A DNA stretch of 64,000 bases from Salminus brasiliensis (Eukaryota > Chordata > Actinopteri > Characiformes > Bryconidae). The translations under genes and the position numbers were made by a program. The stretch is from assembly GCF_030463535.1 (NCBI RefSeq), contig NC_132879.1:42784970-42848969 (forward strand). Reading direction: 5' to 3'. Positions 1-64,000 of the stretch are shown in pieces. The notes under the pieces are model-generated. The model was not told the DNA's origin and did no database searches. It saw nothing but the letters and a program-made list of their open reading frames with translations. Position 1 is the stretch's first letter; every line of letters starts with the position of its first letter.

Positions 1-1630
1 TTATATTTGTGGGAGAATGTGTAATCGTTGAGTTTCAGACCTTGCGTTTTGTAAACTCTGGCGAGTTCCCCTTGTTTCTTCCAGACGTTGTGGTCGTGTG
101 TCAGACAGAGGATAAATGGCAGAAATGGTGTGAGAAGATGCTAACTAGCTAGCTAGAGTTAGCTAGCATTGCTAAAACGAAGGCGATGAAGGCGAGCTGA
201 ACTCTGCACAGCCTTCAGTCCTGACCCAGCTAAAGAGGGGTGATGAACTTTCTAGCTAGATGCAGGACAGGCTTGCATAGTGTCGCTAGATGGGTGCTCT
301 GAACGTTTAAAGCAGCGCAGAGTTTTCATTCCACAAACCCTGTTGACACCTGCTGAGATAGTAACTAGCTAGCAAGTCAGATGAGTGGAATATAGCTGCA
401 GTTTTAGAAGGGAACAGTCCTTCGTCTCTGCAAGTCTGACATATTTTACACTTAACACTGCAAGAGTTTGCCTTTATAGTTGTATAATACGTTATTATCT
501 GTAAATACGACTGCGTTAGTGCTGTAAAGATGCCCAAATAAACAGTGCATTAGCCATGATTTTTTATTCGACTTTTACAATTAAATTTAACATCTAATAA
601 GCTGTTTGTTGGTGTTATTCATTTTCCATACATTTTGTTTGTTTATATATTTTTGTGGGGTTTTTTGTTTTTGTTTATTGGTGTTCTGCGGTGGCAGACA
701 TGTATAGTTCCTGCCAGTGAATTTTAGCATGACACAGAAAATACCTTATTTAAATAAATACTTATTTATTATAGTCTCTCTGGAAAACAGCAAAGCATAC
801 TGTTCATTCATTCATATTCAGTGTTTGCATGCCCTTACTGTACAGCTTACAACTAATCTATTTAGGCCGGTGTGATTACACTACAACAGTAATTATAGTC
901 CTTTAGCAAGACTCCTAACTAGGGGTGCACCGATACCAAGTTTTCCTTACAGATGACGATACCAGATTTACAAGTATCTGCTGAGACTGATGCCAACTCT
1001 GACTTAAATACTTGATAGATGGCCATGCATCCTAAAGTTTATAGTGCTCCACTTTTATAGGTTGTACTTATAAGTGCTAATGTATCAGGCTCACTGCCAT
1101 TTATACTTAAAAACAGTGAAACATGTTCATGCCACTAGGGTAGATCACAATAATCAGTTCTACTGGCTTGCTAAAACTTTAGACAGCCAAAAATTCCCAT
1201 ATATGAATTTCAAGATGCATGCTCTGAAACAGCTTTTCCCTGGTGTCATTTTATGTGAAGATGGTCTCTACCAATACTGTCCGGTCATGTCCAAGCCTGT
1301 GTTTTTATTGTCTCTGTTTTGATAGTAGCTTTTAGCTGAATTAGGTCTATGTATCTTGTGCAAAGTGTCTGAAATCTACTGAGAAGTAGTTTGATATCCA
1401 TCTCCAATTCTGTTATAGAAATGAGATGTGGGCATATAATACTGGACAGTGGAATTAGACTTTCATGGTGTAACGATATGTAGGTTTATTAACATTACTT
1501 ACTGGTCTAAAGGGTTTGTAAAGAAGCAAATGCTACATGTCCTTTTCAGTAAACATTCAAATACAAAAAAAAGAAATGAGGTGATGCATCTTTAGTAAAA
1601 AATAAATAAATACATGTTAATTCATTTCAG
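1..1630. other. ndufa5 first intron or 5' region, with a hAT-like fragment
   Basis: No coding exon was found here. The left 300 bases are rich in GCTAGC/TAGCTAG words, which I often see near fish promoters, so the missing first exon of ndufa5 is probably just outside. From about 915, AGGGGTGCACCGATA starts an interspersed repeat of the kind that begins many fish hAT miniature elements. Its body at about 960-1060 is similar to 51115-51212 (shared wording: ATACCAACTCTGACT-like, then TATAGTGCTCCACTTTT). The open reading frames here (for example on the minus strand at 307-537) look like chance. Confidence 0.5.
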
Positions 1631-2615
1631 ACCACAGGACTGGTGGGACTTGCTGTTTCCACGAACCCACACCAGGTAAATGCTTAATTTTTTCAGTTGT
1701 TGTGTATATTGTTGCTGTAACGCAATAGCCTTATCTAAGCACATTTCTATTGATCCTCTTGTCATGACATTTCGACAAATGCAGATTATGTGACACATAA
1801 GTTAAAATCATGTGCCAGTTCCTGATTGTGCCAAAAAGCATATCTTAGTATTAAAACACAATGTAAGAGCAAACTGTTGAGCCTTTCTGTTATTCTTCCC
1901 CCAGAATCTCAAGGTTCTGTACACAAAGATTTTGGGTTCCCTCCAGACCATGCCCAAGGATGCTGCCTACAGGAAGTACACAGAGCAGCTGATCACTGAG
2001 AGATTCAACCATGTTAATACGGTAAGAAAACACCTACTTAGATATGTGGATATGCTACACAATTTAAATCACCTGTTAAATTAATGTCAATTAAATATGA
2101 TTTTTTTTAAATAATAAATGTAACTATATAGATTACAGACTGTAGACTGGACACCAAGAGGTATTTTATAGAGTTGGCACAATCAAATGAGTACTCTTGT
2201 GTGTGTTTTTGTTCCATTCGAATGCATTGAAATCTAGTTCCCCATCAGTAGAAGTAAATGTATGTAAAGCTTTTTATTTAATGCTTAATTTAATAAAAAT
2301 CATTTTTGTGGTACTCTGTAAAGGAGCCTGATGTGGAGACACTTGAAAAGAAAATTAACTGTGGCCAGATTGAGGAGGTCATCTCACAAGTAAGTAAAGA
2401 GTTTGACAGCCTCATTCAAGTGTTGGGTCTATAAAGAAACATTTTACATTTGTAATTATATGCTTGTGTTAATGTGAGTCTTTTGCATGTAATGTGTCTC
2501 TAATCTTGTGCAGGCCGAGTCCGAGCTTGCCTTGTGCAGGAAAATGGTGGAATGGAAACCATGGGAGCCGCTGATTGAAGAGGCCCCTGCAAACCAGTGG
2601 AAATGGCCAATCTAA
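1631..2615 (+). CDS. ndufa5: NADH dehydrogenase 1 alpha subcomplex subunit 5 (complex I accessory subunit), 3' part
   Basis: Four coding exons can be joined in phase 0: 1631-1675, 1905-2021, 2324-2389 and 2514-2615 (TAA stop at 2613). All have AG acceptors and GT donors. Together they encode 109 residues, starting [10 protein letters not shown] and ending NQWKWPI. The motifs [20 protein letters not shown] and the terminal QWKWPI are typical of NDUFA5, an accessory subunit of the matrix arm of mitochondrial respiratory complex I. The mammalian protein is 116 residues, so only about seven N-terminal residues are missing. They should sit in a tiny first exon that I could not find between 1 and 1630; it is probably left of the window. 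An AATAAA at 2711-2716 fits the polyadenylation site. No key residue looks damaged and the gene appears intact apart from the missing first exon. The family call is very secure. Confidence 0.95.
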
Positions 2616-2710
2616 AAGCTCATATTGAGGCTACGTTCGTAGTACACCATTTATGCTTACCATCAATGGGCTTATTTGTTCATAAGTTTTATTTATGTTT
2701 AAAAATGAGA

Positions 2711-2716
2711 AATAAA
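2711..2716 (+). terminator. ndufa5: Polyadenylation signal of ndufa5
   Basis: AATAAA lies 95 bases after the ndufa5 stop codon and is followed by a TG-rich tract, the usual downstream element. This is the first canonical hexamer after the stop. Confidence 0.75.
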
Positions 2717-2797
2717 CCCTGTGTAAATATAAAAATGCATGTGTAGCGGTCTAGATCATTTCAGCGTGTGTGAAAGTACAGTTGAAACCCATCTCAC

Positions 2798-2806
<9 letters not shown>

Positions 2807-2851
<45 letters not shown>
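2807..2851. repeat. (TG)n microsatellite
   Basis: An uninterrupted TG dinucleotide tract just downstream of the ndufa5 polyadenylation signal, preceded by a short ATATAT stretch. Confidence 0.95.
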
Positions 2852-2854
<3 letters not shown>

Positions 2855-3339
2855 GGTTTGGCGGTAAAAAGAGTTTCACAAATTATACCAATGCCAGTAT
2901 CCAGCCTCTATTCTAGCACTGAAGTCTGTCATCATTACTAAGATTGATACTGACCAGTGGCAGGAACAATGTGTTGCTGTATTTTGTATTTAGAAGTAGT
3001 ACAAATGCACACATTTCAGATTTAGAATTTAGTCTACCTTCACAAAACCTAACAAATTGTTTTAGGATTGTGGTGAAGAACTTTCTCCATTAAACCCAAG
3101 TTTATATGCTCACGCTGTGATGATCTGTATGCACATAAAAGCATGACGTAAATACATGAAAAATTAAAGCATTCATAACTGTTAAAAAATCAATATGGTT
3201 TCCAGGGCTTGTCTAGACTGATTTGTTTTATTGTTTGCGAACCTTTAATAATAGGCATGTTTGGAACATCTAAACAAGCCAGATTCATTTTAGAAACAGA
3301 TCATAGGAACTGCTGAAGCTACAATAGAGGGGACAAAAT

Positions 3340-3830
3340 GGTGCATACCAGGGAGTGTTTATCAATCATCCTTTAGCTTGTGTTGTGTTGTAGCCAGTGG
3401 CACTGGTTGCATTTCACTGATAGAGGGGGCAGAATTGATTCAATCAAATCGTAGTAAATTCTTGCAGTAATCACACTGTCTGAAATAAAAGCCGAAGATA
3501 AAAAGAGGATGGCTTCTACAGCAGGATAATGGACTACCTCAAGAGGTACAAGCTAAAGGTTTTGTCCTAGGCTTCACCGTCCCCCAACCTAAACATTACT
3601 GAAAATCTGTGGCTAGACCAAGAAATGAAAGAATTATTTGGCTTCTAAAAGTGCCTAGTAGTTTGATACCAAAAGTATTAAAAGCTGCAGTGCTTGCCAA
3701 ATGGGTGTTTCTAAGAACTGACCCTGAAGGGAGACAAAACTTGCTCTGTGTCCTCTCTTTGTTGTCATTTAAAACTGTAAAAGATGGAAATAATAAAGTA
3801 ATTTGGCTTTAAATGTTAAAATAACTAGAT
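3340..3830 (+). mobile_element. Tc1/mariner transposase relic
   Basis: Fragments of a Tc1-like transposase gene read on the plus strand. Near 3480-3610 the text corresponds to the catalytic part (KAEDKKRMASTAG-like, then a broken NLNITENLWLDQ, the equivalent of the SPDLNPIENLWxDL motif). Several frameshifts and an apparent internal deletion break the frame, and the second catalytic Asp region is mostly missing. It lies between ndufa5 and the ints13 promoter region. It is dead and has no complete frame. The superfamily call rests on the ENLW motif and its surroundings. Confidence 0.7.
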
Positions 3831-4139
3831 GCGATTTTTTTTTTTTACTCAATCAGATATTCACAGTAACATTTTTTAACCAGGTGTGCCCACACTTATG
3901 CCCATATATATGTATTTGTGTGTATATGGAATAATAAAATTAATAAAATAATAACAAGTATTATTATTGATAATAATAATAATATTAATATAATAAATAA
4001 AACGTGATTTATATTTATTAGTATACTTATTGGTTACATTTATTAAAATGATTAGGCAATATTTTGCTAACTTTCTTCTAAAACATTTTTATTAAATATT
4101 ATTCATATCATAATTAAACGTCACACAATTAAGCATCCA

Positions 4140-4900
4140 TTAGCATTTGTTGTGCGTCGACAGCAGTCCCAAAGCCTGACACTGCAGGAGCTGAACGGAA
4201 CCTAATAACAGCCCAGATCCGGATCAGGCGCCCCACGACTGCCTCCGCAATCCGGAACCATTCCAACGGTCTCTGCAGTCGCACGGACTTGTTTGCTCGT
4301 CTTCCCGATTAAGTGTAACGGCGCATCATGTCCTCTAGTTCACGGCTCCAAAGCTGAGCAACCCGCTTTTCTTAGATAAAACTGTTCCCATCGCCAGTAA
4401 AAGCCTGTCCGTCCCACACGTCGTCGTTTATCACACGGAATATACACAAGAGCCGCCATTTATATACGAGGAGACAAAACACAAGCGCTCCTGACCATGC
4501 TAAGCTAGTCAGCGGCTCTGGCTCTGCGACAGGAACCCAGCAGCCTCGTCAGATCAGCGGTAAACACACTCAGACACACACGCAGCACAGCACAGCACAG
4601 CAGCAGATCAGCGGTAAACCCCCCGAAATTTAAGCTCCAACCAGCACAAACACACACTGGACAGCACCAGGGTACAGTTTCACACACAACAGCCATCGAG
4701 CTTAGAGCTTAATGGTAGGATAGTTCAGGCAGTCGCTCAGACCTGCAGGTAGAAGCACAGCACCGCGCTCACCAGCTCACTGATTGTCTGAACCGTGGTT
4801 ACAACACACCACTCAACGCCATCGTCCTTGTTTATCGCATTCAGAGTCAAACCCTCACTCCACCACTTCGAGCTGTACTGCAAGAGACATCGCTAGATAA
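4140..4900 (+). promoter_or_regulatory. CpG-containing promoter-like region, probably ints13 5' end
   Basis: This stretch is clearly richer in G, C and CpG than the AT-rich sequence on both sides, and it lies about 1.3-2 kb upstream of the ints13 start codon. The first coding exon of ints13 is preceded by a splice acceptor (TTTGTACAG at about 6146), so an upstream noncoding exon is expected and this is the best candidate. A YY1-like GCCGCCATTT lies at about 4450. The 16-bp word CAGATCAGCGGTAAAC occurs twice (4550-4565 and 4604-4619). I could not fix a transcription start or a first-exon donor; CTGCAG followed by GTAGAA near 4745 is one option. Confidence 0.5.
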
Positions 4901-4940
4901 TTAAAACGAGGTCTAGATTAGATCTGGTCGGGTCTTGGTC

Positions 4941-5549
4941 TTTGTTTTGACGAGAAGTAGCGAACTGTTAGCTTTACAGTATGTCTGAGTCAAAAAGGAG
5001 CTAATGCTAGTAGGCTAAATCTAACTTTACGTCCTTCCTAGATGCACTAAAACAAATAAGTGTTTTTTTTTATTATTATTCGTCCAGATGTTAATTGTCC
5101 CACAAGACGACAGTTAGCTAGTGCTACAGTTGTGGTCGCAAGTTTACATGCACTCATTATAGACATCTATGGCAATGGTGATATTTGGGCTTTAAATCAT
5201 TTCTTTGAACAGTTCTTTATCTGGGGAACGTATGTAAAAACACCACACATGAGGTAAAAAAACCCCACCTAATTAAATTAAAATAAAATCTTAAAGTTTG
5301 GAAATGTCTTTTTTTTACCTTCTGTTACTTGTGTGGGGGCTATAGCTCACTCTATATAATCTCTAGATGTAGAAAAAAAATATTTTATGAATCTAGATGT
5401 TACTTTTCCTCAAGACTAACCAGCTAGCTACACTATCTCGCATGCCGCTTTGTGGACACCCCGTCTACAAAATGCATTCAGCCCACTTTAAGCAGTAGCA
5501 GATAAACATTAACATGTTGGCACCATGCCTAATGCCATGCATTGACTAG
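4941..5549. repeat. Local duplication, copy 1 (partner at 6741-7217)
   Basis: This segment and 6741-7217 share the same order of recognisable words: GAAGTAGCGAACTGTTAGCT, then ACAGTTAGCT with TAGTTGTGGT-type wording, GGTGATATTTGGGCT, AAGACTAACC, GCATTCAGCCCACTTTAAG, and finally TTGACTAGAGAGGTAAA. Copy 1 carries roughly 130 extra bases in its middle. Its right part is the end of the short Tc1-like element common in this window; that element continues to about 5700. Confidence 0.75.
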
Positions 5550-6001
5550 AGAGGTAAAAATCATGCTGTGGCGATCATCCAACATCCTTCCGCTCTTGGC
5601 ATTGGTAGAAAGCCTTCCCTGAACAGCACAGACATTTACTCCAACAAAAGCAGGATACACTTTTCTTTTATTACCAACACTTGGTTTGGTAAATCGCTAA
5701 ACAGTGCCTCAGACTAGCTCACAAGATATCAACGCCCTTCTACAAAACAAGAAACACTGTTACTTTTCACTGTTTTTATGTTTACTTTCATTTTAATTAT
5801 GTACTTGTGTCATATTCTTATTGCTGAGATAAATGGTTGTTGAATTATAATGTTCATCTAGACATTTCTAAAATATCCTACTGTTACGTTTTTCTCATCT
5901 AATGGCGTCCAGCCTCTGCTGCATTGTGCTGGATGTGAGGGGCTGCCACTATCCATGCCTTTAATAATTGGTATACCACAGTTTCGGTTTGATGCTGAAT
6001 A

Positions 6002-6061
6002 TTTAACTAATTTAGTACATTTTTTAACTAATTTAGTACATTTTTTAACTAATTTAGTAAT
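6002..6061. repeat. Three tandem copies of a 21-bp unit
   Basis: The unit TTAACTAATTTAGTACATTTT repeats with a period of 21 (its C falls at 6007, 6028 and 6049). It sits about 110 bases upstream of the ints13 start codon, in the 5' intron. Confidence 0.85.
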
Positions 6062-6171
6062 ATTTTTTTTTAGCTGATATTCTTAGAAAATGCCTCTTTG
6101 TAGTTCCCTTCTGACCTTGATATGAACTGTGTTTAACTTTGTACAGGTAATCAGTCTTGAGCACCAGCAAG

Positions 6172-6780
6172 ATGAAGATATTCTCAGTCTCGCACAAGAC
6201 CGTGTTCGTGGTCGACCACTGCCCCTACATGGCCGAGTCCAGCAGGCAGCAGATAGAATGCGACATGCTAACCAAGAGTCGAGCTCAGGGCGTGATCCCT
6301 TTAGCACCGGTCTCGAAATCTCTCTGGACCTGTGCTGTTGAATGCTCTATGGAGTATTGCCGCATTCTTTACGACATCTACCCTATGAGGAAACTTGTAA
6401 GATATATCAGATTTTATGATATTGGAACTGAATGGTGAACTGGTTCAGTGTGTTGTGTGCAGTGTTTTATTCAGCTTATACTTTCTTCCAGGTGAATTAC
6501 ATTGTTAGCGATTCCGAATTCCACATCCTGAATAATTGGAGACAGGAAAATCAGAGTGTTCAAGAGGTAAACTGTCTCAGCTTATGAAATCACCATATAG
6601 TGTTGTTACATGCTATAAATCAGGGGAGTTGTGCATGTTCAAGTTTCAAAGCTATGTTAGTCTAGTTGAAAGACGGCCATGAAGTCCCTTTTTGTTTTTT
6701 TGGAAATGAGAACAGTGCGTTAAACATGGACGGTTTAGTTTCTTCTTTTGACAAGAAGTAGCGAACTGTTAGCTTCACAC

Positions 6781-6827
<47 letters not shown>

Positions 6828-6906
6828 GAGTGTTTTTATGCATCCAGATATTAATTTTCCCACAAGACAACAGTTAGCTTTGTGCTATAGTTGTGGTTGC
6901 AAGATT

Positions 6907-6962
<56 letters not shown>

Positions 6963-9900
6963 CATTGACATGGCAGTGGTGATATTTGGGCTCAAAATAA
7001 TTTTTCTTACCGTTCTGGGGCAACGTACATCCAAAAAAATGTTGTTGTTTTTTGTGCATTTAGATGTTATTTTCCCACAAGACTAACCTTCTAGCTAGCA
7101 CTATCTAGTATCCTGTTTTGTCGACACCCCATTAACAGAATGCATTCAGCCCACTTTAAGTTGCACCCATTGCTGTTGGCACCATGCCTAATGCCATGTG
7201 TTGACTAGAGAGGTAAACAACTGTAATTGGTTACAGTTAATGGCTGCACTGGCAGCTGTAGGACCTCCCAACCCTCGTGAGGACCCAGAATGCTGCAGCA
7301 TCTTACATGGCCTGGTGGCAGCAGTGGAGTCACTTTGCAAGATTACAGAGTACCAGCATGAGTCTCGGACCTCTCTTATGGACATGGCGGACAGGGTGGC
7401 CAACAGGGGGCGCATCATCTGTCTCACTAATGCGAAAAGGTAAATAAACCGCAGATCTTGTATGTTGTGTTTTTTTTAGATGATATGAATGCTTGTTGAG
7501 ATACTATATATCTGTCAAAATGGAAGTTGCTAAGTATTACATCATTTATTTTCTTTTACATTCTGTCTGGAAAGGTTTGTTTCAGTTTAGACAGTTTTTA
7601 TATTTTGTGGGATGAGTAAAATGTAAAACATCCCATATGGAAATTATAGGTTAAGAATTGTGTTGTGTTTGTAATTAAAGCAGTAATTCATTGGTTGTAT
7701 GGTCATGGGGCATGTTACTGTTAGTTTACTGTTAAAACTATGATGGTGAAGGTGTGTCAACAGTTTAGCTTCCTCCTCACGTTTCCCAGAAAATAGCAGT
7801 GTATTGTTAAATGAATATTTGTGTCTGTCTTCCTCAGTGACACCCATGTGCGGATGCTGGAGGATTGTGTGCTGGAAACTATTCAGGAACAGAACAAGCT
7901 TGCCGCTGGATCTGACAGGTGTGTTGTGGGTAAAATATGTCACATTGAACATTGAAGTTTATTCTAGCTGTGTTCCATTTCCATTAGTACTGCTACCTGC
8001 TGTTTATCTTTCAGTATTTATGTAATGCTAACTGGCAGTTACTGGTACTCGTTCAAGATTAGTAATTGTCAGTATTTGTTTTGTGCAGGCTTATGCCTAT
8101 TCAGCAGTGTGAGCTGGTCCTGGTCCACATATACCCACAAGGAGATGACACGCTAGTATCAGACCGGCCAAAGAAAGAGGTGAGGTTAACCAGTGCAGAT
8201 TCAACTTGTGTTAAGGCTTGGATCTGGATTTGGCCCTCTCAGTTTTGTGACTAGTCTTTAACTTAATGTGTGCAGTTCAAAGCTTAAACTCCATGACATT
8301 TAGATAAATGACTACAGGGACATCAGAACCCAGATAAGAAAGAAGAGTCATAGAAACATAGGAAGAACTTGAGGATTACTGAAAAGTTGGAATCACTAGA
8401 GATGAATCAGGAAGTTATTGTAACCACTGAATACTGAGAAACACAAATATAAGTGAAAATAGATATTGGCTGTGTATGTGGCAAAATACTGACACATCAC
8501 TGCTAACTACACCATTTGCACAGAAGTGTTGAGACACCTGCTCATTTATTGTTTCTTCTAAAATCAAGGCTGTTAAGAGTTGATCCTGCTTTTGTTTGAG
8601 TGACTGTCTCTACAGTCCACAAACATTTGCTCATGTGTGTTAGTATTTAATTGTCCTAGTGGTAGCTGTTAGCATTTTCCACTCAGTAAAAGGTATTTTA
8701 AGGATGGGACACTGCTGTTTTGAAATATTGGATTTCACCTTAAAAGATATAGGTCCCAAACAATCTTGATTAGTCTAAAGGACAGCGAACAGTAATTGTT
8801 GACTTGTTGCTAAATATAAACCAACTTTCCCTCCCTGCTAATCTTCAGTTTTTGTCTGTGTCAGATCTCATCCATGCTGAGCAGCGAGGTACACAGTGTG
8901 CGTGCTGGGAGACACCTGGCCTCCAAACTAAACGTGCTGGTGCAGCAGCACTTTGACCTGGCCTCCACCACCATCACCAACATTCCTATGAAGGTGAGAT
9001 CTTCCATGTTTCCCATTCTTAAGTAGTTAGTAGCAGGTCATTCATACCACAAAAAATGACTCGGTCTCCTCATTTTCTATTGTATTCTTGTCCTTTTTTG
9101 GTTCTCACTTTCTTCTTGAGAAATTCTTCACCTGTATCTGGCTTGTATTCCTTATTTTTCCTCCCTTATTTGACCCTGTTCACAAGTTTCCTCAGTGGTG
9201 AACTTTAAGTATTAGTTGAATGTGTTTTTGTTCATGCATGTGAGATGCATTACAATGCATATTTAAAACATGCATTAGAAGCATTTATTTATCACTGAGG
9301 ACAAAGAATGCATAACTCTTTAAATATGCAGGAAACAAATGGCATACTCATGCCATAATATTACAGCACATGGGAATGCTGTAATGACTGCAAGTCCAAA
9401 GGCTTGACCAGTGACATTTATTTTATAATGTCATATACACTATATGTCCAGATGTTGACATCCCTTCTAATATATATAATTTTATTGCTGAGAGAGATGC
9501 AGAGTTTCTGTTGAGATGTATTGCCAGTAGAATAGGACTCTCTGGAGCAGATAAATACAAACTTATTGGCACCCTGCTTTGTGCCAGGCATGGGCAGGAG
9601 GACTATAAAGCTCCCAGCATTGAGCTGTGGAGCAGTTGAGCTGTATTCTCTGGAATGATCATCCACAATCCTGACCTTTATAACACTATTTTTGATGAAT
9701 GCAATCAAATTCTCAAAGCAAAAATCTAGAAGAAAGCCATCCCTGGACAGTAAGGACAGTTATTCCAACAAAAGCAGGATGACCTTTTTATTTATTTTTT
9801 TAATTGCTGAATAATCTATAAATAAGCAGTTGTCCCAATACTTTTGTCCATATAGTGTATATCTGGCCTCGCCTGCCCTTCAGTGTGTCGTAGCTTTAAG

Positions 9901-12900
9901 CCTCCCTTGGACAAGACAAACAAGATACTGACCAAAATGTAAGATGCCAGAGTTCAGGAATCTCATAGTGTTTAAATATGAGACCGGATAACATTAAAGA
10001 GAACTTGAATATTTAAACATCCTGATACCCGACACATGTCCTGCTGATTTGATTTTCCACATTTTTTTGTATCCTTCGATCCCATCTGATGACTCACTGA
10101 ATTTACTGTCTGATCATGCTTTTGCCTTCATGTATATTTTTCTGGATTTTCACACGGCTGCTGTTTTCATGGTGTATTTTCTGTTTTGCTAGCCTACATT
10201 AAATGTCTGTGAGCAGGTCAGTACTCTAATGTTTCCAGAGATAATCTCAGACCCTCAGGATGTGTGCCTTCTTCTGTCATCCAGCTCACACTAATCTTAC
10301 ATCTGGATTAAAAAAAAAAAGGCACATTACTTTACATTACTTTAAACCATTATTTGTTTCAATGGCTTCTGTAACCTCATTAGCACTGGTGACTGCCATG
10401 TGTATTATGTCCGTGATGAGTTGAAAAACCACAGCCAAGAGTTAACGTCAATACCACTTTATTGTTATGGCGTTTTAATGTTTTAGGATGACAAGGATTT
10501 AAAAATAAATAAATAAATATATATATATTTACATTTTTTTAAACTAATATCAAAATGATATCCAATACTTAATACATTTATTTTTATTTAACCTTCATAC
10601 AGTTGACTGTAAGCATATATTATTACATTACAGACTATTTAAACCTAAAAGGATCAAACTCTAATACTGCTCTCATCTACTGGTTAATACACATGAGCAT
10701 GGGTGCTCACACACACAGCAAGCCTGTTGGAATCCAATCACAGAAAAGACATTTTGTTTACATTTGTGTTAAATATGGACAAGATTTGTCTCTGACCACA
10801 TCTGAATGTGGTTTGTGTGATTGGAATGTAGTCTTGTCACAATGCATTTTGAGGGTATTTATCCCAATCCAGTCTTTGTTTTAACCACGGTGTTAGAAGC
10901 ATCTTCTGGTGTTCTCAAGTCTCCATTAACAGACTTTATTCCCAGCTGGCAGCAGTAAAGACGTCTCAGCTAGTAAATAAGATCTGCAGTGTGTATATTT
11001 TACAGTGGAACATGAAAACAGAATATAACAGTTATTTCACACTTGACTGCAGTGTTTTAAAGGAGCTGGGAGCTGAATGGTCAGGGAGGATTCAGACTGG
11101 ATTATAAGATATTAAACGTGCTATAAAACAGACATTTTAAGAAAAATCTCTACTAAATGAAATAAATCAGTCCAGAATGTCTCATTATAGAAACTGCTAC
11201 TGCAGTAGGCATTAGTTCTCGGCCATTAGAGACTTTTCCCTAATGAGTTATTTTTTCATTTCTGTGTATTTTTTCTCGTTTTCCAAAATCGAATCCGATA
11301 CTAAATTATTCATGTAGCGTTTTCTACAACAAATGGTGTACAACAAGCAGCTTTACAGAGATCTGGGTACGAGCCCATTTTGAGTAAGTTTTATTCAAAA
11401 AATGTAATAATGAAAATAATACACATTCCAACACTTTTTTTTCAATATTGATGTTCAGCTCAGTGTGTCCCGATTTTCACTGTTTAACATTTTAGTTCCA
11501 GACATTTCTGGGGACAAATGTAGTTTAGCAGCTTCAGTCAGAAGAACCTGTAGAAGTTCTTTAGAGATTTAGTTCATTATGATGTTGAGTGTTTATACAA
11601 GCATTGAGAAAATGAATCTTTCTTACGATTAGTGTGATGCTGGATGAAAAAGAAAGCACTTCCTTACTGCCTACCTCAACCTTCCCCTGCCATAGGTGAT
11701 CTTTTTCCCTAGAGATGCTAGTGTCTTGCAGTGCTCTGGTTCTTTGTGCTGTGTGGAGTTGTAGTCTGTACCCTCCCTTTCTCTCTTGTTCTCTCTTTGA
11801 CTCAATCTCTTCGTCTACCTCCTGTCTTTACTAAGGGTCAAGTATGATCTGTCCCAATGGCAGCCAGCCTTCATAAACCACAAAGGTTTCACCCCTGTGG
11901 ATGTATGTGAAGCTAACATTGAACTGAATGATCAACCAACATTTGTGCTGTATGAACACACTTTCCTGGTGGATGGTTAGTTTGAGGAGTCACTATGGAT
12001 TTGGTCTCCTTTCTCCAGAGTGTGATGTGTGCTTCTCATAGTGTTTGCCTTTACCCTTTTCACTCCCTGTTCACAGTGAAACAGAAAGATGTAGAAAAGG
12101 TCATGAATAACCTCACCTTACGGAGGGCTGGTTTCCCAAGAACACCGTATCCTACACTACCAAGTGTGGTAAAAATGGCTGCGGCGGTTTTTCTGTTGTC
12201 TTTCTTTGATGCTTCCTACAGTATTTGTTCCACGTCGATGCTTTTGGGAAATTCAGCCCAGATCTGTGGATGATCCAGTTGCCCAGGCGCTGGTAGAATT
12301 GAATGTGGAAACCCAACTAAATTGTTTCTGTTTACATGTTCGTGTGCTCTCTGCCGAAATGAAGGAGGAACAGCATGCCAACACCTCTGCTAACTATGAT
12401 GTAGAGCTTTTGCATCATCGAGACGCTCACATGGAGTTCATCAAAAGTGGTATGTATCTTTTTCCAGGTAGCCATTGTGGAAGTGAGGTCAGTTACACTC
12501 ATCAGGCTGGCAATATTTTGGTTTTCAAAAAACAGAGAGCACACGGGCATCGGCTGTGGTTAGAATGTTGTGGCTGGGAGGCTTCGCTTTAAAGATCTCC
12601 AAAACATACAGCTATAACAATGTCATTTACCACGACTATTAAATAGCTGTAATAGCAAATATGCATATATATCGTAACAGTTGTTTTGTTTTTTTTTGCT
12701 ACCACAAATAACCATATGTGTATGTAATAATATATGGTAAACATGGTAAGCAGTATCAACATGGTTTCCCACTGCCTGTTATTTATTTGATATTTATATT
12801 TGATATTTTATTCACATATTAATATTCAGTAATTACACTGCAACACTGCAAACTGGTTGTATTAAGGAATGCTGGTTGCCATTGTTGGTTACATGCAGCT

Positions 12901-15900
12901 TTAGAGGCTGCATCATAACATCCAAACACATCGTATGCCATTGCTCTATAAGATATGTGTGTGCACATGCATGTAGACTTGCTTGTGTCATCAGATATAT
13001 CTGATAAGATTATAAATAGGATAAATTAATTCAGAAAATATGCCATCAAGTATTTTAGCATGTTGGTGTTCATTTCTAAATTATTAACAACTCAAGCAAA
13101 CAAAGAAAAAACACAAACAGTAAAATACACAAGTAATGCTCAGTGATTAATTAGCAACTGTTTGCTCTGTATGTTTTGTAATTAATGTCACAGTAAATCT
13201 AATTGTGCTTTTTCATGTAAATCGTGGATTTATGAAAACGAATTGGCCTAGAATGTGACAGTACACCAATGTGGCAAATAACATTTGGCATTTCAGTACA
13301 TAATTCACACTGTAATCCATATCAGAGGTGCAGTGACTATAATGCAAAAAATCTCTGAATACACACCGTAACATTAGCTCAGTTATAAATGACAACAGCA
13401 TTTAGTAAACAGTATGTGATATGTTATATATGGACCATCAATATGTTATGCACATTTATGTTAAATTAGTATTTATATTTATACATTTATATTGTATATT
13501 TATAGTTATATTTGTAGTCTAAAAACATTCCACCATTCAACATAATCTGTGTGTTTTCCCATTGCGTCCATACAGGCGATCTACACATGGCGGGCAGCAC
13601 CAACAGAGACAGTGGTCTAAAGGAGACGGTCACACTGAAATGGTGCACTCCACGCACCAACAGTGTAGGTGGGTACTCAGAACTCTGGAAAATGAAGTGC
13701 TCGGTCTCTGTCATTATAGATTTCATGCAAACTTGTATTGACATGTTGTGACGTTGGATTTCAGAGTTGCACTACTGCACAGGAGCATATCGGATCTCAC
13801 CTGTGGACGTCAACAGCAGACCCTCCTCATGTCTCACTAACTTTTTGTTGAATGGTTTGTGTTTGGGTTTATAACTATTCATTAGTTATTTTGATATTTG
13901 GCCATTGTATTGTTCAGTTTGTTTAGTCTTTTAAAGTCATGGTGTAGGATATTTCCTAAGCAGAAAATATGAGGAAAGATTGGAAAGGTTATAAAGATTT
14001 TTAAAAATTTTAGGAAAGAAATATAATCCTTGTGTTTCTCACTATTCTTATTGCAGGTCGTTCTGTGCTCCTAGAACAACCCCGCAAATCTGGCTCAAAG
14101 GTTATCAGTCACATGCTGAGCTGCCACGGTGGAGAGATATTTCTGCATGTGCTTAACAGCACACGATCCACGCTGGAGGATCCGCCCTCCATCAGTGAAG
14201 GCTGTGGCGGTCGCGTTACTGACTACCGCATCACAGTAATTACATCACATTATTCACCCTTCATCTTGACCTGACATCCCTTTCCAAAGGAAAATATGAG
14301 AATTTGTATGTTCCTCCCAAAGAGTCGCCTTTAGTATTTTATAGTTTTGTGATTTTTTTTTATTTTTTTTATTTTGTAGTACACCATCTATACCTTTTTT
14401 TAATGGCTTTTTCAAAGCCATTATGTGAAAGGCTTGGAACTCATCCTTCCTCCTTTCTCTCTTTGTAGGACTTTGGCGAGTTCATGAGGGAGAATCGCCT
14501 GACTCCGTTTCCAGACATGCCTGTAGATGCGGCTGGGAGAGCGCCATTTGAACGAGCCAAAGCCCAGCTGGAGCGCCACACCCGCTATTGGCCAATGATA
14601 ATTTCCCAAACTACCATCTTCAACATGCAGGCAGTGAGAGAAATGTTTTTTTTTCTTTTTCTTGGTATTGTTATTAATATTGTGCAAAATATATATATAT
14701 ATATATTATTATTATTATTATTATTTTTATGACGCATAAGTTGAATGTTTGTTAAGTAATGTTAATGTTTGAAAGTAATGCATGAGGTCATATCCTTGAG
14801 CGTATAGCATGCAGTAAGAGACCACTACCAAGAACTATTTATTTTGGCCATAAAGAATTTTAAATGATCATTTGTCTCTCTTATTAATAGAATTCAAAGT
14901 ATTTTTACAAGAGGAGGTGCAGTAATATTTCTAATAATGCCACATATAGTAGAATGAACTTGTGAACTTAACAAATGTCTCCCAACAAACAGAAATTGCT
15001 TTGCCTTGTAAGGTACTTGCAAAATGTATCATTCTTCTTTTGGTAACAGTGCTGTAGAGCATAGTAGTCCTGTGCTGAACTTCCGGTCCCTTTTAGTAGT
15101 TAGCCTTGTATTAAGTTTGTCACAAAATAGACATTTTTTATTAGCAGTCTTTATCTTTTTTCTAATCAACTGGACTACTACTAATGGGAGAGGCAGGTCT
15201 GGTGATCTACAGAGGATAAGTTGCTACATTTTCTGCTTACTAAACTTGTAAAAACTACAGACATTACAGATTCATTCTGGAGGCCACCTCACAAAAGAGT
15301 AATGCTTTTAGTGATCTTGCAGGAAAACAGTGACCCCTAATGATCTGATTTGCATGTGGACTCAGATAATAGTGAGGTGCAGTAATGTGTAAATCATACT
15401 TAACAAACCCAAATATTCACTAAATCTCCATTTTAAACATTGTGACTATTTGGCAGCTTCTCTGTGATTTCAGAGCCACGAACATGTTACCTGGAAGTTT
15501 CCTGCACAGTCCCACATTTCAGTCACTGTTGCTGTTTATAAAGGCTGTAGTAAATTGCATGCAAAAACAATATGTAGATTAGCTTGTTACGGATCCTTGG
15601 ATTCTGTAACAAACTTGGAAATGGAGTCTAGTGTGTGCTTGTGTGTTTCATTCTGTCTGCTTCTCTCCCAGGTTGTTCCCTTAGCAAATCTGATAGTTAA
15701 AGATACGCTGACTGAGGATGATGTGCTGACATGTCAAAAGACAGTTTACAATCTAGTGGATATGGAAAGGAAGAATGACCCTTTACCCATCTCCACAGTG
15801 GGTTCCAGAGGCAAAGGACCCAAGCGGTGAGGAGCCCGTGTGCGCATGTGTGTGTGGTTATAAGCCCAGTATTAACGGCAGTCATCATGCAACACCTGGT

Positions 15901-17397
15901 TTGGCTCATCAGTTCATTAGGTTGAGTGTTTCGATATGGATTTTGCCATCCAGGGTCTATTCTTTAGACTAGCGTGCTAGATATCACTTCTCCAAGCACT
16001 TATTGAGAAGATGAAACTAAATGTTTAGGTGCTATGACAGTAGGTGTTAACACATTATATGTTATGCATTATGTTCTATATATTATTATATTATTTATTA
16101 TATTATATATTATACAATATTGCCCCCCAGTACAGCATTAGAAGTATATGAAGGCATATGCAGCCATTTTTGTTTGTATGTGAAGTTCTCATTATTATTT
16201 GAGGTTGTCTGTTTTTCAAAGTTTTGAGTCTTCATCCTCGTCAATCTTCACCAGAACATGTAAACTTTCTATGCTGCAGGGATGAACAGTACAGAATTAT
16301 GTGGAACGAGTTGGAGACTCTGGTGAAGACTCATGTGGGAACTAGTGAAAGACACCAGCAAGTCCTGGAGTGCATTAGTGCCTGCCGCAGCAAGCCTCCT
16401 GAAGAAGAAGAAAGGAAAAAACGAGGGAGGAAGAGGGAGGACAAAGAGGATAAAACGGAGAAGAATGGTAAAGAGTCTGAGGAGAAAGCATGGACTCAAG
16501 ACTCTGAAAGGTTAAAAGGCTTTACTGTGTATATCCTGAAATTAAACTTAAATTTCTTAAGCATATTTTTATTATTTAGCTTATTATAATGGTTGTTCCT
16601 CCACCAGGCTGAAGGGGTCCGTTGAACGAGAGAAAGAGGATCAGAGTGAATCTGAAGTCATCAAGGATTCTCCTGACTCTCCAGAGCCATTCAATAAGAA
16701 ACCTCGGCTTGCCACAGAGGAGACACTGTCTCTGGAGAAATCCAAAGGTATATACTTAATTTATCAATATTTCTCTAGTGTTAATGTAATTGTGCCGTTA
16801 ATTCTATAAGCCACTTTCTTTTAGGACTCTTTTTCACCAATGTCATGCTCTCATGCATTTATAATTTTACAAATTTGTTAGCAAAATGAAATTTACACCT
16901 GGAGCTAAATGGCTAACTATGCTAACAAACAACAGAAGTCAATGCTCACCCAAATCTTTGTAAATAGACGGCCAAAATTTGTGCAGACTTGTGCAAAAAA
17001 TTAACAACACATTATTGCTGAGCATTAGAGGCAATTATTTTAGACGGCCGGTGCTGTTCCAAATTCTGCACGAAAGAGAGCGTATGATTCGGCACAATAC
17101 CGGCATTCAGCTGCAGGGGTAAATTTTGTACCTTTTATTGTTCTTATGGCCACTTAGAAACTTGTCCACACCCTTTGAGCAACCTTGATGAACAACTAGG
17201 TGCAGTTTCAGTGGGTTGCGAGAAGTGTGAGAGCATGTATTTACAAAATAGATTTGCAATATTGGGTATGTAGCTCCATTTACTGTAGTACATGAAACCA
17301 GTGCTTTCCAAAAGCAGTTATTCAATAGCTGTGTTTCCATCCAAAGGATTTTATTGCAACAAACGCTTTAACGCTTCAGAAAATTCAGCAGACACAG

Positions 17398-17434
<37 letters not shown>

Positions 17435-17856
17435 ACCAAGCTCTGTTCTTGATTGTTTTAAGGGGTGTTGGGCTTTTTCAGGGCAACTAATTAAAGTGTA
17501 TTTATTTGTATTTTATTTCTTAGTTTTTTTCTAGCTAAGATCAGTAAATAGTCTAATGAACATTTTTTGTTTTTCAAGGCCCTGTCTCCTTACTCAGTCT
17601 TTGGACCAGTAGAATAACTCAAGCCAACTCCAGAAAGCACCAGGAGTTTGCTGGAAGAATTAATTCTGTCAATAACAAGGCAGAACTATACCAGCACCTG
17701 AAAGATGAGAATGGGTAAGTTCACCTTAGCTCTCGGTTTAGAATTCTAAATTCTCAAGCTGTGTGAATGTCTTGACTCATCAGGTTTTTTGTTTTTTTTG
17801 TTTTTTTGTTTTTTATCAGGATGGACGTACATGAGAACGGGAAAGCTTCCAGATGA
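6172..17856 (+). CDS. ints13: Integrator complex subunit 13 (Asunder)
   Basis: Sixteen coding exons: 6172-6396, 6492-6566, 7237-7439, 7838-7918, 8089-8179, 8865-8993, 12365-12449, 13576-13668, 13765-13854, 14057-14235, 14469-14633, 15672-15826, 16280-16510, 16608-16747, 17579-17714, 17820-17856. They sum to 2115 nt, 704 residues, against about 706 in human. The N-terminus [19 protein letters not shown] and the segments [31 protein letters not shown] and [18 protein letters not shown] identify INTS13/ASUN. In the family this is a nuclear Integrator subunit that joins INTS10 and INTS14; Drosophila Asunder also affects dynein localisation in sperm development. A basic stretch RKKRGRKR at about 569-576 fits the nuclear localisation signal, and the last ~57 residues (GPVSLLSLW onward) match the conserved C-terminal motif that binds the Integrator cleavage module. 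I chose the ATG at 6172 because it begins the conserved N-terminus. All joints are GT-AG and no frame is broken. Confidence 0.96.
6741..7217. repeat. Local duplication, copy 2, abutting ints13 exon 3
   Basis: Partner of 4941-5549 in the same orientation. It carries an (AT)n tract (6785-6821) and an (AC)n tract (6911-6961) that copy 1 lacks at the matching places. It ends about 20 bases before the acceptor of ints13 coding exon 3 (7237), so the polypyrimidine and branch region of that acceptor comes from, or borders, repeat sequence. Confidence 0.75.
6911..6961. repeat. (AC)n microsatellite
   Basis: Pure AC tract inside the second copy of the local duplication, in ints13 intron 2. Confidence 0.95.
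8505..8780. mobile_element. Truncated short Tc1-like element
   Basis: The wording GACACCTGCTCATTTATTG followed by GAGTTGATCCTGCTTTTGTT and ACTGTCTCTAC matches the left half of the element seen complete at 9436-9859 (there in the opposite orientation). It lies in ints13 intron 5. No right end is recognisable. Confidence 0.6.
9436..9859. mobile_element. Complete non-autonomous Tc1/mariner element, 424 bp
   Basis: The ends are inverted: left TACACTATATGTCCA, right TGTCCATATAGTGTA. Both are flanked by TA (9434-9435 and 9860-9861), the target duplication of the Tc1/mariner superfamily. The inside keeps scraps related to the transposase C-terminal region (TCCTGACC, GCAATCAAAT and AGAAAGCC words) also seen in the relic at 21880-22400. 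It has no open reading frame of its own. It sits in the large sixth ints13 intron. Confidence 0.85.
11305..11392 (-). mobile_element. L2-type LINE 3' tail, minus strand
   Basis: Read on the minus strand this is the usual fish L2 end: GTAAAGCTGCTT, then a short spacer, then AAACGCTACATGAATAATT, a decayed form of AAAAGCGCTATACAAATAAA. Compare 43835-44090, which has the same end in better condition. Confidence 0.65.
11836..12296 (+). other. Three unrecognised exon-like segments in phase, inside ints13 intron 6
   Basis: Segments 11836-11975, 12077-12168 and 12222-12296 each have an AG in front; the first two are followed by GT. They join without a frame break into about 102 residues that end at a TAG (12294-12296). 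The first begins [17 protein letters not shown] and ends YEHTFLVD, the second is [18 protein letters not shown] then [12 protein letters not shown], and the third is [16 protein letters not shown] then MIQLPRRW. The first acceptor follows a long pyrimidine-rich tract (11765-11830). I do not recognise the protein. No start codon, upstream exon or AATAAA was found, and the stop is only 68 bases from the next ints13 acceptor. It may be the 3' end of a nested gene, a captured gene fragment or an intron-bearing transposon gene; chance is possible but three in-phase joints argue against it. Confidence 0.45.
14690..14725. repeat. (AT)n/(ATT)n microsatellite
   Basis: An AT dinucleotide tract runs directly into an ATT trinucleotide tract in ints13 intron 11, just after the exon donor at 14634. 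Confidence 0.9.
17405..17434. repeat. (CA)n microsatellite
   Basis: Pure CA tract in the fourteenth ints13 intron, about 145 bases before the exon at 17579. Confidence 0.95.
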
Positions 17857-18024
17857 TGTGGTGATATATCTCATGCTCCCTGTATGATCATTGGTTGCCT
17901 GAGGAGATATGTCACATTCGAGCGGAATATGCCAGGACAGTTTCTGCGTGGCAGAGGAAACCCACTGTTGTCGGATGAAGAGCTTTTTTTTTACCTACAA
18001 GTTTGTACAAAGAAACTAAATAAC

Positions 18025-18030
18025 AATAAA
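18025..18030 (+). terminator. ints13: Polyadenylation signal of ints13
   Basis: AATAAA 169 bases after the ints13 stop, followed by GT-rich sequence (AATGTTTGCCCATGTTTGTC) some 20 bases on. Confidence 0.7.
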
Positions 18031-18805
18031 AGACCAGCAGAGTCAATGTTTGCCCATGTTTGTCTTGAAGCTTTTTCTAAGTAGAGTTGAGCTTATCTTG
18101 AGGTAGTTGTGACACCAACTAAATAGGCAGTTGTTCCCTTATTGATTGGGAGCTCAGGAAGCTTTGCTTGTTTTTAAATCTGCTCTCATCTGTGCATCAG
18201 CTGTGCTCGTGGCCAACCGGATGCTTTGGATGTGACCAGTTAGGTGTACTGGCACCTAGTAAAAACATGCCAGGTAATTATGGAATATCCTGGCTCTATA
18301 GAGAGAATTGCAAGATGTCCTCATTGGAGAAGTGAGACAGTTTCTTCAAGAAGCACTTTTAAAAGAACAAAGGAAGATATGAGTCCAACAGGTTTCATTT
18401 AGTGGAGGGATCGGAAAGTTCAACGCTGCCCCAAAGCTTTTGTTTGCATAATATTTGGCTTTGGAGGCCACTGGGAGATGGTTGGCTGCCCACTGGATTG
18501 ATCTTCCTTTCCTGTAAGTTTAGATTTGTTGAGAAAACATGAAGTAGCTCCTTGAACGTTCTGGTCAGTTGGTCTTCATGCAGTAAGGGTAGTGCGCACA
18601 CCGCCAAGCTCAAACATCTGTAGACTGGTTCACTACAGTTAGCATGCTAATCTCCTGATGTAAAGACACCGAAAGCTGCACAATAGACACTCACAAATCT
18701 AAACAACATTTAATTGTAAATGTTTAAAAATGTAACTACACTTTTTGGTTTTAGATAATAAAATACATTCCCACTCAGACCCTGCAATTATGCTGACTAA
18801 ATAAA

Positions 18806-19150
18806 CATTATATGGACAAAAGTATTGGGACATCTGCTCATTCCTTGTTTCTTCTGTAGTCAATGGTTTTAAAAAAAAAAGAGTTGATCTTGCTTTTGTT
18901 GGAGAAACAGTGTCTACTGTCCATAGAAAATGGCTTTTTACATTCTACATATTGAACATTGCTATGAGAATTTGATTGCATTCAGCAAAAAGAGCATTAG
19001 TGGAATCAGGATGTTGGATGCTCATGCTTCCTGTCTTGTTTAACCCCAAATTATCAAAACTATTGGATGGATCACCATCATTTTAGAGATCAATGCTGGA
19101 TCTCTAAATTTGACCACAATTTTACCACTCCTTGAGCAGAACCTGTGAGT
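18806..19150. mobile_element. Decayed short Tc1-like element
   Basis: Starts with ATTATATGGACAAAAGTATT, the left terminal sequence of the family, then follows its order (GAGTTGATCTTGCTTTTGTT, GATTTGATTGCATTCAGC, GGATGTTGGATG). The right end is not clear. Confidence 0.7.
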
Positions 19151-20119
19151 GTGACGGAAAAAAAGAGCGATAGCTAAAAGTAGTGGCGTGGTGGTGAAAG
19201 CCTTTTTGCCTCTATCAGCATATGATACTTGAGTTTGATTTAGGGGACAGCAAGCAAACCTGGATGAACCAGTCTCCTAAATGTGCCTGAAAACAATCCT
19301 AAGACCATTCACTCGACTTTGTGCTTTCAGAGACTTCACCCTCTAAATGTATGTGAGTTAAGCCTCAGTTAGCTGGAACACAGTCTGTGCTGTGGTGTTT
19401 AGCCTAGTGACCTAATTTGGATTAGATCTAGGCCTAAATTAGGTCTAGCCTGTTGGTGCAGCTCCACTCCATATTTCTTTAAGGCTTTGTAAGCTATAGT
19501 ACACTTACCAGTACCGCCCAGACGGTGGTGCTGACCCTCTGAAGTTTATAGAACCCCTGTATAAGAGGAGCTGAGGTAGATGAAAGTAGGGTGTTCACAA
19601 TAGGGTGTTCACCCAGCATGTTCATTAACCGTAGACGGTCCTTAGCTCCCATGCCTTTGCTCTGCTTCTGTACAATTACAGTAGCTTAGATTCTATGGTT
19701 TTAGGGTCTATGGTCTTGGAAGTTTAACATCAGCTGTCTTAACCTGCTCTCGGGTTATGTGCCTATGGACAGTTAATATGGGAAGGAATGATTTAACAGT
19801 CAGCCTTGACTGTGAAAAAATAATTCTACAGACTCTAAAGAGCACAGTTGTCCAAGCATTCCTCAGCCAATGCGATGTCCTTACAGGGAGAGAGTTACAG
19901 TTTCACATTACACAGTTGCTAGGAAACCTGGTTTCACTAATAGGAAATGAGGTAGCGGGGATGCGATTGCTTGGTCAAACCAACCCCCTGTTTAACACTG
20001 TCATGAGTGTGGAAATACCTTATTACTCATTAGCATGGATCCTACTGTGAACACATTGCAGTCATCGCCTGTCTGATATCATGAACAACAGTCAAAACTG
20101 AGCTTAGCTGGTTTGAGGT

Positions 20120-20520
20120 CAGCTAACCGACTTGGCCATTTAAGAACCTTTGCCCTAAGAAGCTCCTGGGTTGCATTTGTGGAATATTTTGGGTCAATAT
20201 CCATCTAATCTGTGAAGCGCCATCATATTCTATAACTTCAGAATTCATTCTGCTACTTCTGTCAGCAGTCACATGATCAGTGAACAGCAGTGACCCAGTC
20301 CATCGGCACTCATACACGACCATCCCATAACAGTATTTCCACCATGTTTAACGGATGATGTGCTATGCTCCTTCCCCTTATGCATGTTATTCTTGGTTTG
20401 ATCTGTCCAGAGAATCTTGATATGAACCCTCACTGACTTGATAGTAGACACTCTCTTGATAGTAGACAATGATAAATTTGTCATGAAATAATGAGGAAAC
20501 AGGCCACACCTGGCCATGAA
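20120..20520 (-). mobile_element. Tc1/mariner transposase relic, minus strand
   Basis: On the minus strand the segments ILWTDQTKNN, SSVKHGGNTVMGWSCMSADG and MTADRSSRMNSEV match the middle of a Tc1-like transposase, including the first catalytic Asp in WTDQTK. After a frameshift the text continues DIDPKYSTNATQELL and LRAKVLKWPSR, the place of the second catalytic Asp (DNDPKHT in active relatives). At least two frameshifts separate the blocks, so the copy is inactive. It lies 2.3 kb beyond ints13 and next to a LINE relic in the opposite orientation. Confidence 0.85.
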
Positions 20521-20529
20521 GCTGCTATG

Positions 20530-21180
20530 CAGTCAACTGTCTCTATCCTGCTGCTGCTTGATTTTAGTGCAGCATGTGATACCACAGCTCATATACTCAA
20601 TAGGCACAATAAATCAGATATCTCCTCTATTGGTATCATATTTGACTGGCCATTACTAATTTATTTAAATAACAAATTCTCACATTATAGTCAAATATGG
20701 TGTTCTGCAAACGTTCGTGTTTTGTGCATTTCTATCCACTCTTTATATTGGCACTTCCAAGCAAAAACCTTGAATCTCGAAGGAGTTTCGCGTTTCTCTT
20801 AGTCCAGTCATCATTAAATTTAAACACAATGTAAAACATTTACCACCGGGTAGAGACTTCCACTGCTATGCTGACCCAGCTTACACATTTGACACCAACA
20901 TTTCCAATGCAGTGAAAACTGCCTTCTTTCATTGACATAAGATTGCCAGACTTTAAAATTTACCATCTCTAAAAGATGCAGAGAAGCTAGTGCAAACCTC
21001 CATAACCTCAAGGCTGCACTACTGCAATGCTCTTCGAGCAATGCATTAAAAAAGCTTATTATTCTTGTTGTTTTCTTATTTGGCCAGGCTTGTTTAAAAG
21101 AGGCTTGAACCTAGATCTCTGCTTAGTAACAACATTTATTGTGAAAAGCACTACATAAATAAATTTGAATTGAATTGTGC
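20530..21180 (+). mobile_element. L2-type LINE relic: reverse transcriptase fragments and 3' tail
   Basis: The block LLLLDFSAACDTTAHIL (20540-20600) is the reverse-transcriptase motif LLDLSAAFDTIDHxIL. A second block at about 20862-21050 reads HCYADPA (the YADD catalytic box with its second Asp changed), then FFH-HKIARL and LKDAEKLVQTSITSRLHYCN, the usual following segment. The tail near 21130-21178 is the L2 end TGTGAAAAGCACTACATAAA plus TTTGAATTGAATTG. Stops and frameshifts make it non-functional. Confidence 0.85.
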
Positions 21181-21189
21181 CTGGGTGCT

Positions 21190-21470
21190 GCTTCAGGCCT
21201 GGCTCCTGGACTGGTTTTCCTGCTTGGTGAATTCTCCTGTTTACCATGGGCCTTCTAACCCCTTCATTTGTTGTTCCTCTATGTTTCCCTCTTCCTGTCT
21301 TTATCCCATGCATTGCATGTTACTGCTGTTCTTTCCCAGTGCTGCCCTAACCCAGCTCTCCATCCTACATGCCACTGCCGCCATTAGCTTGCTCAAAAAG
21401 GCTCGAACCTGGATCTCTGTAAACCTGATTTGTGACTAAATTCACTGTGAAAACAACTATATAATGTCTG
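21190..21470 (+). mobile_element. Second L2-type LINE 3' fragment
   Basis: The region GCTCGAACCTGGATCTCTGTAAA...TGTGAAAACAACTATATAA repeats the arrangement of the tail at 21100-21175, as if two related 3' ends lie head to tail. It contains no coding motif. Confidence 0.55.
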
Positions 21471-21584
21471 GTGGATGATTCTGGATTTGATGAATGCCAG
21501 GAGAATGTTACCAGCCTGACTGCATTGTGCCGACTGTAGAGTTTGGTGAAGGATGGATGATGCACCAAAGTGGTAGGACAAACT

Positions 21585-21875
21585 TCCCCTGGTTGCCCGA
21601 ACGGAGTCGCTCGCTGTCTTTAAACACAGACTGAAGACCCTCCTCTTCCGAGAATACTTGGGCGAATAGCAGAGTGGTCACCTTATTGACTTGTGTGTCT
21701 AGTAGTGTCTAAACTTAGAGGTATTTTTTAATTTTTAGACTTTTTAGACTATTTTTGAATTTTTAAACTAGCTGAGGTTATTCTTGGGTAAATAGCAATG
21801 TTTTGCAAATGTTTGTAAGTCGCTCTGGATAAGAGCGTCTGCTAAATGCCTTAAATATAAATGTAAATGCTATGG
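21585..21875 (+). mobile_element. LINE ORF2 C-terminus and 3' UTR
   Basis: An in-frame block LPLVARTESLAVFKHRLK followed by TLLFREYLGE and a stop (21589-21669) is the standard C-terminus of fish LINE endonuclease/reverse transcriptase proteins. The 3' end has the very common sequence AAGTCGCTCTGGATAAGAGC, then GTCTGCTAAATGCC, and a (TAAATA)n-like tail. It differs from the L2 tail just before it, so two LINE families are adjacent. Confidence 0.8.
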
Positions 21876-21879
21876 GGTT

Positions 21880-22405
21880 GTTTTTTAGGGGGGTGGTTTA
21901 GCTTCCTTATTTCCAGTGAAGGGAAATGTTGATGCTATGGCAGACCAAGACATTTTGGACAGTTGTGCGATTCCAACTTTGTGGAGACAGTTTGGAGAAG
22001 GTTCTTCCAGCATGTCTGTGCCCTAGTGCACAAAGCAAGGTCCATAAAGGCATGATTTGGAGTTTGGTGTGGAACAACATCCCTGACCCACACAGAGCCC
22101 TGATCTCAACCCCAGCAAACACCTTTGGGATGAACTAGAGTGGAGATTGTGAGCCAGGCCCTGCCGTCCACCACTCTGTTGTGTCTGACCTCACAAATGC
22201 TCTTCTGGACCAATAGGAAAAACCTCCCATTCCAGACACACTCCAAAATTTGTAGAAAGTCTTCCTAGAACAGTGAAAGCTGTTAATGTTAACTGCAAAG
22301 ACTGGAACCATTTTATTTCCTATGGATTTGGAATGGGATGTAATAAAAGCTCCTCTAGGTAGGTGTAATGTGTAGGTTTCCCAACACTTTTGTCCATTTT
22401 TCAGT
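21880..22405 (+). mobile_element. Tc1/mariner transposase 3' half, likely parent type of the short elements
   Basis: Reading across frameshifts, the plus strand gives PVKGNVDAMADQDILDSC, IPTLWRQFGEG and then PTQSPDLNPSKHLWDELEW followed by RL-stop-ARPCRP. These are the second half of a Tc1-like transposase with the SPDLNP-HLWDELE block. The end CCCAACACTTTTGTCCA matches the terminal repeats of the 0.4-kb non-autonomous copies in this window, which also keep GACCTCACTAATGCTCTT-like words from this region. The catalytic DNDP-type Asp is within a damaged stretch. Confidence 0.8.
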
Positions 22406-22515
22406 TTAATTTGCTTGATGCAAGAAAACTTCAATGACTTGCATGATTCGGATTAGGGGTCAAATCTGGCTTCACCATCTTTCCTTTTTACTTTTCCATT
22501 AAGCACAGGTATTGA

Positions 22516-22517
<2 letters not shown>

Positions 22518-22561
<44 letters not shown>
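22518..22561. repeat. (CA)n microsatellite
   Basis: Pure CA tract of about 22 units in the ints13-rassf8 intergenic region. Confidence 0.95.
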
Positions 22562-22564
<3 letters not shown>

Positions 22565-23400
22565 AATGATTACAGACAGAATGAGGTAAAGAACAAGCAG
22601 AAAGCCATTGCACTGTTCTAAATGTATTTTATGTTATGCTGATTGATACAATTATACATTTTAAACATATAAATAATTTCAATCATCTTTTTCCCAGGCA
22701 TTTAATACTCTTAAAGGAGGAAGTACCATACTTACATTATCATTATTATTATTGGAAAAATAGAGTTGGACAATGATCGATTGTCCACAGTGATTTTGGT
22801 ACTGCTTGTAGGTCGCGACTGACATTAGCTCCCAGCTTGCACTAACTGCATCTGAACATCCTGTTGCACATGCTTAATATATTTGGCAGAGTAAATCCAA
22901 ATATATGTGTCTATACCGCTTAGGTTCAGGGCCAATCCATGCCGCATAGTCCTGCACGAAATACATCAACGAAGTCTCTAGAACATCACTGGAAAATGCT
23001 TAACACACTTACATGAAGTGCTGTAATATTCACTGTAGGACTCGCTGCTCCCCACGCAGGGCTTCAAACAGAATACCAGAGCATGCAGCTAACTAAGAAT
23101 AAAAATAGGAACATTTAGTTCATGTCAGTCGGTATATTTCGACAAGGAGACCGTAGTGCATTATTTCTGACAATGTTAAAAATAGTTCTCTTTGCTACTT
23201 ACTGATATGTTCATATTTACACTTTTCCTCTAGTTTTTCTTTTAGTAAGGCATGCTCATCAACCTAATCACGCTCTTCAGATTAAAGGACCGTGTGTATG
23301 TGGTTAGATGATTCAGATCAATATAAGCAGTTGTGAACTGACTGGAGAGAGCTGACTGTGTCTGCCAGTAACCAACAGTCACACATGTCTATAACATGAA
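22565..23400. other. Intergenic stretch, nothing recognised
   Basis: AT-rich sequence between a CA tract and the nested transposons. I see no exon with consistent splice sites, no terminal repeats and no RNA gene. Confidence 0.6.
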
Positions 23401-23540
23401 AAATAAGGTTTTCCAAAAGGATTTTTTTTGCAGGATGAAGGAACAACTACTTTTGGTTCCCTAAAAAAACACCCTCAATGGATGGTTCTTTAGAAAACAA
23501 TTCGTGTACATATGTAAATGAGAAGGAGGACCCTCTACAT

Positions 23541-24517
23541 CAGGAGTGGGGAACCAAGGGCCGGAGACCAGCAATCTTAGCTGATTTCCCTGCTTCAACA
23601 CACCTATATGTAAACAGCAATGTGCAACATCTGCATATTTATTTAACATATGGCTTGTATAGTTGCAATAGAAGGTGTATAAATTCTGCCTTCTACTTTT
23701 TATACTGTCACTCTACTGTCATTTGATATATTTGATCTGTGTTGGACTATATTTGAACTGTGAGAGACAAGCACCTACGTTTTACCCTCACCTTTACACC
23801 CGTGTTTAGGGCTTCAGGATATTTGAAAGAAACTACCACTGCAAAATATTAGAAAATATAGGAATTTTCACCAGAAGTCAATGATCCATGATTATGATAT
23901 TAATAATGCACTCTGTGTATCCAGTACTGGAGTAAATGGTATAAATTACTGTCTAAAAACTAAAAACATGTATCTCCAAAATGTTGACGTTACAGGAGAA
24001 AGCAAAAACGCTGAATGGATGTCAATGTAAAATAAAAGTTTATTCTAGGTGGTTTAGAGTATTTCTATTGGTCTATTCATCCAGACTTATTTAAACGGTG
24101 TACAGAGCGGCTACAGGGTTCAAACGACAGAGAAAACTGACAAAAAATGGAGATGCATGTTTTTCATTGGACACCAGTGATATATTATTTAGCAGATATA
24201 ACTTGGCTTTGGCAGATATGTAATGGAAAATGAAAACATTGCAGAATTTTGTATAAGAAGCAAAAAAGTTGAAGCATGACATGTTTTATATATTTAGACA
24301 TTGCACATTGCACATGCACACATTGCATTTCCAGTTCTAAAGCAATACATATTGCGCAGCCTTATCTGTGTTTGTGTAACATGACAATAAACCTAATTAG
24401 TTTTTGACTGTCTAAACCTGTCAATTACCAGGTGAGTTGATTCAGGTGTGCTTAAGCAGAAAAAGCACAAAACTGTGCAGTAATCCAGCCTTCTAGAACT
24501 GGAGTTCCCCACTCCTG
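23541..24517. mobile_element. hAT-type element with perfect 14-bp inverted ends
   Basis: The ends are CAGGAGTGGGGAAC (23541-23554) and GTTCCCCACTCCTG (24504-24517), exact reverse complements. The flanking 8-mers CTCTACAT and CATTACAT agree at six of eight positions, as expected for an aged 8-bp hAT target duplication. There is no coding sequence; another element sits inside it. Confidence 0.8.
23808..24364. mobile_element. Innermost hAT-like element, 557 bp
   Basis: Starts TAGGGCTTCAGGATAT and ends ATATTGCGCAGCCTTA, imperfect inverted ends of the TAGGGCTGCACAATAT type. Flanking 8-mers CCCGTGTT and TCTGTGTT agree at six of eight. The interior shares GGAATTTTCACCAGAAGTCA and TAATAATGCACTC with a truncated copy at about 55076-55330. 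Confidence 0.7.
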
Positions 24518-24659
24518 CATTACATGATGGTATAGGACTGGTCCAGAAACATTAGGTCATGTGAACCTATTAAACCATCCCATATCTCTTTTTCAAACAT
24601 GCTTCTTTTTATGGGACCAAAAGTAGTTCTTCTATGGCATTGCTCAAAGAACCTTTTGT

Positions 24660-27350
24660 GGCACCTTTTTGTTTTTTAACAATGTGTCAAATACACATTA
24701 CTCATTAAAAAATGTAGTTACATTTGTATCCATGTGAATATGGCCACAGTCAGGACAAAACCATGTATCTTAAAAAAGGATACACGGGGGAGAAGGAAAA
24801 CCCCTCTTCTTAACCTTCAACAGAAGTCGATGTAAAAAGATTTTATTTCGTTTTTTAGTTTTTGGACTATTTCTTATAATGAAATTTTGAAACAATATAT
24901 AAAACAATTGGCCTGTTTCAGTTCAGTGACCCCTGACCCCAGTGAAGATACAAGGTTCTGGTCTAACAGCAACAACATATTGGCAACAGATACTTAATGT
25001 ATTCAAAATATCACAAATGAAATTCGAGCCTTTCATGAAACCACATCAAAGCTGACATCAAGCATCAATGGAAAGTGACATTTTAAAGGTATTTTTTTGA
25101 TCAGTTTAATTCCTTTATCTGCTGCTTTATCAAAATACAGTTTTTATTCTTAATTCGTTAAGAACTGACATGAACATCAAAAGATGTCCATATTAGCTAG
25201 CAGCAGAGTTTCTGTGGTGTTCTTAAGTGAATGGAACAAAGCTTATCTTTCACTGTGCCCAGGCTGTCACAGTGAAGACCAGCTCCCTGAGTCCAGATAA
25301 CAATACTTTAATGCTTTTATGACAAATGGTCATGCAGTCAGTGTTTTTCTAGGGCTTTCCCAGTGCACGGGTTTAGTGGTCTGAATGAGACAGTAAAGCT
25401 ATCTGCATTTTCTGCATTTAAACAAACCTAGTTTATTTATGCACAGTTTTATATTTCTCAAGTCTATAAAATCTACTTTGCGTCTTACTGTACAATGTCT
25501 GCCTGGAGTAATCATTCTTAGGGCTGGGCAATGTGATTATAGTAGTTATTGTTATCATGATAATTTAAGGTCACAATATGCTTATCAGAGTAGGATATTG
25601 ACATAACTATCGAAAGAACCTAAAGAACACTGAATAACTACTTGTTTTATCAAGGAGAGAGCTTCACCAGACCAGTTTAACTGGACTCTGCAGTGTATCT
25701 GAATAGAAATCAGTATCAAGAAACCTTGAATACAAATGCTCAGTTTCTGACTGTGATGTTAAATATGGCACTCTTGGTTTGTTTTCATTCAAGCTTAGAG
25801 AATGAAATACTGAAAGATATATCATGCATCATTACATTTTTTTAAAGACATGATACAATAAAGTCCAAAAGTCCTTTCTGAGATGTGAATTAGGAACAAA
25901 TTCAGGGTAATTATAAAAATATCTGGGTAAATATTACAGTTTAAGCCAAACTGGTTCCACTGACCATGTTAATGCCTTTTTTGCAAATGTGGATCACGCC
26001 CTGGGATGGATTATAAGAGAATATTTTTGGCTTGGGAGTCCGGAGCGGCTTTCCTGTGGTCTGCGCGTGAAGCAAGGTCCCCCCGTTGGTGTAAGTGATG
26101 GAGCTGACAGAGTGAAGGTGGGTAAGAAAATTTGTTCAACACAGTTGAACTGAGAAGCAGGGGGTATATAGGTTTGAGGGATGGTCCTTCTCCCAAAATT
26201 TACTTCCGTCATAACTCCACATTCCAAAAAAGTCAGCCGTGTTTTTTTCCGTGTTCAGAAGCTCCTGTTCAGACGACTCTCAGGTGGATCTGATCTGCTC
26301 ATCAGAGGCTTTTACACAAACCTGTGGAATCAATGCAGCTCCCTCAAATCCTACAAAAACACCTAAAATGTTTCTTATGATTAAATTTTTTTTTTTTAAT
26401 TTAATTTCTTAAGTGATCTCAGACTTTTGGACCCTATTGTATATATTTTTTATATTGCCTACCCCTAATTCCACTACATAATTTTGAAGACACAATGTTT
26501 CACTGTTCATGGGGATTTCTGAAAAGCTTCGGAAGGCTAAATAAAAAGAGCCAAGCTAGTCTACGACCAGTCAAAGTCCAATTACCCATTCAGCAATGAG
26601 CTTTGCTGTAAACCTGGTTCCTAAGACACGGCTAATGTAGAATGATGGGTGATCATGACGAGAGCTCCTGATCCTACATTCATGAAAACGTGTCTGTTTT
26701 TCAGTGAAGGTGTTAATCACACATCTTAGCCCATTACATTCATTAGGAGATATCATACAACACTTACCCCATATATTTAATTGTGATCTGAAGCAATTCT
26801 GACTTAGATGTTAATGCCACTCTGATAGAACACCAGCAAATGTCACTGCAGTCCAAGACAACCTTTAAGTGAAGGAAGACAATATACTCAAAATATGCTC
26901 CTTACTATACTGTATTGACCTAATACCAAATCAATAAATCGTAAATAAAATAATGCATTAGTCTTTTTTTAATCACTGGAATTTCATTGTTAGTAAATAA
27001 TACTATATAAATGAATATGCAAATCAACATTTATAGGCAAATAAATTGACTGAATGTCAGCAAAATTAGGAGTGTTTTCCTTTATTGGCCAAAACTAGGG
27101 TCTGCTCAAAGACTTTGGAATCATCAAAATATTATAAACATCTATAGCTTTCATGTATGGCCACAGTGCAGAGGCTTGAGCATTTCAAGTAACTCACAGC
27201 CTGAGCTTCTCAGAGTAAGAGCACTAATTTAAGACCAGTTCATGGCGCTAGGGCGAAAATAGTCAGTGAAGGCCCATTCATTTGATGATGGCATACTTTC
27301 CATTACAAAGAAAGTCAAAGACAAAGGCAACCAACATTCACCATTCTGTG
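24660..27350. other. Intergenic stretch beyond the rassf8 3' end
   Basis: No gene recognised. A hAT-like end AGGGCTGGGCAATGTG begins at about 25521 without a recognisable partner end. A slightly GC-richer patch at 25990-26230 includes GGGTATATAGG, which looks TATA-like, and minus-strand open frames of 61-77 codons, but I see no conserved protein in it. Part of this could be a long rassf8 3' UTR if polyadenylation is distal (AATAAA on the minus strand at 27081-27086). Confidence 0.45.
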
Positions 27351-27354
27351 GCAC

Positions 27355-27590
27355 AGATGGAATTTGACCTCCCGTGCAGTGAACACAGACATACACGTCT
27401 GTGAGCAGACATGCACAGAGTGAAAGTGAGCACACGTGTGATGGGCAGCTTTCGCTGAGGCACCCGAGGAGCAGAGAGGGTAAAGGGCGTTGTTAAAGTG
27501 CCCAACAGTGGCAGCTTAGTGAACCCAGGTATCAAACCCAACAACCCTTTTACCAATAACTCCACTGCCCCAAAAAGATGGTAGGCCTAT
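27355..27590. mobile_element. Interspersed repeat of unassigned class
   Basis: The run GTGCAGTGAACACAGACATA, GGGCAGC, GGCACCCGAGGAGCAG, GGTATCAAACCC and CACTGCCCCA follows the order of a repeat that I recall as very common in teleost genomes, in a decayed form. Class not determined. Confidence 0.5.
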
Positions 27591-27654
27591 TCAGGAAACA
27601 TCCAAGTTTAAATATCCTACATTATTACACTTTAAGGTCAGATTTAGATATTGA

Positions 27655-27982
27655 AACACTAAGAGGACCCCTAGGATTGGGCTGTGGAGCATTGGCACTG
27701 GGTTCTCTACAGTTGTGGAGCTCAATTCAATACATTTGTGGAATTTAGGATCCAGAATTAATCATTACCAACATAATCATTATAAACATCAGTACCTGAC
27801 CTAACTAATGCTCTTCTGGCTAAATGCAATCAAATCCTCACAGCAGCATTCCATCATCTATTGTAATGCTTTCTTACAACAGCTGCTACAGAAATTGTGG
27901 GGCAATCTCCTCATTACTACTCTTGATTTAAAGAAGAAACTCTGAAGGAGAAGGTGTTTGCAAACTTATGGACATACAGTGC
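27655..27982. mobile_element. Decayed short Tc1-like element, right half
   Basis: Contains GGGCTGTGGAGCA, CTAATGCTCTTCTGGCTAAA, ATGCAATCAAATCCTCACAG and a right end ACTTATGGACATACAGTGCA, in the same order as in 9436-9859 and 47352-47818. Confidence 0.6.
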
Positions 27983-28885
27983 ACCCTTATAGAGCATAAC
28001 GCAACAGGTGAATAATGCAGAAGAGAAAGTTTCACTTAACCAAGAACCTAAAGTTATGGTACAGCTGGAGAACAGTGGCAAAGAGAAAGGTTACTGGTTA
28101 ACTAAAGGTTAACTAAAAAAATGGAAAATAAGAACCCTAAAATCTATATAATCTCCAATCCTTACTTATCCCTTCAGTTATGATTCTCCAAACAACATTT
28201 TGCGTTTCTCTTGTATACTGCATGAACATTATTGTTCTTGAAGCACCAGATAAAACGCCTGAAAGATCTAATAAAAGGACCCAATAAGGAGTTAAAGTAG
28301 CAGCGAGTTGATCACAGAGGAAAGGAAATTCCCCTTATGCTATTTAGACACAAGTGTAATTACACAGTATATGTTTTGGCCAATAAAGTGCACACTTCCC
28401 CAAAGTTATAACTGTAGTATAGTATCTAATCATGATACAGCAGCAAAGAATCAGACTTCATCCAAATGAAGCCAGGGTTAACCACTGTGTGCAATGCACA
28501 ACATAGTACAGGTCCTCTTCTATCTTAGCATTAGCGCTTGGCAGCACTGATGCACAAGACACAAAGACAGTCTGAGAGGAGGTAAGGGAATAAAATCCCT
28601 GCTATAGTCAGCTGCTGAGGAACATTCTGGAAATCACACACATCTTAAAACTGTGGTCTGTGGAGAAACTGTTTCACAGCAAAACGAAAGGCTGGCAGGC
28701 AAAATCATGCAGTCTAGGTGCAGGCTGGGTTCAATAAAACTGACCACAAGATGGCTCCGTTTAGTAGATTTAGAGAGGACATCCTCTATGGCAGATGAAA
28801 ATGAAAAGAGAGAAATCCCAGTGAGGATATCGCACAGATGCAGAGCTCATCCACTTCAATTGCTTTTTCAAACTCCTCCGTCTCG

Positions 28886-28891
28886 TTTATT
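28886..28891 (-). terminator. rassf8: Candidate proximal polyadenylation signal of rassf8
   Basis: AATAAA on the minus strand about 300 bases after the rassf8 stop codon. No RNA evidence is available; a distal site is equally possible. Confidence 0.35.
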
Positions 28892-29192
28892 CTTGATGAG
28901 ACCTCACCTATATGGGGAAACACAACTGATCCTTCAAGAGAGTCAGATGGAGATGTGTTTGATGTTTGACCTAATATGAGAACCACAAAGAGCATTACAG
29001 ATCACAGCTCATAGAGATTGCCCCAATAAATTCTTCTGTGGGAATCTAGAAGAGTTATGAGGAAGCGTGGTGGATCTTCTTCGCATCAAACACCACATAT
29101 CCATAGCTTTCGCTGGATGAGCGTGAGCGGTTAATGGCTTGAAATGCAGAGCATGGTCGGGTCACTCACGGACATCCACTGGCACTGGATGA

Positions 29193-32100
29193 TCAGACAT
29201 AAATGCCTTCTGGGTTGAAGCTGGAGGTCAGCGGGCCCTGCAGAGCTCGGAAGGCGTTGGGGAGCGGATGGGCCGATCCCAGGCGCTTCAGAGAGTTGGT
29301 CTGCTCTGGCTCTGTAGGACAACACACAGCACAGAGGTTTTGTGTCATACAGATGTTTCTAGCAGGTATAAGCACTGGGTGATTTTCTCATTCAAAACCA
29401 TGAACATTTCTTGATGTGTTGTATTTATATCATTATATCATCACAACTCAACAATTAAAAGGGACTGTTTGATGTCTAGAAACACTGCATATCAGTCAAG
29501 TGACTGTCTTTAAAACCTCATGACCATCACTTTGGCTATGTTCACACAATAGGTAAAGTGGCCCAAATCTGACCTATAGCCAACATTCAGTTCACATTCC
29601 TAAACATACATGCATGAAAGAGCAACGCTTTACACAAAGCTTTTACCTTTGCCAGCATTGCGGCAGCTATCAAAAAGGTCCAGTGGCTGACAAAAGGGCA
29701 GCTGTAAAAATGCCACATTATTCGGCCACGGCCTCTTCTTCAGTTTGCGCCCTTGTTTTCTTGTTTTCTAACTTTTGTAACAATTTCTTTATAAATATCA
29801 TCAAACACGGAACGGCTGTTGCGATATGTGCCTTCCAATTTAGTTCAAACAGAGACATCACCCCAAATATTTATGAGGTCTGTTACCTCACTATCCTGCC
29901 ACTGAAGACCTCCCTCACTGCTGTCATATATTTTCCTTTCTCCTCACATCTCTTCCCCTTCTCTTTGGCACAAAAGTCGCATGAATTACGGTCTGGCTGT
30001 TCGGAGTCACACTTCCGCATGTCAGCTATGTATCAGATGTCAATACCACATATGAAAGTGTCCCAAATTGGAACTGTTAAAAAAAAGATCAGATGCGGGC
30101 CACTCTGACCTGCTGTGAATGTAGCTTTAGACACTACTTGTCCCTATTCTTCACAAGAAAAGATTTGTTGTCCTGGTTTACACTTAACTACACAGGTGCT
30201 GTGTGTGTGTATGTGGTCATATGCAAAAAAGCAGTAATAAACCCTGCCAACTTGTGGCCTGTGCTCGGAACCTCCTACTCTAAACGCTTGATGGTAGAGA
30301 CTGTTGACTCAAACTGCCAAACAGACGTGTCTGAACATGCCTCATCATGCACAATCCCATGATTGAAGTCTTCTGTAGATGAGATAAAACAATTCTTATC
30401 CCTACTCTTCTCCCTTTTAAAGAAAGCCTCAAGAACAGTATATTAAACATCAAAGAAATATAAAACAGTTTGGATTAAAGCATGTGCTAGATGAACATAA
30501 GTGCTGTGCCATATGCATGTGCATAGAAAAAAAGGCTCTGAGCTAAGAATCTCCAATGAGCTTTCTGATTTTTACACTTTTACATTTTGTGTACTACTGA
30601 TTATTTTCACAGCAGTATTAACCACACCAAAACAGGTGCTGAAGCCCTACTGAGCGCAGCCTAATGTGCGAGTGTATCAGTGTTTGTGTGTGTACCTCTG
30701 CTAGTCTCCTCTTCAGCAGGTTCTGCTGGTAGCACGGTGACTTTGGTGCCAGTCTGCTGGATGAACTGTTGAAGGTTCACCTGTCTCAGCTCCTTGGTTA
30801 ACTGCTCCAGCTCCTGCTCTTTTTCCTGTGTAAAGCAAACCAATCTATTAATCAGGCAATAATTCACTTGCAATCCACAATATGAATCTTATTACACTAT
30901 TTTTAAAATGGAGAACCCTATTCTGGTACGAGATTTACCGCACTTTAAGATCATTCTGTCTTTGGTTGAATGGACTTGGATTACATGCCAACCGAACACT
31001 GTGGTGCTTTAGAGTGGAGCTGGCCACATTCATTTCCATTCCATTAATCTATCATCTCTGCCCAGGCCTGGTTTCTTACATAATTCACTCTCACGCCCAG
31101 ATACACACCCTTCTCAACACTCAACACACTGTTTCCCAACCTCTCCCTGGATATATTAGTCTCTTTCAGCAAATATGCTTAATGCTGCAGAGCTCTCAGT
31201 CTACGTAAAGGATATCTGGGAAATCTGGCAATAGTCCTATTAACATTCAAGCACTGAAGAATAGAAAGTGTGGTCTTTTCAGAAAAGAAATTTCACACTA
31301 TATGGAGAAACACATTTGGACACTTGCTCATTCACTGTTTTTTCCTAAATCAAGGGTATTAAAATACATATCTGCTTTTCTTGTAGTAACTGTCTCTACT
31401 GTCCAGAGAAGGCTGTCTATAACATATCTACTACTTCCCAACACTCATCATAAAAGTATTAAATGGTGTACTATCAATCCAGAAAAACTGCTCCACAGCT
31501 TAATACAATAACACCTTTAGCCCACGCCTGGTATTAGGCATGTTGCTAATACATTTTTATGCTCCAGAAAGTTCTATAGACTATTGATGTCAATCGTCAT
31601 TCTGTAGATGATTTTATTTGGCACTCTGGGTCTAAGCTTAATTTTGAATGGCAGAAATTAAGGTTTTTAAAAAAAAAATCGCCTCTATCACGTTCTGTGG
31701 TAAATAAATATGTTCTGAACTTATGTTTTGTTCTGTGTACATTTTTCTCCTGTGCATCACTAGATCCTCTCAATTCTGAGATCGCTTAGGAGTCTAAATA
31801 TGAATATTACTACATTTAAGTTAATACTACTGTGCACCAAACTGACATTATTAGACTGGTAGCCACACAAACCAACATGATCTGCCAGTGTGGCAGTCAA
31901 GTGGTATTAGCAAGTTCAATTTGAGTAGCAGTTGTTTACTACGCTAGTCTATCAATATGATTGACTTGACCAAACTGGTCAACTAGCTTTATCAAGTCTG
32001 ATAGGCCAGCTAAACTATTAAATTCAAATAAAAGAAAAGCTTAACCAGCTAAACCAGCTTGTGTACCGACACAGGGTGTGTTTTCTTCTGGATGAGTAGC

Positions 32101-35100
32101 TTTTTAACCATCTTGACAATCAAGGACCAGCTTATATCATCTGAAACCAGTTACCAGCAAAAGCTGGTGTTGAGCTGTTTTTTTCAGCAGGTAAATAATG
32201 TAGGTTATGGTGCAGTTATCTGTTCTTCCATTCAACATTTACTGAAACACAACAGAGCTTTCCTATCTTAGCTTGCTTTGACAACTTGCCCTAGGTTTTC
32301 ACCTCTTTGAAATCTTTTGTGGTCATCCTTGAAACGATATGTCTGCTGGACATGGACCTATAGCCCACCTTTGCCGCATTTGCTTGCATGCAGAAATATT
32401 AGAATAACAACTATTAAATGGCCTCATCATAATTCAGAGGGTCTAGTGAGGTACAGAAGAAAAATTTATACAGAACAAAATCTATACGGTTCTGAACATA
32501 ATTATTTAGCACAGAATGTGACGGAGGTGATATACTGAAAACCCCATTCATTTCTGCAATGGAAAATCCACCTTTTTCAGTGCCAAATATGGGCATAACA
32601 AAATGACAACACAACTTCAGTGGTCTATTCTATTGGTAAAACCTCTCTACATGGACTAGACAAGTTGTGTGTGTTTTTGTAATCATGTTTGGGTTCGATA
32701 GGGTCAGATATGTTGGCCGTTTTTCTTCTAGCAACTCCTAAACTAATTGCAGTATTTCAGCAATACAGACTGATAACTGGTAACACAATACCTTACTGAC
32801 TGAGACTGTGACACACAACTTGCTCAAACATCCTTTTGGACCAAATGCAAAACCTATGGCATCAAATGTTTAAGCTACTTGTGGTATACTTACTTTAGCT
32901 TGCTACTTTACGAGTAATACACCTCATGGCTCACCTGTAGCCGGATATTGGACTGTCCAAGGGAAAGGTCAACTGCTCTGCAGCTGCTCTCCAGCCTGGC
33001 CGCCTGCTGCACCTGCATCTCCAGCTCTGTCCTCACTTTCTCCATCCGCGCCCGTAGCTCCTCCTCGTCCGCCTGCCTGGTCTGCTGCAGTTCCTGCTGA
33101 AGCCGCTCGGCCTCCAAGCATGCCTCCATGCAATGGATCTGCGCTAGGTATTCGGCCAGCCGCGCCTCGCACTCCTGTACACGATTGCGCAGCTCCTGCA
33201 GGCGCTCCCGCAGCTGCCGCTCATTGTCTTGCTCTATCTGCAGCTCGTTCTCCCAGAACTCCTGCTCCTCCATCTCTGCCTCCATCCGCCGTACCTGCTG
33301 CTCCAGCTGCAACAGCTCCTCTTCTTCCTCCTCCGTCAAGAGTTCCTCCCGCAGCTCCTGCTCGCAGCTCTGCAGTCGCTGTTCCAGCAAGCGCAGCTTC
33401 TCCTTCTGAAGCTGTACCAGCTGGCCCAGCTCCTGCGGTGCGGGGCCTGGCGTGGCGCTGCGGGTCCGTCCCTGCTCGCGACTCTTGCCGAAGATGTCCC
33501 GCAGGCCCTTGCCACTGCTCGTGAAGGTCAGAGACTTACGCTTGGGCTCACGCCGCTTCAGGGAGCGGTCCTGAGCCGAGGGGCGGAGCTTAGCCAGAGG
33601 TGGCAGGCTCTGGCGGTAAGGGCCACGCTCCGGGCCAAGGGCAGAGGTTTCTGAGGTAGGCCGCTCGCACAGGGATGGGCCGGTGCGCTGCAGCACCAGC
33701 TGCACGTCGCTGGCGTACTGACCCCATTTATTTAGGGACACCACCGGGTTTTCGTGTGGGGCAAGGTACCTCTCTGTCTCGCGCCATTTCTCTATCAGTG
33801 TGTACCTCCCAGTTCGCCCTGCAACAAAACATAGGACTTTGTCAATACTTCTCATCATAGCCCAACTGTAGGTACTCTACTCTGGGCACCCCAAGGGATT
33901 TGAGCTCTCTGGTAACTTTCAATGGTTTCTAAATCCGCAAACCTTGTCTCAACAATCAGCTCCACTCTAAACATTAAAATAAATAATGCTGTGTGGAGCA
34001 GTGGAACTGTGTTTTTTAGAATGATGGTGCACCATCCAATAGTTTTGGGATGAGTTGGGGATCCTGACTTCACTAATGCTTGTTACTGAATTCAATCAAA
34101 CTGTCAATCAAACAAAATCTAGTAATCTAAAATTTAATCTAAAATCTCTCCCTGGACATGTTAGAGACTGTTACTCCAACAAAAGAAGCATACAATCTGT
34201 TTTAATACCCTTGTTTTTAGAACAAACAATTAATGTGCAGGTGTCCCAATACTTTTATCAATATAGTGTATATGTGGAGAATGCACACAGATGTGCTTCA
34301 TGGAAAGTGCACTTTTCTAACTGTGAACTGCTTCTGCTTGCGTTGCATACTAATGATGAAAGATAAGTTATGGATCACAAAGACTACTTCCGCTGATCCC
34401 AAAAGGCTGGAGCTCCATCAAACCAAACACCAAAATCACACTGCTCCACAGCCCAATGCGCAGGAGCTGTACATCACTTGGGAATGGCAACCAATGAGGT
34501 TGCAACAGAGCATTCCACAGCCTCATGAAATAAGGTACTAAAACTTCCTTTGTGTGAGTATCAATAGTCTTCAGTACTTTCAGTTTAGTTAGTTAGTTAT
34601 AACATAGTTCACTGCATTTTCCTGTTGCAGGTTGCATATAATTCATACACCCTCCAGGCCTTTTCTAGGTATGGTTTTATTTCAAAACAAGAAAAGTTAT
34701 ACATATGCCCTTGGACAGTGAACCTAATGTACCAACAAGCATGTGGAAGCGGGGCATAGTGAAAAGTGGGCAGTGTAGAAGGGTAGTTGACTCACTCCCT
34801 TTACCACTGGTGTAGTTTAGAGGGTAAATTTATGATAATATTATTTGTACCTTATACGAATACAAATGCACCTGTTTAGCGGCCTTTTCTTCTGACAGTG
34901 CATTTTGACTATGCTTTCCTATGGAGATTCCACAAGCTGTGTGTGCACAGTGGAATGCCTGTGTCAGCAATGGGTGCACCTTAAAGTAGCTGAATGCACT
35001 AATTAAAAGAGTGTACGGATACTTTTGGACATACACTTTTGCACACACAGCACAGCAGACACTAAAAGTACAGAACGGCAGAAAGATAGAAAAGACAAAT

Positions 35101-36892
35101 GTGCACACACTCTCATGCATCAGTGAATGAATTATTTCGAGCACTTCGCTCCGGTGAACGAGTGAACTCTCAGTGAAAGAGCACCATTTTTTCCCACTGC
35201 TCGGTTAAAAGCAGTGTTGTGAGATGTCGGGAGACAATAGTGTACTTCACATGCTGTTCCAAAGACTACCCTCATGAAAAGACACTCACAAAGAGTGCTT
35301 GTTGCTAAGTGAAGAGTCATAACATGGGGTAAGGAACAGACAGACAAAAGGGGGCTTCCCTACAGCGGGAGGTCAAATGAGAAACAAATGGGCTGTGTTC
35401 AGCTTTTGATTGGGCTAAAATGTCAGGGGCTTGCTCTGCACATAAGAGATTAGGATGAAAGAAGGGGTTTCCAAATAATAAAACAGTTTAGCATGAAACC
35501 CAATTTGTGTCCATGAAACTAGATTTCCATGTATATTTCTCCATGTATATTATATTAGTAGTTGCACAATCCACAAATGACTTTTGAGTAATCAGACTTG
35601 CCATAGTCTAAAAAATGCTAAACAATCACTGCTTTTGAAATGTACAGCTTGAAAAGTGCCATAGAGTGCATTTATTCACTATTTTGGGTTATTGTTTAAT
35701 GTATGAATTACAAGTTGCTCTCACCAAGACAAATTCCTTGTATGTGCAACATACTTGGTGAAATAAAGAGATTCTGATTCTGATTCTGAAGTAGATGACT
35801 TTTGCTGGCGAAAAAAAAGGTATGTTTTTTTGCCTCAGAATTAAATATGCTGATCTGCTCTGAATGGCCCACTGCAGCCTATGTGGTTGGCGGTAGCACC
35901 TGGCTAGCTTCACTGGTTTCCCACAATGAGTGACTTGCTTCTAAATGGTGGTTATTTTGTCTAGCGTTAGCTTTTAGCCTTTTTATCCTTTTTTCCATAT
36001 TCTTTCCAAGTGGCTGCTATGGTTTTCACTAAAGGAGCTGGTGCAAAATATAATGTTATACCTGTATAATATAATGTAAATATAATGATACTGTGTGGGA
36101 GTATTGAATCGACATGTTTCGCAGCTCTGTTTAACTTCTGTGGGTTTCGCTTTAGAATGAGGTTCACGGTACGTTGCTTCCACATACCACCCTCTCATTA
36201 AGCCAAGTTTACCATTCTAGGGCATTTTTAAAGTAACCCAAAATCTTTTTCTGGAAAGGAATTAAGTAAGGAATATGCATGTTAATCACTGTGTCTGTTA
36301 AAAAAGAGAAAGTGCGAGAATTTAAAATATGCATTATCATCATGCTGATTCATTCAGAAGATGTATTCTAAACGCTGAATTTTAATCAAATAATCAAGCT
36401 GAATCAATTACTGGTGACAACCCTAATATTCTCAGAAGGCCAGTGTCTCCTGGTTCCAGGCAAATTTGTTGTTTCTGCATGTCTATGAGGGACAAAAAAG
36501 CAAATAGATACAAGCAGGAGAAAGAGAGAGAAAACAGAGAGAGTGTGTGAGAGAAGAGTGTCTCCTGAGAATAACACATCCATCACTCCCCAATCCAAAC
36601 TGAGTCCAGGACAAATGGCTTTGAGTCACACTAAGCCTTTGAGCGAAAAAAGCTATGTCCTCATCCAGCGTAGGTAGTAGGTGGTGCTGAATATGGTTTA
36701 AAACTGCACAGCATTGCACAGCACTAAGAAATTTGTGTCAGCGTGAATTTTGCAAATCGCACATCGATTGTGTCTGTTCAGTGTCTTACCTATGGCCTGG
36801 GCCAGGGCAATCACGACCTCTTGACATGTGGTGACCTCAGTGACTCCGCAGACGATGCGTTGCACTCCGTCCACCCACACCTTCAGCTCCAT
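29193..36892 (-). CDS. rassf8: Ras association domain family member 8
   Basis: Coding exons on the minus strand, in order: 36892-36790, 33818-32935, 30825-30696, 29311-29193. They total 1236 nt, 411 residues, with GT-AG joints throughout (human RASSF8 about 419). The N-terminus [19 protein letters not shown] opens the Ras-association/ubiquitin-like domain (about 1-82). A basic segment [13 protein letters not shown] at about 115-130 follows, then a long Glu/Gln/Arg-rich coiled coil (about 155-355) with [17 protein letters not shown] and ending [15 protein letters not shown]. The C-terminus is [17 protein letters not shown] and the EGIYV end separate it from RASSF7. Known family members are scaffold proteins at adherens junctions linked to growth control; the exact role here is inferred. 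The exon with the start codon begins at 36920, so 28 bases of 5' UTR precede the ATG. I cannot tell the a from the b fish paralogue. Confidence 0.95.
29535..30125 (-). mobile_element. DNA transposon fragment with a decayed Myb/SANT-like domain
   Basis: Inverted ends: left GCTATGTTCACACAATAGGT then AAAGTGGCCCAAATCTGAC; right, read on the minus strand, GCTACATTCACAGCAGGTCA then GAGTGGCCCGCATCTGAT. Inside, minus strand 29904-29765 reads [19 protein letters not shown], a stop, then [13 protein letters not shown] and [11 protein letters not shown]. This is the pattern of the Myb/SANT-like (trihelix) DNA-binding domain (W..EEV..LI.IW, later N..V...I...) found in many fish transposon-derived genes, for example beside PIF/Harbinger transposases. 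It lies in rassf8 intron 3. A 164-codon open frame on the plus strand over the same bases is an antisense shadow. Confidence 0.7.
31294..31590. mobile_element. Short Tc1-like element, partial
   Basis: Begins CACACTATATGGAGAAACAC and follows the family order (CACTTGCTCATTCACTGTTT, ACTGTCTCTACTGTCCAGAG, CCCACGCCTGGTATTAGGCA). The right terminus is missing. It is in rassf8 intron 2. A further piece of the family is at about 32620-32670. Confidence 0.7.
33860..34270. mobile_element. Short Tc1-like element in rassf8 intron 1
   Basis: Right end CTTTTATCAATATAGTGTA is good and is followed by TA. The interior has GTGGAGCAGTGG, CACCATCCAATAGTTTTGGG, GACTTCACTAATGC and TACTCCAACAAAAGAAGCA. The left end is decayed. 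It begins within about 50 bases of the acceptor of the large rassf8 exon, on the intron side. Confidence 0.7.
34925..35037. mobile_element. Short Tc1-like element, terminal fragment
   Basis: TCAGCAATGGGTGCACCTTA, AGTAGCTGAATGCACTAATT and the terminus ACTTTTGGACATACACT match the outer part of the family. Confidence 0.6.
35690..35800 (+). mobile_element. LINE 3' end with (GATTCT)n tail
   Basis: GACAAATTCCTTGTATGTGC, ACATACTTGGTGAAATAAAG and then GATTCTGATTCTGATTCTGA is the typical 3' end and short tandem tail of a fish non-LTR retrotransposon. Only the tail is here. Confidence 0.65.
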
Positions 36893-36965
36893 GCCTCTCA
36901 TCTGGGTGACATCATTCTTCCTGTTCACACAGACCTGTTAACATCACCTACACTTTGTACCCTGG

Positions 36966-36999
36966 AAAAACAAACAAACAAACAAACAAACAAAACACT
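36966..36999. repeat. (CAAA)n microsatellite
   Basis: About eight CAAA units, 46 bases upstream (on the minus strand) of the rassf8 start-codon exon. Confidence 0.9.
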
Positions 37000-37071
37000 T
37001 TAATACAATTCTCGTAACTGCCCTTGTCTTCATCATGACTTGGACCTATCAGTGTCCTACTATCACTATCT

Positions 37072-37322
37072 CTTGGCCTCAATACATAATATTGAGGCCT
37101 CAATATATTATTTAGCAGCCTCAGTATATAATATTAATATATAATAAATAATATTAATATTCTTATATTATTGCTTGGCCTCAAAATATTATTTTGTGGT
37201 CTTAATATCATATTTTGCAGCCTCAATGTATTATCTTCTGTCCGGAACATATTTCAATCAGTAAATATTTGTGGCCACTAGAAACCTAATATGTGGCCTC
37301 GATATATTATCTTGTGTCCACA
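37072..37322. repeat. Degenerate minisatellite, unit about 22 bp
   Basis: Around nine diverged copies of a unit close to GGCCTCAATATATTATTTTG(T/C), several in register (GGCCTCAATACATAATATTG, GGCCTCAATATATTATTTAG, GGCCTCAAAATATTATTTTG, GGCCTCGATATATTATCTTG). An AT-rich interruption lies at about 37125-37175. Located in rassf8 intron upstream of the start-codon exon. Confidence 0.75.
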
Positions 37323-38379
37323 TGTAGAGCTGTGCAATTAATGGAAAATGAATTGAAAACAACATTCATAATCAACATCATCTTGCTCATGTTGATTCTT
37401 TATTGTTATTATTATTTCATTTTTATTTTGTTAGTACATTTTTAAATTCTGCTACTACCGCATGTGTAGTAATGTGACTCCATAATCAAGGAACACGTTC
37501 AATTAATCAATTTACTGCCTAATCAACTGCATCACCACAGCACAGACAAAAGCACTGCTTTGCAATAATTCACTTTCTTCTATTTCCTGTTTGTTGATAA
37601 GCTGCATTAGCAGTCCATGCAATCTAAAGTTTTGTAACAGTCCTTTACCGCAACAAGGAATCATGGGATGTTGGTCTGGGAACAATCGCAGTAAGAGATG
37701 GACATCGTAAAAGTTAAAGTGGTTTTCTTTCTCTACTCACAAAAGCTGCTCACAAGTGGTGATTGCATATGCTAGTCAGACATATGGAAATGGCAGGTGT
37801 AAATGTCCATATGCATTGCTGTTTACTTGTGATTAGATCCCTCGAGATCGCTGTTAATACCAGGTGTGAAGAGCGCCTTCTTGACGTATACAGCTTGATT
37901 TGTGTCACAGGCAATGAGAATCTGTTTCAGGAGTCACACAATGTGTTAAGTTACCCTCTTAAACTGCTGACAGAAGCAAGGCCAGCACAGAGCTATCATT
38001 AGAGACTCAGTCAGAGGCAGAGGCTGCATTCAACATCACTGCACCTTCAGCAAAAGATGCAATTAAATGTGATCTAGTTATTATTATGGTGTCAAGTTAA
38101 ACAAAGACTGGACCACAAAGACAGTGGAGTCATCATGGTAATTGTCAACAAAATCCCCACACTACTTCCAACTTCGTACTTTTCTTTTTTCTGATGTCAA
38201 AGTGAAATTATATGCAGGCATATATGATGCTGGCCTTACTTTGACATGACAGGAGGAGGATATGCATTGTAAATAAACTTCAAAGCAGGTGCCTAATGAG
38301 ACAAAAAAGTTTACACTATTTAAATTAGAACTTATGTGAAACAATGAAACAAACATTTTCAGGCATGTCTGGATCATCA

Positions 38380-38760
38380 GTATGTCTGGGGAAGGAAGAA
38401 TTGAAGTACATGTTGAAAAGAAGCTCTTGCCTACAGTGAAACACTGGGGGTGTTTGGTTCTCTTTTGCAAACCTACACCATGTCCACCAAGTCCCTCATG
38501 GCCTGGTTTCAGAAGAAGTCCTGATGAAGAAGATTCCAGAGTGGTTGTCACAGTTGCCTGACTTGAACCCTACAGAAAATCTTCGGTGGGATTTGAAGAA
38601 GTTTGCTTGCAGATCGCAAGCCTAAAAATATTAATGAACTGGAGGCCACTGTCCATTTGTAATGGGCTAAGATTCCTCAGGAACGCTGGCAGAAACTGTT
38701 GTCTGGCTATGCATCACATTTGCAGCAGGTGATGTGACAGTTTTAAATATATATAATGGT
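38380..38760 (+). mobile_element. Tc1/mariner transposase relic
   Basis: Plus-strand reading gives LPDLNPTENLRWDLKKFACR, then after stops ERWQKLLSGYASHLQQV, the SPDLNPIENLW block and the C-terminus of a Tc1-like transposase. It is broken by stop codons and lies in the 5' intron of rassf8. Confidence 0.75.
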
Positions 38761-38929
38761 CAAACTGCAAACAAAACTTTGTGGGAAGTGTTACAGGGCC
38801 AACAGGGAAGGCTTTGTGTGGTGTATGTGTTTATTTATTTTTTTTAAATCCATTTCCCTTCTTTCAGTCACGACCAATTCCCCAGTGTAGTTGAGCAATT
38901 CTAAACGATATCACCACCAATACATGAGG

Positions 38930-39600
38930 GTGAAAGCCAGCACACGCCTATTCCACCGGGTGCTCTGTTGCATAGCAATAGAAGAGAGTGAGGTCTTGCC
39001 CTCCTCCTTTCTTACTGAGAATGCAGCCAACTGCATCCACAGAGATCTTAGAGTGTGGAAAGTAAATGGCACAGTTTTCACCTCAGTACACTGGACTAGG
39101 AATTTTTTGGTATGGAGTCTGTCGTTAACATGCGTTTTGGGTGATTGGATGACATTCAGATTTTTACTTATCCGCATGAAAATCCAGGTGTAAACACCCC
39201 AAGACACATTGTCACATCATATTATGAGCGGATCACTCAAACCACATTCGGAGGTGGTCAGAGGCGGGTCTCGTCCACATTTAGTACAAGTGTAAACAGA
39301 ATGTGTCGCTTTTTTCCTCTTGCTCTCCCTAGAGTGCTGTGTCTGTCTATGCCTTTGCAATTTAAATAGCACGTCACATTTTTGAGAGAGCTGTTACGGT
39401 AATACGAGAGCCATCTATTGTTCCCCAGTGTTGTAGAAGAACTACCATTACTCTAAATTGTTTACAGTCTCACAGAGCAGGACAATTCTGATGAGAATCC
39501 ATTGTTTACAGGGCAAGTGTAAGCGGAATCCGGTCAATCTATATCCAAATACTACCCGGAAACAAAATGCATGTCCATGCAAGGTGTAAACAGGCCCTTT
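38930..39600. mobile_element. Decayed DNA transposon-like repeat
   Basis: Contains several CAGGTGTAAACA/AAGTGTAAACAGAATGTGTC words and a segment ACCACATTCGGAGGTGGTCA that I associate with a widespread fish DNA element; 37790-37870 has similar AGGTGTAAATG words. No coding motif was found and the ends are not defined. Followed at 39690-39800 by an AAGGTTCTTT-type fragment. Confidence 0.4.
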
Positions 39601-40766
39601 GGTACACAAAAAGATTTTTCAAGGATTTTTAGTAAAGGCAATGATGCTAAATAGAAACATGTCAACTCAAAGAACCATTTGGGTGCTCAAATGGTTCTTT
39701 GCCTGGTTAAAGAGTTCTTTGGATTGGTGGAAAACCTTTTAAAAATGCTTCAAAAAAGAAAGTCAAAGTAATCCTTTTCGGTACTATATAGAACCTTTAG
39801 GGTGTTTTCCTAAAAATTATCGTCAAACTGATATCAAGCCCTTCAAAGTGGAGTTATTAAAGACATTTTATATCAAATAATTCTACAAACAGCAATTTGA
39901 TTGTGATTTATAGTTTTATAAAAATGATTCTCAAATATTCATTACATATCCACTTGTATTAAGAAAGTATATGCAAACTGTAAACACTTGATCTGCACCA
40001 TATTTGTGCTTGTGAGTCGAGAAGGAGATATTATGAGTTCAGTTAACTTATTTTTGTTTTCAGTATACAGTCATCCTTTGAATTTATGCACGTTTAGGTC
40101 AGTTTGGGTCATCTGTTGGCAATGAAACAATTTAAGAATTGAACATGTCCCATAAAAGCAGCATATAAATGACATAATTAACTATGTACATTATAGTTAC
40201 CTATACCTATAATGTACATTACCTATGTACATTACCTATAACCTACAGTACCTATGTAGTTAATTATGTAATTACACAAATGCACCTAATAGTATTGCAA
40301 AGGCCAGACAGCAACTCTTCCATCCTGAGATGATAATGGAGATGAAAAAGTGCAGCAGGAGTTTGGAGTTACAGACGTGGGAATGTACACGTTGTAGTTG
40401 CTGAAATCTAAAAGTGAAATGGATTGGCTGAGTTGGCGCTTATTTTAAAGCTGCTTCCAGCTGGCAGCGGTAAAAGCCATCTGAAGAGCGCAGAGAGTGA
40501 TATGATGACGATGGCTGGACCCAAGACATAGGGAGAAGGCAAATGTGTGTGAAGGAGAATGGAACGAGATAGCAACGCCCTACCAATGAGCCTTTTATAA
40601 ATGAGGGTGAGTCAGTGGATTTCATGCCTTAGCCGTGATACAGAACCAGCAGCCTTTTACAGCAGACAGTGTTTAGCCCTGATCCTCTGTGCTGAGCTGT
40701 GTCTGTGCTGGCTGGCCTTCAAATTTTGAGGGAGTTGGAGTTGACAGTTGGGTGAGAGAATTGAGT

Positions 40767-40778
40767 GGGGGGGGGGGG
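40767..40778. repeat. G12 homopolymer
   Basis: Twelve consecutive G in rassf8 5' intron. Confidence 0.95.
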
Positions 40779-41701
40779 CATAATCAAGGCCTGTCCAACT
40801 TAAACTCTAAAAACTAACATTATCAGGTCTCAGCACACATGGTTGTAAAAGCAGAAGCTTGCTGCTCATAATTGTTTTGCTATCTAAATCTTCTTGTAAC
40901 AGATAAGCATGTGTTCACACAAGCTGGCCCAAATTTGGTTCAGATCAACAGTGACCTCAGTTGTGTGGTGTTGTGTGATCTCAAATTGTTAAGTGTGTGA
41001 TCCCCAAACTATCAGTGGGATAGTGTGAGACACACAGTCTGCTTATAATCTGTTACAACTCTAAAAGTCTTGTAGTGAATCCAAGGCTAAAGACATTCTG
41101 TGACTGGCACAGGACAAACTGGGCCACTGACCAACTTTCTATTTTCTACTGCGACTAACGTTCAGCTCTACATACTGTACAACCTGTCATAGATACGATA
41201 AGATATTTAATAAACCTTTTCATTTACATGATCAGTGTATGTGTGTTTAAACCTAAGCAGAGAGAAATACTGTAAGCGATATTTAATAAATGCCACAGTG
41301 TGGGAACAAACTGTGACCAAGTCCAACAGTTCAGCACTGCAGTAAAAAAACATTTACTGGGTTAACGAGCTGAGGGAGTTTCTTGCATGCAGGTTTCACT
41401 GCTTGAGAAATACTCCTAACTCAGCTAAAATTAAGATTTCGATCAGTTCTGTGAGACTGACCACCCCCAGCTGAAATGGAGATTTTGATTGTTGTTGCTG
41501 TAATGGAAAATTCAACCGGTTCTCCGGATGTACTCCTTGGTGATATTCAGAGATGGACAGAAGGAATGAAAAAAGTGTATACATGTCCATTCAGTATCTG
41601 CAAAAACACACTACTTTGAGCTGAAAAAGAAGGAAAACTAACAAAATAAATCATTTTTAAACAATGCCATTGTATCATATATAATAGATTTTATTTATCA
41701 T

Positions 41702-41790
41702 AATTTGCATTGTGGAGATGTGACAATGGATCACGGAGCATGTGTATGTTTATGTCCATGATGCACTGTCACATCTCCACAATGCAAATT
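41702..41790. repeat. Long perfect inverted repeat (24-bp arms)
   Basis: Left arm 41702-41725 (AATTTGCATTGTGGAGATGT then GACA) and right arm 41767-41790 are exact reverse complements. Pairing continues with mismatches into the 41-base middle. It lies in the rassf8 5' intron and no coding capacity is involved. Confidence 0.9.
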
Positions 41791-41799
41791 ACCCAGTTT

Positions 41800-43830
41800 T
41801 TGCACTGTGAGCATTATGTGCAAGTTGGTGTTGACAGACTGTCTATGAACAAACTAAATCTCGAAGTCTTTTGCATGATGTAAGCAGTTCCATAGTATGC
41901 TCATTTATCATGATATCGCTAATATCCTTATATTGTCTGCATCACTTCTACTTTCTGGCAAGCTGAGCTCTTAAGGCTTTTCATTTCAAGTACAATACAA
42001 TACATAAAATACTTCATGTAGTGCAGACCATGTAAAGTACACTTGTACAGGAGCGATCACTAGGGGGTACTGCACATACATGAATGCTATTACACCTAAT
42101 TAACACGGTACACCATACTTAAATTGCAAAAAGTAACTCTACATAATAGCAAAGACATCAAATAGACCAAATGGCTGGCAGTATAGAGAGGATGCAGTAA
42201 AGTGGAAAAAAGCACAGCTAAATAAATGTCTAAACAGATTAAAAAATACAAAAAATACTACAGTACCTGTGCAGACCTCGGCAGACTGATATGATCTGAT
42301 AGTATCATGCTTTACTGAACTAAAGAAGCTTGAATTAGCAGTGTAAACACTACTCTGTCACCTCTGTCCATATATGGAAACTACCCTGTTTAGAATTCAG
42401 GTTTCTCCACGTCACAAGAACCAACTCATTTCCATATCTCCGCCTGTTCAACCTACCACAGTTTAGCCCCACCCACTCAAACTGCAGTTCTCAGGAGTGT
42501 TTCAGCTCTGACTGCTTTTGAATAAGGCAATGACAGGACAGCCAATGAGAACAGAGCTCATTTATCATATATACATCTTACTGCCTGTTTAATTCTAAGG
42601 GATGATGAGAGGCTGGAAAACGGTTGCGTAAAAATGAATGGCGTTTTGGAAAGTGGACCTCAAACATAAAAACTAATTACAAGTAACAGGTAGAATATAG
42701 GCTGTTTAATGTCAGCTGAAAACGTGCTGATTTTTTTACAATGCAGATGTCATCTGAATAATTAAAAAGAGCCTGAAGGTAAACATTAAACGCCACTGAA
42801 GAATTGTAGGAGCCGTATCAACAGCTAAGGTGTAAATTAAACTGTCATTACAACCAAGGTTAGTGGTTTGGCCTATACCACGTGCATGTGTAACGTCTTT
42901 GGAGAGGGTTAAGGAATGAAAGACAAGAATTTCAGGTTACAGTGATACAGTGAGTAAGGGGAAAACATTAAGCGTGGGAACCGGAGATTTGTTATTGTTT
43001 GTTTTCTATATCAAAAGGTTAAAACAGCAATTCAGTAAATGCATAATTACATATTCACTTCTTCTCAGCTTCTCAGTTGCTATCTATAGAATCTGGCAAT
43101 CTGGCCAATTCAGTGGCATCAGCACATTTGCACATGAGATGAACTAACTTGATTGTCAGTGTATTTTGCCACCACACACGTTTTACACTTAATGTTGTCT
43201 GATCACACACATTCAGCAATCCTGAACACCTCTAAAAAGGCTCTAAACACTTAAAAGTTAGGCTTCACATTAGCACAATCCCCCTGACAACATGGCCAAA
43301 CCCCTAAACAATCCTCCTAAATGGCCAGTTCTCGCATACCAGCCAACAGGCTTCAGTCATCTAGCCGGCGTACACAATGCAAACACTACCCGAGCTAATC
43401 ACAATAAAACAGGAAGAGTTTAACTCTTTACAACAGGATTTTCAAAAATGTTGCACGTAAAAAGTAGAACCCTGAAACCCAAACACTTACTGAACAGTCC
43501 ACTGACAAACAATCAGCAATCTGATGCAATTTACTCTGGACATCCACAAAGGGGCTGTTCATCACTCAGCGGTCATAGGTAATGAAATAAAACAGTCTCG
43601 CAACATAATGTAATAATAATCTTAGTCATAAATACAGTATATCCTATAAAGTCATTTGTAAACAAACTCATTCAGAAGGGATTGATGTGAAATGTGCGGT
43701 TCTAGAGAAACTTGTTGACTCGGATTTCCGTACAGTGGTGCTAATAGTAACTATCTGGACTCGTAACTATCTGCCACTATTAACATCACCACTATTAACT
43801 ATCTGTTGTACCTGGTTTGGTCATTTTTAT
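41800..43830. other. rassf8 5' intron, nothing recognised
   Basis: AT-rich intronic sequence. I see no exon, transposon end or RNA gene that I can support in this stretch. Minor runs and short open frames look like chance. Confidence 0.55.
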
Positions 43831-43834
43831 CAAT

Positions 43835-44090
43835 AATGTTTAAAAAGTTCTGACCAGAGGAGGATGGGTCGGGTCCCCTTTGTGAGTCTTGGTTCCTCCC
43901 AAGGTTTCTTCCTCCAGCTCTGAGGGAGTTTTTCCTTGCCACTGTTGTTGTCACCGGGGGTCTTTGATCCTTCATGTCTTACGTTATTTCTTTTTTTGTC
44001 TCTGTCTTTTACTAATTACTAATTATGTAAAGCTGCTTTGTGATGATGTTGTAAAAAGCGCTATACAAATAAATCTGACTTGACTTGACT
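43835..44090 (+). mobile_element. L2-type LINE 3' end, well preserved
   Basis: GAGGAGGATGGGTCGGGTCC, TTCCTCCCAAGGTTTCTTCC, GAGGGAGTTTTTCCTTGCCA, GTAAAGCTGCTTTGTGATGA and AAAAGCGCTATACAAATAAA with a CTTGACTTGACT tail: the classic 3' end of fish L2 elements. No reverse transcriptase remains. Confidence 0.9.
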
Positions 44091-44476
44091 CTGGGGTGTC
44101 AATGTCAACAACACAAAAGCTGGCATTTTTTATTTAGTATTCAAAACTCCTAATAAGTTAATGATACTGAAAATGATTTCATATTTGGGGACTATTTTGC
44201 CTTACAAAGCCTGGCAAGCTGTCTCTTTTATTTTAAACTATGCTTAAGACCATAACCTAACTACTATCTATTGTAAATATCAGGTCTCAGGCAGCATATG
44301 TCTAACCATTTAGCATAATAACCTTCAGTAAAGATGCTCACCTCCACTGTGAACAATACTGACTCGGTATGTTTCTCTAGAACTAAGCATTTCACCTCAA
44401 AACACTCTGAATTACTTAGTTTTCTTAATCTTAATATCTTAATCACTTCATTATGCAGACATTTGTGTGTGTGTGT

Positions 44477-44496
44477 GGGGGGGGGGGGGGGGGGGG
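44477..44496. repeat. G20 homopolymer
   Basis: Twenty consecutive G after a GT tract, about 175 bases inside the presumed first intron of rassf8. Confidence 0.95.
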
Positions 44497-44669
44497 TGAA
44501 GTCCCCTTGTAGGTGTTACAGGCTGTTTTATCTTTACTGTATTTGGGTAAAGCCAAGTCGTGCTGATGAATTTACGACTACAGTGTCCAGTTCTGGTCAG
44601 CTGGACTAACAAAAACACTGTACTCCAGCACTGAACATCTGCCCTGGCTGTAAATGATATTCTACTTAC

Positions 44670-45530
44670 TTGGGATTGAGAAAGCCGGCTCGAATGAGGA
44701 CTCTAGTGATGAATACCGTTTTCTCTGTTCAACTACTTCACACCAAACACACAGGCTGTAGCTTCAGGCCCACGCTCTGCACCTCTGTAGCAGACCGGTG
44801 TCTACAGTCTTAACAGCAGCCAAAAAGTGTGCTGCGGCTCTGCCACGGCCTCAGATATTCCACAGGGCGAGATTCTCCTGCGGTTCAGTGGGTCTACAGC
44901 CGCATGGGCTCACTGCTTGCCGACCCTAACTATTAAAGGGCACGGCTTGCTCCATCTGCAGTCGCGAAGGTGCCCCCCTCCCGAAAGGTGAAACCATTTC
45001 CCCCCACCACATGCCGGGGTCCTTCTCTCGTTTCTGCCAGACGACACTGCGACATTATTCTGAAAAAAAAAAAAAACCCAACATGACCGTACCTGTGCGT
45101 GAGTGTCTCCGCCGTCCTTTCCCCCAGCGCCCCGCTCTCAATCCTGCTCCCGCACTCCGCAGCTCAGCTCCATGTTTGTTATTGGTCGTGTCCCGTTCAC
45201 AACTCACAGCGGAAAGTCGCGCAGCTCCGCTCGCAGCCGTTCACCACAAATGCCGCGATGTTGAGAGGGGCTCGCCTCGGGCAAAACTTGTCCTGGTGTG
45301 TAGAGCCCTCGCTGCGGCCCCCTCGCCTGCGTCCAGCTCTGCTCGGCTTGGCTCGGCTCAGGCAGACCTCCCCGAGTCCAGTTCACACACACAGCAACGG
45401 AACTGGGACACCGCAAGGCATTGTGGACCGGTTTAAAGCAGCCCAGCCCGCTCCGGTCCCACAGCTGAGCCCAGCTCTGCGTTCACGCACACACACACAC
45501 ACACACACACACGCACGCACACACGCAGTT
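44670..45530 (-). promoter_or_regulatory. rassf8: CpG-rich promoter and 5' noncoding exon region of rassf8
   Basis: The stretch is GC- and CpG-rich against AT-rich neighbours. On the minus strand there is an ideal splice donor, AATCCCAA followed by GTAAGT, ending a putative 5' UTR exon at 44670. A second donor, GCACAG followed by GTACGG, lies at about 45092. The next rassf8 exon (36920-36790) has a good acceptor, so these are likely alternative noncoding first exons; human RASSF8 is known to use several. Open frames on both strands here are by-products of the base composition. Confidence 0.6.
45486..45526. repeat. (CA)n microsatellite
   Basis: CA tract with CGCA interruptions at the upstream edge of the rassf8 CpG region. 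Confidence 0.9.
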
Positions 45531-45639
45531 AATAAGACTGTAGCTATGTTCAACATCGTTTCACCACTGAAAGCTGTAGGCGATGAACCTCCATACTGTA
45601 AAATAACAGTAAACAGTTAACGGTACCGGTACCACTTCA

Positions 45640-45655
45640 CCCCCCCCCCCCCCCC
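45640..45655. repeat. C16 homopolymer
   Basis: Sixteen consecutive C about 110 bases beyond the CpG-rich region. Confidence 0.95.
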
Positions 45656-46734
45656 AAGTATTTTAATAACCAGGTATTTAGGAAATGCAATAATATAATT
45701 ATTATTAATCTTTTTCAAACGTAACCTTTACATCTCTCAACTTTGTTCCACAGGACAGACAGAGCTGTAGCAGTCTGATAGCGGCTGATAAAATTATTCA
45801 AAACAGTCAATTCAGTTTCAACCAGACGAGCTTCAAGTACATTCAAGTACAGTTTTTTTAACATGCATAATTTTTGGAAGGGTTGAGGTAATAACGATGT
45901 AATAATCATTTAACCTCGCTAATTCCGTTAATGTTTTATTAAAAATAAATAATTAAGCTAAATAAACATATTTAAAACCACATTTTTTATACAGCATATA
46001 CTACATTTTTGACGAATCTATAGATATGAACTCCTCTCGTTGTTTCATTCGGAGGCTTTAGCTGCAGCACTGTTACAAATAACCCCACTGTGTGGAGGCT
46101 TTCGTATTAAATGGACATAGAAGACAAGTATGTGATTTAATCCACACAACTCAGTAATCACAATTGTTTGTGATGAAAAAATTACTTTAACAAAGTAAAG
46201 AACAGTCTTAAAAAATGTTTCCAGCTACAGACTAAATTCTGTTGCTGTGGGTATACAGGAAGGCGAAAGGCCACAATATGTTTAACTTGAAATATTTAAA
46301 CCACATATCAATGTTAGATTTTATCTCGCATTAAACTGTAACTATTTAATTAACTATGAACTATTTAACTGAGTGCAGATACCATGTTTCATTGGTTCAC
46401 TGTGAACAGGGTGGTAGGGAGCAAAACAGCACATACACAATTTCACCAAATGACTTGAACTACTAAATAATTTGAACTACTAAATAAAGTATGTGAGCAA
46501 GATTTCGGAAACATCCAGGGCCATGTCTGAACATTTTTTAATGAAAACTTCCCTGTAAACTTCCCAGCCCCAGCTGTAACACTGCTGCACAGTGGAGGCT
46601 GTACAGGAGTTTCAGGGTGATGCATTACAGCCACCAAGAGGTAGAAGTGTGCTTTGTTCACACAACTTACAATGAAAATGTACTTTTTTTGGTATAAATA
46701 TTAAGAAATTAATGTATCTCCATTAAAGAACACT

Positions 46735-46990
46735 GAACCCATTGTCATGTTCATGAAACCGGTTTGCGACATGGTGCATTATCATGCTGGAAGTGGCCAT
46801 CAGAAGATTTGTAAATGTCTGGCCATGAAGGAATGCACTGGGTCAGCAACAAAACTCAGCCTTCAAGTAATGTTTGGGATTAACAGGCCCAAAGGTGTAA
46901 CCACAAAAACATACCTCTCATGGATTCAAGCTGTTGGCACCAAATTCAGAGACTACCATATGTTTGTGTCCGCAGAAATCCATTGAAAAA
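46735..46990. mobile_element. Interspersed DNA repeat fragment
   Basis: CATTGTCATGTTCATGAAAC, ATGCTGGAAGTGGCCATCAG and TGGGTCAGCAACAAAACTCA, AGGCCCAAAGGTGT follow the order of a common fish DNA-transposon repeat. An open frame of 79 codons crosses it but has no known domain. Class not assigned. Confidence 0.45.
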
Positions 46991-47351
46991 CATTTGATTT
47001 TGTTATTAGGAATTGCTAAGGATGTCTATAATTGTACATCTGGTGTTGTATTTGAGAAAGAAATTGACATTTTTTCAAAGATTTGCTTTATCTGTAAATA
47101 AACTAAAAATCTCACTTAAAAGGTTTGATTTCTTTCATATTTTCAAAGTAGGATCAAGGTCACTGTAAAAAGTCTGTACATTCAAATGCACAAAAATGTG
47201 AAACGGAAACTTGACAGAACTGGAATTGAAAGTAATGAGGTGTAGTGAAGTGATACTTTGACTAAAATTTTTTATATTTTTTGTACTTTGACTGTTATAA
47301 GGTTGTTTATTACATGTGTACTGGAATACTTGTTGACTTGTTGCATAAGTA

Positions 47352-47457
47352 GCACATATGCAAATGTAGGAGCAAATGTTTGTGGACACCCCTTCTAATG
47401 AATGCATTGAGCTACTTAAAGTTGCACCCATTGCTGGCACAGATGTGCAAATGCACA

Positions 47458-47504
<47 letters not shown>

Positions 47505-47818
47505 TACATACATCTTGACTAGTCTCTCTAGAGAAGTTTCGCCAATAGAATAGGACTCTCTGGAGCAGATAAACATGAACCTATTGGCTCCATGACTAAT
47601 GCCTCCATGAGGCATGGGCTGAAGGGGTATAAAGCACCTTGCTTTAAGCTGTGGAGCAGTGGTGCTCCATCCAGTGTGTTTGGATGAGTTAGGGAGTTGG
47701 GATCATCCAACATCCTGACCTCACTAACACTCTTGTTGCCGAATACAGTTGAATCCTCACAGCAATGCACTAAACAATAAACGATCAGCTGTCCAAATAC
47801 TTATATAAAGTTGTATAT
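47352..47818. mobile_element. Near-complete short Tc1-like element
   Basis: Left side AAATGTTTGTGGACACCCCT, middle GGACTCTCTGGAGCAGATAA, right side CTCACTAACACTCTTGTTGC and terminus CTGTCCAAATACTTATATAA. A (CA)n tract (47459-47502) has expanded inside it. Same orientation as 9436-9859. Confidence 0.75.
47459..47502. repeat. (CA)n microsatellite
   Basis: CA tract inside the short Tc1-like element, at a point where other copies of the family have a short TGTGTGTG-like run. Confidence 0.95.
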
Positions 47819-47829
47819 AAATGCACTAT

Positions 47830-49020
47830 TTTTCTCCTCTAAGGAACAGGTGTTATTAATTGCATGTATTCATCTTTGCCCTGTTTTAATTACTGTTTTT
47901 GTGCCTCATTTTTAAAGTAAACAATCCAACCTTCTTTTTAGAAGTATGGAGCTCCCACATCGTAATACTAATAAGACTGTATGTTGTATGGAGACACCGC
48001 AATGCATTGCAGAGTGCAATGCTCAAAATTTCTTGAATATTGCTAACTCTAAAACCTGTAGTTGAGGATTATCTAAACATTTTATCCTATAAAACATATA
48101 GGAGTGAAAGTATACCAAATAGCACTAAAGACGCATTGTATGGTTGTTAAATAAGGAACTTTACTAGCATGACACTTCCTCCCCTTTGGTAAGTGGTAAA
48201 GGATTTAGATAGGATTTAGATATAAACAGTGTTATGTTTTGACTCCTCTCACTTGCCCACATCAGATTGACGCTAGTTTACAAATCCAAAAATGAACCAG
48301 TCGATAGCATTGGTAAAAACTGTGTGTAGAACCCTTTGAGCATCAGCTTGACCCACCATCCTCCATGACACATAGAAGAGAAGCATCTAGACTTTTCTGT
48401 GTTGTGACATTCAGCTGGTCTCCAAGATGCAGTCAACATCCAAAACCCCTCCCAGTACAGCCGAAACACCAGTAATTTGCAACAAGCGAATTTGCTTATT
48501 CCATCCCACACTGCAATCGGATTACAGTCTGACTAACTGGAGAAGCATTTGACTAGCAAGTGTAAATGCATCTTATCAGGATCCAGTCCAGACATTAATT
48601 GACCACGTGTCAACGGGGTTAAACGTTCCCTAGGTGTGCTAACAGTCACTTGCCATCTTGAGGTGCAAAAAAACACTGATGATCTCTTGATCTCTTTGTG
48701 AAGCATTTAAATGAACACCAAGCTTGACTTGTTATTGGATTCATCTCTTTTCAGCATTGTGTCTTTGTATCTATGTAGGTATCAGAATTGAACCTTGTTT
48801 GTGGTAGTGTTTTAGCTCATGGTATCTTTGGTCTCCAGCCTATTAACACTAGCTAGGGATGTTATGTAAATGTAATGTATTCAGTTCAGTTCATTGTAGG
48901 CTTACAGTTAGAGTCCATGCTTTCTCATTAGAGGTCATTTTCTAACCACAGGGCAACTGTTGGCTGGTAACTTTGGGTCTTCTCTTAAGCCAGCATTGAA
49001 GCGGATGGTGTAGAAAACAC
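47830..49020. other. rassf8-napepld intergenic stretch
   Basis: No gene, RNA or well-defined element seen. The part 48480-48630 has GTGTAAATGCATCTTATCAG-like words resembling the decayed repeat at 38930-39600. Confidence 0.5.
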
Positions 49021-49178
49021 TAACATTACAGTGCTTAACAAACATGGATACCATGTCACTACCATGTCAGTATCACTGCTGTTGATAGTGGTCCACAGCC
49101 CAAATAATGTGTATGTAAACGGTATGTCTGAAAACCCCAGAAACATCTTTGGGCCTGATACATTTTTACTAGCTTACA

Positions 49179-49220
<42 letters not shown>

Positions 49221-49551
49221 CACTATCATGTCTACCATGTCCTTGCCGTACTGAGAATAGTCAACAGCGGTCCTGTGGTCAGAAACTGGCCAGTGATTAA
49301 TTGATGAATTCCCTGCTTTAATATACAAGCTGGTGGCTAGCCAACTGCTGAGGTGTGTTTGAGCAGGGAAATCACCAAAATGTACACTTGCCAGTGCTTG
49401 ACCAGAGCTGATCAAAATGAGGATTACTGATTAATTGCGTAAGGATACTTGTATGGGCTGCATTTTGGGCTAGAAGCAGTGTATGTAGTTGCTAATAGCC
49501 CCTAAGCTGCAAGGATCAACCACAAGCATGTTTTATCATATGACACCACTT

Positions 49552-49602
<51 letters not shown>
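49020..49602. repeat. Decayed interspersed repeat with two (CA)n tracts
   Basis: TCAGTATCACTGCTGTTGAT followed by AGTGGTCCACAGCCCAAATA is a phrase I recall from a frequent fish repeat. CA tracts lie at 49181-49216 and 49554-49602. Confidence 0.5.
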
Positions 49603-49605
<3 letters not shown>

Positions 49606-50149
49606 CTAAACACGTGTTGTAACTGCAGAATTTTTTTCATTTTTGTGTAGTTTTGTTGTGAATGTAATTGTGCAGTTAACCAATTCATTTTATTACATTA
49701 TTTTTTATATTGTTTAACATGTATTAAATGCGTCACCAATTGAATTATAAATCAATAATATTTATAAAATAGTCATATGATTTATTACTTGGAGGGTGGA
49801 TATCATTCTGGGCCCCAGATGTTCAGAAACTCTCCTGTACGTCTAGCTGCATAGACCTGTAAAGACCTGCAGAGACCTGACCTGTAAAGTAAGTGGATGA
49901 ACTGACTTGTCCGTGTAAAGAAAAAGATTCTAGTAAAATAAACTGGATGGAAAAAGAAGCCTCTGATTTACTCAAGCCTCGCCTTGCCCAAGGACTTTTA
50001 TTTTGAAAACAGAGCTTTTTTTTTTTTTTAGACGTCTAGCCTGCCAAGCCCCCATTACTTCACACCCACAGTTACTTAATCTAAGTGGCTTCCTCGACTG
50101 CGACACCAGTAAGCCCCAATGCGCTCTTTGTTTTTTGTGTTTTGTCGTC

Positions 50150-50640
50150 CCCAAAGACAGAGGATGATTGTAAATCTCGCTGTTCACACTAAGCTGTGTT
50201 CAGCTCCTGTGTGAAGTGGAGCGACCGTGGCGCTGCTGCTCCGCCACTTCTCAGCCCTGACCTCCTCCGCCAGGTCACACACACTGAAAACACTGTTGCT
50301 GTCTGCCAAACACCACAGGTACAAAAACGACTGCCGCAGCGTTGCTGTGATACTAACATTTTAATGTAATCATAATGTTAACAAACATAATCATCTCTGG
50401 AAAATATCGTTTGCAGTCTGTTATGAAAAAGAGGTGCGTTTTTAGTAGCTGCATGTTTACTGTAGAGGTGGTCGTTAATCAGAACTGTTCTCTAGACCCT
50501 CTCTAACCCAACACACCAGAGAGCCAGCGAGGCTCACTGTGCCTTCGAGTGGTGTCGCAATACCGCATCTATAGTCGTATTGACTAGCGTGAGACTCAGG
50601 TTGGGGGCGTGTCTGTGAAACCTATGACAATACTGTGGTA
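50150..50640 (+). promoter_or_regulatory. napepld: GC-richer region, candidate napepld promoter and first exon
   Basis: The GC and CpG content rises here. A donor-like AACACCACAG followed by GTACAA (GT at 50319) could end a 5' UTR exon that joins the acceptor at 52780 (TTTAACTGCAG). This is inferred from position and composition only. Confidence 0.4.
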
Positions 50641-51038
50641 AAACTGACTGGTGAATTTAAAGTAAAATATTAGCACTAGCTACATTCCCCATGTCCTCTA
50701 TGAAATCTGCACGATGTGTCCTAATCAACCTATAAAAGGTGGCTAATAGGAGACCTAAAAAAATGTATCAGTACTCTTAGTGCCAGGGTGTCTCAGTTTG
50801 CATTTCCTAATGTGGGGCGCTGAAAAGTCAGTGTTGGTTTTATTGCACTAATACCAAATATTTATAGTCTTTTTGGGCAACAGAAATAAACCAGGAATAA
50901 TAAAAAAAGAGTTCCCAGACAAAAAAACTAAAAAACCCAAAAAAACAACATAAGAAAATTGAATCTGACTGGTTCTGTAAGTGTCCTCGTTACATAGATA
51001 ACAGTATTTGCTGTGGAAGCGCATTTGGAGAAGAGAGA

Positions 51039-51041
<3 letters not shown>

Positions 51042-51097
<56 letters not shown>
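51042..51097. repeat. (GT)n microsatellite
   Basis: Pure GT tract of about 28 units in the presumed 5' intron of napepld. Confidence 0.95.
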
Positions 51098-51099
<2 letters not shown>

Positions 51100-51109
51100 T
51101 TCGTGTTAA

Positions 51110-51760
51110 GCTACAAAGTATTGTAGTATCGATACCAACTCTGACTAAAATACTGTATAGATGGTCTAGATCTATAAGTCCTGATATTTATAGTGTTCCA
51201 CTTTTTATAGGTTTTATTTATTTATTTTTTTAAATATCTTATCCCAAATAAGATACAATATGTTAAAAAAAGTGTTTACTGGTTGAGTAACTGCACATTT
51301 GAAAAGTTTCAGAGCTAAATATTAGTAAAAAATAAATAAATACAAAACAATAATTGTGCAAAGACGTGCAGGTAGGGAAGCATAATCTTGGTGAGCTTGA
51401 TCAAACAGCTAAAATTCACATTTCAGAGAAGTGAAAAAATGCCAGTTTAGAAACAAGAAGTGCTTCCGCAGCTATTTCACATTCAAGTACACGCCTGTAT
51501 ATAAAAAGGTACTAAACCTCAGTGTGTGTCCTTTAAACAAGATGCTTAAACACAACTTTTGGTTTCAGGAAAAGTAAATGTTCCATTAAAAGTCTGTTTA
51601 ATTGTAATAACTAGATATGACTGTCTTTTACTTGTTGTTGAAATGTTTGGTTTCATAAAAATGTTCCAGGGCGTCAGTAAGCTTCATGGTATAGGTGCTT
51701 GCTATTGCCAGTACCGACGCTGATACGGAATCGATATCAGTGAAACACTAGGAGGAACTT
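51110..51760. mobile_element. hAT-like fragment related to 915-1620
   Basis: TAGTATCGATACCAACTCTG, ATACTGTATAGATGG, TATAGTGTTCCACTTTTTAT and TAGTAAAAAATAAATAAATA also occur, in this order, near 960-1615. Ends are poor; TGCTATTGCCAGTACCGACG then CTGATACGGAATCGATATCA lies near the right side. Confidence 0.5.
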
Positions 51761-52429
51761 CTAGAGCAGAGAGAAAGTATTGTGCAATTACTGTAAATGT
51801 CGACTAGACTAGTATGGCTAGCTGGTAAAATATCACTCCAGTAAAACTAGTGAATTTTAAGCATCAAAATATTTATTTATTTTAATTTATTTAAATTAAT
51901 GCCAAAGTAGATTCTACAGGTCCAACAGGCAGGGGTGTAAAAAGTACAGAGAATTTTGAAAATATATATGTATAGGTAAAAGTGTAATCCGTGACACATA
52001 CTCAAGTATACAGTATGTGGTGCAGTGACTAGTGACAAGTGGTACTAGTCCTCACAGAAAAATATGTTAGCGTAATGGTAGACAATTTCACTTTACTCTG
52101 TTTTGCATATGTTTGGCTGTTTTATTACAAACAGTATGCAAAAGCATTGAATCTCAAATGGGTTCTTCAGACAATTGATGGACCAAGATTTTGTAACCGG
52201 TTCTTCGAAACTCTAAATGAAAGATGTAAGGAGAGCTGTAGACTTTTGAGTGAGGTAAAGCTCAGATAGTCCACATTAATTCTGAATTAATAATAATATT
52301 AATGATGATAAAGTACTGAAGTATTTTTAAAACAATGCAGTTTTCTCACTGCCAATGTGTGTGTTCACTGCATGGATGAGTTAAAAGGTGGAGGCCAAAT
52401 TTCATCTGTGTCCAACACAAATGGTGAAT

Positions 52430-52457
52430 ATTATTATTATTATTATTATTATTATTA
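52430..52457. repeat. (ATT)n microsatellite
   Basis: Trinucleotide ATT tract about 350 bases upstream of the napepld start codon. Confidence 0.95.
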
Positions 52458-52802
52458 AGTCAAGACAGTGCAGTGCTAGTAGGGGGGTAGGTCTGTAAGT
52501 TGTTCCCGGCCGTGCCATGTTGTGACTGAATTCTTCTCTTTATGAGCTGTTTGATAAGAAGCTGCCGTTACTGGACGTTATCTGAACTTGAACTTCAATC
52601 CTCCTCTGCTTTGCATAGCGTTTAAAGAGAGAAAGGAGAAAGAAACTGTCTTTGTAAACGCAACTGAATGAACTGGGAGTGCAGTTCCCAGCACAGTGTG
52701 ATGTCTGACCAGTAAGGTTTAGAACACAGGATTTTTAATATAAGACATATAAGACCGTGCTGGCTTTTGTTTAACTGCAGGTCAGAAACGGGCTGTAAAG
52801 TT

Positions 52803-55800
52803 ATGGCAGAAGGAGGAATCGTGGAAAAAGAGACACTCATGGCAGAAGGTGAGACCTCCAACAGCCCAGGAGATACCACCTGCATGGGGGGACTGAGGGA
52901 GAGCAGTTCTTCCCGTAAAAGCTTCCGCCTGAACTACCGCCATGAGGAAGAAGTGACACATTCGAGACGCGACTCCAATGGCCGCTTTGTCAACCCCTGG
53001 CCGACGTGGCAGTTCCCTTCTTACGCCACCGTCCTGCGGCTCTTCCTAATGGAGAAGAACCACAGCAACGTGCCCAGCTCAAAAGAGGTGAACATTCCAG
53101 CCTCAAACAGGCAGGTGCTCTAGGCAGGTCCTCAGCTTGCAGCTATCTGGTCAGGTGCGTTCTTGCACTTTAGTGGGAGTTGTTTCAGTGGTGTGTGGAT
53201 AAAGCATGTTGTGTGTAGCAGAATTGGATAAGGGAGGTTATGTAGTCCTCTGTGAGACACCTCATAGGGGCCTATACAGTAAAGCAAGTAAAGCATTTGC
53301 ACCCCCAGTTTATCATTAGAGGGGGAGCAAACATGTACCAGGTTTCAAAGTAACATTTTTGGAGTAGATTTATCAGTCCGTGAAATAAAACTCAGTAAAA
53401 TGCTAAATTTGCCAAGTAAAAGAGGAAAAATATTGCTTGTTTCTTCCTTATTCTGTTTTTGGCAGTTATATGCCCCCATCCAACATTTTGCGTCATGATT
53501 TTGACTGATTATGCAGAAATTAGATATAATTTTCCTCAATATTGTAATTAATTGGGCTTCGAAGTAGAGCAACTGTTGGCCCTACCAATAGAAGACAGTG
53601 ATGTGCCACAGCCCAAAGTTACAACCCTTGACTTGGAGTTGAAGACATAGTAATTGTCTCAACATAGGTGTCTGGGAAAGAATTGTCTATTAGCATTCTC
53701 CTCCTAGCATGTCGAGCTGTCCAATGACGTTACATTAGCAGCAGTTAGAAGAAAGTAGCAGTGTGCAAGCCTTCGCCCTTGCAGCGCTGGTGGCATCATG
53801 TGATGATTGTCCTAGATGAGAGTCCTAGTTAGTGGGTTTTCTTGGTTTTTGAGATTTGAGACTGATTATGCTGAAGATATTGCTCATTATCTACAGATTA
53901 TGACATATGCAGTTGAATTCCGCCATATGTTTTGTATTAATTTTAGTAATTATTTCAGTAAAATAAATCAGTCATGACACGCAGCATAGGACCAAAAGTT
54001 TTTAATGCTTAAAACAGAGAAAGAGGAAAGTAGGGGACAAATTTCTTGAATTTCTGGTGAGAATGGGCCTTCATAGATTTGTGAATCAGTAATGGGGATT
54101 GTAGATGAAATGTCATTTTGTTTAGCCTTGCTTTCTAGTTAATAACTGGTTATGATGAAAGAAATGTTATTGTTCTGTTCATATAGCATACTAGGCTATA
54201 ATCTACATTCAACAACTAGCTGATGTTAAGCAGGGTCCTGTAGCAACAGGATACTTTAGCAGTGTTAAAAATAATAAATCTACCACAAGGCCTGTCACGA
54301 TAATTGTGACTTATTATACAATAAATAAACATGACCCTGTTCTGTCCTCTGGTCTGCTCTCTGTCTGTGAGCAGACAACATCTATCGTGTAGAAAAAAAG
54401 TGCAGATCATCACGAATGCCAACTGTGGATTAACTGTCAAAGTTAAACCACTATAGTGTAGAATTCAGTTTTACTACTGCTGTAGTCTTTCCCACTGTTT
54501 ATTCAAGCTAAACACACACATCTTTCGCTGAGAGTTGCGCATGTTTTGCATCAGTTGTGTATTAACGAAAGTTGTAGAAAGGTCCTGGGTCACCAGGCTG
54601 ACCATGCGCATGGCTGCAAAACCGCCATGTTGGAGGTGTTTTGATAGAAAATATGTCAGTTTTTACCATATCTGACTTAAACTCTGCTATTGTAGAATGT
54701 GTAAAACTTAACGGCCCTCTTGGGGGCGCGGAGTAAACACTGAGACTCTGGTGTGTCTGTGGAGAGCAGTTTGTCTTTTTTGCTTTTTTGCTGAACCTAA
54801 AAAATGATCTGATCTGTGACTCAAAAAACACAATCTGTTCTGAACAGTGATTTTTGTGATCTTAGGAGCCCATAAGGGGGGAAACTTTGTTGACCTTGAT
54901 TACAAACAGTAGTTTTATTTTATTTGTTTTATTTAAACATATTTAAATTTATAATCCCACATCTCAATATGCTTAATTATCAAAAGTTCATTGCTCTTTT
55001 AAAGGGTGTAATTGCATTATTATGCTATTATCAGTAAATCAGTGGCATAAAATGCTCTTCAAATGAAAAATGTTTATTAGGGCTGCACAATATTGAAAAT
55101 AAAAATTGCATAACTGCATCTTTTGTTGTCCTGCAGTATATATTGCAATTAAAAAAAAATACAGGAATTTTCACCAGAAGTCACCAAAAGACAATGATCC
55201 AACATGTCATGATCTTAATAATGCACTCAGTATACCCAAGATTGGAGTAAAATAATTGATATTGGGCAGATCAAATAATGAAAAATAAGAACAGTGTAAA
55301 TTTTCCTTTTGTCTAAAGTAGCAAAAAGTTGTAACATTTAATTAAGTTTGTCTTATGTGACACTGTACACCCTGCAATGCTAAAATTAAGCCCTAAAATT
55401 CATTGTAATTGTTTCTGAGACAATATATATATATATCCAATCACATAGGTATTGTGACGGGCCTATGTACCACTGAACTTTTTTACATAATTAAGCCATA
55501 AATAATTTTCAGTTATAATCATTCGTATTTAATTGTATTTAATTTAATGGTGATAACCAAAGGCATGAGCATCACTGTACCTAATCAAATCTTGTTGAAG
55601 CTTTATTTTTTATGAGCTATTTTTTAAGGCCAAGTATCTGTGGAAACCGTTCTCCTGCTGCAGTGTGAGGCCGAGTCATTTAATTTAGTTAAAATGCTCG
55701 ACTGTGGTCTTTTTAAATGCAGTGTGGAATAGCAGCCTTGATTTGCATATCCTAGCACATAGGTTACATGTCATATGCTATTGCTGCATCAGATGACATG

Positions 55801-58800
55801 CTTCTGTCTAGTGAAACAAGAATAGTTTGAGACAAATTGTGGCAAGCTGTTGAAATGCTACATCGCAAGTTATAGCCATGCGGTCATTGATTAATTTTCC
55901 TTTTTTCCCTTAAGGTGTTGGATAAGGAGCTGCCAGTGCTGGAGCCATACTTCGTACAAAACCCAGAGCAGTGTGGGCAAGTAGGGTCGTCCCTGCGGGT
56001 GACGTGGCTGGGCCATGCCACTGTGCTGCTGGAAATGGAGGGGCTGGTGGTGCTCACTGACCCCGTCTTCAGCCAGAGGGCCTCCCCCTTGCCCTTTGTC
56101 GGGCCCAAGCGCTATCGGGGTCCAGCCTGCACTGTGGCACAGCTGCCCCGTGTGGATGCTGTCCTCATCAGCCACACACACTACGACCACCTGGACGCAG
56201 GCTCGGTGGCGGCACTGAACACGCGCTTTGGCGCAGAGCTGCGCTGGTTTGTGCCACTCGGTTTGCTGGACTGGATGAGGAAAAACGGCTGTGAGAACGT
56301 CATCGAGCTAGACTGGTGGGAGGAGAACTGCGTCCCTGGCCACGATGACACAACATTCGTTTGCACGCCCGCGCAGCACTGGTGCAAGCGCACACCGACA
56401 GATGACAACAGGGCACTGTGGGGCAGCTGGACCGTGCTGGGACCTAACAATCGTTTCTTTTTCGCAGGGGATACAGGGTACTGCTCCGTGTTTGAGGAGA
56501 TAGGGAAACGCTTTGGGCCCTTCGACCTGGCCGCTATCCCTATCGGAGCATACCTGCCTAGGTGAGTTAGATGAATAATAAAAGGTTTCACAGCTGTATG
56601 ACATCAATGAAAATGCATATTCCAGTTACAGATACACCAGTTTTGAATTTCTTGGCTAATGGTAACCCATAATTAAGACTTGTTGTACATCGACACCAAG
56701 ACACCAATTAGATGAGTGCCTTAATTAAACATCTAAAAGTAGTCGCCATGCACCAACTATGCAAACACTCTACTATCCCACAGGAAGCAATACACAGCTA
56801 ACATCACTTAAACGTTCCAGGCTACATTTGTTACAGGATTGGATAACATTTTTTGCTGATGTCAAGTTTTCTGCCAACGTAAGCCAAATGCTGATGTAAA
56901 CATTGATCACATGTACACCAGTGGGCCAAAACATTGTGCCTAATATGCTAATGGTCATATGCTTGTCCCCGAAACAGCTCACTCTACAAGACCTCTAAAG
57001 GTGTCCTGTGGTATCTAGCCCCAAGATCTGGCAGCGGATCCTTTAAAGCAGCATGTTGTGCAAGAATTGGTGTTTCTTGCTCCTGGGCTTCCCCTATAGT
57101 CAGGAAGTGTAATTCCTGCTTTGGGTCACCACTAAAGGACATGTTATACACATGCATTTCTGGACAGGCTGAGAGATACAGCACTGGCATTTGGAGTGAA
57201 AGAATCCTGTGGACTGACAATGTAGTGTAATTACATGGATTACATGAATATGACTGGTTATGCAGTGTTCCTACTTTCTGCTGAAAATTGTCCTTCTAGA
57301 AGACCTTCCATTGCTCCAGGATTCAGTCTGACTGCTTGTGTCCACACTGTAAACTGTAGACAGGAGTTAGCATGGGCACTTTGACTGGTCTGCAGCTATG
57401 CAGCAGGGGTGTAGGTTAGCATCATTAAAAGCTTAGAGACTAGTGCCACAAAATCCGTTCTGTAAGTTCTGCAAAGAAACCTTGTTGTTTAGGAGACGCT
57501 TCGACCCAGTCTGCTCTTTGTTTTTTTTTTTACTATTCCAGATATCTTCAATTCCAGTCTTGTAGGATTGGTCTTTTGAGGAGTTGAATCGTTGCATTTC
57601 AGCAGTTACAAAAAGTGGTCTCTGACCCTTAATGTCAGGACTGGAATTGATATGCTCCAGTTGAGTGAATTGAACAGAAATGCACTAGTGACTAAATGTG
57701 TGCACATGTGATCTACAAAGTGGGGCACTAAATTATTGGTTGTAATTATCATCAGCAATGTCAACACAACAGTCATTGAAATTGCCTGGTGAATAATATT
57801 TAAGGTGGTTCTGTATTGTGCACCCCTAATTGCAGTAGCACTGCTGTCCTTGCAGAACTGATGGACGGACTATTTCTTCTCTCTTTCCAGAGGCATTATG
57901 AAATCCCAGCATGTGGACCCAGAGGAGGCAGTTCAAATCCACATTGATGTTCAGGCCAAAAACTCCCTCGCTATTCACTGGGGGACATTTGCCCTAGCCT
58001 ACGAGGTATATTTGTCTGTCTCTCTCCCTGTTTGTGCCATTTTTACTGAGACTACATTGGCACACTCTGCATTTTTTGACCGCTCTCTTTGTCCCCCTAC
58101 CATAAAAGAACACAAAGGTGACATTGTAGGGCTGTTGTTATAGTGGTGTTAGCGCTTTTGTTGCTGTGATATGTTGAGTCTAACTAGGTTTTATATATCA
58201 GTCATGTTTCTGTCACGGTACAAGCTCTGAGAGCTGTTTGTGAGTAATTACACCACAGGCAAACATTTGTGGGTTTTTTCCCCCTCCCTCAGTCTGAAGT
58301 TCAGAAGTTACAGTCATGTGAAATTCTTTGTCTTTGTTAACATTTTTTAAACATTTTGACATTGGATTTTTTATTTTTACAAATATTGAAGGGTGAAGGT
58401 AATAAAACTAAACACACAAAAAGCCACACATTTAGTACTATGTCAAATGACTAATATTAGAATCAGGTGCAGCACATCAGCTGCAGATGATTGGAACATG
58501 GGTAGAGAGGATGAGCCTGTTTTGGTTAAACCCCAGGCATTTTGTTTGTTTTGCTCTTGATTGCTGAAGTGAGTGGTTTCACCATGACTAGATCCAAAGA
58601 TCTTTCTGGGGCCTCCAGAAAGAAGACACAGAGGAGTCTAGATGCAGAGGAGTCTGGGACGGGATTTCAAAAAGTCTCAGAACAATTGGACATCAGCCAT
58701 TCCACAGTCTGCTAAATCATTTACAACCGCAGACATAGCCAGATCAGGCCGTCCTAGCAAGTTCAGCCCAAGATCAGACCACATAGTCCGATGTCCGATA

Positions 58801-60488
58801 GTATCTCTTGCGGTGGAGTCCGCTGCCTGTATAAGATGCTTTTGCTGTTTACAATTGGAAGTTATTTTGGAAAACGAGATTAAAGTCTAAAAGAATTGGA
58901 TTTTTCCATGCTAATGCTTTCCTAATGTAGTCCAGAACACCCAGACAAAGTATTTATCAGTTTTAGAGTTTGGGAGGTGTTTAATATGGATACAGTTTGT
59001 AGGAGTATGAATGCAGTGAGTAGCAACATCTGCCTGGAAAATCATTGAAATGTGTATCCAGACAAGTCAATAATACAATGATCAGTTCAGTGACAAATAG
59101 TAGGTCAATTAGCCTGTATTTTTCTCAGAGGAGGAGGTAGCAAAACATTAGCCTGTTTTGGGGGGGTCTGAAATAAAATCAGCAGATTTGCAGATTGCAG
59201 CTTTTAAAATGGGAAAATGACTCCAGGACCCCACATACATTTATTCTTTTCCAATTGTTTTTACAACCCCAAACCAGAAAAAAATGTTTGGAAAATGCAA
59301 ATAAAAATGCAGACAGTATAAACCCAAGTAATTTCATATTGTGTTTAATTGTTTAATACATCCATTCCTGCATTTCAGGCATTTGCATTAAAAAAAGGTT
59401 GGGATGGTAAAGCATTTAATGACTCTCTTACACTTAAAAGACATTTTGTTCCCAACCTTTTCTGATTTGGGAATGCAGCTTTGTGATATTAACATTTGTT
59501 CTGTAATGTTTTTCATTAATATATCAATTAAATTAAAAAAAAATTAGCTTGCCATAGAACTGCTTGTAAATAGTTGTGAGCATTGTCTTCCACATACAGT
59601 AGTTTAATTCAAAGCTTTTTTTGGTTTAGTGGTTGATCTGGATAGCGTGTGCCTGAATCGTACATTCCTCAGTAATACCTTTTTATTATTATTTTTGATA
59701 CCTTTTTACCTTATTATTATCCATTAGGGTGTTTTCACACTTTACCTTTTTTTGGTGCAGACCAAACTTATCTGTCTATAGTTTGGTCCGTTGTGAACAG
59801 TTCAGTCTTTGTCTGCTTCACAGCTTTTAAGGTGGTCTGCACCAAATGACAGCAAGCTATCCTCAGTGCAGATGAGCACTATACTGATGACATAACCTGC
59901 CTGTTTAGCTTTTCACGCTCTACAAACACTCATATTGCTTGTGCAGCAGCAGCAGCTGCTGCTAATAACAGCATATGAGTGCATGGACCTCAAAACTGCT
60001 CCACAGGTCAGTGCTTGGGGGGGCTTTATACCCCTCTAGCCCACGCCATTAGGCATGGTGCCAAAGGGTTCATGTGTATCTGCTCCAGAAAGTCCTATTC
60101 TGGAGCAGATACACAAGAGGTATCCATAAACATTTGGACATGTAGTATATCACAGTGTCAGAAAGCACATAAGCAAGTCTACATTGTTATCCATTGGTGG
60201 GTTGAATTATGGCTTCTCTAAGACTCGTCAGAAATAGTCACTTTACAGTTTAATGGCTGTATACTGAATGAATTAAGCAATGTCCAGGTGATGGCCTATC
60301 ATTACCTTACCTTTTGTTAAGAACTGGTCAAAACTCATGTTCCACTGTGATTTCTCTTTTAGTATTATCTGGAACCTCCAGTAAGGGTGCGAGATGCCAT
60401 GGTGGCCCATGGACTCAACCCAGATCAGTTTTTCACTCTCAGCCACGGAGAGTCTCGACTGCTCACCCAGGATGAAGTCTTCCACTGA
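52803..60488 (+). CDS. napepld: N-acyl phosphatidylethanolamine-hydrolysing phospholipase D
   Basis: Coding exons 52803-53087, 55915-56561, 57891-58005 and 60363-60488 join through GT-AG introns into 390 residues (human 393). The enzyme is a membrane-associated zinc metallo-beta-lactamase-fold phosphodiesterase that releases N-acylethanolamines such as anandamide from N-acyl-phosphatidylethanolamine. The HxHxDH zinc motif is intact as SHTHYDHLD (His182, His184, Asp186, His187). The other expected metal ligands are present: His250 in PAQHWCKRT, Asp281 in FAGDTGYC and His340 in [11 protein letters not shown]. The conserved FVNPWPTW lies at about 70-80 and [10 protein letters not shown] at 122-131. 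The first ~50 residues are variable and Ser-rich, as in relatives. The ATG at 52803 follows an acceptor at 52780 by 22 bases; a second in-frame ATG (M13) is possible. Nothing suggests loss of function. Confidence 0.97.
53090..54280. other. napepld intron 1, first part
   Basis: AT-rich intron sequence with no exon or element that I can support. The intron continues to 55914. Confidence 0.55.
54287..55465. mobile_element. hAT-type element with AAGGCCTGTCACGATA ends
   Basis: Left end AAGGCCTGTCACGATA; right end TATTGTGACGGGCCTA, an inverted match at 13 of the 15 central positions. Flanking 8-mers TCTACCAC and TGTACCAC agree at seven of eight, as expected for hAT insertion. No transposase. A truncated element of the TAGGGCTGCACAATAT type lies inside from about 55078. 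Located in napepld intron 1. Confidence 0.7.
55076..55330. mobile_element. Truncated copy of the innermost element of 23808-24364
   Basis: Begins TTAGGGCTGCACAATATTG and shares GGAATTTTCACCAGAAGTCA, AATGATCCA and TAATAATGCACTC with the copy at 23808. The far end is missing. Confidence 0.7.
56600..57880. other. napepld intron 2, with decayed DNA repeats
   Basis: At 56930-57130 the words GTGGGCCAAAACATTGTGCC, CAGCTCACTCTACAAGACCT and GGTGTCCTGTGGTATCTAG belong to a frequent fish DNA element. At 57265-57420 GGGCACTTTGACTGGTCTGC followed by AGCTATGCAGC belongs to another. Neither has terminal repeats I could align and neither encodes a protein. Confidence 0.5.
58430..58760 (+). mobile_element. 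Tc1/mariner transposase relic, 5' part
   Basis: From the ATG at 58584 the frame reads [14 protein letters not shown]; after a frame change the text continues [19 protein letters not shown], the N-terminal helix-turn-helix of a Tc1-like transposase. The catalytic domain is absent. It lies in the last napepld intron. Confidence 0.75.
59262..59472. mobile_element. Short mariner-type element (ACAACCCCAA ends)
   Basis: Left end ACAACCCCAAACCAGAAAAA and right end CCCAACCTTTTCTGATTTGG are inverted versions of each other, the pattern of a short mariner family with ACAACCCCAATTCC-like ends that I recall as common in fish. About 210 bp with no coding sequence. In napepld intron 3. Confidence 0.65.
59725..60152. 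mobile_element. Two repeat fragments, the second rearranged into a hairpin
   Basis: The first part (59725-59960) has GGTGTTTTCACACTTTACC and GTTTGGTCCGTTGTGAACAG, like the element at 61736-62215. The second (59985-60152) is an end of the short Tc1-like family (CTCTAGCCCACGCCATTAGG, ACATTTGGACATGTAGTATA). It contains a perfect 18-bp stem, 60073-60090 against 60098-60115, with a 7-base loop. Confidence 0.6.
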
Positions 60489-60541
60489 TTAAACAAAGAA
60501 GCTTCTGTCCAAAGTATCGCACCTGACGGCCTGTCCCCAGA

Positions 60542-60547
60542 AATAAA
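60542..60547 (+). terminator. napepld: Polyadenylation signal of napepld (proximal)
   Basis: AATAAA 54 bases after the stop codon. A second cluster, AATAAATAAA at 62838-62847 followed by GT-rich sequence, could serve as a distal site and would put the minisatellite at 60948-61716 in the 3' UTR. Confidence 0.65.
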
Positions 60548-60947
60548 GAAATGCAGTTGATGTATTATGCGAAATAATTGTGCTGTAAAGTGGATTTGGA
60601 CCACTGTTTGCTTTTCTTGATAGAGAATGCTGCTATTCAGCTGGTGTGCTCTCTAGTAGATCCCAATAGTAGTCCAAACTCACTGTTCCTTCAATCAAGT
60701 AAATGTGCTGTTTTTGTAAGCTCTTCAATGACAAACCTTTGGACACACTTCCGTATTCATTATGCCGTAGTAGTACTAAGAATGTCTCACAGGCTTTATA
60801 CATATTCTTTGCCTGAATGCTGACTAGGTATTGCTGGTTCACGATAATGAATGAAAATGTAGATTAAATCCCAGTTTATTATAGGACATCTAAAATCAGG
60901 CTTTGCACCTCTACAAAGGCTTGTTGGCTAAAGTTGGCTAAAGGGCC

Positions 60948-61716
60948 TATAATACAGTGGGTAACAGCACTTAAATTGCAGTGTAGTATAATAGGCCTGA
61001 AACACTGAAATAGGACCTTTAATCACTCAAACTGGAATTCAAGACACTGGGCTTTAGAATGTGGTAGAGGGACTAAAGTGAAATTGCAGTACAGTGGGCC
61101 TTAAGCTTGAAATATCCTGCATCACCACAGAGAAACGGTAGCACAACTGTAACTAAAGCAGTCAAATTGGAAGATAGTACAGTAGGCTTAAAGGACAATT
61201 AAAATTCAACTCTAGTACCTTGGATCTGAAGGACTAACATTGGAAAGTAGTACAAGATGCCTAAAAGACTAAAATGGTACTGTAGTGCAGTGACCCTAAA
61301 GCATTAAAATTAAACTGCAACGTAGGGGATCTTAAGGGCTCAAATTGGTATGTCGTAAAGTGGTCCTAAATGACCGAAATGGGACTGTAGTGCAGTGGGC
61401 CTAAGGTACTAAAATGGGAATGGAATACATTTGCTTAGAGCACTGAAGAATATAGTACAGCGGACCTAAAGCATTAAATGGAATATAATACAATGGGTCT
61501 AAAGGACTAAAGTCAGTACGTAGTACAGTGAGCCTAAGAGACTAACGTGGAAATGTAGTAGAGTGGCCCTGAAGCACTAAAATAAATACAGTATAGTGGG
61601 CCTAGAGGACTCAACTTGTGGAATGTATCCAGACATTCAGACAGCGGCCCTAAAAGACTAAAATTGGTAGGTGGGACAGTGGGCCTTAAAGCATTGGAAT
61701 AGAAATCTACAGGGTT
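60948..61716. repeat. Degenerate minisatellite, unit about 35 bp
   Basis: About 19 diverged copies of a unit near GGGCCTAAAGGACTAAAATG followed by GGAATGTAGTACAGT. Well-kept copies start at about 61258, 61364, 61399 and 61495, and most are 33-36 bp. Each copy has its own differences, so the array is old. No open frame is preserved through it. It lies 460 bases downstream of the napepld stop. Confidence 0.85.
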
Positions 61717-61735
61717 GGAATGTACAGGGTATCCT

Positions 61736-62215
61736 AAGGGTGTTTGTACACCTATAGTGAATTATAGTTAATTGGTTAACTAACTTGCAAATTGGTGCGT
61801 TTTCCCCTTGGTTTAGTTCAGAAATATCCAAGCACACCAAAATGCGTCACTGCAAACCACGTAAGAACATTCTCTCCACTCATTGGTCAGAGATCCGCTT
61901 AGTAGCAAGGAGGAAGATTCTGTGTTTTGGACTAGTGCACATTTTTGTGCAATTTAACATGAAGCAATGGCAGAGATGTTCATAGCTGTAGTAATTATCT
62001 GGACAATATACCTATGAAAACCGTTTGGTTCAAACTTGTGGAGTACACCTGGTAGTTGGTTTTGATCACAGGGGGTCAGTTCAGAGTTTGTTTGAAGCCA
62101 GACTGAAATCACCTGTTCTCAAGGGTCTAGGTGCAGTTGTTTTGGTCCGTATCCGAGTGTGATTGGTGTATTTACACCTGCCCAAATTAATCGCACCAAG
62201 GGTGAAAACAAACCA
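61736..62215. mobile_element. DNA transposon-like repeat
   Basis: Begins AGGGTGTTTGTACACCTATA and ends near GTGTATTTACACCTGCCCAA then AGGGTGAAAACAAACC. Inside are GTTTGGTTCAAACTTGTGG and GGTTTAGTTCAGAAATATCC words. Resembles the fragment at 59725-59960. No coding sequence. Confidence 0.5.
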
Positions 62216-62219
62216 GTCA

Positions 62220-63260
62220 TTAAAGCGTTACAGGGAGAGCACAGCTAGTGCCCATATAATTATGTGAATGCATTCTGGTTTACATTCTCTACAGTAGAGA
62301 CAAAATGCCAAAAATGACATTTTCGGGTTGCAGATGGAGTCGGTTCACAGACACAGATAAATGTAAAATTATAAGTCTGCAGAACAGCACTTATGTCAGG
62401 GTTTGATGTCTCCACACATTGCAATGCTGATTGTGTGATCTTTGCACTGATTGTTTTTGCTAGTGGATTCATTTACAATTACGCTTTGCAAGACTTGGGT
62501 GCTGCATATTTTGTAACCTGCCTTAGTTCATATTGCAGTAGCTGGACTCTATTTAATCGACTATTTAATGAATGCCAAATGCTAAATGATGTTGTTTTTC
62601 ATTGTAGTGGAGGAATGTAACATCAAATCTTCTGCAGTAACCAATATCGCCTCTTCAGCCTGCTTTATCATTGTGAAAGGCATGAATGTATGTGACCGCC
62701 ATACCTTTGAATGGGTACCTGCCTCTTGATGGGTTTTTTTTTTTTTAGGATTACTTACCGCTAGGAGGTGTGTGTGCTCATATATGTACTGATCAAGCAG
62801 TGATTCCCTGGCTATACTTTTTTCATGATAATTTTCGAATAAATAAAGCTACCGGCTGTGACTACAAACTGTACTCACTTTGTGTCAGCCTGTTTCAGTC
62901 TCTAAAATGGGATGGGAGAGAGGTGACGAAGTAACCAACACCTACAAAACCAACAAATAAAAAAGTTCAACAGTTTTTCAACTGTTAAAGAAAATGTTTT
63001 TTTTTCCCCCAAAAATACAAATTTACATACATTTGTCAGAATTACTGAATCATTAATGGCGAGTTTTAAGAGTCTGTAGATACGCATTTAGCTAGCTAGC
63101 ATTTCCACAAACATACTCCATTTAATCCATTTTTTTTTCTTATTTATATTACAAATCAATTTTAATCTTCTAAAGATAGAGCACAGTCAATTTGGGAGTT
63201 TTTTTTAAATAAAATATTTGTATAAAATGCTAGCTAAATAATTTCAGGCAACAAACTCAC
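62220..63260. other. napepld-dynlt1 intergenic stretch
   Basis: No gene recognised. AATAAATAAA at 62838-62847 is the only transcript-end signal noted. GCTAGCTAGC words at about 63090-63100 and 63230 announce the dynlt1 promoter area. Confidence 0.5.
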
Positions 63261-63307
63261 TGAAGATTCGTGGGTGCGCTTGAAGGTACCACGACGCTGC
63301 CTTTACG

Positions 63308-63321
63308 GTTACCGTGGCAAC
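63308..63321. promoter_or_regulatory. RFX X-box upstream of dynlt1
   Basis: GTTACCGTGGCAAC is a full two-half-site X-box (GTTACC, two bases, GGCAAC), the binding site of RFX transcription factors that drive cilium-related genes. It lies 47 bases before the first dynlt1 ATG, at a spacing typical of such sites. Confidence 0.75.
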
Positions 63322-63367
63322 GGCGTGTTGCAGTTGAAGCGACAGAAGACAACAACCCTGGATCAGC

Positions 63368-63888
63368 ATGATGGAGGACTTTCAGATCGCTGAAGAGGTA
63401 ACTAACTAACTAACTAACTAACTAACTAGCTGACTTACTAACTAACACCCCTTCACTTTTATAACTATAAATCCTAACACGCATCGAACGGATTCCAGTT
63501 CTGTTTGTATCTGAACGTACATGACGTACTAAAACCGCTAGCATTAAAGCTATTAGCTGATAGCCAGCTAAGCTAAGCTAGGCAGCAAAAGTGAATTACA
63601 TGACTGTAAAAGCATGATGTCCACTAAAATAATGTTAGCTTAATGTAACTTTAACTCATCTTCTACTGCTGCGTATGTGTCTGTGGGTTATTTGTGGATG
63701 TAAGCGGTTGCTAGCACTAACACTAGCTAACAGTTGTCTGACTGTTATGAAAGGCAGAGACGCCGGTAGCTACGTTCATGCCTCAGGTTATTTTGTTAGC
63801 TAGTGCTAGCTAATAACACTGTTCTGGTTTCGTGTTGGTTTTCTAGACTGCCTTTGTCGTGGATGAAGTCAGCACTATCGTCAAGGAG
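63368..63888 (+). CDS. dynlt1: Dynein light chain Tctex-type 1, first two coding exons (partial)
   Basis: Exon 63368-63397 (MMEDFQIAEE) joins in phase 0 to exon 63847-63888 (TAFVVDEVSTIVKE), and the gene leaves the window at the right edge. The sequence EDFQIAEETAFVVDEVSTIV matches the N-terminus of DYNLT1, a 113-residue dimeric light chain bound to the intermediate chain of cytoplasmic dynein 1, and distinguishes it from DYNLT3. Two ATGs are adjacent; the second (63371) corresponds to the start known from mammals. About 89 residues should follow beyond 64000. The donor of exon 1 runs straight into a (TAAC)n tract. The RFX X-box at 63308 suggests ciliary regulation. Confidence 0.93.
63398..63448. 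repeat. (TAAC)n microsatellite starting at the dynlt1 exon 1 splice donor
   Basis: The donor GTAACTAAC is the first unit of about eight perfect TAAC units followed by imperfect ones. Confidence 0.9.
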
Positions 63889-64000
63889 GTAAAGCTGGAA
63901 TACTGGTAGCACATACAGTGTGCCTAAAGTGGTGTTTTGCTCTCGGTAACCAGTTCATCACTTTGTGTTGTTTTTATGTAAAAAACAAAAAAAACAAAAA

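Follow-up and report, generated by a model that had tools for sequence, protein, structure and literature searches.

A predicted small gene nested within an ints13 intron of Salminus brasiliensis

Introduction

Does an intron of ints13 in Salminus brasiliensis carry a second, small protein-coding gene of its own? The question arises in a window of 64,000 nucleotides (the whole stretch of DNA analysed, from contig NC_132879.1), in which the original prediction joined three segments into an unrecognised coding tail. Three origins were proposed for this tail: it could be where a nested gene ends, a piece relocated along with its introns, or the 3' exons of an intron-bearing transposon gene. For zebrafish, Table 1 of a report on vertebrate nested genes gives 767 such genes (PMC2151771), a total not divided by strand as far as the source states it.

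Results

The host intron

Based on tblastn with a human INTS13 query, the intron holding the feature was placed at 8994–12364 on the forward strand, between the ints13 exon ending in ...ITNIPMK (8993) and the exon resuming at 12365, whose acceptor, AG/GAG, was assigned by eye. A separate genome match of the ints13 middle part likewise starts at 12365, and with the human query the gene spans 6172 to at least 17715. The flanking exons match human INTS13, and ints13 reads through without the additional segments, as had been claimed. The feature described below (11637–12296) lies entirely within this single intron, and the gap between the end of its last exon and the next ints13 exon is 68 nt. When the intron was compared with the window and with 20 further stretches of 10 kb each, its repeat matches reached 11388, with none found in 11389–12364. 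The GC content is 0.35 in 10600–11600 versus 0.43–0.45 within the introns of the feature.

Further upstream in the same intron, 9433–9862 forms a short inverted-repeat element with 23-nt ends that are 83% complementary. Six more partial matches lie in the window and 6 of 20 control loci also match it, so that it has the look of a family of non-autonomous DNA transposons.

Three segments in one frame

Re-reading of the sequence bore out the AG/GT borders, the common frame, the closing stop and the junctions 11975/12077 and 12168/12222 of the original prediction. The segments 11836–11975, 12077–12168 and 12222–12293 share one frame on the forward strand and close with TAG at 12294–12296; they comprise 1 nt, 46 codons and 1 nt, then 2 nt and 30 codons, then 24 codons. 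Their join counts 101 residues, not the 102 proposed, because the first junction splits a codon and the second, of phase 0, splits none.

The first segment, coding exon 2 of the model developed here (11836–11975), begins with 1 nt completing a codon, encodes VKYDLSQW...HTFLVD and ends with 1 nt. Its acceptor, CTAAG/G at 11836, is the first AG past a pyrimidine tract (pyrimidine fraction 0.83), and its donor is G/GTTAGT after 11975. The predicted intron 2 (11976–12076, 101 nt, GT..CACAG) leads to the acceptor CACAG/T at 12077; it has a second open pairing, a donor after 11968 with an acceptor at 12019. Coding exon 3 (12077–12168) consists of 2 nt and KQKDVEKV...PTLPSV, ending in phase 0 at a poor donor, TGTG/GTAAAA, after 12168. 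The predicted intron 3 (12169–12221, GTAAAA..CTACAG), the second intron of the three-segment join, has only 53 nt, which is unusually short for a vertebrate, and is followed by the acceptor CTACAG/T at 12222 and coding exon 4 (12222–12296), with 24 residues and the TAG. The 53-nt intron and the GTAAAA donor are the weak features of the chain. For human introns, a 65-nt threshold and a limit of 66 nt for ultra-short introns have been reported (PMC4463651); the intron proposed here falls under both values, and its splicing is predicted.

A 139-codon open frame at 12173–12589 also starts inside the feature and crosses the ints13 exon 12365–12451 in the ints13 frame.

A candidate start exon

The region 8994–11790 was scanned for upstream exons with donors scoring at least 6 of 8. 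The sole phase-2 start exon was 11637–11695 (ATG..CAT AG/GTGATC; 19 residues and 2 nt), which was absent from the original prediction and whose phase 2 end is the phase required by the acceptor at 11836; the same scan returned four internal exon candidates, none of them convincing. The proposed intron 1 (11696–11835) is 140 nt in length and contains a long pyrimidine tract. Joined to the tail, the start exon gives 366 nt from ATG to TAG, i.e., 121 codons plus stop with zero internal stops, interrupted by introns of 140, 101 and 53 nt. The model thus has a start, a stop and splice signals, and the quality of its splice sites as a whole is moderate.

The control, 200 kb from 20 loci of this genome read on both strands, contains 230 acceptors whose pyrimidine tract is similar, and 14 of them have a comparable start exon by chance; the start exon alone is therefore modest support, and its standing is weaker than that of the tail exons. 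Since a matching start exon was found, the feature may be a whole small gene and not a tail.

Chance expectation

We counted as target-level any three-exon chain with donors of at least 6 and at least 5 of 8 and a pyrimidine fraction of at least 0.8. These thresholds were set after the target was known, and the chance figures therefore overstate the case somewhat. At this level, chains in the window ended at two distinct stops, which belong to this locus and lie on the forward strand; the reverse strand had none, and 0 of 40 simulated 64-kb windows (Markov-4) contained one. Lowering the pyrimidine fraction to at least 0.7 gave chains in 1 of 40 simulations, and looser donors in addition gave 6 of 40. 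Under the three settings, 200 kb of the same genome yielded 0, 0 and 4 stops, the last at three places, one of which reads by eye like a real SLC12-type transporter gene. At the loosest setting, the window held five three-exon stops, two at the feature and three at two other places (30546; 33574 and 33654). These three look like chance, and one of the two places is antisense to RASSF-type coding sequence.

Four-exon models that were complete and had 121 codons or more, with donors of at least 5 and a pyrimidine fraction of at least 0.8, were confined within the window to the feature, and neither the 40 simulations nor the 200-kb control contained any. When the pyrimidine fraction was set at 0.7 or more, such models appeared in 7 of 40 simulations, at two places in the 200-kb control and at two on the forward strand of the window (the feature and 29614–30546). 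The longest model for the stop of the feature then uses 11968/12019, not 11975/12077, and has 138 residues. With donors of at least 6 throughout, the target four-exon model itself fails.

Coding signals

GC at codon positions 1–3 of the 121-codon frame is 0.51/0.36/0.52, the same shape as in ints13 (0.53/0.43/0.60); the tail exons by themselves have 0.53, 0.34 and 0.50. The periodicity of the tail was equalled in 0.9% of 20000 draws of random open frames of matched lengths from control DNA. Amino-acid composition, scored by comparison with a vertebrate average, was equalled in 7% of null cases, which is marginal (0.07). Codon-usage log-odds, trained on only 1178 codons of the window, part of which are coiled-coil, were equalled for the three tail segments by 46/281, 158/782 and 145/1201 noncoding open pieces. 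For synonymous choice alone, the null was as good in 53/281, 408/782 and 106/1201 cases, and the exon at 12077–12168 is accordingly no better than the null (408/782). Among the 30-codon open frames of the ints13 intron, the feature ranks ninth and tenth, behind several higher-scoring frames that are mostly antisense, plus one at 9544. GC periodicity, composition and codon usage together favour coding without proving it.

Searches for relatives and copies

Searches of the fish's own genome covered 1.066 Gb in 103 contigs. The DNA search with the 461-bp feature, in which very common words are skipped by the tool, returned a single match, the feature itself. The protein search with the 101-residue join matched only its own three exons at E ≤ 10; it took the three tail exons one at a time and scored only the best candidates, so that a very diverged parent could escape it. 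The DNA and protein searches thus detected neither multiple copies nor, at E ≤ 10, a parent copy. Pfam gave no match above cut-off for the 101-residue join (one weak match, YqbF, at E 0.19), no family for the 121-residue join, and 0 families either for the join in the alternative frame or for three further open frames from the ints13 intron; no transposase or other mobile-element domain was found in either the 101- or the 121-residue join. Because the genome matches are the feature alone, it is unlikely, judging from sequence comparison, to be a repeat, to belong to a transposon or to have broken off recently from some other gene. The proposal of a fragment moved with its introns gained no support, since both own-genome searches find only the feature, and that of transposon 3' exons fared no better, given a single copy and no Pfam family at cut-off.

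No PDB chain matched at E ≤ 10, and small ciliary or sperm microtubule proteins, which had been considered as candidates, were dropped on this result. Pattern searches gave 13 matches in IMG/VR and 30 in prokaryote genomes, none of them confirmed. Our literature searches, on the peptide strings of the feature and on INTS13 with nested gene and intron, retrieved no paper. Rfam at the gathering threshold reported, for the whole window, nothing beyond a UnaL2 LINE 3' element at 21802–21855 (73.7 bits), and an RNA family as the identity of the feature was set aside.

A search of the genome with the 204-residue ints13 middle part gave six matches, five being ints13 exons of the window and one lying elsewhere at E 0.889. 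The latter was rejected as a second ints13 copy; there is therefore no second ints13 intron to compare. A duplicated ints13 exon was likewise rejected, as the best E against the ints13 exons compared was 2.3, which is not meaningful.

Discussion

A small nested gene as the preferred reading

On balance, we lean slightly towards a small same-strand gene of four exons, nested inside the ints13 intron and encoding a predicted protein of 121 residues of no recognised family. What is directly seen are the open frames, the splice-site dinucleotides, their phases, the codon-position bias and the failure of own-genome searches to detect a second copy. That such a gene is transcribed, spliced and translated, and where it starts and is polyadenylated, are inferred, and the feature remains a prediction, not a proven gene. 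Of the three origins first proposed, the nested-gene end has the most support, and with the start exon it may be a whole gene.

Transcription would begin at a start of its own inside the ints13 intron, and splicing at the three short introns would join the exons 11637–11695, 11836–11975, 12077–12168 and 12222–12296. A scan from the stop to 13700 for AATAAA and ATTAAA found no AATAAA and only one ATTAAA, at 12638–12643 on the forward strand, past the ints13 exon 12365–12451. Polyadenylation would perhaps use this signal, in which case the ints13 exon would sit in the 3' untranslated region of an independent mRNA, because the sole ATTAAA lies beyond it. The ints13 transcript, for its part, would discard the whole nested gene as intron. 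By eye, the predicted protein has no signal peptide and no membrane span, and on that ground our guess is that it is intracellular.

The arrangement resembles the vertebrate intronic nested genes described in PMC2151771, as far as they are presented there, in that a small gene lies wholly within a host intron, a common arrangement; it differs in being predicted from sequence and in having its last exon only 68 nt upstream of a host exon. In favour of the nested gene we count the single frame with target-level splice sites, the start exon in the right phase 140 nt upstream, the empty controls at strict thresholds, the codon-position GC, the higher GC of the feature's introns than of 10600–11600 and the end of the repeat matches at 11388. 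Against it we count the 53-nt intron, the weak donor, the weak codon usage, the marginal composition, the chance models obtained at loose thresholds, the alternative splicing to 138 residues, the position of the poly(A) signal and the lack of a homologue in the databases covered.

A more specific form of the nested gene is rather doubtful in our estimate. Here the product would be a lineage-restricted protein without relatives beyond this fish group, having arisen in the ints13 intron and being expressed together with the host gene or from it, i.e., a young four-exon gene with minimal introns within a gene of the auxiliary module of Integrator.

If the nested gene is real, it would be a small protein gene of a kind that gene finders can miss, being short, nested and on the host strand. 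Teleost genomes would gain a protein that fits no recognised family, and the transcripts of the gene could pass for ints13 isoforms.

Alternative explanations

The strongest competitor is chance, i.e., intronic DNA with splice-like borders and open frames and no translation, which we regard as somewhat unlikely. Weak codon-usage and composition signals, the 53-nt intron, the missing homologue and the ease with which loose thresholds yield models all speak for it, as does the fact that the earlier reader selected the best-looking case of the window. However, target-level sites produced nothing in 40 simulations or in 200 kb, the codon-position GC bias has a null fraction of 0.009, and a start exon is present in the matching phase. 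If chance is the explanation, the locus would be an instructive case of how convincing such chains appear.

Quite unlikely is a relic, the remaining end of a gene that was once here or was moved here, now unexpressed and with its frame not yet decayed. This would agree with the tail view of the original prediction and with a start exon weaker than the tail exons; nevertheless, the searches of the genome detect no second copy by DNA or protein, and the 121-codon join is free of stops.

We also considered that the segments serve as alternative exons of ints13, in one of two forms that are unlikely even when taken jointly. An alternative 3' end, very unlikely in itself, would join the exon ending at 8993 to an acceptor at 11843 on the forward strand (AAG/TAT, phase 0 and in the ints13 frame by frame arithmetic) and would produce an INTS13 cut short, in which 99 foreign residues follow and the C-terminus is lost. 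The phases of 8993 and 11843 agree, both being phase 0, and an internal promoter would be unnecessary; phase agreement has, however, a one-in-three chance, the pyrimidine fraction of 11843 is 0.61 versus 0.83 for 11836, the first AG after the tract, and ints13 spliced into 11836 hits an early stop after GQV. According to PMC9559116, the human INTS13 C-terminus binds the Integrator cleavage module, and C-terminal patient variants, one of them truncating, disrupt this binding. Splicing into 11843 would likewise leave an INTS13 form without this module-binding C-terminus, with the difference that the variants of that source are germline and lie in the far C-terminus, whereas the ints13 transcript through 11843 is hypothetical. 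An alternative ints13 start, the least probable of all, would use an internal promoter and the donor at 12164–12165 (forward strand; exon end 12163, the last segment being in the ints13 frame and open into the exon at 12365) to replace what INTS13 encodes before 8993 by a new N-terminus; a chain through 12163 was found mechanically, and in the 72 nt common to it and the last exon the codon score is higher for the ints13 frame (0.061 versus -0.048), but this start requires a weaker-looking donor, AAGTGTGG, must read through the ints13 acceptor at 12365, and scores -0.143 across the full 141 nt up to that exon.

Genomic surroundings

By eye, the gene order in the window is ndufa5 – ints13 – RASSF type – NAPE-PLD-like. 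The NDUFA5-like exons (~1630–2615) lie just upstream of ints13; FGFR1OP2 was considered as the upstream neighbour and rejected, its best match in the window being an unconvincing E 6.2. The RASSF-type gene is on the reverse strand, and the NAPE-PLD-like gene is found at 55.9–56.6 kb. We infer that these neighbour genes resemble those of bony fish. In addition, three tandem 21-nt units occupy 6002–6068, just ahead of the ints13 start codon.
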